Of a DNA stretch of 37,850 nt, positions 1 to 37,850 are shown one piece after another (the first letter of the stretch is position 1; every line of letters starts with the position of its first letter). The notes under the pieces were generated by a model that was not told where the DNA came from, made no database searches, and saw nothing but the letters and a program-made list of their open reading frames with translations. The translations under genes and the position numbers were made by a program. The DNA comes from an uncultured Bacilli bacterium. GTDB lineage: Bacteria; Bacillota_I; Bacilli_A; RFN20; CAG-826. The DNA is taken from assembly GCA_944351395.1 (NCBI GenBank), contig CALVPP010000007.1, forward strand, positions 1 to 37,850. The letters are read 5' to 3'.

Positions 1-10
1 TACCAAGGAA

Positions 11-32
11 GAAAAAGCGACCCCTAGGGGTC
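11..32 (-). terminator. Probable rho-independent terminator downstream of parC
   Basis: A perfect G+C-rich palindrome lies at 19-32 (GACCCCTAGGGGTC) in otherwise AT-rich DNA. Read on the minus strand it is followed by GC and a T-rich run (positions 11-18), which is the layout of an intrinsic terminator for the leftward parE-parC transcript about 180 nt downstream of the parC stop. An outer inverted repeat (CCAAGG at 3-8, CCTTGG at 48-53) encloses it and may extend the structure. The rest of 33-214 is AT-rich and holds no gene; a 7-bp AT hairpin at 199-220 overlaps the parC stop codon. Confidence 0.45.
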
Positions 33-214
33 AATCAATAATGCATCCCTTGGATACATATATTGTTAATGAGATAAAAATATTTTATCTTATTTTAGTG
101 CGTATATAAAGCGATAAAAATGAAAATTGATATTAAAAAAATAATAAAAACGACTAACAAAACGGATAATCAATTATACTAATAAAATACTAATATTAAA
201 CTAATAATGCATGA

Positions 215-2890
215 TTAGTTATCAAAATCATCAAATATAGAAAGTTGCTCGTAACGCTTTTCTTCTTCGTTATTTTCTTCGTCGCTAGGACTATTTTCTT
301 CACTCGATTTCTCTTCTTCAATCGCCTCTCGTGCCATTTCTTCTAAAGGCAATAATTCTTCTTCATCAGAACTATTCAAAACAATATTTTGTGAAGGGTT
401 TTTTTCATCTACTTTATCTAGTTTCAATTGGAAAACAGAAGTAATATAAGACTTAGTTGGAAGATTCATATTTTTCTTTGAGTTTTTATCGACCGGCCAT
501 AAACTAAAATCACTAACATCATATGAAAGCAAGCTGTTGTTAGTGTTGAGATAGTCTAAATGATATGTCTCATTACCCCTAAAACTATTTAATTTATCGA
601 CAAAAATGAGATGGTGTATATCGCTTTTAAAACAACGGAATACTTGTTGTACTCTACCGAGTCGATTAGTTTTCTTTAAATAATTTAAATCGAAGAAGCG
701 AATGCATCCTTCTTTACTTAACAAAAGAATTTTCTTTCTTTCACCTTTTTCAAAGGTGAGCATGCCTGCTATTTCATCCCCTCTAAGGGAAGAAATTGAT
801 TTTACTCCACCTGATTTTAATCCTGTTGTACTAATTTCTTTTTCGTCGTAGAATGTGCCATTTCCTAACGATGTGAATAAGACGATGTCGTAATCGCCAT
901 TCGTCATGCTCACTTCCACTAATTCATCACCACTTAATAAACGCATGGCTGTAAGAGGTCGGTTGCATTTATTGACATAAAATGATGATAGTGATGTCTT
1001 TTTAATTTGACCATGTTTACTCGCTAATACGACATTTACATCATTACGGAAATTTGCAATCACGAACGCTCTAATAATTTTTTCTTGGAATGGTAAGTTT
1101 ATAAGGTAGTTGATGTGCTTACCTTCGTCTTTATACTTATTTTCATTAATTTCGTGCACAGGAACTAATAAATAATTACCAAAATTAGTGAAAGCTAATA
1201 TGTAATCTAAAGTCGAAGCAACGCCTAAAGCGATGATGACATCCCCTTCTTTAACACCAGGTAAAGCATTATCGCCGCTACTTCGATACGATTTTAAAGA
1301 AGAACGTTTGATATATCCATCTCTCGTCAAGACGACAATTACATCTTCTTTTGCAATTAAATCACGTTTGTCGATAGTTTTAGTTTCTCCTTTTTCAGCG
1401 ATCATAGTTTTTCTTGGAGTCGCATATTTATTGGAGATAGTACGTAAATCTTTAATAATCGTGTTGTGAAGTTTATTTTCATCGCCTAAAATGCTCTTTA
1501 ATTCAGCAATACTAGCCGTTAGATCTTCTTTTTCTTTAATGAATACGTTCACGTCGCTATTTGAAAGGCGATAGAGCGGTAATGTAACTACAGCTTCTGC
1601 TTGTTCATCACTAAGATTAAACGCTATCATCAAATTTTTCTTGGAATCAGACTTGTCTTTACTCTTTTCAATGATGTCCACTACTTGGTGAATATTTAAG
1701 ATTGCAGTAATCAAGCCTTCGACGACATGTAGCCTTCTTTCCTGTTTAGCTAAATCGAATTTAATTCTTCTCGTCGTCACGTCGATTTGGTGAGCAATAT
1801 AGGCATCTAAAATTTCTGCTAAATTTAATGTACGAGGGCGATTGTCGACGATAGCAACCATATTTGCACTATAACTAGTAAGAAGATTCGTCTTATTCAT
1901 CAAATAATTCAAAATGATATCTGGTTTAGCGTTTTTCTTAAGATCGATGACGATGCGGATGCCATCCAGATCAGATTCGTCACGCACCTCATTTATTCCA
2001 TCGATGACTTTTGAAGAACGAATCTTATCTATAGCGTAAACTAGCTCAATTTTGATAACTTTATAGGGAATTTCAGTTATGACTATTTGTGAGACATCGC
2101 CTTTTTTAATAATTTCAGCCTTTGCTGCGATTTCTATTCGACCGCGCCCAGTCTCATAAATTTCATCTAAACCGTCGCTTTTATAAATGATGCCACCAGT
2201 AGAAAAATCTGGACCTAAGATGTAATTTCTTAAACTAGCAATTGAGCAATTTGGATGATTGATGCGATAGATTGTTGCATCGATGACTTCTTTAAGATTA
2301 TGAGTCGGTATTTCTGTCGCTAACGCCACTGCTATACCTTCTGATCCATTCACTAATAAATTAGGAAAATGAGCAGGAAGAACGACTGGTTCTAATTCAG
2401 CATCATCGAATGTGAATTGCATATCCACCGTCTCTTTATCGATATCACGTATCATCTCATTCGTTATCTCTTCTAGACGAGCTTCAGTGTAACGATAAGC
2501 TGCAGGGCCATCGCCATCAATCGAACCTTTATTACCTTGAAAATCGATGAGTGGGACTCTTACTTTCCAATCTTGAGCCATACGCACTAGTGCTTCATAA
2601 ATTGAGGTATCACCATGTGGATGATATTTTCCCATGACTGCACCGACGCTGTGAGCACATTTACGTCTGGGCTTATTAAAAGTGTTGCCTTCTAAATACA
2701 TAGCGTAAATGATGCGACGCTGAACTGGTTTTAAACCATCGCGAACGTCTGGTAAAGCACGATCTTGGATGACATATTTAGCATAAGAAGCATATCTATC
2801 AGACATCACTTCTTCTAAAGGCTGCTCAAAAATCTTTTCCTCGATTGGTTCTTCAACAATTTCTAAATTTTTATTCTTTCTTTTCGCCAT
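215..2890 (-). CDS. parC: DNA topoisomerase IV subunit A (ParC)
   Basis: ParC is the DNA-cleaving and religating subunit of topoisomerase IV, which decatenates daughter chromosomes as a ParC2ParE2 complex. The 891-residue product begins with the GyrA/ParC breakage-reunion domain. The catalytic tyrosine is Tyr134 in AAYRYTEARL, and the quinolone-determining stretch GKYHPHGDTSIYEA covers residues 87-100. The C-terminal half is a beta-pinwheel without the GyrA-box (QRRGGKG); the corresponding place reads YRSSGDNALPGVKEGD, which favours ParC over GyrA. The last ~60 residues are a Glu/Ser-rich acidic tail. The start ATG lies inside the 3' end of parE (20-nt overlap) with AAAGGA about 8 nt upstream, so translation is probably coupled. 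The linked plsY gene also points to topoisomerase IV rather than gyrase. Thr95 stands where S. aureus GrlA has Ser80. Confidence 0.93.
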   Translation of the reverse strand: MAKRKNKNLEIVEEPIEEKIFEQPLEEVMSDRYASYAKYVIQDRALPDVRDGLKPVQRRIIYAMYLEGNTFNKPRRKCAHSVGAVMGKYHPHGDTSIYEALVRMAQDWKVRVPLIDFQGNKGSIDGDGPAAYRYTEARLEEITNEMIRDIDKETVDMQFTFDDAELEPVVLPAHFPNLLVNGSEGIAVALATEIPTHNLKEVIDATIYRINHPNCSIASLRNYILGPDFSTGGIIYKSDGLDEIYETGRGRIEIAAKAEIIKKGDVSQIVITEIPYKVIKIELVYAIDKIRSSKVIDGINEVRDESDLDGIRIVIDLKKNAKPDIILNYLMNKTNLLTSYSANMVAIVDNRPRTLNLAEILDAYIAHQIDVTTRRIKFDLAKQERRLHVVEGLITAILNIHQVVDIIEKSKDKSDSKKNLMIAFNLSDEQAEAVVTLPLYRLSNSDVNVFIKEKEDLTASIAELKSILGDENKLHNTIIKDLRTISNKYATPRKTMIAEKGETKTIDKRDLIAKEDVIVVLTRDGYIKRSSLKSYRSSGDNALPGVKEGDVIIALGVASTLDYILAFTNFGNYLLVPVHEINENKYKDEGKHINYLINLPFQEKIIRAFVIANFRNDVNVVLASKHGQIKKTSLSSFYVNKCNRPLTAMRLLSGDELVEVSMTNGDYDIVLFTSLGNGTFYDEKEISTTGLKSGGVKSISSLRGDEIAGMLTFEKGERKKILLLSKEGCIRFFDLNYLKKTNRLGRVQQVFRCFKSDIHHLIFVDKLNSFRGNETYHLDYLNTNNSLLSYDVSDFSLWPVDKNSKKNMNLPTKSYITSVFQLKLDKVDEKNPSQNIVLNSSDEEELLPLEEMAREAIEEEKSSEENSPSDEENNEEEKRYEQLSIFDDFDN

Positions 2891-4835
2891 GAATTTGTTC
2901 CTTTAAGAAATTATCTTCGGTTGAAAAATCGACATTTTCTTCTACCCATTTACGGCGTAATGCTGTATCTTTGCCCATGAGAGTGCTAATACGTTTTTCA
3001 GCCAAAAAGGGATTATCAATATTAATTTGAATTAATTGACGTTTGTTCGGATCCATCGTCGTTTCTTTAAGTTGTTGTGCATTCATTTCACCAAGACCTT
3101 TAAAACGAGAAATTTTATATCCAGGACCTATTTTTTTCTTTGCTTCGATTAAGTCCTTATCATTCCACGCGTATTCATATACTTCCTTCGTTTTAGATAC
3201 TTCCTTCGATACACGGTATAAAGGCGGGACAGCGACGTAAACATGCCCGCTAGTGATGAGCGAACGCATGAAATTATAGAAGAACGTGAGTAATAAAGTT
3301 TGAATATGCGCCCCATCTGTATCAGCATCGGTCATGATGATGACCTTACCATATTTTGCTTCACTTATGTCAAATGCTTGTCCATATCCTGCTCCGATAG
3401 CGTTTATGATTGTCGCAAATTCTTTATTTTCGAGCATCTTAGCGATGGTTGTAGAATCAGTATTCAAAGGTTTACCACGCAGTGGTAATACTGCTTGATG
3501 AATTCTATCTCGACCATTTCTAGCAGTTCCGCCTGCAGATTCACCTTCGACGATAAAAAGTTCGTTCTTCGCATAGTCTTTTGATTGAGCAGGAGTAAGT
3601 TTATCAGTAATAATAACTTCGGCTTTCTTCGATTTACTCGCTCTTGCTTCTTCCTTAGCTTTTCTTGCTGCAACACGGGCATTTTGTGCGTCTTGACATT
3701 TTTTGATAAGATTGATGGAGAATTCTTTATTTTCAGCAAGATAATAAGTGAACTTATTATATATAAAATTAGATACGACGTTTAAAACTTGTGGAGTTCC
3801 TAATTTACCTTTTGTTTGTCCTTCAAATTCGGTCATATTTTCAGGAATACGTAATGAAATGATAGCAGTCAAGCCTTCTCTAATATCACTACCTTCCAAC
3901 TTATTTTTACCTCTTATAAGATTGTTAGCTTCCGCGAAGTCGTTCACTGCTCTAGTGAGTCCAGTCCTAAAACCAGTTTCATGAGTACCGCCATCCACTG
4001 TTCTTATGTTATTAACATAAGAATATATAGTTTCGTTATAGTCATTATAGCAATATTGCATGGCAATTTCGACTTTGATTTGGTCAATCTCATCTTGCAT
4101 GTAAAGCGGTTTATCAAGAGTGTTTTTATTTTCATTAAGATCTTCGACGAATTGTTGAATGCCGTTTTCATAATAGAAAGTTTGCGATATATTAGTTCTT
4201 TCATCTTTAAGGACGAATTTAATTTTCCTGAGAAGATAAGCGCTTTCTTGCAAATGATCAAAAATTGTCTGCCACTTAAAATCAACACTCGTAAAAATAG
4301 AAGCACTCGGTTTAAACGTGACTAAAGTGCCGTGTTTATTTGTGTTACCAATTATTTCGAGCGGAACTTTAACTTTTCCCCCATCTTCGAAACGAATATG
4401 ATGAATTTTACCTTCTCTCCAAATGGTGACATCGACAAAATCACTGAGTGCGTTCGTCACGCTAGCGCCGACACCATGCATACCAGCACTTGTCGTATAT
4501 GCTTTGTTAGAAAATTTTCCCCCACTGTGAAGAGTGGTAAAAATCAATTCGACAGCAGGAATTTTAGCTTCCTTATGGATACCAGTAGGAATACCACGTC
4601 CATCGTCTTGTACTGACACTGACCCGTCTTTATGAATTGTCACTTCGATAGTCGTGCCAAAACCATTCAAAGCTTCATCTACTGCATTATCGACAATTTC
4701 CCACACTAAATGATGGAGCCCACTTTGACCAGTCGAACCAATGTACATCGCTGGTCTTTTTTGGACGCCTTCCAAGCCGTGTAGGATGGCTATATCATCC
4801 TCGTTATAATGTTGTTTCTTTAGTTCTTCCGCCAT
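2871..4835 (-). CDS. parE: DNA topoisomerase IV subunit B (ParE)
   Basis: ParE is the ATPase subunit of topoisomerase IV. The 654-residue protein shows the GHKL ATP-binding motifs EIVDNAVDEAL (Asn50), DDGRGIP (77-83) and GMHGVGASVTNAL (118-130). The transducer domain follows, then the TOPRIM region with EGESAGG (430-436), PLRGKPLN and DADTDGAH (503-510), whose acidic residues bind Mg2+. Length and order match GyrB/ParE; the coupled parC and the divergent plsY decide for ParE. The usual EGDSAGG is EGESAGG here, a conservative Asp-to-Glu change at the position equivalent to E. coli GyrB Asp426. It is the first gene of a two-gene minus-strand operon behind a good extended -10 promoter. Confidence 0.93.
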   Translation of the reverse strand: MAEELKKQHYNEDDIAILHGLEGVQKRPAMYIGSTGQSGLHHLVWEIVDNAVDEALNGFGTTIEVTIHKDGSVSVQDDGRGIPTGIHKEAKIPAVELIFTTLHSGGKFSNKAYTTSAGMHGVGASVTNALSDFVDVTIWREGKIHHIRFEDGGKVKVPLEIIGNTNKHGTLVTFKPSASIFTSVDFKWQTIFDHLQESAYLLRKIKFVLKDERTNISQTFYYENGIQQFVEDLNENKNTLDKPLYMQDEIDQIKVEIAMQYCYNDYNETIYSYVNNIRTVDGGTHETGFRTGLTRAVNDFAEANNLIRGKNKLEGSDIREGLTAIISLRIPENMTEFEGQTKGKLGTPQVLNVVSNFIYNKFTYYLAENKEFSINLIKKCQDAQNARVAARKAKEEARASKSKKAEVIITDKLTPAQSKDYAKNELFIVEGESAGGTARNGRDRIHQAVLPLRGKPLNTDSTTIAKMLENKEFATIINAIGAGYGQAFDISEAKYGKVIIMTDADTDGAHIQTLLLTFFYNFMRSLITSGHVYVAVPPLYRVSKEVSKTKEVYEYAWNDKDLIEAKKKIGPGYKISRFKGLGEMNAQQLKETTMDPNKRQLIQINIDNPFLAEKRISTLMGKDTALRRKWVEENVDFSTEDNFLKEQIHGEKKE

Positions 4836-4858
4836 CTATTTAAAAATCTTTCTTTGTA

Positions 4859-4889
4859 ATTATAGCAAAGTTTTATTGAAAAAAATCAA
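4859..4889 (-). promoter_or_regulatory. Promoter for parE-parC
   Basis: On the minus strand there is an extended -10, TGCTATAAT (4867-4859), which matches the TGnTATAAT consensus. A weak -35, TTGATT (4889-4884), sits 19 nt upstream. The extended -10 can compensate for the poor -35. The leader to the parE ATG is about 17 nt and contains only a weak AAGAAAGA ribosome-binding stretch. Confidence 0.55.
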
Positions 4890-4903
4890 TATTTAAGTAT
4901 TAT
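4876..4903 (+). promoter_or_regulatory. Promoter for plsY
   Basis: TTGAAA (4876-4881) and TATTAT (4898-4903) are separated by 16 nt, a reasonable sigma-A promoter. It is divergent from the parE promoter within the 106-bp intergenic region. The leader to the plsY ATG is about 30 nt and carries GGTGG as a plausible ribosome binding site. Confidence 0.42.
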
Positions 4904-4941
4904 TTAGTAGTAAGATATATTAGTGGTATGGTGGATAAAAT

Positions 4942-5655
4942 ATGATAGTATTTTATAATATTCTAATCGCCTTCATGGCATTACTCATCGGTTATATTTT
5001 AGGTTCAGTTTCCTTTTCTGTTCTCATAGGTAAAATCTTTTTCCATAAAGATCCTCGTGACTATGGTTCACATAACGCTGGTGGCACTAACGCTGGTAGG
5101 ATATATGGGAAAAAAATTGGAGTCATCGTCATCTTACTCGATATGTCAAAAGCAATATTAGCTACCTATATCACATGGATGATTATTTATCTCACTGACG
5201 TTCAAACTGTTTTATCTACTATCGGGAGTCATGTCATTCAATATTATTGGCTCACTCCCGTTGGCGCGTGTCTTGGACATTGTTTCTCATTATTCCTACA
5301 TTTTAGAGGAGGCAAAGCCGTATCTTGTTATGCTGGCACTATCGTCGGCTGCTCATATTTCATGACAGTTATCGGAGCCATCTTATTTTTCGTTACTTTA
5401 AAGATGCGTAAGTTTGTCTCTCTTGCCAGCATAACTGCTTCAACTGGTTTATTTCTCTTAAGTGTTCTCATGGTCGGACTTTACGAGGGCGGCTTTTTAG
5501 AGGTTACCTATCTTATGAACGGATTGCTTCTCATTCCGACTTATGAAATGGCTATAGCGTTATTTCTAATGACGATCATTTTAGTACTTGCTCATCACGC
5601 AAATATCAAAAGGTTGCACGATGGAGATGAGAATAAAATTAAGTGGATGAAATGA
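4942..5655 (+). CDS. plsY: Glycerol-3-phosphate acyltransferase PlsY
   Basis: PlsY is an integral membrane enzyme that transfers the acyl group of acyl-phosphate to glycerol-3-phosphate, the first acylation in phospholipid synthesis. Recognisable family motifs are GSVSFSVLIGK near the N-terminus, motif 1 GSHNAGGTNAGR (usual form SGNxGATN), motif 2 GHCFSLFLHFRGGKA, and the C-terminal HHANIKRLHDGDE. About six hydrophobic segments are visible. At 237 residues it is slightly longer than the common 190-215. In B. subtilis plsY (yneS) also lies beside parE-parC. The gene ends in TGA, one of the clear uses of TGA as a stop in this window. Confidence 0.93.
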   Translation: MIVFYNILIAFMALLIGYILGSVSFSVLIGKIFFHKDPRDYGSHNAGGTNAGRIYGKKIGVIVILLDMSKAILATYITWMIIYLTDVQTVLSTIGSHVIQYYWLTPVGACLGHCFSLFLHFRGGKAVSCYAGTIVGCSYFMTVIGAILFFVTLKMRKFVSLASITASTGLFLLSVLMVGLYEGGFLEVTYLMNGLLLIPTYEMAIALFLMTIILVLAHHANIKRLHDGDENKIKWMK

Positions 5656-5842
5656 AAAAATACAAGTAGTTATTTAGTAGATTATTAGTAATGTGTATAA
5701 TTTTTATCGACTTCTGTGTAAAGACAAATAATATAGTTTATAACTAAGTTTATGATTGACTATGAACATTAAACGAAAATCTAATCACTCTAAAAAAGTA
5801 ACAATTTCCATTTTATAAATTATTATCGTTTATAGCGTAAAA
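5656..5842. other. Intergenic region without recognised gene
   Basis: This AT-rich stretch follows the plsY stop and ends at the hairpin at 5843-5875. No ORF with a ribosome binding site, no tRNA-like fold and no convincing plus-strand terminator with a T-run was found. How plsY transcription ends is not evident, unless the 5843-5875 hairpin works in both directions. Confidence 0.5.
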
Positions 5843-5875
5843 AAAATCCTCTTGCACCACTGCTAAGAGGATTTT
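5843..5875 (-). terminator. Terminator of the efp-yneF unit
   Basis: An 11-bp inverted repeat, AAAATCCTCTT / AAGAGGATTTT (5843-5853 and 5865-5875), has an 11-nt loop. On the minus strand it runs straight into eight T residues, a classic intrinsic terminator 24 nt beyond the yneF stop. It may also stop plsY read-through from the other side. Confidence 0.85.
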
Positions 5876-5898
5876 ATTTCATCATTTTTAATAAGCGA

Positions 5899-6114
5899 TT
5901 ATTGTTGTTTTTTGACGTTGTTCATCACTTGTCTAATTTGTGCTTCAGAAGGTTTTCTACCCATCGACATGAACATCGCTCTTATCATGTTTTCATTGAT
6001 AGGTGGATTTTTTTGCATCTCGCGTTTGATGAACCAACGAGCGATGAAGAATCCAGCGACACCACCTATGATGAGGAAGACGACCATGAGCACTATTGCG
6101 ATCCAAAGTTCCAT
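5899..6114 (-). CDS. yneF: YneF-family (UPF0154) small membrane protein
   Basis: This 71-residue protein has an N-terminal transmembrane helix (about residues 4-26, IAIVLMVVFLIIGGVAGFFIARW). A short cytoplasmic part follows with KREMQKNPPINENMIRAMFMSMGRKPSEAQI, the signature of the UPF0154/YneF family widespread in Firmicutes and Mollicutes. The molecular function is unknown. It starts 16 nt after the efp stop, with AGGGGGA as ribosome binding site, so it is probably cotranscribed with efp. A strong terminator follows it. Confidence 0.9.
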   Translation of the reverse strand: MELWIAIVLMVVFLIIGGVAGFFIARWFIKREMQKNPPINENMIRAMFMSMGRKPSEAQIRQVMNNVKKQQ

Positions 6115-6130
6115 TTGCTATACATCCCCC

Positions 6131-6691
6131 TTAGTTAGCTCTACCATCGTATTGACCATTATCGGTTCTTACGATAACTTCATCACCTTGATTGATGAAT
6201 AGAGGCACTTTTACTTTTAAACCAGTCTCAAGAGTTACTTCTCTCATCGCTCTTTGAACTGTATTGCCTTTAACAGCAGGTTCAGCGTCAGTAACTTTAA
6301 GTGTTACCTTTGCGGGTAAGACGATACCGAGAATTTCGTTTTCATAACTGGTTATTGTCACGATTTCATCGCCTTTTAAGAATTGTTTTTCCCATTCAAG
6401 GCGTTCTTTTGGTATTTCAATTTGTTCATAAGTAGTTTGATTCATGAACACGAGACCGTCGCCACTATCATAGAGATATTGCATCTCAATTTTATCTAGG
6501 CGGATAAGATCGATAGAATATCCACCATTACGCGACACTTCAGTCACTGCCCCTGTACGCATGTTTTTGACTTTGACAGTCGCTTTCATCTTCGCCATAG
6601 CGGTCTTGTTGAGAAGAATATCTAAGACTTGATAAATATTTCCATCTTCGAGGAAATAATTGCCAGGACGTAATTCTGTTACGTTAATCAT
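6131..6691 (-). CDS. efp: Elongation factor P, with a non-canonical tip loop
   Basis: EF-P enters the ribosomal E site and relieves stalling at polyproline stretches. The 186-residue length and the KOW plus two OB domains fit the family: MRTGAV, EMQYLYDSG, FMNQTTYEQ, ETGLKVKVPLFINQGD. It aligns without gaps to B. subtilis EF-P over the first 48 residues, but the tip of the KOW loop, normally KPGKG with Lys32 modified in Bacillus, reads KTAMAK (residues 29-34), placing Met at position 32. The ribosome binding site is AGAAAGGAG about 13 nt before the ATG, behind a GTGACA-17-TATAAT promoter. Confidence 0.95.
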   Translation of the reverse strand: MINVTELRPGNYFLEDGNIYQVLDILLNKTAMAKMKATVKVKNMRTGAVTEVSRNGGYSIDLIRLDKIEMQYLYDSGDGLVFMNQTTYEQIEIPKERLEWEKQFLKGDEIVTITSYENEILGIVLPAKVTLKVTDAEPAVKGNTVQRAMREVTLETGLKVKVPLFINQGDEVIVRTDNGQYDGRAN

Positions 6692-6733
6692 CGTTTTATT
6701 TTTTCTCCTTTCTTGTGAAATCTAAATGCATAT

Positions 6734-6762
6734 ATTATATATATATTTTCAAAAGTTGTCAC
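6734..6762 (-). promoter_or_regulatory. Promoter for efp-yneF
   Basis: On the minus strand GTGACA (6762-6757) and TATAAT (6739-6734) are separated by exactly 17 nt. This gives a leader of about 35 nt that contains AAAGGAG before the efp ATG. Confidence 0.65.
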
Positions 6763-6796
6763 ATTTTTCTATCATACATCTTCGCTTCATTACACT

Positions 6797-7444
6797 TTAT
6801 AAGTTAGGAAGGTAACGCTTTGCCTCTTCGATGGATGTTGGTTCGCCATGTCCTGGATAGACGATAACGTTGTTAGGATAAGAAAGAATCTTTTTCAAAC
6901 TAGAAGATATTTTTTGCGCATCAGCGTGTGGTAAATCGTAACGACCGATACCTCCATGAGCGAAAAGTGAATCGCCACTAAACATGATAGAATATTCTTC
7001 TAGATAAATGCAGGCTGAACCTAATGTATGGTAAGGAGTCAAGATGAATCTAATTTTCAAATTAGCGATATCCAATTCATCGTCATCTTTAAAGATGAGA
7101 TGAGGAACTGAAGCGATGATATTCATCCCGAAAGATTTAGAACCGTTAAGATAGGCATCGCTTAATAGAGGCTCATCTTTTTTCGAAATATAAATAGGTG
7201 CATTAGGGTATTTTTTATGGAATAAACTTAATTTATTCAAGTGATCAAAATGACCATGCGTGATGATGATTGCAGCTACTTTCCCGCCATGCACATGGTT
7301 AATATGCTCTATTAGTGGATTATTAAAACAACCAGCATCGATGATGATGCATGGGTTATTTTTTAAACCAATGACATATGTATTAGAAGAAAAATCATCA
7401 TCTTCATCATATGGACTAAAGTTTCTAATACTTAATTTGTTCAT
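6797..7444 (-). CDS. MBL-fold metallo-hydrolase, glyoxalase II-like
   Basis: A 215-residue metallo-beta-lactamase-fold hydrolase. The zinc-binding THGHFDHL motif is at about residues 61-68, the third ligand set at GDSLF (about 156), and the C-terminal YPGHGEPT supplies the last histidine. This pattern matches the single-domain YqgX/GloB-like family, often annotated as hydroxyacylglutathione hydrolase, although substrates are generally unproven and thiols other than glutathione are likely in this lineage. The ATG has no obvious ribosome binding site and begins 13 nt after the end of the rpmG terminator stem, so it may depend on read-through. What it hydrolyses cannot be read from the sequence. 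Confidence 0.82.
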   Translation of the reverse strand: MNKLSIRNFSPYDEDDDFSSNTYVIGLKNNPCIIIDAGCFNNPLIEHINHVHGGKVAAIIITHGHFDHLNKLSLFHKKYPNAPIYISKKDEPLLSDAYLNGSKSFGMNIIASVPHLIFKDDDELDIANLKIRFILTPYHTLGSACIYLEEYSIMFSGDSLFAHGGIGRYDLPHADAQKISSSLKKILSYPNNVIVYPGHGEPTSIEEAKRYLPNL

Positions 7445-7451
7445 AATAATT

Positions 7452-7477
7452 AAGAAAAAATAGGCATAAGCCTATTT
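7452..7477 (-). terminator. Terminator overlapping the rpmG stop codon
   Basis: The inverted repeat AAATAGGC / GCCTATTT (7458-7465 and 7470-7477) has a 4-nt loop. On the minus strand it is followed by a T-run. Its upstream arm contains the TAG stop codon of rpmG (7474-7472), so the last codon is part of the terminator. Confidence 0.75.
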
Positions 7478-7648
7478 CTTTTCACGATGTACGGTTTCTT
7501 TTTGACAACGGGAGCAATATTTACGAAGTTCTAGACGCTCGGGATGTTTACGTTTATTTTTATGGGTGATATAGTTCTCTTCACCGCATTCCGTGCATTT
7601 CATGATGATATTGTTCTTTGTCTTTTTTCCACCTTTTTTGTCTGCCAT
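7472..7648 (-). CDS. rpmG: Ribosomal protein bL33, zinc-binding form
   Basis: A 58-residue large-subunit protein, [18 protein letters not shown] and onwards. The two CxxC pairs (CTEC near residue 18, CSRC near 45) mark the zinc-containing (C+) version of bL33. The family segment [21 protein letters not shown] is intact. The reading frame is open further upstream to 7690, but the ATG at 7648 is preferred because GAGAGGGG lies about 10 nt before it and the product then has the normal bL33 length. Divergent from ispG. Confidence 0.93.
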
Positions 7649-7738
7649 GAAGTTAAACCCCTCTCTTTTTGACTTGCTAAATAATATCATATTTATTTTT
7701 TTGTTGCTATAAAAATATCAATTATTTACTAGAAGTTA

Positions 7739-7744
7739 TATAAT
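7739..7744 (+). promoter_or_regulatory. -10 element of ispG, likely leaderless
   Basis: A perfect TATAAT ends only 6 nt before the ispG ATG at 7751, so transcription should begin at or within a base of the start codon. No ribosome binding site is present between them and no good -35 lies 16-18 nt upstream. Confidence 0.45.
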
Positions 7745-7750
7745 TTAACC

Positions 7751-8803
7751 ATGCATAGATTAGAAACACACCCGACATTTGTTAAAAACGTACAAATTGG
7801 AGGACAAAATAAAGTCGTCATCCAAACAATGGGCACTATTCCACCAAAGGAAAAAGAAAAGGCGCTAGAAGAGATCATTACATGTGCGAATGCAGGTGCT
7901 GAATTATTTCGCATGTCTGTTTTAGATGAATTAGACGCAAAAGCATTCGCTTTTTTAAGTGCTAATTCACCAATCCCCCTCATCGCTGATATTCATTTTG
8001 ATTTTAAATTAGCGATTTTAGCAATAGAAAATGGGGCTAGTAAGATACGCATTAACCCTGGCAATATAGGCAGTCTAGATGCGATAAATAAAATTATAGA
8101 AACAGCAAAAAAATATGGCGTCCCTATTCGCATCGGAGTGAATTCTGGATCTTTGAAGAAAAAGGCTAGTTTAGAAAATCCTATTACTGCAAATGATTTA
8201 ATTAAAGAATGCGCAGAGATGGTAAAAATATTTGAAGATCGACAATTTCATGATATCGTCCTTTCTTTGAAAGGTTCTAACATTATGGAAACTATAGAAG
8301 CCTATCGTCTTGCCAGTAAGACTTTTCCATACCCTTTACATATCGGCATTACGGAAGCGGGAATAAAAGAAGTTGGACTCATCCGTTCTGCGGCAGGTTT
8401 GTCCCCACTCCTTCTAGATGGTATCGGCGATACTATACGCATTTCATTAAGCGAGAGCCCAGTAGAAGAAGTTAAAGCGTGTAAAAGATTACTACACGAT
8501 TTAAATTTATATGATAATTATCCAACTTTTATATCTTGCCCTACTTGCGGTAGAACAGAAGTCAATCTCATCCCTATGGCTCACCGCGTATCTGATTTTT
8601 TAGAAACTATTCATAAACCGATTAAAGTAGCAATTATGGGTTGCATAGTTAATGGTCCAGGAGAAGCTAGAGGCGTTCATCTAGGACTTGCTGGTGGTAA
8701 AAAGCATTGGGCATTATTTAAGGATGGTAAAGTTATCGCCACTTTAAATGAGGATGAAGCTTTTGAACGATTAAAAAAAGAAATTATAGATTATAAAATA
8801 TAA
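7751..8803 (+). CDS. ispG: 4-hydroxy-3-methylbut-2-en-1-yl diphosphate synthase (IspG/GcpE)
   Basis: IspG carries out the penultimate step of the MEP isoprenoid pathway, reducing MEcPP to HMBPP with a [4Fe-4S] cluster and flavodoxin or ferredoxin as donor. The 350-residue length is typical of the two-domain bacterial form. The cluster ligands are Cys263 and Cys266 in SCPTCGRTE, Cys298 in MGCIVNGPGE, and Glu305 in the same motif. The TIM-barrel part has PLIADIHFD and KIRINPGNIG. It is transcribed alone on the plus strand and ends 4 bp from the convergent nfo gene. With ispH in the same window it shows that this organism uses the MEP route. Confidence 0.96.
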   Translation: MHRLETHPTFVKNVQIGGQNKVVIQTMGTIPPKEKEKALEEIITCANAGAELFRMSVLDELDAKAFAFLSANSPIPLIADIHFDFKLAILAIENGASKIRINPGNIGSLDAINKIIETAKKYGVPIRIGVNSGSLKKKASLENPITANDLIKECAEMVKIFEDRQFHDIVLSLKGSNIMETIEAYRLASKTFPYPLHIGITEAGIKEVGLIRSAAGLSPLLLDGIGDTIRISLSESPVEEVKACKRLLHDLNLYDNYPTFISCPTCGRTEVNLIPMAHRVSDFLETIHKPIKVAIMGCIVNGPGEARGVHLGLAGGKKHWALFKDGKVIATLNEDEAFERLKKEIIDYKI

Positions 8804-8818
8804 TTAATTATTTTATAA
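8791..8818. terminator. Bidirectional hairpin shared by ispG and nfo 3' ends
   Basis: A perfect 10-bp inverted repeat, TTATAAAATA / TATTTTATAA (8791-8800 and 8809-8818), has an 8-nt loop. It spans the stop codons of both convergent genes, which are only 4 bp apart. On the plus strand it is followed by ATTTTTCC. The stem is purely A-T, so terminator strength is uncertain. Confidence 0.5.
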
Positions 8819-9692
8819 ATTTTTCCATCCATCCGTCGATATAAGAGTTTTTTAACATACTTATTTCTTCTTTGTAAGGAGGTTTTTCCTCTATGTAGGG
8901 AGTTTCTAATATTTTTGGAACGTTTTCAAAAAGTGGATGAAAGACAAAACGATGGATAATATCGTAGCCAATTTCACCATACCCTATGTTAGCGTGCCTA
9001 TCTTTATGTGAGCCACGTGGATTCTTTGAATCGTTTATATGGATGCATTTTACTCTATTTGAACCGAATGTTTCGTTCATCTTTTCTATCAATACATCAA
9101 TTTGAGATATGTCATAGCCGCTATCAGACATATGGCAAGTATCAAGACATATGCCTAATTTATCTTTGTTTTTACATAAAGTAATGATTTCAGCTAATTC
9201 TTCAAACTTAGATCCAACCTCGCTACCCTTTCCCGCCATAGTCTCTAACGCTATGGTTACGTCATTATTTGCTTGATCTAAAGCTATATCCAAACCTTTT
9301 GCAATTTGATTTATTCCAAATTCCAAGCCTCCACCAACATGAGAGCCAGGGTGTAACACTAATGTTTTTGCGCCAAAAGCGTGGGTTCTTTTCAATTCTT
9401 TCGTTAAAACATCGACACTCATATTAAAAGTTTCTTCTTTTGGAGACGCTAAATTTATGATGTATGGAGCGTGTACGACGATGTCTTTTTCTTCTATACC
9501 GCTAGAGGACATTAATTTTTTACCTTCGCCGATGCGAAGCATTTCAAGCGGCACCCTAAAACTATTTTGTGGCGCGCCTGTATAAAACATGAATGAGGTA
9601 GAACCATAACTTAAAGCTTCTTTAACAGAGCCTAAAAAATATTCCGGTTTATTCATAGAAACATGAGATCCAATCAATAATTTATTAGCCAT
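8808..9692 (-). CDS. nfo: Endonuclease IV (apurinic/apyrimidinic endonuclease)
   Basis: Nfo cleaves DNA 5' to abasic sites in base-excision repair using three zinc ions. The metal ligands are all present: HAPY, LHPGSHVGGG, ALETMAGKG, CLDTCHMSDSGYD, HINDSKNPRGSHKDRHANIG, and LETPY near the C-terminus. The ATG at 9692 is preferred (294 residues, MANKLLIGSHVSM) because GCGAGGA lies about 11 nt before it; an ATG 12 nt upstream abuts that site. It overlaps the helicase stop by 8 nt, so the two are translationally coupled. B. subtilis also has yqfS (nfo) directly after the helicase yqfR/cshB. Confidence 0.94.
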   Translation of the reverse strand: MANKLLIGSHVSMNKPEYFLGSVKEALSYGSTSFMFYTGAPQNSFRVPLEMLRIGEGKKLMSSSGIEEKDIVVHAPYIINLASPKEETFNMSVDVLTKELKRTHAFGAKTLVLHPGSHVGGGLEFGINQIAKGLDIALDQANNDVTIALETMAGKGSEVGSKFEELAEIITLCKNKDKLGICLDTCHMSDSGYDISQIDVLIEKMNETFGSNRVKCIHINDSKNPRGSHKDRHANIGYGEIGYDIIHRFVFHPLFENVPKILETPYIEEKPPYKEEISMLKNSYIDGWMEKFIK

Positions 9693-10980
9693 TTTTAAGT
9701 TCATTCCTCGCTTTCCTTTTATCGATAAATCGATGACGTCTTTTTACTTTTTCAACTGCCTTTTTCATCTTCTTTTTATATCCAGGTTTGACTTTAGCGC
9801 CCTTAGACTCCTTAATCGCACGTTTAATATCGCGTGATAATTCGGTCGATTCTTCTTTATTCTTAAAAGTGAATGGTTTAGTTTCAATAAGTTCATCATC
9901 CTTAAATCTTAAAGTTGTGAAGTGTAAACCCTTACTTTCTAAAGAAAGAATTGGAGAGATATTGTCACTATTAAAAAAAGTATAAGCTTCACCATTTTTG
10001 ACGTATCGAGCTGTTCTTCCGACGCGGTGAAAGTAATAACTTAAATCTTTAGGAAAATCTACACTTAAGACGTCACTAACATCTGGTATATCTATACCTC
10101 TAGAACCGACATCACTCATACAAACAATTTGGAATTTATGGTCTTTAATATCGCGTAACATATTCTTACGTCTTCGTGGCTCTAATGAACCATGCATAAT
10201 ACCAACTTTATACTTATTTTCTACTAATTTTTCATATAATTCATCTACTTTATCGATAGTATTAGCAAATATTAAGAGAAGATATGGGTTCTTAATTTTT
10301 ATGAATTTTTCGATGCATTTTAAAGTATCTTGATGTCTAGTGTCTATTAAATAATGACGCACCTTTTTATTACTATTTTGTTCATCAATAATCTTAATTG
10401 CATCAGCTTTCAAATATTTTTTAAAAAGGGTGCGCAGCTGACGCATGATGGTTGCACTGTAGACAAGAATTTGAATATTTTTAAAAAGCTTTATGATTTG
10501 GTCGATATCTTCTTGAAACCCTAAATCAAAAAGCATATCCATTTCGTCTAAAACTAGAGTTTTAACTGTAGTTAACTGACTTTTTAATTTTGGGTATAAC
10601 GATAAAAACTTACCAGGAGTAGCGATGAGAATTTTAGCTCGACTCACTTTTTCTTTTTCGCCACCGATCGCGAGATTTGTCGTAAGCAAGGGAAATTCAA
10701 CCTTAAATGGCTTGATGAAATCATTAGTTTGGTACCCTAATTCGCGAGTAGGCACGATGATTACAGCATCAAACGTATCGTTATTAAAATTCATGTTTTC
10801 AATGATTGGAACTATGAAAGCGTGTGTTTTGCCACTACCGGTCATAGCTTTAACGATGAGAGATTGACCTTTAATAGCTAAAGGTATCGTCTCCTCTTGC
10901 ACTTCAGTAAGTCTTTGATAGCCTTGTCTCGCTAGCGATGACACTAATTTTTCGTCAATTTTTAATTCTTTAAACTCCAT
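9685..10980 (-). CDS. cshB: DEAD-box RNA helicase, CshB-like
   Basis: An ATP-dependent RNA helicase of 431 residues for RNA unwinding in cold adaptation, RNA decay or ribosome assembly. Motifs in order: Q motif around Gln28, Walker A AMTGSGKT (45-52), PTRELGYQ (77-84), TPGK (121-124), motif II DEMD (145-148) in place of DEAD, SAT, FANT, and HRVGRTARY. The last ~60 residues are strongly basic (KKKMKKAVEKVKRRHR), a likely RNA-binding tail. Position next to nfo and ispH matches B. subtilis cshB (yqfR). Its TATAAT lies 9 nt before the ATG, leaving almost no leader; AGGTG is very close to the start codon. The symbol rests on synteny plus length. Confidence 0.88.
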   Translation of the reverse strand: MEFKELKIDEKLVSSLARQGYQRLTEVQEETIPLAIKGQSLIVKAMTGSGKTHAFIVPIIENMNFNNDTFDAVIIVPTRELGYQTNDFIKPFKVEFPLLTTNLAIGGEKEKVSRAKILIATPGKFLSLYPKLKSQLTTVKTLVLDEMDMLFDLGFQEDIDQIIKLFKNIQILVYSATIMRQLRTLFKKYLKADAIKIIDEQNSNKKVRHYLIDTRHQDTLKCIEKFIKIKNPYLLLIFANTIDKVDELYEKLVENKYKVGIMHGSLEPRRRKNMLRDIKDHKFQIVCMSDVGSRGIDIPDVSDVLSVDFPKDLSYYFHRVGRTARYVKNGEAYTFFNSDNISPILSLESKGLHFTTLRFKDDELIETKPFTFKNKEESTELSRDIKRAIKESKGAKVKPGYKKKMKKAVEKVKRRHRFIDKRKARNELKNG

Positions 10981-10989
10981 AACACCTAA

Positions 10990-11022
10990 ATTATACTAAA
11001 AGTTCTCTCTTAATGGTAAAAT
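10990..11022. promoter_or_regulatory. Divergent -10 elements of the helicase gene and ispH
   Basis: The 48-bp gap between the two genes holds a minus-strand TATAAT (10995-10990), 9 nt before the helicase ATG, and a plus-strand extended -10 TGGTAAAAT (11014-11022), 6 nt before the ispH ATG. Both predict start sites within about 3 nt of the start codons. The -35 regions are poor and each would overlap the opposite promoter, so the two may exclude one another. Confidence 0.45.
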
Positions 11023-11028
11023 TATGCT

Positions 11029-11904
11029 ATGCAAGTTGAAGTTATCCGTCCATATGGATTTTGTCACGGTGTTAAAAGAGCGACTGAAATCGCATTTGAC
11101 CTTCGCGAAAAAGAAAAAAATAGACCTATAGTAATTTTAGGTCAACTGGTTCATAACGATAACGTTGCACAAGCTTTAAAAGAGAAACATATAGAAACTA
11201 TTTTAGTCGATGATGAAATAGAGAATAAATTAAAACAGTATCCTTTGGATACATTAGTGTTTTTTACCGCTCATGGACATCTTAAAAAATATGATGAGAT
11301 GTTAGATAATTTACATTTAGAATCAATAGACGCCATATGTCCTAGTGTGAAATTGAATAATGAACGTATTAAGAACTCACTAAATGCAAAAAAAGATATA
11401 GTATATATCGGTAAGTCACATCATCCTGAAACTGAAGCTGCTCTCGATATAGATGAGAGAATAATTTTATTTGATGTAAAAACAAAAGAATTTATTCAAA
11501 GAATAAAATTCCCTTCTTACCATCAAGCTATCATCTTTTCCCAAACGACGCTTAGCGAAAAACATTATTTAGACGCTATTCAAATGATAAAGAAAAAATA
11601 TCGCTCTATCGATATCGCCCCACGTGCATGTTTTGAGATGTATAGACGCGAAGAAGCGGTTAAAAATATAGATCCGCTAACTGAACTTATTTACATCGTC
11701 GGCAGTAAACATAGTTCAAACGCTAACGAACTTTATCAAACCGCCTGTGAATTTCATAACGATATTAATGTAGAAATGATTTCTTGCAAAGATGACATTA
11801 ATAAAAAGACGATAGAAAATGTGTCACGTGTGGCTATCGTCTCAAGTGCTTCGACACCAGATAAAGTTATCGAGGACATTCAAAATTATTTGGAAAGTTT
11901 ATAA
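11029..11904 (+). CDS. ispH: 4-hydroxy-3-methylbut-2-enyl diphosphate reductase (IspH/LytB)
   Basis: IspH makes IPP and DMAPP from HMBPP, the last MEP-pathway step, with a [4Fe-4S] cluster. Cluster cysteines are Cys12 (GFCHGVKRA), Cys104 (AICPSVK) and Cys201 (APRACFEMYRREEAV). Substrate-binding histidines lie in QLVHND (42), TAHGH (82) and KSHHPETEA (131-132, with Glu134). SSNANELYQ matches the C-terminal substrate loop. The 291-residue length is normal. It is transcribed opposite to its neighbours, has no ribosome binding site and probably a leaderless mRNA, and its 3' end overlaps the convergent nif3-like gene by 19 nt. B. subtilis carries ispH (yqfP) in the same neighbourhood. Confidence 0.95.
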   Translation: MQVEVIRPYGFCHGVKRATEIAFDLREKEKNRPIVILGQLVHNDNVAQALKEKHIETILVDDEIENKLKQYPLDTLVFFTAHGHLKKYDEMLDNLHLESIDAICPSVKLNNERIKNSLNAKKDIVYIGKSHHPETEAALDIDERIILFDVKTKEFIQRIKFPSYHQAIIFSQTTLSEKHYLDAIQMIKKKYRSIDIAPRACFEMYRREEAVKNIDPLTELIYIVGSKHSSNANELYQTACEFHNDINVEMISCKDDINKKTIENVSRVAIVSSASTPDKVIEDIQNYLESL

Positions 11905-12665
11905 ATTTTTGGTGGTACCTCGTGCACGATTGTGTCAATTATTAATTGATCATCTAAATCTAGCAAAGTTTTTTTCATCTGCGCCATAAAAACATTTTCG
12001 ACTTCATGTGGTACGTCTAAATAATTGAATTTATCGATGACAATATCACGCCTAACGTGATGAGGAACATCGCCTGAAATATAAATGTCACAGCCAAGTT
12101 CTTTTGCTATTTTGTAATCGCGAGATCCACCGCCACCAATGACACCTACTTTAAGAATCGTTGACTTTCCTTCATCGATTAACGCACCATACGGAACATT
12201 TAATTTTTCAATCGCATATTTTGCGAATTCGTGTACTTCCATACTTTCACTTAGTGTCCCTATACGCATCATCGGCATCTCGGCAGGCGAATAAATATTG
12301 TTGAGCATGAGTAAAGACGCTAAAGCGTCATTCATGCCTTTTTTGCCTTCGTCAAAATTAGTGTGAAATGAATAGATGGGCACATCGAGTTCTAACATTT
12401 TTTCAAATAATCTTCGCTTATGTTCATCAAATTTTAGCACATACCTTTTTTGTCCATAGATAAATGGGTGGTGAGTTATGATAAGGTCATATTTTTCCAC
12501 TTCCACTTTGTTTAATATTGTTTCATCAAAATCAAGGCAAAGAAGAATTCTATTAGTTTCTTCTTTTAATTTACCACACATGAGTCCGACAAAATCATGA
12601 TGTTTTTTAGCAATTTTCTTAGGATAGAACTTAGCTAATCCACGTAATAATGCATGAGTGTTCAT
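11886..12665 (-). CDS. Nif3/YqfO-family dinuclear metal-centre protein
   Basis: A 259-residue member of the NIF3 superfamily (toroidal hexamers with a two-metal site). Metal-binding signatures are ITHHPFIYG near residue 62, YSFHTNFD (about 97-104), and HHVRRD/DVPHEVEN near the C-terminus. GGGGSRDYKIAKELGCDIYISGDV is highly typical. It is the short form lacking the extra PII-like insert of B. subtilis YqfO. Databases often name it GTP cyclohydrolase 1 type 2, but that activity is not generally established. It starts in an ATGA overlap with trmK, matching the B. subtilis pair trmK-yqfO, and converges on ispH with a 19-nt overlap. Confidence 0.9.
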   Translation of the reverse strand: MNTHALLRGLAKFYPKKIAKKHHDFVGLMCGKLKEETNRILLCLDFDETILNKVEVEKYDLIITHHPFIYGQKRYVLKFDEHKRRLFEKMLELDVPIYSFHTNFDEGKKGMNDALASLLMLNNIYSPAEMPMMRIGTLSESMEVHEFAKYAIEKLNVPYGALIDEGKSTILKVGVIGGGGSRDYKIAKELGCDIYISGDVPHHVRRDIVIDKFNYLDVPHEVENVFMAQMKKTLLDLDDQLIIDTIVHEVPPKIYKLSK

Positions 12666-13321
12666 AATATATTTAAAATCCTCTCTTTCTCTTCGATTAA
12701 AGCGTTCGATTTTTTATTATCTTCATCACCAATTTTGACTAATATGTGATCTATCTCATCAACTCTTTCTTGAAGTTTTTTTAAGAAAATATCACTTCTT
12801 TTTTTAAGATTGATAGGTCCATATGACATATCTAACTCATCATATCTTTTGTTACCTTTAGCAAAAAGAATGATTTCATAATAAATTTTAGCCTCTTGTA
12901 AAACACATTCATCTAAGATGTAAAAATTAAATTTTGTCACTTCTTCACGCAATGTTTTTAGATTAGTATGAGAATCGACGATGAGATAATCAAGAGAATC
13001 CAAATAATAAGCTTTTTTAACAATATCTACAATTTTATCGGTGCCTAATCCAGCGATGACAACGCTTTTTTTCCTATCGTCGTCTATTTCTAGCCCCGAG
13101 CCATAAATCGCTCGTACGCGCTCTTTTAGGCCTGATTTAGCGATGTTTTGCACTAATCTATCGTATGGGCCTTTCGCATTTTCTATAGCGTACACTTCTT
13201 TAGCTAGATTCCTTCTAGCGGCCTCGATGCTTAATAAACCATGATCTGCGCCAACATCAAAAAGAACTTCGCAAGGTTTTATAAATGATAAAATTACTTC
13301 TAATCTATTAGAAAGTTTCAT
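12662..13321 (-). CDS. trmK: tRNA (adenine-N1)-methyltransferase TrmK
   Basis: TrmK methylates N1 of adenine 22 in tRNA using S-adenosylmethionine. The 219-residue protein has a class I SAM-binding site, LFDVGADHGLLSIEA (about 20-34), then AIENAKGPYDRL and VVIAGLGTDKIVDIV, followed by the helical C-terminal extension typical of the family (KERILNIL at the end). In B. subtilis trmK (yqfN) lies between sigA and yqfO, as here, although cccA is missing. The start is 3 nt after the rpoD stop with no clear ribosome binding site, suggesting reinitiation. Overlaps the following gene by 4 nt. Confidence 0.9.
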   Translation of the reverse strand: MKLSNRLEVILSFIKPCEVLFDVGADHGLLSIEAARRNLAKEVYAIENAKGPYDRLVQNIAKSGLKERVRAIYGSGLEIDDDRKKSVVIAGLGTDKIVDIVKKAYYLDSLDYLIVDSHTNLKTLREEVTKFNFYILDECVLQEAKIYYEIILFAKGNKRYDELDMSYGPINLKKRSDIFLKKLQERVDEIDHILVKIGDEDNKKSNALIEEKERILNIL

Positions 13322-13323
13322 GT

Positions 13324-14604
13324 TTATTTCGTAAAATCGCGATAATCTCCTAGTTGTTTAATACGAGTTGGATGACGTAATTTACGAATAGCTTTAGCCT
13401 CTATCTGTCTAATACGTTCACGCGTCACACCAAACTGCTTGCCGACTTCCTCAAGGGTAAGAGGCTGATTATTATCAAGACCATAGCGCAAACGAATGAC
13501 TTTTCTTTCACGATCAGTGAGGTCTTCTAAAATTTTATCGAGTTGCTGACTAAGCAAAACTTTCGTCGTATGCTCGCTAGGAGAAACAGTATCTTTATCT
13601 TCGATAAAATCGCCAAGATGTGAATCGTCTTCTTCTCCGATTGGCGTTTCTAATGAAATTGGTTCGATAGCGATACGTTGAATATCTCTTATCTTTTCTG
13701 GGGTAAGAATACCGCCGAGTTTTTGACTTATTTCTTCAGCAGTTGGCTCTCTACCTAATTCTTGGACTAGTTGGCGTTGTGCTCTCGTGATTTTGTTTAT
13801 CGTTTCCACCATGTGGACCGGGATTCTTATCGTCCTCGCTTGGTCAGCGATAGCGCGAGTAATAGCTTGTCTAATCCACCATGTAGCGTAAGTTGAAAAT
13901 TTAAATCCTTTCGTATAGTCGAATTTTTCAACCGCTTTCATGAGTCCTAGGTTACCTTCTTGTATGAGATCTAAAAGCTGCATGCCGCGACCGACGTAGT
14001 GTTTAGCAATATTAACTACTAATCGTAAATTAGAGGATATGAGTTTATCCTTAGCCTCTTTATCACCAGCAAGTATACGTTTTGCTAATTCTGGTTCTTC
14101 TTCAGGTTTTAATAAATTTTCTCGACCAATTTCTTTTAGATACATTTTCACAGGGTCTTGCGTTTTAGCATCGCCTGGTAGGAAAAGATTATGTGCTTCG
14201 CTGAATTCATCTTCCTCGTCGATATCCTCGTCGCTATATTCGTCATCATAAGAAAAAGCGTCATCGTCATCGAATTCATCATCTTCTAATCCTTTTTCAA
14301 GATCAACTTCGTCGATGTTAGATGGAAAATCTTCCTCATCGATGTCTTCTTCTTCGTCGTTTTCAACCTTGATATTCTTATCCTTAAAATATTGGACTAG
14401 TTGTTCAAAATCATCATCGGTAAGGTCGAGATGAGAGACGGCATCTAATAAATCCCCCTGGTCGATGTAACCAGCACTTTTTGCTTTCTTTTCAAAACGT
14501 TTTTTTATGCTATCTAAGGATTCGATGTCGTTATCATCACCCGTATTGATAGGCATGTCTTCTAAATTTTGAATGTCTTGCTCGATATTATCTTTTTTCT
14601 TCAT
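13324..14604 (-). CDS. rpoD: RNA polymerase primary sigma factor (RpoD/SigA)
   Basis: The housekeeping sigma factor directs RNA polymerase to -10/-35 promoters. Region 1.2 starts at [16 protein letters not shown], region 2 carries [41 protein letters not shown] and [16 protein letters not shown], region 3 has [13 protein letters not shown], and region 4.2 the helix-turn-helix [20 protein letters not shown]. At 426 residues it is longer than B. subtilis SigA (371). The extra length is an N-terminal acidic block of Asp/Glu runs at about residues 77-140. GGAGGT precedes the ATG. It follows dnaG by 17 nt, the classical dnaG-rpoD pairing of the macromolecular-synthesis operon. Confidence 0.97.
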
Positions 14605-14621
14605 ATCTAAATACCTCCAAT

Positions 14622-16427
14622 TTATTTTTTCCTTTCATCACGCACGGTAGCATAATCTTCGATTATACGTGCTTTTTCTTCAATCGATTTACCTTGCAAA
14701 GTATGCGATAGTAAGTCTCTTTCATTAATTTTTGTTTTCTCTTCAATGATGACTTTACGATATTCTTGCATCGCTTCTACACTGTATGGAATTTTGTTCA
14801 AAGTTTCATCCAAATCCAAATCGCATACCGTCTTAACTAATTCATCTTTATTATCAAGTCCGCTAGAAGATAACATCGATATGATGTCTTGAGAATTCAT
14901 CTTCTCGTGATCGCTGCTATATTTAATGAGGAAAGAAGCGATGTTACGATAAACATCATCGATAAAAAACGAAAGATTTTTTTCGTAGAACTCTACTGCA
15001 TCTTTTTCGCTTAACATGTAATAAAGCATACTTCGTTCCGCTCTTTTTAGTCGACTCATGCGTTGCGATTGTTCTTTTCGTTGAAAAGTGGGCGTCGTAT
15101 CGATGGTAATGCTATCATTTTCATCAACCTTATTCTTAGCGTTTTCAACAGCTCTTCTAATCGCTTCGACTTCAAAGCCTGTAATTCGAGCTAATTTGAT
15201 GATGATATCATCCTTTTCTAAACTTTCATCTAAACTTAAAAGTTTAGGAATAAACGCATTGATAAATTTTTGCTTGTCGCGTGCACTCTTTAGTCGTTCT
15301 CCACCTTCGTAGACACTAAGTAAAAATGAGAATTTATCACCAGTTGTCTTAAGATATGTCTTGAAAGATTCTTCCCCTTCATCATTTAAATAATCGTCCA
15401 AATCGCGATTTTCCCCACGCGGAAACAATTTCATCGAATAATCTAGATGTGCTTTATCGAGCATGTCGCTCGCTTTTATCATCGCTTTTTTACCAGCCTC
15501 ATCTGGATCTAAACATAAAATTATCTCACTTTTCAAAGCACGAAGGAGAGCAATATGTTTGTTCGTAAGAGCCGTTCCCATGAGTGCAACCGCGCCATCA
15601 AGACCAACGCGAGCAAGAGCGTAAACGTCATTAAATCCTTCCACTACGTACACTTTTCCTTCGCGAAGGGACGCTTCTAGCGCATGCGAATAGTTATAAA
15701 GAATCTCGGATTTATGAAAGATATCTGAATCGACAGAATTGACATATTTTGGAACGTCTTCTTCATCGTTAAGTCGTCTAGCGCTATAAGCGATGGGGCG
15801 ATTTTGTTCATCGAAAATTGGATATATTATTCGTCCGTGATTTCTATCTAAATAGCCATCTTGAACATGAGTTGCAATGCCAGCTTCTTCTAACGTTTTA
15901 TATGAAAATCCTTTACTTACCAAATATTCAATCGTTTTAAAACCATCTTCAGGAGCATAGCCCAAACTATACTTGTTTTGTAAGTCCCTAGTGAGATGTC
16001 TATTTTCTAAATATTCTTTGGCTTTTGCACCTTGCTTAGTAGTGAGATTATAACGATAAAAAGAAGTTAATTCTTGATGAGCACGATACATCATCTCTTT
16101 CTCATCATCTACTTTAGTGTACGCACTAGTTTTATTTAAGCGAGGATCATCATAGCCTATGTAGGAGGCGACCTTTTTAACTGCTTCCATGAAAGGAATT
16201 TTTTCTATACGCTCAACAAAACTAAAAGCATTTCCTCCGGCGCCACACACAAAACACTTAAAAATTTGCTTGTCACGCGATATCATGAGTGAAGGATTTT
16301 TATCGTCATGAAAAGGGCAAAGAGCGACGTGCGATCTTCCTTTTTTCGTGACATTGATATAGCGAGAAATGATATCCACTATGTCAGTGCGTTTGAGAAT
16401 TTCTTCAATTAAGTTCGTATCTGCCAT
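14622..16427 (-). CDS. dnaG: DNA primase DnaG
   Basis: DnaG synthesises RNA primers for replication with the DnaB-type helicase. The N-terminal CHC2 zinc-binding domain is visible ([16 protein letters not shown] and [12 protein letters not shown], about residues 36-67). The TOPRIM catalytic core follows with [11 protein letters not shown] and [11 protein letters not shown]. The C-terminal helicase-binding region is poorly conserved but present. The 601-residue length is typical. It begins 14 nt after glyS with only AAAGTAG as a weak ribosome binding site, so it belongs to the glyS-dnaG-rpoD-trmK-nif3 unit. Confidence 0.96.
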
Positions 16428-16441
16428 CTACTTTAAAACTA

Positions 16442-17806
16442 CTAAAAAAATACTTTTACGTTAAAATAATTTACCAAATCGTTTATAGGTAATCTTATTT
16501 GTTGCATGGAATCACGTTCTCTAATCGTCACGCTATTATCATTTGCAGTATCAAAATCAATAGTCACACAAAATGGTGTTCCAATAGCGTCTTCACGACG
16601 ATAACGTTTACCGATACTACCAGAAGCATCGAATGTCACACTAAAATAATTTGATAAAATTTTATAGACTTCCAAGGCTTTTTCGTTCAATTGCTTACTA
16701 AGCGGCAATACCGCTACTTTATAAGGCGCGATGGCTGGATGTAAATGCATGACGACACGTGAATCGTTTTCTAATTGCTCTACTTCATAACTATCGCACA
16801 TCAAAGCGAGCATGAGACGATCTAAACCTAACGCTGGTTCTACGCAATAAGGTATGATTTTTTCATTTGTTTCTTGATCGAGATAAGTCAAATCTTGTTT
16901 CGAATATTCCATATGACGTTTCAAATCATAATCAGTCCTATCAGCAATACCCCAGAGTTCGCCCCAACCGAATGGATATTGATACTCAATATCTGTCGTT
17001 GCAACGCTATAGAAAGCAAGTTCCTCTTTGGCGTGATCGCGGTAACGAAGATTTTCTTTTTTAACATTTAGCGATAATAAAAAATTCATCATGTAGTTAC
17101 GCCAATATTCAAACCATTTTAAATCCTCGCCAGGTTTACAGAAAAATTCCATTTCCATCTGTTCAAATTCTCTAGTTCTAAACGTGAAATTGCCAGGAGT
17201 AATCTCGTTTCTAAATGATTTACCGACATTGACGATACCAAGTGGTAATTTTCTTCTAGTCGTTCTTACGACATTTTTAAAGTTGACGAACATGCCCTGT
17301 GCAGTTTCTGGTCTTAAATAGACGAGCGACTCATTATTAGAAGATGGTCCTAGATGTGTTTGAAACATCATGTTAAATTGACGAATATCGGTAAAATTGT
17401 GTTTTCCACAATTTGGACAAGGAATATGCTTATCTTTGATAATTTGCATCAATTCATCGCCGCTTTTACCTTCTACTTCTAAATTAGAATCAAATGTTTT
17501 AATGATTTCATCCGCACGAAGACGAGCTTTGCATTCTTTACAATCGATTAAGGGATCGTTAAATGCCTTGACATGTCCTGTCGCTTCCCACACTTTTGGA
17601 TTCATGATTATGGCACTATCAATGCCGACATTAGTAGGAGATTCTTGAACAAATTTTTTCCAAAAAGCACGTTTAATATTGTTTTTCATCTCGACGCCGA
17701 GCGGTCCATAATCCCACGAGTTAGCAAGACCGCCATAGATATCTGATCCTGGATAAACGAAACCAGATGTGATGAGATGATTTACTATTTCATCAAATTT
17801 ATACAT
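16442..17806 (-). CDS. glyS: Glycyl-tRNA synthetase, homodimeric class II type
   Basis: It charges tRNA-Gly. The 454-residue protein is the single-chain alpha2 enzyme found in Mollicutes, archaea and some Firmicutes, not the alpha2beta2 GlyQ/GlyS pair of B. subtilis. Evidence: N-terminal [38 protein letters not shown], motif 2 [43 protein letters not shown], motif 3 [13 protein letters not shown], and the anticodon-binding domain [12 protein letters not shown] zinc ribbon is suggested by CKEC/CPNC (about residues 93-137). GGAGGTGC precedes the ATG, and a TTGACA-17-TAAAAT promoter lies just upstream. No T-box leader is present. Confidence 0.96.
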
Positions 17807-17826
17807 TGAAATGCACCTCCAATAAA

Positions 17827-17847
17827 AAAATGCACGAAATGCATTTT
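17827..17847 (-). terminator. Terminator of the recO operon overlapping the glyS promoter
   Basis: AAAATGCA / TGCATTTT (17827-17834 and 17840-17847) forms an 8-bp stem with a 5-nt loop. On the minus strand it runs into TTTTTTTATT. It ends the ybeY-cdd-era-recO transcript. One arm contains most of the glyS -10, so a transcript starting at the glyS promoter lacks that arm and cannot fold the terminator. Confidence 0.7.
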
Positions 17848-17871
17848 AAGCACATAAAAATATTTTGTCAA
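17843..17871 (-). promoter_or_regulatory. Promoter for glyS-dnaG-rpoD
   Basis: A consensus TTGACA (17871-17866) is 17 nt from TAAAAT (17848-17843) on the minus strand. This is among the best promoters in the window and would drive glyS, dnaG, rpoD, trmK and the nif3-like gene. Confidence 0.8.
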
Positions 17872-17893
17872 CACACTATGAGTGTTATTTTGA

Positions 17894-18625
17894 TTAATTT
17901 TTGTAGAACGGTTTAAAAAGGGAAAATGATTTTATGTTAATGCCGACTGAGTCGTTTAGGAATCTGGTGAATTGGTCTAATAAATTCAAATAATAAGATA
18001 AGTCTAAATCTACTCTATAAGCATCGTCTTGTTTAGCCATAAAAACGAAGCGAAAAAGGTTTATCTCGTCTTTTTCATACTTTTTAAAAAGAAAATTATC
18101 AAAATGTTTATCGCAGATGAGTCCACCATCATCAAGCGAATAGGTGACGATATGATGTTTATCTCCACATTTTATACATCCATCTACTTTCATCTTAGCA
18201 CCCAATAAATTTATGTTATGAGCGATATATATTAAAAGATGTACGATGAATGAAGCCTTATCATCTGCCTTTAGTAAATTTAATAAATCTTCGTAAGCTT
18301 TTTCCTTATCTTCAATTGCTTCGCTTCCTTTCATCGCGAGTTCAATAGCGTAATTAAAAGAAGCATAGTCGAGAAGATTATTCAAGCGCGCTGATAAGTT
18401 TTTGATAAGCGTGCCACTTTTCAAGTGCAGCCCACCTTGTCTACCTTCGCTCAATTCAAGTTTTGCCAAGACACCTATATTTACTGCTGCAGCATTTTTA
18501 CTTTTATTGTCTTTAACGCCACGTGCATAAAAAGACAATAAACCATCTTTTGTTAAAGCACTTACCATCGCATCTTTTTCTTTTTGTAAAATATTAGTCA
18601 ATATGATAGCGTCGATTTCTAACAT
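17894..18625 (-). CDS. recO: DNA repair protein RecO
   Basis: RecO helps RecR load RecA on SSB-coated single-stranded DNA. The 243-residue protein has the N-terminal OB-fold (AIILTNILQKEKDAMVSALTKDGLLSFYARG) and a helical domain holding a zinc-finger-like stretch, CIKCGDKHHIVTYSLDDGGLICDKH. AAGGTGA lies 5 nt before the ATG. It follows era by 9 nt and closes the operon, as in Bacillus where recO also follows era. Confidence 0.9.
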   Translation of the reverse strand: MLEIDAIILTNILQKEKDAMVSALTKDGLLSFYARGVKDNKSKNAAAVNIGVLAKLELSEGRQGGLHLKSGTLIKNLSARLNNLLDYASFNYAIELAMKGSEAIEDKEKAYEDLLNLLKADDKASFIVHLLIYIAHNINLLGAKMKVDGCIKCGDKHHIVTYSLDDGGLICDKHFDNFLFKKYEKDEINLFRFVFMAKQDDAYRVDLDLSYYLNLLDQFTRFLNDSVGINIKSFSLFKPFYKN

Positions 18626-18634
18626 ATTATCACC

Positions 18635-19498
18635 TTAAAAATTCTTTAAAAAAGAATTAGAATCGCGCCAATCTTCTTTTACTTTGACAAAAAGTTCTAA
18701 TCTTATAGATTTCTTGAAAAGATTTTCTAAATCCTCTCTTGCTGTAACGCCAATTCTTTTAATCATTGCACCGTTTTTACCGATGACGATTTTCTTTTGT
18801 CCTTCGGTTTCGACGATGATATTCGCTAAGATGATCATTTTCTTCGATTTAAATTCGATTTTTTCTACCTCGACAAAAATAGCGTGTGGTACTTCTTGTT
18901 TTAAAAATTTTAAAGACTTTTCTCTTATCGTTTCAGCAATTTTAAAAGATAAAGAACTATCCGTTTTGTCAAGCGGATTATAATAAAGAGGTCCTTCCTC
19001 TAACTTATCTTTGATAAGGCTTATGAGTGTTTCGAAATTAAAATGATGAGGGACACTTGTCTCGACTTGTTTTGCTTGCGGGAGTCTTGATGAATAATAT
19101 TCTTTTACTTCATTTGCTTTATCTATCTTGACTAGATCAATTTTATTGAAACAAAGTATAAGATTTTTAAAAGACTTAAGTGAAGAAATTATTTCTTCAT
19201 CTAGTTCATCTATTGTAAGCGAAGTATCGATGACGTAGATGATGACATCCACATCTTTCATAGCGTTATAGGCAGATTTATTCATTTTTTGGCCTAATTG
19301 CTTATGCGGATGATGAATACCTGGGGTATCTAAAAAAATGATTTGTGCTTCTTCATCATTATAAATACCGCGCACATTAGTGCGGGTAGTTTGTGGTTTA
19401 TAGGTGACGATACTTATCTTCTCACCAATAATTTCGTTTAATATTGATGATTTGCCGACGTTTGTTCTTCCGACGAGAGATGCAAAGCCTACTTTCAC
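18635..19498 (-). CDS. era: GTPase Era
   Basis: Era binds the 3' end of 16S rRNA and assists 30S maturation. The 287-residue protein shows G1 GRTNVGKSS (usually GRPNVGKST), the switch I region KPQTTRTNVRG, G3 DTPGIHHP, G4 NKID, and a C-terminal KH domain with VIGKNGAMIKRIGVTAREDLE. The start is GTG, sharing one nucleotide with the cdd TAG stop, with GGAGGA 9 nt upstream. The gene order ybeY-cdd-era is classical. Confidence 0.96.
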   Translation of the reverse strand: MKVGFASLVGRTNVGKSSILNEIIGEKISIVTYKPQTTRTNVRGIYNDEEAQIIFLDTPGIHHPHKQLGQKMNKSAYNAMKDVDVIIYVIDTSLTIDELDEEIISSLKSFKNLILCFNKIDLVKIDKANEVKEYYSSRLPQAKQVETSVPHHFNFETLISLIKDKLEEGPLYYNPLDKTDSSLSFKIAETIREKSLKFLKQEVPHAIFVEVEKIEFKSKKMIILANIIVETEGQKKIVIGKNGAMIKRIGVTAREDLENLFKKSIRLELFVKVKEDWRDSNSFLKNF

Positions 19499-19899
19499 TA
19501 GCGTAAATCCTCCTCGCTAAAAGCGAATGGTAATAATTGTTCCACTGTCACCACTTTTGTGTTGCCTTTTAAATTAGTCATGATAATTTTTGCGTCTTTA
19601 TTTAAAAGTTCGCTTATCACTTGCCTACACGCACCACAAGGAGAACAAGGATCATCCGTATCAGCGACGACTACTAACGCTTCTATATCTTCTTTTTTAA
19701 CTCCTTGAAGATAGGCTTGATATATGGCATTTCGTTCAGCGCACATGCAAAGAGGATAGGAAGCATTTTCGATATTCGCTCCGACAAAAGTTTTACCATC
19801 TTTCGTCACTAACGCTGCACCGACAGCAAAATGTGAATAAGGAGTGTAAGCAAGCTTTCTTGCATCGATTGCTAATTCAATTAATTTTGTTTCTTCCAT
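19498..19899 (-). CDS. cdd: Cytidine deaminase
   Basis: It deaminates cytidine and deoxycytidine to uridine and deoxyuridine in pyrimidine salvage. The 133-residue form is the tetrameric single-domain type. Zinc ligands and the catalytic Glu are CAERNAIY (HAE replaced by CAE, as in Gram-positives) and PCSPCGACRQV; the N-terminal YSHFAVGAALVT and NIENASYP bind the nucleoside. It starts 19 nt inside the ybeY 3' end with AAGGAG upstream. The dgkA gene that lies between ybeY and cdd in Bacillus is absent. Confidence 0.96.
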   Translation of the reverse strand: MEETKLIELAIDARKLAYTPYSHFAVGAALVTKDGKTFVGANIENASYPLCMCAERNAIYQAYLQGVKKEDIEALVVVADTDDPCSPCGACRQVISELLNKDAKIIMTNLKGNTKVVTVEQLLPFAFSEEDLR

Positions 19900-20342
19900 T
19901 TTTCATCTGCTCCTTTATATATTTTTTCTTGCAAAGAAAACATTATTTTCTTTTTTTCTTCTTCGTCGTGATCATAACCACAAAGATGTAATATGCCATG
20001 GACGAAGAGAAAGCACATTTCTTCTTCGCAGGTCATATGATACTGAGGGGATTGTTTTAAAGCTGTTTGATAAGAAATGTAAATTTCCCCTAATTCTCTC
20101 ATTCCGACAATTTTATCATCCCCTTCTTCGAAAGCGAATGAGAGGACATCGGTCGTCTTATCGACTCCACGATAAGTTCTATTTAATTCGTGCATCATCT
20201 TATCATCTATGATGGATAAGGAGACGAAAATGTCTTCACCTTCAAAACCTAATTCATTTAATGTTTCATTAAGAAAATGAAAGAACATCGGTTCGTAGTT
20301 TTCTTTCGTCACATTATCGCTAAAATCAAAATTAATATTCAT
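19881..20342 (-). CDS. ybeY: Endoribonuclease YbeY
   Basis: YbeY is a zinc-dependent RNase for 16S rRNA 3'-end processing and ribosome quality control. The family motif is HGILHLCGYDH (three zinc histidines, about residues 118-128), preceded by TDVLSFAF and GEIYIS. The 153-residue length is normal. Its ATG lies 11 nt inside the end of the upstream C39-type gene with GAAGAG as a weak ribosome binding site, so translation is probably coupled to it. Confidence 0.94.
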   Translation of the reverse strand: MNINFDFSDNVTKENYEPMFFHFLNETLNELGFEGEDIFVSLSIIDDKMMHELNRTYRGVDKTTDVLSFAFEEGDDKIVGMRELGEIYISYQTALKQSPQYHMTCEEEMCFLFVHGILHLCGYDHDEEEKKKIMFSLQEKIYKGADEKWKKQN

Positions 20343-21564
20343 GCTCTTCTATTTTAGCATAATTTTCTTCTTCGCTTACACTAACATTTATAAAAGTCAT
20401 ATATGCTTTTTGATATTGTCTATATTCTTTCGCGTAAGAGAACATTTTAATCATCGTTTCACTCGCATAAAAGAGAAGGATATATGAGAACAATAATTGA
20501 CCGAAGTTAAAAGTTCCTAAAGCCATCGTAATAAAAATAGCGAGCATAGCGACGATGAACCAAATGATATATTTTTTCATGAGATAAATTTTCGCTACCT
20601 CTTCACTATCTTTGGTTAATTCGTCGACATATTTTTTAAAACTCGTGAAATCTAATTGCTTGATAAATTGTAAATGTGCTTCTTTTTCAATTATTTTTCT
20701 CTTCTTTCCTTCGACGAATTGTTTTTCGAACAAAAAGAAAAAGATATGCACTAAAAGCAAAATAGAAAATAAGTAGATGAAAATGGTACTCGTAAGACTC
20801 GCTAACACTAAAAGTAGGATGATGGTCAAGATGTTAGTTAAAAATATGATAGGTGCATTAATAGCGAAAGTTTTGATGTTTGTCATCGTCTTTAAACCCT
20901 CTATTTCATTTTGACTTTTATACAAATAATCTGCTAAATATTCCTCATCAAATTTTTTTGATAGTTTGAGACTAAAGTTTCTATAAATTATTTCGAAAAT
21001 AACAAAGGACATGAGAATGAGAAAAGGTAGATAAAAGGGAATAGAAGGTGATACGACAAAGATAAAAGCAAAAAAAGATAGGCTCACTAAAAAATTTAAA
21101 CAAATTTGTATTTGACGATCTCTTTTGTCGATGAACCTTTTCATCTTTCTTTTATGGTCATCTAATTTAAAATCATCATAGATGAGACAACTATGGTCCC
21201 AAATTTTATAAAAATCAGATAATTTCATCTTCTCTTTACCATGATTAGGATCGACGTAATAAATATATTTCTTATTAAACTTATATACGAATAAAGCATG
21301 CCCTACTTGCCCATTTTTAACATTTGCGATAAAAGGAAATTTACTAATCGATAAAAGGTCATCATCGTTTAAAAATTTGTAACCACTTAAATGGACATCG
21401 TATCGTTTTGCTATTTCTTTTAATTCAAAAAAAGAATATGTACCGCTATTTTTCGGATGTTTTAAATATAGATACCCTCTATCCTTTTTAAGATTTGCAA
21501 GCAGCATTTTTAAGCAAGTGAAGCCACAATCGTCACTATAAAGTTGTAAAATTTCGTGTACCAT
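20332..21564 (-). CDS. C39-like peptidase fused to a six-helix membrane domain, no ATPase
   Basis: A 410-residue protein resembling the first two thirds of a peptidase-containing ABC exporter. Residues 1-130 form a C39-type cysteine peptidase: Gln7, Cys13 in DDCGFTC, His89 in GHALFVY and Asp105 in VDPNHG give the expected catalytic set. Residues ~152-378 contain about six hydrophobic helices in three pairs separated by charged loops, like an exporter membrane domain. A nucleotide-binding domain, with Walker A and the ABC signature, is absent, and the chain ends after a short acidic tail. Family exporters (about 700 residues) cleave double-glycine leaders and export the peptide. No substrate gene was seen nearby. 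It overlaps ybeY by 11 nt, and its ATG has no ribosome binding site but a TGTATTcAATACA repeat (21566-21578) just before it. Function inferred only from motifs. Confidence 0.7.
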   Translation of the reverse strand: MVHEILQLYSDDCGFTCLKMLLANLKKDRGYLYLKHPKNSGTYSFFELKEIAKRYDVHLSGYKFLNDDDLLSISKFPFIANVKNGQVGHALFVYKFNKKYIYYVDPNHGKEKMKLSDFYKIWDHSCLIYDDFKLDDHKRKMKRFIDKRDRQIQICLNFLVSLSFFAFIFVVSPSIPFYLPFLILMSFVIFEIIYRNFSLKLSKKFDEEYLADYLYKSQNEIEGLKTMTNIKTFAINAPIIFLTNILTIILLLVLASLTSTIFIYLFSILLLVHIFFFLFEKQFVEGKKRKIIEKEAHLQFIKQLDFTSFKKYVDELTKDSEEVAKIYLMKKYIIWFIVAMLAIFITMALGTFNFGQLLFSYILLFYASETMIKMFSYAKEYRQYQKAYMTFINVSVSEEENYAKIEEHEY

Positions 21565-21610
21565 ATGTATTCAATACACAAAAAAGAAACTAAAGTCCTT
21601 ATTTTCAACA

Positions 21611-21640
21611 AAAAAACGATCGTGATGTCACGACCGTTTT
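21611..21640 (-). terminator. Terminator of rpsU
   Basis: AACGATCGTGA / TCACGACCGTT (21615-21625 and 21628-21638) pairs with one G-U wobble. On the minus strand it is followed by seven T residues, immediately after the rpsU stop. Confidence 0.8.
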
Positions 21641-21644
21641 TCAC

Positions 21645-21821
21645 TTACTTACGATTTTTACGACGAGCCTGTTCAGATTTTAATTTACGTTTGAGTCCAG
21701 GCTTTAGATAATATTCGCGTTTCTTAGCTTCTTGAAGAGTGCCAGCTTTGTTAACTTGACGTTTGAAACGGCGAAGAGCTTCATCTAATGATTCGTTTTC
21801 ACGTACGACTGTCTTCGGCAT
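21645..21821 (-). CDS. rpsU: Ribosomal protein bS21
   Basis: A 58-residue small-subunit protein, [20 protein letters not shown] then [20 protein letters not shown], with a basic tail ending ARRKNRK. This is the complete bS21 signature. The protein sits near the anti-Shine-Dalgarno end of 16S rRNA and affects initiation. An excellent ribosome binding site, AAGAGGTGA, lies about 7 nt before the ATG. It has its own promoter and terminator, so it is monocistronic. In Bacillus rpsU also lies in the ybeY-mtaB-dnaK part of the chromosome. Confidence 0.95.
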
Positions 21822-21856
21822 TACATCTCACCTCTTTCACTAAGTCGTCGATTGAT

Positions 21857-21885
21857 ATTATAAAGTTCACTGCGTTTATACGCAA
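21857..21885 (-). promoter_or_regulatory. Promoter for rpsU
   Basis: TTGCGT (21885-21880) and TATAAT (21862-21857) are separated by 17 nt on the minus strand. A 5-bp inverted repeat TGCGT/ACGCA (21871-21884) covers the -35 and part of the spacer and could be an operator, or chance. Confidence 0.55.
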
Positions 21886-21913
21886 CAATAAATGTTATTT
21901 AGCACAAGAAGAA

Positions 21914-22549
21914 TTAAATTATTTTAGTTCCGTTAGATGTTCCTATGCGTGTCGCACCCGCACTCACCATGTTTAGTAAGTCTTCATGAGTTCGCACCCC
22001 GCCACTAGCTTTGACACCCATCTTTTCTCCGACAGTTTCCCTCATGAGTTTAACATCGTGTACTGTCGCTCCGCCAGTGGAGAATCCAGTTGAAGTTTTA
22101 ACGAAGTCGGCACCAGCAGATTTAGCTAGTTTGCAAGCACGAATTTTTTCTTCATCTGTCAATAGACACGTCTCAATGATGACTTTTAGTGTATGATTAG
22201 CACATTCCTTTTTAAGTAGAGCGATTTCATTTTCTACATATGGATTATCACCATCTTTTAAGCGAGCGATATTGATGACCATATCGATTTCGTCCGCGCC
22301 GTTTTTTAAAGCATCACGAGTTTCTAATATTTTAGTCTCAGTCGTATTTTGTCCTAATGGAAATCCGACGACTGTGCATACTAAAACATTGCTGCCTGTT
22401 AGTTCTTTTTTAGCTAAAGAAACATAATAAGGATTGACGCAGACGCTCATGAAATCATATTGCTTAGCCTCTTGACAAAGTTTGATGACATCAGCTTCTT
22501 TAGCATCTGGCTTCAATAGAGTGTGATCGATTAATTTGTTGTAATTCAT
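21914..22549 (-). CDS. deoC: Deoxyribose-phosphate aldolase
   Basis: DeoC cleaves 2-deoxyribose-5-phosphate to glyceraldehyde-3-phosphate and acetaldehyde in deoxynucleoside catabolism. The 211-residue TIM-barrel protein has [10 protein letters not shown] at the start, [25 protein letters not shown], and the Schiff-base lysine in FVKTSTGF (about residue 150) with the partner lysine in [16 protein letters not shown] precedes the ATG by 7 nt. It fits functionally with cdd in this window (nucleoside salvage), but it is not in that operon: the rpmF terminator precedes it. Confidence 0.95.
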
Positions 22550-22570
22550 GATTTAACTCCTTATAAAAAT

Positions 22571-22594
22571 AAAAAAGTTAGGCATGCCTAACTT
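22571..22594 (-). terminator. Terminator overlapping the rpmF stop codon
   Basis: AAGTTAGGCA / TGCCTAACTT (22575-22584 and 22585-22594) is a perfect 20-nt palindrome. On the minus strand it runs into TTTTTTATTTTT. Its upstream arm includes two bases of the rpmF TAA (22595-22593). Confidence 0.8.
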
Positions 22595-22814
22595 ATTTCT
22601 TTGAGGATTTTTCCTCGTCCTTCTTCTCAACTTTCTTCTCTTTTTTGACGATGACTTGACGACCATCGTAATAACCACAGCTTGGACAAACTTGGTGAGC
22701 TTTAATCGTCGCACCGCAATGAGAACAAGTTGTAAGACCACTTACTTCTAATTTAAAATGTGTACGTCTAAGTCTTTTAGTCGTCTTGGAAGTACGCCTG
22801 AATGGAACTGCCAT
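22593..22814 (-). CDS. rpmF: Ribosomal protein bL32, zinc-binding form
   Basis: A 73-residue large-subunit protein. The N-terminal [20 protein letters not shown] and the zinc motif [23 protein letters not shown] identify bL32 with all four cysteines. The C-terminal ~18 residues are a Lys/Glu-rich tail longer than in most homologues, which are near 57-60 residues. GAGGTGA lies upstream of the ATG, and the gene has its own promoter and terminator. Confidence 0.95.
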
Positions 22815-22840
22815 TTATCTTCACCTCAACTTTCAGTGTC

Positions 22841-22869
22841 ATTATAAATTTTATGTGCAATCATAACAA
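22841..22869 (-). promoter_or_regulatory. Promoter for rpmF
   Basis: TTGTTA (22869-22864) and TATAAT (22846-22841) lie 17 nt apart on the minus strand, giving a leader of about 20 nt. The rest of 22870-22947 is AT-rich and shows only a weak ATATC-TC-GATAT hairpin followed by T's that might end mtaB transcription. Confidence 0.6.
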
Positions 22870-22947
22870 GTATATTTTTGACTAAGTAAAAAAATATCTC
22901 GATATGCAATAGAAGGATAAAAATGATTTTAAAATACTAGAATTATA

Positions 22948-24231
22948 CTAAAATCTAACTTTATAGTTATAATCTATATCATTATCATCAACAACGACAG
23001 CTTTTATATCCCCAATTTTTCCTTTCTTTGAATGTAACATAATATAATTCTCGGTTAGACCAAAAAAAGTTTTAGAATGAGAGTCATACGTTTCTAAAAG
23101 AATATCAAATTTTTCATTTTTTAAAGAGAGCATAATATTTCGTCGTAACTCTTTTTCGAGTTTTAATAAACATCTCACGCGTTCCTTTTTAATTTCTCTA
23201 GGGACATCATCTTTCATCATCTTCGAAGCGAGTGTGCCCTTTCTTTCACTATAAGGAAAGACGTGAACTTTGAAAAAATTAGCGTCTTCGACGAATTTAA
23301 GAGTGTTATTAAATTGTTCATTACTTTCGCTTGGAAATCCGACGATAATGTCCGTGGACAAAATAATATCAGGCACCTCTTCTTTTAATTTATCGACGCG
23401 TTCTAAAAATAATTTTGTATCGTAATGACGATGCATTTTTTTTAAAATTTCATCATCACCACTTTGTGAGGAAATGTGGAGATGGTGACATAATCTTTTA
23501 TCTTTTTTTAATAAGTCTATCAATTCATCATCTATTGAATTAATTTCAATACTCGATAATCTTAACCTTTCTAATTTAGGAAAGGAAGAAAGTATATCTT
23601 TCAACAAAGAGACGAGACCGCCTTCTTCATCATTAAACGCAACAGTGTCGATGCCTGTTAAAACAATTTCTTTTATACCATTTTCGATCAATTGTGCAAT
23701 TTCTAGTTTTATATCTTTTCTATCGCGAGCGCGGAAACGACCTCGCACATACGGAATGATGCAATAAGAACAAAACTTATCACACCCGTCACTCGTTTTT
23801 ACGTAGGCTCTGACATGATTTTTAAAATGGTTAAGATGGGCAATTTCTTCGTATTGGCGACTATTTTTATCGCTTAAATGTAGTTTCTTACCATTTTCTT
23901 TATTTGTTAAAACTTCGAGGACATATTTTCTATCATTCGTCCCGATAGCAGCGTCTATTGGGGCTAAATTAAATATGTCATCCTTTAAATCTTCGACGAC
24001 ACAACCCATCGCTATCAATTTTGATTGAGGACTTTTTTTCTTTAAAGATCTTAAGATTTTTAATGACTTAGATTTTGCAACGTTCGTCACGTCGCACGTG
24101 TTGACGATGAGATAATGAGCGTCTTCTGGTTTATCGACGATATGATATCCGTTTTCTTTTAAAAAAAGTTTGAGGGCTTCGACCTCATAATCATTTACTT
24201 TACAACCTAAAAAAGTTAGATATACATTCAT
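22948..24231 (-). CDS. mtaB: tRNA threonylcarbamoyladenosine methylthiotransferase MtaB
   Basis: A radical-SAM enzyme that converts t6A to ms2t6A at position 37 of tRNAs. The N-terminal UPF0004 domain has the cluster cysteines in FLGCKVNDYE, NTCDVTN and MGCVVE. The radical-SAM motif is CDKFCSYCIIPYVRGRFRAR. The C-terminal TRAM-like part is short and divergent. The ATG at 24231 is chosen (427 residues, MNVYLTFLGCKVN): it lies 1 nt after the upstream stop, whereas the longer frame would need a TTG start inside the neighbour. In B. subtilis mtaB (yqeV) also sits upstream of rpsU and downstream of the dnaK operon. Confidence 0.92.
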   Translation of the reverse strand: MNVYLTFLGCKVNDYEVEALKLFLKENGYHIVDKPEDAHYLIVNTCDVTNVAKSKSLKILRSLKKKSPQSKLIAMGCVVEDLKDDIFNLAPIDAAIGTNDRKYVLEVLTNKENGKKLHLSDKNSRQYEEIAHLNHFKNHVRAYVKTSDGCDKFCSYCIIPYVRGRFRARDRKDIKLEIAQLIENGIKEIVLTGIDTVAFNDEEGGLVSLLKDILSSFPKLERLRLSSIEINSIDDELIDLLKKDKRLCHHLHISSQSGDDEILKKMHRHYDTKLFLERVDKLKEEVPDIILSTDIIVGFPSESNEQFNNTLKFVEDANFFKVHVFPYSERKGTLASKMMKDDVPREIKKERVRCLLKLEKELRRNIMLSLKNEKFDILLETYDSHSKTFFGLTENYIMLHSKKGKIGDIKAVVVDDNDIDYNYKVRF

Positions 24232-24232
24232 A

Positions 24233-25006
24233 TTATCTAATTTTGAATTGACGTCTTTCAAATTTTCTTTCTTTTTTATAAATGTAATGATGCATTCTGG
24301 CGCTGATGAGATCGTTCGTCAATAAACTATCTACCAAAGCTTTTTTATCATTAGAATTATAAGCATCAATGACTGGTTTTAATCTTTCGATAATACCGTT
24401 CTTATTGATATGATGCATGTATTTATCAAAAAGACATATTTTTGCATCTAGACGTCCTTGATCATTTATGACGTAAATATTAGATATGTCGATGTGATAG
24501 AAAAAAGCTACCTCGCCGCATTCAGAAATTTTGACGAGACGAGAAAATAAAGAATCATATAATTTGAAGCCGTATTCATCGAATGGATCGATGAGAGAGG
24601 CAGTGAAATCTTTACGCAATTCATCGTATGGATGTTCATTAAGTTTCATCGGTTCATCAGCGTAAATGAGATTTAAAGCTAGAGGAAAAGATGGGATGTA
24701 TATCTTATTTTCTTCGTTATTGAGAAGATATGGCAAACCTTCATATATTGAATTTAAGTCATCTACCGCTTCTACTTTAGCAATTTTACGTACTCTTTCT
24801 TCAATTATTTGTTTGTTGAGAAGCGATTGAATGAGTATACTCGCCTGAATAATTTTAAAATCATCGTTCGTCTCGATGAGAGATTTATCACACTGTGGAT
24901 ATTTATAGAGAAGTTCTTTGTGATTATAATAAATCTCAAATTCTTTAAGTTTCCAAATCTTCTTGATACGTTTTTTCTTGCTTTCAAGCATTTTATAGAG
25001 TTTCAT
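24233..25006 (-). CDS. Uncharacterised protein between TM2 protein and mtaB
   Basis: A 257-residue soluble, charged protein that I do not recognise. It has no signal peptide and no membrane helix. The N-terminus (MKLYKMLESKKKRIKKIWKL) and C-terminus (KKERKFERRQFKIR) are strongly basic, suggesting nucleic-acid or ribosome contact; the middle is acidic and hydrophobic (YEGLPYLLNNEENKIYIPSF). The start is uncertain: ATG 25006 lies 1 nt after the upstream stop with GGGGAG about 15 nt before it, while ATG 25033 would overlap that gene by 26 nt without a clear ribosome binding site. It lies one nucleotide from mtaB and so is cotranscribed with it. In B. subtilis this interval holds rsmE and prmA; it resembles neither (no SAM-binding or knot motif seen). 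Confidence 0.7.
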   Translation of the reverse strand: MKLYKMLESKKKRIKKIWKLKEFEIYYNHKELLYKYPQCDKSLIETNDDFKIIQASILIQSLLNKQIIEERVRKIAKVEAVDDLNSIYEGLPYLLNNEENKIYIPSFPLALNLIYADEPMKLNEHPYDELRKDFTASLIDPFDEYGFKLYDSLFSRLVKISECGEVAFFYHIDISNIYVINDQGRLDAKICLFDKYMHHINKNGIIERLKPVIDAYNSNDKKALVDSLLTNDLISARMHHYIYKKERKFERRQFKIR

Positions 25007-25007
25007 C

Positions 25008-25439
25008 TTAACGTAAAAATTCTCCCCGACCATCTTTATAATCTTTAGCGACTAGAAGATATACACCATAGGCGATATGTCCTATCATAGAGACGCCTAA
25101 GGTGATGAAAAAAACGTAATATGTTCCGAAAAATATTGTAAGTAACGTCGGTAATAGAACGCCAATTAAAATTAAATAAATGACATTGATAGCAAATGCA
25201 ATGTAAAAATGTAAATAATATAAATCTAAGCCTAAGAAAGAAGCGAAGAATGCTAATTTAGCAGCGACTTTCCTAGATTTAAAAGATGGAATTTCCCCTT
25301 CTAGTGTTCCGATAGTTTGGGTAAATTCCACCGTGTCAGCACTCACGGCATCGTCGAAAGGATGTTTTAAACCGCATACAGGACAAATATCTTCATCAAA
25401 TTTAGATAGGCGAGCACCACATTGTCGACAATTAGGCAT
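25008..25439 (-). CDS. Zinc-ribbon and TM2-like membrane protein
   Basis: A 143-residue protein with an N-terminal zinc ribbon (CRQCG at residues 4-8, CPVCG near 19-23). A ~35-residue linker follows, then hydrophobic segments starting with KVAAKLAFFASFLGLDLYYLHFYIAFAIN, which resembles the TM2 domain (FLG..G.H.FY). Further helices run over about residues 90-133 (LILIGVLLPTLLTIFF, VFFITLGVSMIGHIAYGVYLLV). Function unknown; zinc-ribbon/TM2 proteins are common in Firmicutes. AAAGGAGGT precedes the ATG. It is the first gene of a three-gene unit with the unknown gene and mtaB. Confidence 0.75.
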   Translation of the reverse strand: MPNCRQCGARLSKFDEDICPVCGLKHPFDDAVSADTVEFTQTIGTLEGEIPSFKSRKVAAKLAFFASFLGLDLYYLHFYIAFAINVIYLILIGVLLPTLLTIFFGTYYVFFITLGVSMIGHIAYGVYLLVAKDYKDGRGEFLR

Positions 25440-25467
25440 GTCTTAATTACCTCCTTTCGTTACATAT

Positions 25468-25473
25468 ATTATA
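25468..25473 (-). promoter_or_regulatory. -10 element for the TM2-protein/mtaB unit
   Basis: A perfect TATAAT on the minus strand lies directly downstream of the dnaJ terminator. It is about 30 nt before the ATG and upstream of AAAGGAGGT. No consensus -35 lies at 16-18 nt; TTGTAT inside the terminator is 21 nt away. Confidence 0.4.
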
Positions 25474-25483
25474 TTGTATTAAA

Positions 25484-25508
25484 AAAGATGCCTTATACAA
25501 GCATCTTT
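25484..25508 (-). terminator. Terminator of the hrcA-grpE-dnaK-dnaJ operon
   Basis: AAAGATGC / GCATCTTT (25484-25491 and 25501-25508) has a 9-nt loop. On the minus strand it is followed by TTTTTTAATAC, 39 nt after the dnaJ stop. Confidence 0.8.
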
Positions 25509-25546
25509 AAACCTTTTTCAAAGAAAACTATGGAATAAATTCCATT

Positions 25547-26686
25547 TTATCGCACGAAATTACGCATAAAACTAGTGTAAGCATCGTCTTTAGAATTCAA
25601 TTTATCTTTCACCTGCGTTAACAATTCCTTTTGTTCACGACTAAGTTTAGAAGGTGTGACGATTTTAATATGAACGTATTCATCTCCTGGCGTCGAACCT
25701 TTAATTGGTTTAACACCTTTTCCTTTCATACGTAAAATTTGATTAGGCTCAATACCGGCTGGGACATTTAAAGAAACAGTATCGTAAACTGTTGGCACAT
25801 CAATCGTCACGCCGAGCATAGCGTCGACGCTAGAAATAGGTACTTCGATGTGAATGTCTTTGCCTTCTCTTACAAAATATTTATGAGGAATAATATTCAC
25901 GCGAATATATAAATCACCGTTCGGTCCCCCATTAATGCCTCTTTCGCCTTTACCACTAAGCCTAATTTGTTGTTTATCATCTATTCCAGCAGGAATATTG
26001 ACTTCGACAGTTTTTTTAATACGTGTATAGCCTTTACCACCACATACATCGCAAGGAGTTTTAATGATTTTACCTTTGCCTTGACAACGTGGACAAGGAA
26101 TCTCTTGTTGCATCATGCCGAAAAGAGAACGAGTCTGAGTGCGAATGTAGCCACTACCATGACAATCAGGACAAGTCATCACATCGTTTTGAGTTTTTGC
26201 CCCGCTACCATGGCACGAAGAACAAACTTCTTCATAATCGAGAGGGAAAGAAATTTTCTTGCCATTAATCGCATCCATAAAACTAAGTCTAATATTGACG
26301 ACTGTATCTTCGCCTTGCATCGGACCATAATTGGCTCTCGACCTCGATCTTCCACCACCGAAAATACTAGAAAAAATATCTCCAAAATCGACGTCAGAAA
26401 AGCCTTGACCGGCAAAACCTTGACCTTGGAAAGGATTTCCTCCTCCCATACCTTGACTGTGGTCAAAAGCGGCGTGTCCAAATTGATCGTAGGTTGCACG
26501 TTTTTGGTCATCGTAAAGGATGTCATAGGCTTCTTGTACTTCTTTAAATTTATCCGCTGCATCAGGTGCCTTATTGATGTCAGGATGATATTTTTTTGCT
26601 AATTTACGATAAGCTGATTTAATCTCATCCTTACTAGCGTTCTTGTTAATACCTAATACTTCGTAATAATCTCTTTTAGTTGCCAT
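25547..26686 (-). CDS. dnaJ: Chaperone DnaJ (Hsp40)
   Basis: DnaJ delivers substrates to DnaK and stimulates its ATPase. The J domain (residues ~4-68) has the HPD motif in [10 protein letters not shown] Gly/Phe-rich linker follows ([18 protein letters not shown]). The zinc-binding domain has four CxxCxGxG repeats ([32 protein letters not shown]), then the C-terminal substrate-binding domains. The ATG at 26686 (379 residues) is preferred to one 6 nt upstream because AAGGAGG abuts the upstream ATG but is correctly spaced from this one. It is the last gene of the operon. Confidence 0.97.
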
Positions 26687-26712
26687 ATTCATCCCTCCTT
26701 TCTAAAGTAAAC

Positions 26713-26737
26713 ACCAAAGGGGCCGAACCCCTTCGGT
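26713..26737 (-). other. Strong hairpin between dnaK and dnaJ
   Basis: ACCAAAGGGG / CCCCTTCGGT (26713-26722 and 26728-26737) form a 10-bp stem with one G-U wobble and a 5-nt loop. It is among the most G+C-rich structures in the window. It lacks a following T-run on either strand, so a processing site, stability element or partial attenuator fits better than a terminator. The dnaJ ribosome binding site lies about 16 nt beyond it. Confidence 0.6.
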
Positions 26738-26763
26738 GCTATGCTCAATCAAATGAAATTTTA

Positions 26764-28605
26764 TTAAGCTTTTTTATCGCTGAAATCAGCGTCGATGACG
26801 TCATCATTTTTCTTCGCGTCATTTTCTGCTTGCTTTGATTCTTCAGCTTCTTGACTAGCTTTATTCGTATTCGCGTTCATGCTCGCCATCATTTGTGCAG
26901 CTTGCTCTAATTCGTTAATACGATTTTTCAAAGTCTCCATATCGTTATCTTCGATGGCCTTTTTAAGCTCGTCACGAAGTTTGATGGTTTGCTCCTTTTG
27001 TGTAGGATCAATAGAATCGCCTTTTTCATTCAAAGCGACGTCGATCATCGAGATATATTGATCAGCTTTGTTCTTGAGTTCAATCTCTTGATGACGTTTT
27101 TCGTCTGCTTCACGATTTTCTTCCGCTTCGCGGACCATACGATCAATTTCTTCTTTTGATAAGCCGTTAGATCCAGAAATAGTAATTTCTTGTTCTTTTT
27201 GCGTATCTAAATCTTTTGCTGTTACTTTGACGATACCATTGACATCGATATTAAATGTAACTTCGATACGAGGTTCACCTTTTCTAGCAGGTTTAATACC
27301 GGTAAGTTGGAAATGACCTAATAACTTATTATCGTGTGCTAAAGGGCGTTCACCTTGATAAACCATGATGTCAACAGCTGGCTGATTATCAGCAGCAGTC
27401 GAGAAAATTTCTGATTTGGTCGTTGGAATTGTCGTATTTCTTTGAATGAGTGGTGTCATGATGCCACCAAGTGTCTCAATACCTAAAGTAAGAGGAGTGA
27501 CATCTAACAAGACAACATCTTTCACGTCACCGGAGAAAACACCGCCTTGAATAGCAGCGCCGATGGAAACAGCTTCATCAGGATTGACGCTAAGATTTGG
27601 ACTCTTTCCACCACTTAATCTCTTCACTAATTCTTGTACCGCAGGCATCCTAATAGAACCACCGATGAGAAGAATTTGATCGAGATCATTGACGCTCATC
27701 TTGGCATCTTCTAATGCACGTTTGAAAGGAATTTCACAGCGGGCTAATAAATGTTTCGTCAAATCTTGGAATTTCGCTCTTGTAATCGTCGTTTCGAATG
27801 AAACAGGACCGCTAGAAGACATACCGATAAATGGTAATGACACAGTTGTTTCAAGAGAAGAAGATAACTCAATCTTCGCTTTTTCAGCAGCGTCTAAGAA
27901 ACGTTGTAAAGCCATTTTATCAGTAATGTCGATACCATGTTTGATTTTGACTTCATTTTTTAAATAGTCAGCGAGGACATGATCCCAATCGTCTCCGCCT
28001 AGTTTGTTATCACCAGCCGTCGAGATGACTTCAAACGTACCATCGCCGATATCGAGAATTGATACGTCGAACGTGCCACCACCTAAGTCGAAGACGAGAA
28101 TCTTTTCAGATTTATTCGTATCTAGACCATAAGCTAGAGCAGCTGCAGTAGGCTCGTTGATAATACGAACGACATCTAAACCAGCAATTTGACCAGCATC
28201 TTTCGTCGCTTGTCTTTGCGCGTCGTTAAAATAAGCAGGAACAGTGATGACAGCTTTTTCCACTTTGTGACCGATATTTTCTTCGGCATATTTTTTCATG
28301 TAGGAAAGAATTTTCGCACTAATTTCTTGAGGCGTAAAATCTTTATTCAAACTAGCGATATGAACCTTTTCATCAGTTCCCATCTTACGTTTGATGGAGA
28401 TGACGGTGTCAGGATTCGTGAGCGCTTGTCTTTTTGCAGCGTTACCGACGATGACCTCGCCATTTGGTTTAAATCCAACGACCGAGGGAGTTGTCATCGT
28501 TCCCTCAGGATTTGGGATGACTTTTACTTTGCCATCCGCTTGTAAATATGATACGACTGAATTAGTCGTACCTAAGTCGATACCTAAAATTACTTCTTTT
28601 GCCAT
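26764..28605 (-). CDS. dnaK: Chaperone DnaK (Hsp70)
   Basis: The ATP-driven chaperone at the centre of the DnaK-DnaJ-GrpE cycle. The 613-residue protein has [10 protein letters not shown] at the start, [59 protein letters not shown] and the linker [16 protein letters not shown]. The Gram-positive deletion in the N-terminal ATPase quadrant is present, as expected for this lineage. The C-terminal lid ends in an Asp/Lys-rich tail, [21 protein letters not shown] precedes the ATG, which is 18 nt after grpE. Confidence 0.98.
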
Positions 28606-28623
28606 AAATAATTACCTCCTTTT

Positions 28624-29223
28624 TTAAGCATCTAGCTTCTTTTCTTTAGAAATCTCTTTCGCCTTTGTCACTTTGACAAGAATAGGTCGTAAGAGATGAT
28701 CATGTAATTTGTAACCTTTCGCCTTTATTTCTTTGACGATTGGTTTTTCACTTTCTTCACTTTCATCCACCTCAATCGCATGCATCGTTCGTTCATCGAA
28801 CACTTCACCGACTTTAGTATCGAGAACTTTGATACCTTCTTTTTCTAAAATGTTTAAGAGATTATTGTGAATGTAAGTAAAGCCTAGTAAATAATTTTTC
28901 AGTTTTTCGTCAGTTACTTCCACTCCTAATGCAGCATCGAACGCATCCAGTGCTGGAATTAAATCTTCGATGAAGGAAGAGAGGCGATATTTCAATGCTT
29001 CTCGATAATCCTTCTCTAGTTCTTTTCTAAGATTTTCGGTGTCTGCATAGCTGCGGTAATAAGAGTTTTTCCACTTATCAACTTCTTTTTCTAAAAAACT
29101 TATTTTTTCTTCTAATTTAGCTTCCTTTTTATCTTTCTTTTTGTTCTTGGAACAATTTTCCGCATTTTCGCAAGGTTCTATTTTTTCTTCGGGTTTTTCT
29201 TGTTCTCTTTTTTCTTCTTCCAT
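28624..29223 (-). CDS. grpE: Nucleotide exchange factor GrpE
   Basis: GrpE releases ADP from DnaK. The 199-residue protein begins with a charged, disordered Glu/Lys-rich part (residues 1-30) and continues into the long dimeric coiled coil (about 31-75). The family region is KNSYYRSYADTENLRKELEKD to LIPALDAFDAAL, then GEVFDERTMHAIE and the beta domain with AKGYKLHDHLLRPILVKV. The ATG has AAAGGAGTG upstream and lies 46 nt inside the 3' end of hrcA, an unusually long overlap. Confidence 0.95.
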   Translation of the reverse strand: MEEEKREQEKPEEKIEPCENAENCSKNKKKDKKEAKLEEKISFLEKEVDKWKNSYYRSYADTENLRKELEKDYREALKYRLSSFIEDLIPALDAFDAALGVEVTDEKLKNYLLGFTYIHNNLLNILEKEGIKVLDTKVGEVFDERTMHAIEVDESEESEKPIVKEIKAKGYKLHDHLLRPILVKVTKAKEISKEKKLDA

Positions 29224-30236
29224 CTCTTTTCACTCCTTTCGTCAAAGTATTCATCGAGCGTTTCGTTTAAATAATCTATAGCGCTGAGAACGCGGTCATA
29301 ATCGATTCGTGATGGTCCTAATAAAGCAATTTTTCCTCTTTCAAGACCAGGTAGATTGAGCTTCGTAGTGATAATTGTTAAGTCGCTATTCTCATCGATT
29401 AAGTCAATGTCATTTTCGCTTCTTGAGTAAATATCTTTGATGATATCGGGTGAATGAAGAAGATTTAATACTTTCTTCAACTTCGTTAGATCTTGCTTAT
29501 ATTCAGGCCTTTCAAGAAGTTTGTCTTGTCCGTAGAAATTTACTCTTGAACTAGCGAATTTGACGAACGCTTCCATGATGACTTGATAGACTAATGAACT
29601 ATCGAGCAAATAATCTTGGATGATTGGCTTTAAAGCGTCAACTTTATCGACTAAATCGACAATCTTAGTGCCCTTAACACGTTCATCAATTATTTTTACA
29701 CAATTGATGAGGCTCTTCATATCGATAGATGTCGGTAAAATATAAGTTTTATTTTCGACGTATCCTCGATCAGTGACGAATATAGCAGTAATACTATTTT
29801 CGTTAATAGGAACAATTTGGATGCTCACTATCGATTCATCGGTGACGTTTGGTCCTAAAACTGCACTAGCGAGATTTGTCATCTCACTTAGGATTTCACA
29901 GCTTTGCGACAATATTTCATCGACCGATTTAGTTTGATCTTGGAAAATTTGTCGAATTTGGTACTTATAAGCGTCATCTAGACTATGATCTCTTAAATTT
30001 TCTACATAATAACGATAACCTTTAGAAGAAGGAACTCGACCGCTCGAAGTGTGAGTTTTTTCGATGAATCCTCTCTCTTCTAAGGCTTTCATATCATTTC
30101 TTATCGTCGCACTACTGCAATTCAAATTGTATCGTTCAAGAAGAGTGTGAGAGCCAACAGGCTCGCACGTCTTGATAAACGTCTCGACGATAAGTTTGAG
30201 AATTTGATCTTGTCTATTAAGCTTCATAGTTTCCAT
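29178..30236 (-). CDS. hrcA: Heat-inducible transcription repressor HrcA
   Basis: HrcA binds CIRCE and represses the chaperone operons when GroEL keeps it active. The N-terminal winged helix is clear: TFIKTCEPVGSHTLLERYNLNCSSATIRNDMKALEERGFIEKTHTSSGRVPSSKGYRYYVENL. The GAF-like and dimerisation parts follow with SIQIVPIN and GLERGKIALLGPSRIDYDRVLSAIDYL. The C-terminus is Lys-rich. The GTG at 30242 lies inside the CIRCE arm and is unlikely to be the start; the ATG at 30236 is used here (352 residues). An ATG three codons further in (30227, MKLNRQDQIL) aligns even better with the family start and is possible. First gene of the operon. Confidence 0.94.
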   Translation of the reverse strand: METMKLNRQDQILKLIVETFIKTCEPVGSHTLLERYNLNCSSATIRNDMKALEERGFIEKTHTSSGRVPSSKGYRYYVENLRDHSLDDAYKYQIRQIFQDQTKSVDEILSQSCEILSEMTNLASAVLGPNVTDESIVSIQIVPINENSITAIFVTDRGYVENKTYILPTSIDMKSLINCVKIIDERVKGTKIVDLVDKVDALKPIIQDYLLDSSLVYQVIMEAFVKFASSRVNFYGQDKLLERPEYKQDLTKLKKVLNLLHSPDIIKDIYSRSENDIDLIDENSDLTIITTKLNLPGLERGKIALLGPSRIDYDRVLSAIDYLNETLDEYFDERSEKRWKKKKENKKNPKKK

Positions 30237-30262
30237 TAGCACTCATCTTTCTTAAGTGCTAC
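30236..30262 (-). promoter_or_regulatory. CIRCE operator, proximal copy
   Basis: TTAGCACTC (30236-30244), nine bases, AAGTGCTAC (30254-30262). The left arm is a perfect match to CIRCE (TTAGCACTC-N9-GAGTGCTAA); the right arm matches 7 of 9. It covers the expected transcription start and reaches the hrcA start codon. Confidence 0.88.
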
Positions 30263-30266
30263 CTAC

Positions 30267-30294
30267 ATTATAATGAACTATTTAGCAGTGTCAA
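30267..30294 (-). promoter_or_regulatory. Promoter of the heat-shock operon
   Basis: On the minus strand TTGACA (30294-30289) and TATAAT (30272-30267), both perfect consensus hexamers, are separated by 16 nt. The start site should fall near 30260, inside the proximal CIRCE. The -35 lies inside the distal CIRCE-like element. Confidence 0.85.
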
Positions 30295-30308
30295 TAAAAA
30301 AGTGCTAA
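30282..30308 (-). promoter_or_regulatory. CIRCE-like operator, distal copy
   Basis: TTAGCAGTG (30282-30290), nine bases, AAGTGCTAA (30300-30308). The arms match the CIRCE consensus at 7 of 9 and 8 of 9 positions, with the exact 9-nt spacing. It overlaps the -35 hexamer. Its centre is 46 bp, about four and a half helical turns, from that of the proximal copy. Confidence 0.72.
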
Positions 30309-30326
30309 AAATTTTTTAGAAATTAA

Positions 30327-30365
30327 AAAAGATTAATGTCTTTTGAATATATCACTATGTGATAT
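30327..30365 (-). terminator. Probable terminator of the hemW-membrane protein unit
   Basis: Two small hairpins follow the membrane-protein stop on the minus strand: ATATCAC/GTGATAT (30349-30365, 3-nt loop), then AAAAGA/TCTTTT (30327-30344) leading into TTAATTTC. Either is weak alone. Together they probably separate this unit from the hrcA promoter. Confidence 0.4.
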
Positions 30366-31136
30366 TTAATTATATAAAGTCTTCACTTCGACATTCTTAC
30401 GTGATAAATCTTCATTAAAATGTTTATTGAAAAGATAATAGATACCATAAATTGCTGGCATGCCAAGGTTCGTCTCCATACATGAATTTACTAATAATGT
30501 ACGAATACTTTCCTCATTCATCGGGCGGATACCATTGATGAGAAGACTGAATTCCCATGCAAATTGAACGGAAAAGCCGATGAGAAAAAGAATAAAAACG
30601 TTGACGAAAGGCTTTTTTGCCCTGAGAAGTAAGACGATGAGGATGAAATAGGATACGACCATAAATATACCCATGATGCCATGATATTCACCTGTCGTAC
30701 GCGATGTCGTAATACTAGCTTCTCCACCTAATTCAGCAATGCTAGGAGCGATGAGCCACCAAATAATGATCGTAAGTAACCAATATTTCCAATATTTATC
30801 TTTACTGACGCATACCCAAATAAAAGCAAAATTAGTAATGCCATAAGACATGCTCATCCATAACAATACTAAAAAAGTTTCTAATGGTCCTACTAATGTT
30901 CCGTTAATATAGACAGATCTACTATGTGCGAGAAGATAAAATCCACAATAATCGACAATCGTATACAACACACCACCGAATAAAGCAAAGATTACAGTCG
31001 CATATCTTTTTTTATAAATGAGTAAAGCTAAAAAGAAAACGAGAAAAACGCAGTCGATGATAATATACATTAGATTAAGATTACGCGTGGGCACGATACC
31101 ATTATCCACTGCATTTGCTAAAATTGTAATATCCAT
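30366..31136 (-). CDS. Uncharacterised polytopic membrane protein
   Basis: A 256-residue protein with about seven hydrophobic helices, beginning near residues 21-41 (LMYIIIDCVFLVFFLALLIYKK) and 47-70. Conserved-looking polar residues sit within helices: VDYCGFYLLAHSR, SYGITNFAFIWV, TTGEYHGIMGIF and VQFAWEFSLLINGIRP. It has no signal peptide cleavage motif, no ABC or transporter signature I can name, and no known enzyme motif. Similar multi-helix proteins with a WEF.LLI.GIRP segment are, to my memory, found in Firmicutes without assigned function. AAAGGAG precedes the ATG. It starts 22 nt after hemW, so it is likely cotranscribed with it. Confidence 0.65.
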   Translation of the reverse strand: MDITILANAVDNGIVPTRNLNLMYIIIDCVFLVFFLALLIYKKRYATVIFALFGGVLYTIVDYCGFYLLAHSRSVYINGTLVGPLETFLVLLWMSMSYGITNFAFIWVCVSKDKYWKYWLLTIIIWWLIAPSIAELGGEASITTSRTTGEYHGIMGIFMVVSYFILIVLLLRAKKPFVNVFILFLIGFSVQFAWEFSLLINGIRPMNEESIRTLLVNSCMETNLGMPAIYGIYYLFNKHFNEDLSRKNVEVKTLYN

Positions 31137-31158
31137 GGTATGTTTGCTCCTTTATATT

Positions 31159-32277
31159 TTATAATAATTCAATTAAAATGCTATCTAAAAGTAATGAACC
31201 TTCGTAAGTTGTTTTTAAACGATTATCTTTTAATGTCAGCAAATTTCTATCTAAGTACTTGTTGACTATCCGAAGATATTTATTCTTCGTTTCAAAATTA
31301 ACTTCGTTGAATATATTATCTAACGATAATCCTTCGTCTAATCTTAAGCGAAGCATAAATTCATAAAACAGATGATCTTCTTCAGTTAAATATTCTTTTT
31401 CTTCGATGATATTTTCTGAATGTAAATACCTGTCAAAATTGGAAGTATTGACTAATCGTAAACCATCGATATAACTTGCTGCGCTAAGCCCTATTCCATA
31501 ATATTGTTCATCGTGCCAATAAGTTAGATTATGTTTAGACTCATATGTTGGTTTAGCAAAATTCGAAGTTTCATAACGTTTATAACCATGTTCGTTTAAA
31601 AACTTATAAATGATGTCGTATTCATCTCTTAACATATCGTCATCCTGCGGCTTAATTTTTTTGGCGTGCAATATTGAACGATCTTCTACTGTTAGGCCAT
31701 AACACGAAATATGGTTAACATCTAATGCGACAAGACAATTTAAATCATTTTTTAAGATATTTGTCGTTTCGTGAGGATATCCATAAATTAAATCGCAGTT
31801 AATATTATTAAAACCTAGTGATTTCGCTAATTTGATAACGTCCTCAACCATTTTAGCATCATGATTTCGCCTCATATCCTTTAATATGTTAGCATCAAAA
31901 CTTTCCACACCGATGGAAAGACGATTAATACGATGTTTTAAATAAAACTTAAGCTTTTCTTCATCTAAAGATTCAACATTTGCTTCAATACTAAATTCAT
32001 AATCATCATCAAGATGTATTTTATCGATTTCTTTAAATAATTTTTCGATGATAAAAATGGGTAAAGAAGACGGCGTTCCTCCACCTATGTAAATAGTGTG
32101 CAGTTCACCTATTTTTAATTGCTTTAATTCTTCAATTAATCGATCGATATAAGCAATTGCTCTATTTTCATCATAAAGAAGGTGACAAAAAGAGCAATAC
32201 GAACAAATATTCAAACAAAAAGGTATATGAATATATAGTGCGCGAGGCAAATTATTTGTTCTTTTTATCCTCATCAT
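31159..32277 (-). CDS. hemW: Radical SAM heme chaperone HemW-like protein
   Basis: A HemN-related radical-SAM protein. YIHIPFCLNICSYCSFC carries the CxxxCxxC cluster motif plus an extra cysteine two residues later. GGTPSSLP, EANVESLDEEKL, RLSIGVESFDANILKDMRRNHD and the C-terminal HemN domain (HLFYEFMLRLRLDEGL) are typical of HemW. HemW is thought to bind and deliver heme; it is often misnamed coproporphyrinogen oxidase. No other heme gene is in this window. The frame is open to 32319, but starts at 32277 or 32274 give the expected N-terminus shortly before YIHIPFC; a ribosome binding site is not clear. It overlaps the upstream small gene. B. subtilis hemW also lies next to hrcA. Confidence 0.88.
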   Translation of the reverse strand: MMRIKRTNNLPRALYIHIPFCLNICSYCSFCHLLYDENRAIAYIDRLIEELKQLKIGELHTIYIGGGTPSSLPIFIIEKLFKEIDKIHLDDDYEFSIEANVESLDEEKLKFYLKHRINRLSIGVESFDANILKDMRRNHDAKMVEDVIKLAKSLGFNNINCDLIYGYPHETTNILKNDLNCLVALDVNHISCYGLTVEDRSILHAKKIKPQDDDMLRDEYDIIYKFLNEHGYKRYETSNFAKPTYESKHNLTYWHDEQYYGIGLSAASYIDGLRLVNTSNFDRYLHSENIIEEKEYLTEEDHLFYEFMLRLRLDEGLSLDNIFNEVNFETKNKYLRIVNKYLDRNLLTLKDNRLKTTYEGSLLLDSILIELL

Positions 32278-32530
32278 CTTTTCGTTCAAATTCTTCCATA
32301 GCTTTGATCGTCTTTTCATCTTCGATCGGTTCGAGAATTTGACTCAACTGTTCTTCTGCGATACTTTGTTCATCTTTTCTAGTTAATTCGTCATTCGATT
32401 CTTTATTTCTTTTAATGACATATTTATTGAGCAACCAGGCCACAAGAGCGAGCAAAGCAGCTCCAAGTAGGACGAATAGAACGATATATCCTGGATTATC
32501 ATACCAAGCAAAACTAATAATTTTTAACAT
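32252..32530 (-). CDS. Small single-pass membrane protein, unknown function
   Basis: A 92-residue protein with one transmembrane helix at about residues 15-40 (YIVLFVLLGAALLALVAWLLNKYVI). A strongly charged cytoplasmic tail follows, probably a helix or coiled coil (TRKDEQSIAEEQLSQILE to ERKDDEDKKNK). No family is recognised. It starts 15 nt after the Fic-like gene and overlaps hemW, so it belongs to the same transcript. Codon use looks like its neighbours. Confidence 0.65.
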   Translation of the reverse strand: MLKIISFAWYDNPGYIVLFVLLGAALLALVAWLLNKYVIKRNKESNDELTRKDEQSIAEEQLSQILEPIEDEKTIKAMEEFERKDDEDKKNK

Positions 32531-32545
32531 AAGAAAAATCCTTTT

Positions 32546-33994
32546 CTAACGCTTTTTTGGCGTATAAATAAATTTGTTTTTAATTTGTTCTTTGACGTAA
32601 TAACCTTCTTTGACAAGTGTTTCCATACTCGTCCTAGCGGTTTCATAAGCGCAGCCAAGCGTCTTTTTATATTGTGCAATCGTATAATATTTCCCAAGCG
32701 TACAGTGCCTCGCGTAAAAATATGCTTCGCCACGCTTTAAACGAGGATTAGATTCTAGAAGATGCTCTTCTAATTTTTGTGCATCCTTTTCATCTAAACC
32801 AAGTGATAGATTAGCGATACTAATTGCTTGATTAGGGGCTTCTTGATAAAGAGGAACTTGTCTTTTTTCTAGAGATTCTCCATCCACTGACTCATCTTTT
32901 TCATCAGCATGTATTTTTTCTTCCTCTTCTTTCTTTGCTAGAGCTAAGGAATCGAAAAGATTGATAGGTTCGTCATTAGTTTCTTCCTTTTTCTCGACGA
33001 ACTGTTCTTTCTTTACTTCGCTCATCTGCACGTTTAAGAAAAATTTAGCTAATTCATCGACGACTTTTTCAACATGTGATAAAGCATGGATGAGAAAATA
33101 AGTGATATCGTTAGATTTTTGTACTTCTCTTAAAATAGAATCTAGATTTACATCGTTATGATCGAACAAATTCAAAATATCAATAGCAAAAGCAGATTCA
33201 TCTAAATCAGCCTGAGCGAGCAAGGAAAAGAGAAGCAAAATAGCAATTTCATCGTTGTAATTGTCAAATGGTTTAGCGTAATGAATGTAATAGGCGACGA
33301 TGATTGATTTGACGATGCTTGGTAAATTAGAAGATTGGACGAAACGTAACAAGTCGCCCATCATCTTCTCTAAATATCTAGCTGGTGCATAATCATAAAT
33401 TTTATTTATGATAGCGTTCTGATTAGCGCTTCTAGGATCAAATTCACGATATAGATGAGTAAGCTCATTATTACCGCTTATTGCACTATACAGTTTAGCT
33501 AAATAATCTTCATCAATTGGACTTTGATAAGTCTTTATAGCGAAGCGATAACCATGTAAAAAATGTAATAATTCGATATGATTTTCGTAAAGAGGTACAT
33601 TATTAGGCCCGCTCAATTTTATGAGCGTCTCTTCATCAATTTCAATGCCCTTCACCTTCGCGTACGTCGATAGAATGTTAGATAATAGTTTTTCATGGAC
33701 ATATTGATGAGTAGAAAAACGAAAATTTTTGAGTTTCGCATATTGCATCATATGTTTATTAAGCTTACGCTCGACAGTGTTAGTCAGATTTTGCACAAGT
33801 GAGCACATGACTATATGAAAAGGTCGATTATTTGCATCGTTCAATGGTAATGGTCTTAAAAAATGTTCACGGTAATCCAATATATCATTCCAAAATGTAT
33901 CGACCATCGATGTGCGTAATTCGCGAATGACATCTTGTCTAGTCGCATATATTTCTTCGCTAAAGCGCAGAGCGATACGTTGTTTATCTGCCAT
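32546..33994 (-). CDS. Fic-fold-like protein with degenerate motif and C-terminal winged helix
   Basis: A 482-residue protein. Residues ~135-262 resemble a Fic/Doc helical core: IELLHFLHGYRFAIKTY, FDPRSANQNAIINKIYDYAPA, ARYLEKMMGDLLRFVQ, IVKSIIVAYYIHYAKPFDNYNDEIAILL. Where active Fic proteins have HPFxDGNGRxxR this reads KPFDNYNDEIAI (241-252): catalytic His becomes Lys and the Gly/Arg positions are lost, while PF and one Asn remain. Residues ~320-390 are a charged, probably disordered linker. The last ~75 residues look like the winged helix often found after Fic domains (YYTIAQYKKTLGCAYETARTSMETLVKEG). If this is right, it cannot AMPylate by the usual mechanism and may be a regulator or scaffold. 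AAGGAGG precedes the ATG. It leads a unit with the small membrane protein, hemW and a membrane protein. Confidence 0.55.
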   Translation of the reverse strand: MADKQRIALRFSEEIYATRQDVIRELRTSMVDTFWNDILDYREHFLRPLPLNDANNRPFHIVMCSLVQNLTNTVERKLNKHMMQYAKLKNFRFSTHQYVHEKLLSNILSTYAKVKGIEIDEETLIKLSGPNNVPLYENHIELLHFLHGYRFAIKTYQSPIDEDYLAKLYSAISGNNELTHLYREFDPRSANQNAIINKIYDYAPARYLEKMMGDLLRFVQSSNLPSIVKSIIVAYYIHYAKPFDNYNDEIAILLLFSLLAQADLDESAFAIDILNLFDHNDVNLDSILREVQKSNDITYFLIHALSHVEKVVDELAKFFLNVQMSEVKKEQFVEKKEETNDEPINLFDSLALAKKEEEEKIHADEKDESVDGESLEKRQVPLYQEAPNQAISIANLSLGLDEKDAQKLEEHLLESNPRLKRGEAYFYARHCTLGKYYTIAQYKKTLGCAYETARTSMETLVKEGYYVKEQIKNKFIYTPKKR

Positions 33995-34020
33995 AAATTA
34001 GCGACCTCCTTATTTCAATT

Positions 34021-34036
34021 AAAAGTATATACTTTT
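34021..34036. promoter_or_regulatory. Perfect 16-bp palindrome before the Fic-like gene
   Basis: AAAAGTATATACTTTT lies 26 nt upstream of the ATG of the Fic-like/winged-helix gene, just before its AAGGAGG. Read on the minus strand it contains TATACT, a fair -10. The symmetric placement on a promoter suggests an operator, possibly for the winged-helix protein encoded next to it. The rest of 33995-34110 is AT-rich without other features. Confidence 0.45.
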
Positions 34037-34110
34037 CACTTAAAAAAATAAATAGAAATTAGTAGATAATTAGTAATTTATGTTATTTGGAGAGAAATTT
34101 AAGTCGATGA

Positions 34111-34881
34111 TTATATTTTTTGACGTTTTGTCTTGATATAAATGAAAATGATGTAGCCTAAAGTTAAAATAAAAATGACGATTGCTACCCACTGCGATGG
34201 TGATAATAAGATACTTTGACCTCGATTATCACCTCGATAGAATTCGATGACAAAGCGCGCTAATGCGTAACTTAGTAAATAAAAGATAAAAGCATTTTTT
34301 CGAAAAAATTTAACGCTTAAAGACAATATTAAAATGACGATTAGAGCACTCATCTCGTAAATTTGTGTCGCGTATACTTTTGTCCCTGGTCCATATTCTA
34401 ATGAACTAGGTGCATCATTAGGAAAGACGACACCCGCCCAACTATTAGTTGGTGCACCATAACAGCACCCTGCCGCAAAGCAACCTAATCTTCCTAACGC
34501 ATGAGCGAAAATGACAAAAGGAGTTAATATGTTCAAATAAGATAAAGTATCTAATCGTTTATGTGCTTTTCTAAAAACGCTCATCATGATGATGAAAGAA
34601 ATGCTCGCAAAAAGAAATCCGCCATAAAAGGCAGTTGAAACAAAATAAAATCCACCTCTTTCACCAATTTTTAGTAAACCATCGAAGACGTACCCGCCAA
34701 GATAGCCTAATAACAAAGATATTCCTAAAAATAAAGTGACTAAACCGCTCTCATCGAAAGGAATTTTCTTTTTGAAATATATGAATAAAAAGAATCCAAA
34801 TATCAAAATACTAACTCCGAGCACGAGGAGAAAAGTGTAAGTTGGAATAGAAAATGAACCTATTTGAATCGTCGGGAACAT
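34111..34881 (-). CDS. lgt: Prolipoprotein diacylglyceryl transferase Lgt
   Basis: Lgt transfers diacylglycerol from phosphatidylglycerol to the lipobox cysteine of prolipoproteins at the membrane. The 256-residue protein has about seven helices. The signature reads AHALGRLGCFAAGCCYGAPT (residues 126-145), with the essential Arg131; the downstream ARFVIEFYRGDNRG carries the second conserved Arg. It belongs to the GCFxAGCCYG variant group instead of the GNFINGE type, and the position of E. coli His103 (HGG) is Tyr86 (FYGG). It probably has its own promoter after a strong terminator: TAAAAT lies 7 nt before the ATG and no ribosome binding site is seen. Two lipoproteins are encoded directly upstream. 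Confidence 0.9.
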   Translation of the reverse strand: MFPTIQIGSFSIPTYTFLLVLGVSILIFGFFLFIYFKKKIPFDESGLVTLFLGISLLLGYLGGYVFDGLLKIGERGGFYFVSTAFYGGFLFASISFIIMMSVFRKAHKRLDTLSYLNILTPFVIFAHALGRLGCFAAGCCYGAPTNSWAGVVFPNDAPSSLEYGPGTKVYATQIYEMSALIVILILSLSVKFFRKNAFIFYLLSYALARFVIEFYRGDNRGQSILLSPSQWVAIVIFILTLGYIIFIYIKTKRQKI

Positions 34882-34908
34882 GATATATATTTTATGCGAT
34901 AAAAATAA

Positions 34909-34937
34909 GAAAAAATAGACGGAACGCCTATTTTTTC
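34909..34937 (-). terminator. Terminator of the lipoprotein/membrane-protein cluster
   Basis: GAAAAAATAGACG / CGCCTATTTTTTC (34909-34921 and 34925-34937) forms a 13-bp stem with one wobble pair and a 3-nt loop. U-rich ends exist on both strands. It ends the leftward transcript just before lgt. Confidence 0.8.
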
Positions 34938-34963
34938 AAGAAAAGAAAGGGTGAAGAAGTCCT

Positions 34964-35866
34964 TTAAATGTCGAATAGTGTCTTTTCAGGCTTGACGAAT
35001 GGATGAATTTTTTCAAGCACTGTAAGAATAACGCTGCTTACGACAGAAAGAGCGATGAGACAACTCATCACAATCGTGATGTTAATGCAATAGGAGAAAT
35101 GAAGTGTTCCGGTAACTAGAGAAGAGGAACCCACTACTGTGTCGATCAATTCTTTTCCACCGCTTGCGATGAAGTTATCGTATGTAAGAGGGAGAAGAAT
35201 TAGCGATATGACGATGAGGACGAATGCACCAATTTGAGATAACATACGTACTTTATTATTCTTCAAGAATAAGACTACCCAGTTTACTATGACAGCGATG
35301 ATGAGGAAAATGAAGGACACTAATCCTAAAGCATTAGGACCAAGACCATCAACGCCAAAAATTAAAGAGAAATAACTAATTTTATAGAAATTAGAAACAT
35401 ATGTTATTTCTAGAGAAGTTTCATATATTTCTTGATAATCGATGACTGGAAGAATCATGAAACTCAATGCACCGATGATGAGACCAGTGATAAAGCCAAC
35501 AGCGATGACATTCTTCTCGTGTTCGCTTTTCAATAAGATGATAATTGAACCAAGAGTAGCAAAAACCCCACCAGAAAGGACGAGATATGTATTTAAAGTG
35601 TAACTAGTTAAACCATAACCATAGAGAACAAAATACCAAATGCTACCGATTAACGCTATCGTTCCACCGATGAGAGGTTTTTTAAAAGATAAAGCAGCAC
35701 CGATGACGATGAAGATGGAAATAAGTAAACCATAGAGCCAATCGTGAATCGTGATGAGACTACTTAAGGATTGTGGAGCACACATAGACCACGTAAGCGA
35801 TCCTAACAATCCTAAATAGGCACCGATGAAGACGACAGCTATACCAAACTTTTTCGATATTTTCAT
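34964..35866 (-). CDS. Uncharacterised polytopic membrane protein of the lipoprotein cluster
   Basis: A 300-residue protein, MKISKKFGIAVVFIGAYLGL and onwards, with about eight hydrophobic helices and short polar loops. The two largest exposed loops are near residues 140-165 (DYQEIYETSLEITYVSNFYK) and 240-260. No enzyme or transporter motif is recognised. The ATG at 35866 is preferred: it overlaps the preceding TGA as ATGA, with GGAGG 8 nt upstream. This tight coupling to a lipoprotein gene suggests that the products act together at the membrane, which is inference only. Confidence 0.68.
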   Translation of the reverse strand: MKISKKFGIAVVFIGAYLGLLGSLTWSMCAPQSLSSLITIHDWLYGLLISIFIVIGAALSFKKPLIGGTIALIGSIWYFVLYGYGLTSYTLNTYLVLSGGVFATLGSIIILLKSEHEKNVIAVGFITGLIIGALSFMILPVIDYQEIYETSLEITYVSNFYKISYFSLIFGVDGLGPNALGLVSFIFLIIAVIVNWVVLFLKNNKVRMLSQIGAFVLIVISLILLPLTYDNFIASGGKELIDTVVGSSSLVTGTLHFSYCINITIVMSCLIALSVVSSVILTVLEKIHPFVKPEKTLFDI

Positions 35867-36771
35867 AATGAGGCCTCCGATGCTTCTTCTGTCCAAACGG
35901 TCAAAGAGATGTAATTATTCCAGTTGGAAGTTCTAGATTCAGACGTAATATACGTAGTAACATTATTTTCGGTTTTTGTAAGAGTATCGAAGAAACTTGT
36001 CGCTAGTCCTGTCGATTCACTATAAGCCCAGGTGCGCTCGTGCGTCCAGCCTTCTTGATCAGCAAAGAAATCAATATAATCTTCGATGATAGTCGTATGA
36101 GTACCATCTAGAATGTGTAGACCATAAATTTCAAATAAAACTGTTCTATGACCGTTAGCGTTAAGACCGCGGTGCGTTCTATACGTCGAACCTTTGGTAT
36201 AATGAGGAATGTCAACACCAAGCCATTCTACGAAAACATTAGGATTTTCTTTTCCGGAGAATGGATTAACTTCGCCAGGATGAGCACGACTCGTATCAGA
36301 ACTAACTTTTTCGAAAAGAACTAATAATTCGCTTTCTTGCATCGTCGCTTGAATGACGACGTTTTGCGTCGACATCGTTAAAGTGTTTGAAATGACGACG
36401 CTACCATCATCACTCGTATCGATGAGCCAATACCTTGTTTCTGGTGTCGTATTGACGATAGCACCAAAAGCAAGAGTAAAATCTTCTAATGCAGTTGAAG
36501 GTACACCTTCAATCGTCATGAGTAAGGAAGAAGCTTGATTATTAGTAACCGTGAGGTCTTCTTCGTCTATTAAATATTGATAGGTATAAGTATAAGATGA
36601 ATCTTCTCCATAATTTGGAATGTATCGTTTATCGATACCCATACGCGATGCGATGACTTCAATTGGGAAAGAATTAGATGTCAAAGGACGAGAATCACCT
36701 TTATTTGGTAAACCGCAAGATGATAATAAAATCGCACCTAGAGCAAATATAGCAAAACGACGGATTTTCAT
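35863..36771 (-). CDS. Predicted lipoprotein, unknown function (second of cluster)
   Basis: A 302-residue exported protein. The N-terminus MKIRRFAIFALGAILLSSCG is a lipoprotein signal peptide with lipobox LSSC (lipidated Cys19). The mature part is rich in Ser/Thr/Tyr with predicted beta-strand alternation (YTYTYQYLIDEEDLTVT, FTLAFGAIVNTTPETRYWLI) and contains HPGEVNPFSGKENPNVFVEWLG and YRTHRGLNANGHRTVLFEIYG. No family recognised. Its ribosome binding site AGGAGGT lies inside the last codons of the upstream lipoprotein gene, 2 nt from the stop to its ATG. Confidence 0.75.
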   Translation of the reverse strand: MKIRRFAIFALGAILLSSCGLPNKGDSRPLTSNSFPIEVIASRMGIDKRYIPNYGEDSSYTYTYQYLIDEEDLTVTNNQASSLLMTIEGVPSTALEDFTLAFGAIVNTTPETRYWLIDTSDDGSVVISNTLTMSTQNVVIQATMQESELLVLFEKVSSDTSRAHPGEVNPFSGKENPNVFVEWLGVDIPHYTKGSTYRTHRGLNANGHRTVLFEIYGLHILDGTHTTIIEDYIDFFADQEGWTHERTWAYSESTGLATSFFDTLTKTENNVTTYITSESRTSNWNNYISLTVWTEEASEASL

Positions 36772-36772
36772 A

Positions 36773-37702
36773 TTAACGATTACCTCCTAAAGCGATAGAT
36801 GCAGGCTCTTCTTCAGTTGGAGTATCAGGTTCTTCTGGTTCAACTGGTGCAGGAGGCGCATCATCAAATGGGTTCGTCACATCGACCCATGCGTCATCGA
36901 TGGAAGGAAGACTAATATCGCTCGCTTCAACATCTTCGTAATGTACGACAAAGTAACGACTCATCGACAAATTTGAACTAGTAGCACGGACACGTACGAT
37001 ACCATACACGAATTGATAATCGACGAATTGAATAGCGCGGTCGTTATCATTCTCGCTATAGCGAATATAGAGATTGCCTTCGCCGTTAGAATAGAAATGA
37101 TAGTTGGAATAATCCTTATTTTCTGGGTCAATTTCAATTTCTTCTTTTATTTCAGTAAGTTCGTCATAAGCTAAATCGCCTGTTCCAAAACCTAACAAGG
37201 TTTGACCATTCGTCCAAGCAGCTTCTTCATCTAGAGCATACTGAGTATAAGTATTCGTTACCTGTTCGATACCAAGCGCAGTAACTTCAGCCTCGGTTGC
37301 TTCGACATATTGCGATGAATCATCGACGAAAAAAGTACGAGTCTCATCTACTGCATAAGTTTGACTAACATCATTAAAAGTAGAGATAACTTCGCCTTTT
37401 AAACTGTACTTCAACACCCTCGCGGTGTTATCAAAATATGCAACCCCTTCCGAAGTTGAGTTGTAAGATGTGCTTGAAGAATTACCATTGAGGACGAAAC
37501 GCATGTCGACACGAGCGCTATTAGCCCATTCAAAATTTCGATTTTCCTGCGTTAACTTGATGTCTAAAGCGACTTCCAGTGCTTCGTCGATACCAATTTC
37601 AGGTCCAATAGGATCAAACGGATGAAAAATTGGGTCAGTCGGAGCACAGCTTACAGCAACAAATGCCAAAGGTGCAAATGCTAACAATATTTTTTTGTTC
37701 AT
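36773..37702 (-). CDS. Predicted lipoprotein, unknown function (first of cluster)
   Basis: A 309-residue exported protein. The signal peptide MNKKILLAFAPLAFVAVSCA ends in a lipobox, VSCA (Cys19). The mature protein is acidic and beta-rich (VDMRFVLNGNSSSTSYNSTSEGVAYF, ALKYSLKGEV-like alternation), broadly reminiscent of outer-surface lipoproteins that carry repeated strands, but no family is recognised. A Pro/Glu-rich tail, PAPVEPEEPDTPTEEEP, precedes the C-terminus, whose LGGNR codons double as the ribosome binding site of the next gene. AAGCGGAAGGG lies before the ATG, downstream of TATAAT. Confidence 0.75.
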   Translation of the reverse strand: MNKKILLAFAPLAFVAVSCAPTDPIFHPFDPIGPEIGIDEALEVALDIKLTQENRNFEWANSARVDMRFVLNGNSSSTSYNSTSEGVAYFDNTARVLKYSLKGEVISTFNDVSQTYAVDETRTFFVDDSSQYVEATEAEVTALGIEQVTNTYTQYALDEEAAWTNGQTLLGFGTGDLAYDELTEIKEEIEIDPENKDYSNYHFYSNGEGNLYIRYSENDNDRAIQFVDYQFVYGIVRVRATSSNLSMSRYFVVHYEDVEASDISLPSIDDAWVDVTNPFDDAPPAPVEPEEPDTPTEEEPASIALGGNR

Positions 37703-37729
37703 AAATATGTAAATACCCTTCCGCTTAAA

Positions 37730-37735
37730 ATTATA
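37730..37735 (-). promoter_or_regulatory. -10 element for the lipoprotein cluster
   Basis: A perfect TATAAT on the minus strand gives a leader of about 20 nt before the first lipoprotein ATG. The -35 at 17 nt (TAGATA) is weak. Confidence 0.4.
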
Positions 37736-37793
37736 AATTAACTAATGTTTAATATCTATACATTTTTTTATGGGGTTAATTGAAAAACAAAAT

Positions 37794-37818
37794 GCAACAA
37801 ATCATTTCTCTTTGTTGC
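37794..37818. terminator. Terminator hairpin of a gene beyond the right edge
   Basis: GCAACAAA / TTTGTTGC (37794-37801 and 37811-37818) has a 9-nt loop and T-rich flanks on both strands (TTTTGCCTTTT on plus, ATTTTGTTTTTC on minus). It probably ends a leftward transcript entering from outside the window. No gene is visible in 37703-37850. Confidence 0.6.
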
Positions 37819-37850
37819 TTTTGCCTTTTCAACTTAAATATGCCACTATT

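Follow-up and report, generated by a model that had tools for sequence, protein, structure and literature searches.

Introduction

To our knowledge, proteins that mark the replication terminus have been described in few bacterial lineages, and the distribution of each of them, MatP, RTP, Tus and ZapT, is restricted. RTP is a small, Fic-free protein. Both rtp and tus are autoregulated through a ter site located in their own promoters (PMC10331603). The MatP-binding site, matS, is a 13-bp sequence that recurs 23 times within 800 kb (PMC3330122), and ZapT, a member of the MerR family, has sites that lie mostly inside genes and shows low sequence specificity in vitro (PMC7188993). ParE and GyrB are targets of modification by active Fic proteins, and ParE is still bound by Fic-1 H135A, a catalytically dead mutant (PMC7479194). 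A literature search for degenerate or pseudo-Fic proteins, or for winged-helix Fic proteins acting on DNA, yielded nothing to the point.

Here, we compare these systems with a locus from an uncultured Bacilli bacterium, contained in a window of 37,850 nucleotides (the whole stretch of DNA analysed, contig CALVPP010000007.1). An initial annotation, made from the letters of this window, had described a Fic-like protein of 482 amino acids with an inactivated motif and a C-terminal winged helix. Its gene, termed the pseudo-Fic gene below, and the other features of the window are listed in Table 1.

Table 1. Positions of the pseudo-Fic gene, its neighbours and the tandem arrays within the window
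Feature	Position	Strand	Remarks
Pseudo-Fic winged-helix protein, 482 aa	32546..33994	-	Intact ATG frame, 482 codons; helical N-terminus (1-65), core with Fic fold (to ~340), disordered linker (344-397) and winged helix (402-482)
C-terminal winged helix, residues 402-482	32546..32791	-	Best conserved region of the protein, with a mean pairwise identity of 63% and dN/dS ~0
Degenerate Fic motif region, residues 237-251, IHYAKPFDNYNDEIA	33242..33286	-	Homologue alignment, n=75
92-aa one-pass membrane protein	32252..32530	-	Directly downstream of the pseudo-Fic gene, conserved there in most relatives
hemW	31159..32319	-	Belongs to the ancestral order lepA-[pseudo-Fic gene]-small membrane protein-hemW-hrcA
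Tandem array TTAGTAGATAATTAGTA, 11-bp period	34059..34075	+	Lies 65-81 bp before the start codon; may serve as operator and terminus element
Three-unit array	177..204	-	Just downstream of a parC-type topoisomerase gene (215-2890)
Two-unit array TTAGTAGATTATTAGTA	5674..5690	+	19 bp past plsY; the clear gene that follows is encoded on the other strand
Weaker two-unit array	22936..22951	-	Relaxed pattern

A Fic fold without the catalytic motif

The gene is preceded by an AAGGAGG-type ribosome binding site at ~34001-34008, which, together with the intact frame, agrees with the initial annotation. Although the single sequence gave only a Fic match of 17.5 bits in Pfam, under the cut-off of 24, a profile of 43 homologues placed Fic structures first among those of the PDB (4rgl, E=1.4e-12; 8cil, E=2.8e-10). 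In addition, the AlphaFold2 model of the protein (pLDDT 87.8, with a disordered linker) retrieved only Fic proteins as top matches in Foldseek, and structural comparison gave VIA Z values of 23.9 to 4rgl and 22.8 to SoFic. The 482-aa protein is therefore a genuine Fic-fold protein by both profile and structure, as had been proposed. The last 80 residues are modelled as the expected winged helix. The best PDB matches of this domain are generic, with no specific structural relative among the matches listed; RTP is not among the matches listed either, which excludes nothing.

The proposed inactivation of the motif is borne out by the homologues. In the HMM alignment, residues 241-249 (KPFDNYNDE) align gap-free to HPFADGNGR of PDB 4rgl, with K241 in place of the catalytic His and N247-D248-E249 in place of N-G-R. 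Across 75 aligned homologues, the catalytic position is occupied by Lys (57), Arg (11) or Gln (5), otherwise by Val or Met, and never by His; the motif Pro (P242) is present in all 75, Phe (F243) in 74 and E249 in 67. The resulting consensus is [KRQ]PFxx[YF][NS][ED]E-like as against HPFxDGNGR, the G-N-G-R stretch having mostly become [YF]-[NS]-[ED]-E. Thus, the signature of catalytic Fic AMP-transferases, HPFx[DE]GN[GK]R with its catalytic His, was found in 0 of the 75 sequences, Gly and Arg being replaced by Glu or Asp. As the altered motif is shared by the 75 homologues, the catalytic motif was lost long ago, and the residues now in its place are conserved in their own right. Two other Fic proteins of the same genome retain intact motifs (HPFDDGNGR and HPFLEGNGR).

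Between close pairs, dN/dS ranges from 0.05 to 0.11 for the whole gene, indicative of purifying selection, and from 0.03 to 0.07 for the Fic core, and it is ~0 for the winged helix. For a core on which selection still acts after the loss of the chemistry, a scaffold for protein interactions is the most likely role. The initial annotation was right on the fold, the loss of the motif and the selection, and both conditions it had named for its own refutation came out in its favour, the replacement motif being shared by the homologues and Fic structures ranking first with the family profile. Its suggestion that the gene is maintained for another function also stands, and as to which function, the evidence presented below favours organisation of the chromosome terminus over general regulation or another chemistry. 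The arrays linked to the terminus and to dif, and a likely function in terminus organisation, are new relative to that annotation.

Conservation of the gene and its neighbourhood

The pseudo-Fic gene was observed in 179 of the 196 genomes of its order, and its frame is intact in nearly all genomes that hold it. In relatives, it is nearly always positioned between lepA and the group formed by the small membrane protein gene, hemW and hrcA; in the window, grpE, dnaK and dnaJ come next on the same side. The small membrane protein and hemW had been correctly placed downstream on the same strand, with the nuance that lgt precedes the gene on this strand at a gap of 116 bp. In the genus of the window, lgt takes the place of lepA, which is found there in nearly all relatives; beside lgt, the segment 34964-37702 encodes a membrane protein as well as two probable lipoproteins and is a local rearrangement of the genus. 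With lepA or lgt, the small membrane protein, hemW and hrcA as neighbours, the locus has no adjacent antitoxin gene of the kind that defines a Fic toxin-antitoxin module, which is consistent with what had been noted from the window. The 92-aa membrane protein is a possible membrane partner of the pseudo-Fic protein. At the start of hrcA, two CIRCE-like inverted repeats (30236-30262 and 30282-30308) fit the expectation for an HrcA regulon.

In family f25, which belongs to another order, the place between lepA and hemW holds a protein of ~300 aa that is alike at the N-terminus and in the winged helix and from which the Fic core is deleted; hhalign relates it to the pseudo-Fic family at 99.9% (E=1.8e-34). 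What lasts in the family, as this orthologue without a Fic core shows, is thus the winged helix together with the N-terminal module. Its recognition-helix region (YETAR) is unchanged, and its promoter is without the TTAGTA array described below. Several promoters of the f25 orthologues have a common CTAGTTTTGTCGA-like element, distinct from that array. At the f25 loci with the Fic-less orthologue (L158, L160, L162, L163, L168, L169, L174 and L175), a receiver-Spo0A_C-type protein often follows.

Tandem arrays upstream of the gene

The array is a tandem repeat with an exact 11-bp period, (YTAGTAGWTWW)n, in which YTAGTAGWTWW is the consensus unit. Upstream of the pseudo-Fic gene, 91 YTAGT pairs at 11 bp were observed (0.1 expected), and arrays occur in 73 of 98 upstream regions, compared with 0.34 expected by shuffling. 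Among the 73 loci with enough flank, 54 have an array at most 160 bp upstream of the gene; for comparison, the flanks, 890 kb in all, contain only 8 further arrays. Over the 6 kb to each side, the array stands almost solely before this gene, even where lgt replaces lepA, and in relatives it lies just upstream of a putative promoter. Both orientations occur before the gene, that of the window being reversed relative to it, which argues that the array acts as DNA. Between the array of the window and the start codon there is also a perfect palindrome, AAAAGTATATACTTTT (34021-34036), the core of which occurs exactly once in this genome; as this core has no exact match in the loci of other species examined, the palindrome was rejected as an operator.

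Arrays at the replication terminus and dif

A scan over genomes with the strict pattern TTAGTA-N5-TTAGTA found the sites concentrated in one part of the chromosome in each genome. In G014 and G273, this part lies opposite dnaA, at the switch of GC skew and coding strand, and ten further contigs agree with clustering at the terminus as far as their length allows. In 0.92 Mb around the termini, YTAGTA pairs are spaced by 11 bp in 95 cases, by 22 bp in 37 and by 33 bp in 11, other spacings occurring 0-3 times.

A dif sequence of the type ACTTCGNATAAT-N4-ATTATGTWAA was sought and found in twelve terminus regions, in ten more regions and in one genome without the gene (G048); the ten regions of the second batch were chosen around array sites, so that the dif sequences located in them are only partly independent, and most of the first twelve regions were long stretches. 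Of the 22 dif loci in genomes that hold the gene, 19 have an array directed at dif that begins on its XerD side, at a distance of 122-156 bp, a strict geometry with a chance of ~0.0045 per genome. At the level of sequence, the array beside dif thus stands on firm ground. The three remaining loci, all from family f5, have nearby arrays in another layout: at G057:C8, G480:C1 and G482:C34, arrays lie on both sides of dif, partly as inverted pairs, whereas the other families are single-sided. The pseudo-Fic gene itself and dif are separated by 30-57 kb in eleven genomes. In G048, the contig starts exactly at dif (L349 position 1, G048:C8:1). A DnaA-box-like TTWTCCACA, or a one-base variant of it, is present in 15 of the 22 dif loci, 103-136 bp from the start of dif, just before the array and in constant orientation; a DnaA-trio or DnaA-box reading of the arrays was rejected, since such a box stands beside many dif-proximal arrays but beside only 3 of 65 others.

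With regard to orientation, arrays directed at dif outnumber those directed away from it by 55 to 22 (p=1e-4), or by 43 to 22 when the dif-proximal arrays are left out; a stronger bias would be expected if they were a strict fork trap or KOPS. A KOPS-like guide sequence for FtsK was rejected on account of this slight bias and of the concentration of the sites at the terminus. Although ~94% of the sequence lies within ORFs according to a simple caller, 65 of the 77 terminus arrays are intergenic, with enrichment in convergent gaps (p=2e-5) and depletion in divergent ones (p=0.006); 20 of these 65 sit between convergent genes. An ordinary regulon was rejected as an explanation of the arrays, because convergent gaps are favoured and divergent promoters avoided.

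Discussion

We infer, with fair confidence, that the pseudo-Fic protein binds the arrays, because an array precedes its gene, families without the gene have no excess of arrays, the dif of G048 is array-free and the winged helix is conserved. The gene-less families f4, f6 and f8 have 6 strict sites versus 18 in the control, as compared with ~209 versus 62 in genomes with the gene; G048 is the sole gene-less control for dif, that is, one genome. Counting against the link are ten genomes with the gene and without a strict array (G017, G020, G028, G030, G041, G046, G182, G241, G504 and G508), five genomes of the order with arrays in which the gene was not found, maybe owing to assembly gaps (G511, G543, G577, G589 and G503), and the differing promoter element of f25.

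We propose that this catalytically dead Fic protein probably binds DNA at the replication terminus in a sequence-specific manner, and a terminus role analogous to that of RTP, MatP or ZapT is the best reading of the locus. The winged helix would bind the tandem 11-bp repeats next to dif, at mostly intergenic and often convergent positions over some tens of kb around dif, and in its own promoter, where binding may autoregulate the gene, as for rtp and tus. An 11-bp phase would put protomers on one face of the helix, possibly giving a cooperative filament or cluster, and the inert Fic core may serve as a scaffold for protein interactions. More speculatively, the core could recruit topoisomerase IV (ParE) to dif; given that ParE, like GyrB, is modified by active Fic proteins and is still bound by a dead one, this would be a sensible first test. 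Nevertheless, we regard recruitment of topoisomerase IV, of Xer/FtsK or of the divisome as doubtful for each partner taken singly. The complete scheme, an undescribed terminus system in which a dead Fic protein with a winged helix binds 11-bp-phased TTAGTA arrays set at a constant distance from dif and around it, controls its own gene through such an array and, via its core, brings in topoisomerase IV or the Xer/FtsK/division machinery, is put forward only tentatively.

Several other explanations have to be weighed against a terminus-binding pseudo-Fic protein. The arrays might be bound by another terminus protein, the pseudo-Fic gene being merely controlled by, or situated within, the terminus domain and having a separate role, for example as a regulator of the lepA-hrcA stress locus. 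We consider this rather unlikely: it is in keeping with the position of the gene inside the terminus domain and with the few genomes that have arrays where the gene was not found, but it leaves the near exclusive placement of arrays before this gene within 6 kb, even with lgt for lepA, hard to understand, as well as the missing array excess in gene-less families and the fact that the winged helix is the most conserved part of the protein. A purely local transcription factor, with the winged helix repressing its own operon (the pseudo-Fic gene, the small membrane protein gene and hemW) and the terminus arrays coincidental or secondary, appears improbable. Most arrays lie outside promoters, many of the intergenic ones between convergent genes, and the array beside dif has a fixed geometry, even though winged helices are common among Fic proteins and the array in relatives lies just upstream of a putative promoter.

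The remaining explanations concern the Fic core itself. A different chemistry that needs neither the His nor the GNGR anion hole might be suspected from the strong conservation of the replacement motif and from the purifying selection on the core; acidic residues in place of the phosphate-binding Gly and Arg disfavour ATP phosphates, however, and the f25 orthologues have lost the core altogether, which makes such a chemistry very improbable. Decay of a Fic toxin into a pseudogene, to which the degenerate motif might point, is already refuted by the low dN/dS, by frames intact in nearly all holders and by the conserved place of the gene.

If the terminus function of the pseudo-Fic protein is true, it would represent a new terminus system, with a dif-linked repeat across an order of small-genome gut Bacilli and a strong candidate for its binder, and a rare example of a Fic enzyme turned into a chromosome protein after losing its chemistry. 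The dif-linked array would also offer a direct, testable site for the placing of dimer resolution and decatenation in reduced genomes.

Comparison with known systems

The Fic proteins with a C-terminal winged helix (PDB 4rgl; SoFic, 3eqx/3zcn; Coxiella Fic 2, 8cil) share with the pseudo-Fic protein the core fold, the YR and post-core D-x-T landmarks and the winged helix. In contrast to them, the catalytic His and GNGR are gone here (75/75), and an extra N-terminal module, a fixed chromosomal place and arrays at dif are found. MatP/matS of enterobacteria resembles the present case in having multiple sites around the terminus and, as a candidate feature, a link to topoisomerase IV and division; MatP differs in fold and is not known to have a site at a constant distance from dif, and the matS site is unlike the array described here. 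ZapT of Caulobacter is likewise annotated as a transcription factor and binds near the terminus (PMC7188993), but its family, the location of its sites and its low specificity are unlike those of the pseudo-Fic case. RTP/Ter of Bacillus subtilis combines a winged-helix protein with terminus-clustered sites and a site in its own promoter (PMC10331603), a likeness that, for the protein described here, depends on its predicted binding to the arrays. The sites described here, in contrast, consist of dif-linked tandem repeats with an 11-bp period and only a mild polarity (55 toward dif, 22 away from it), and the relation to RTP/Ter is proposed as an analogy.
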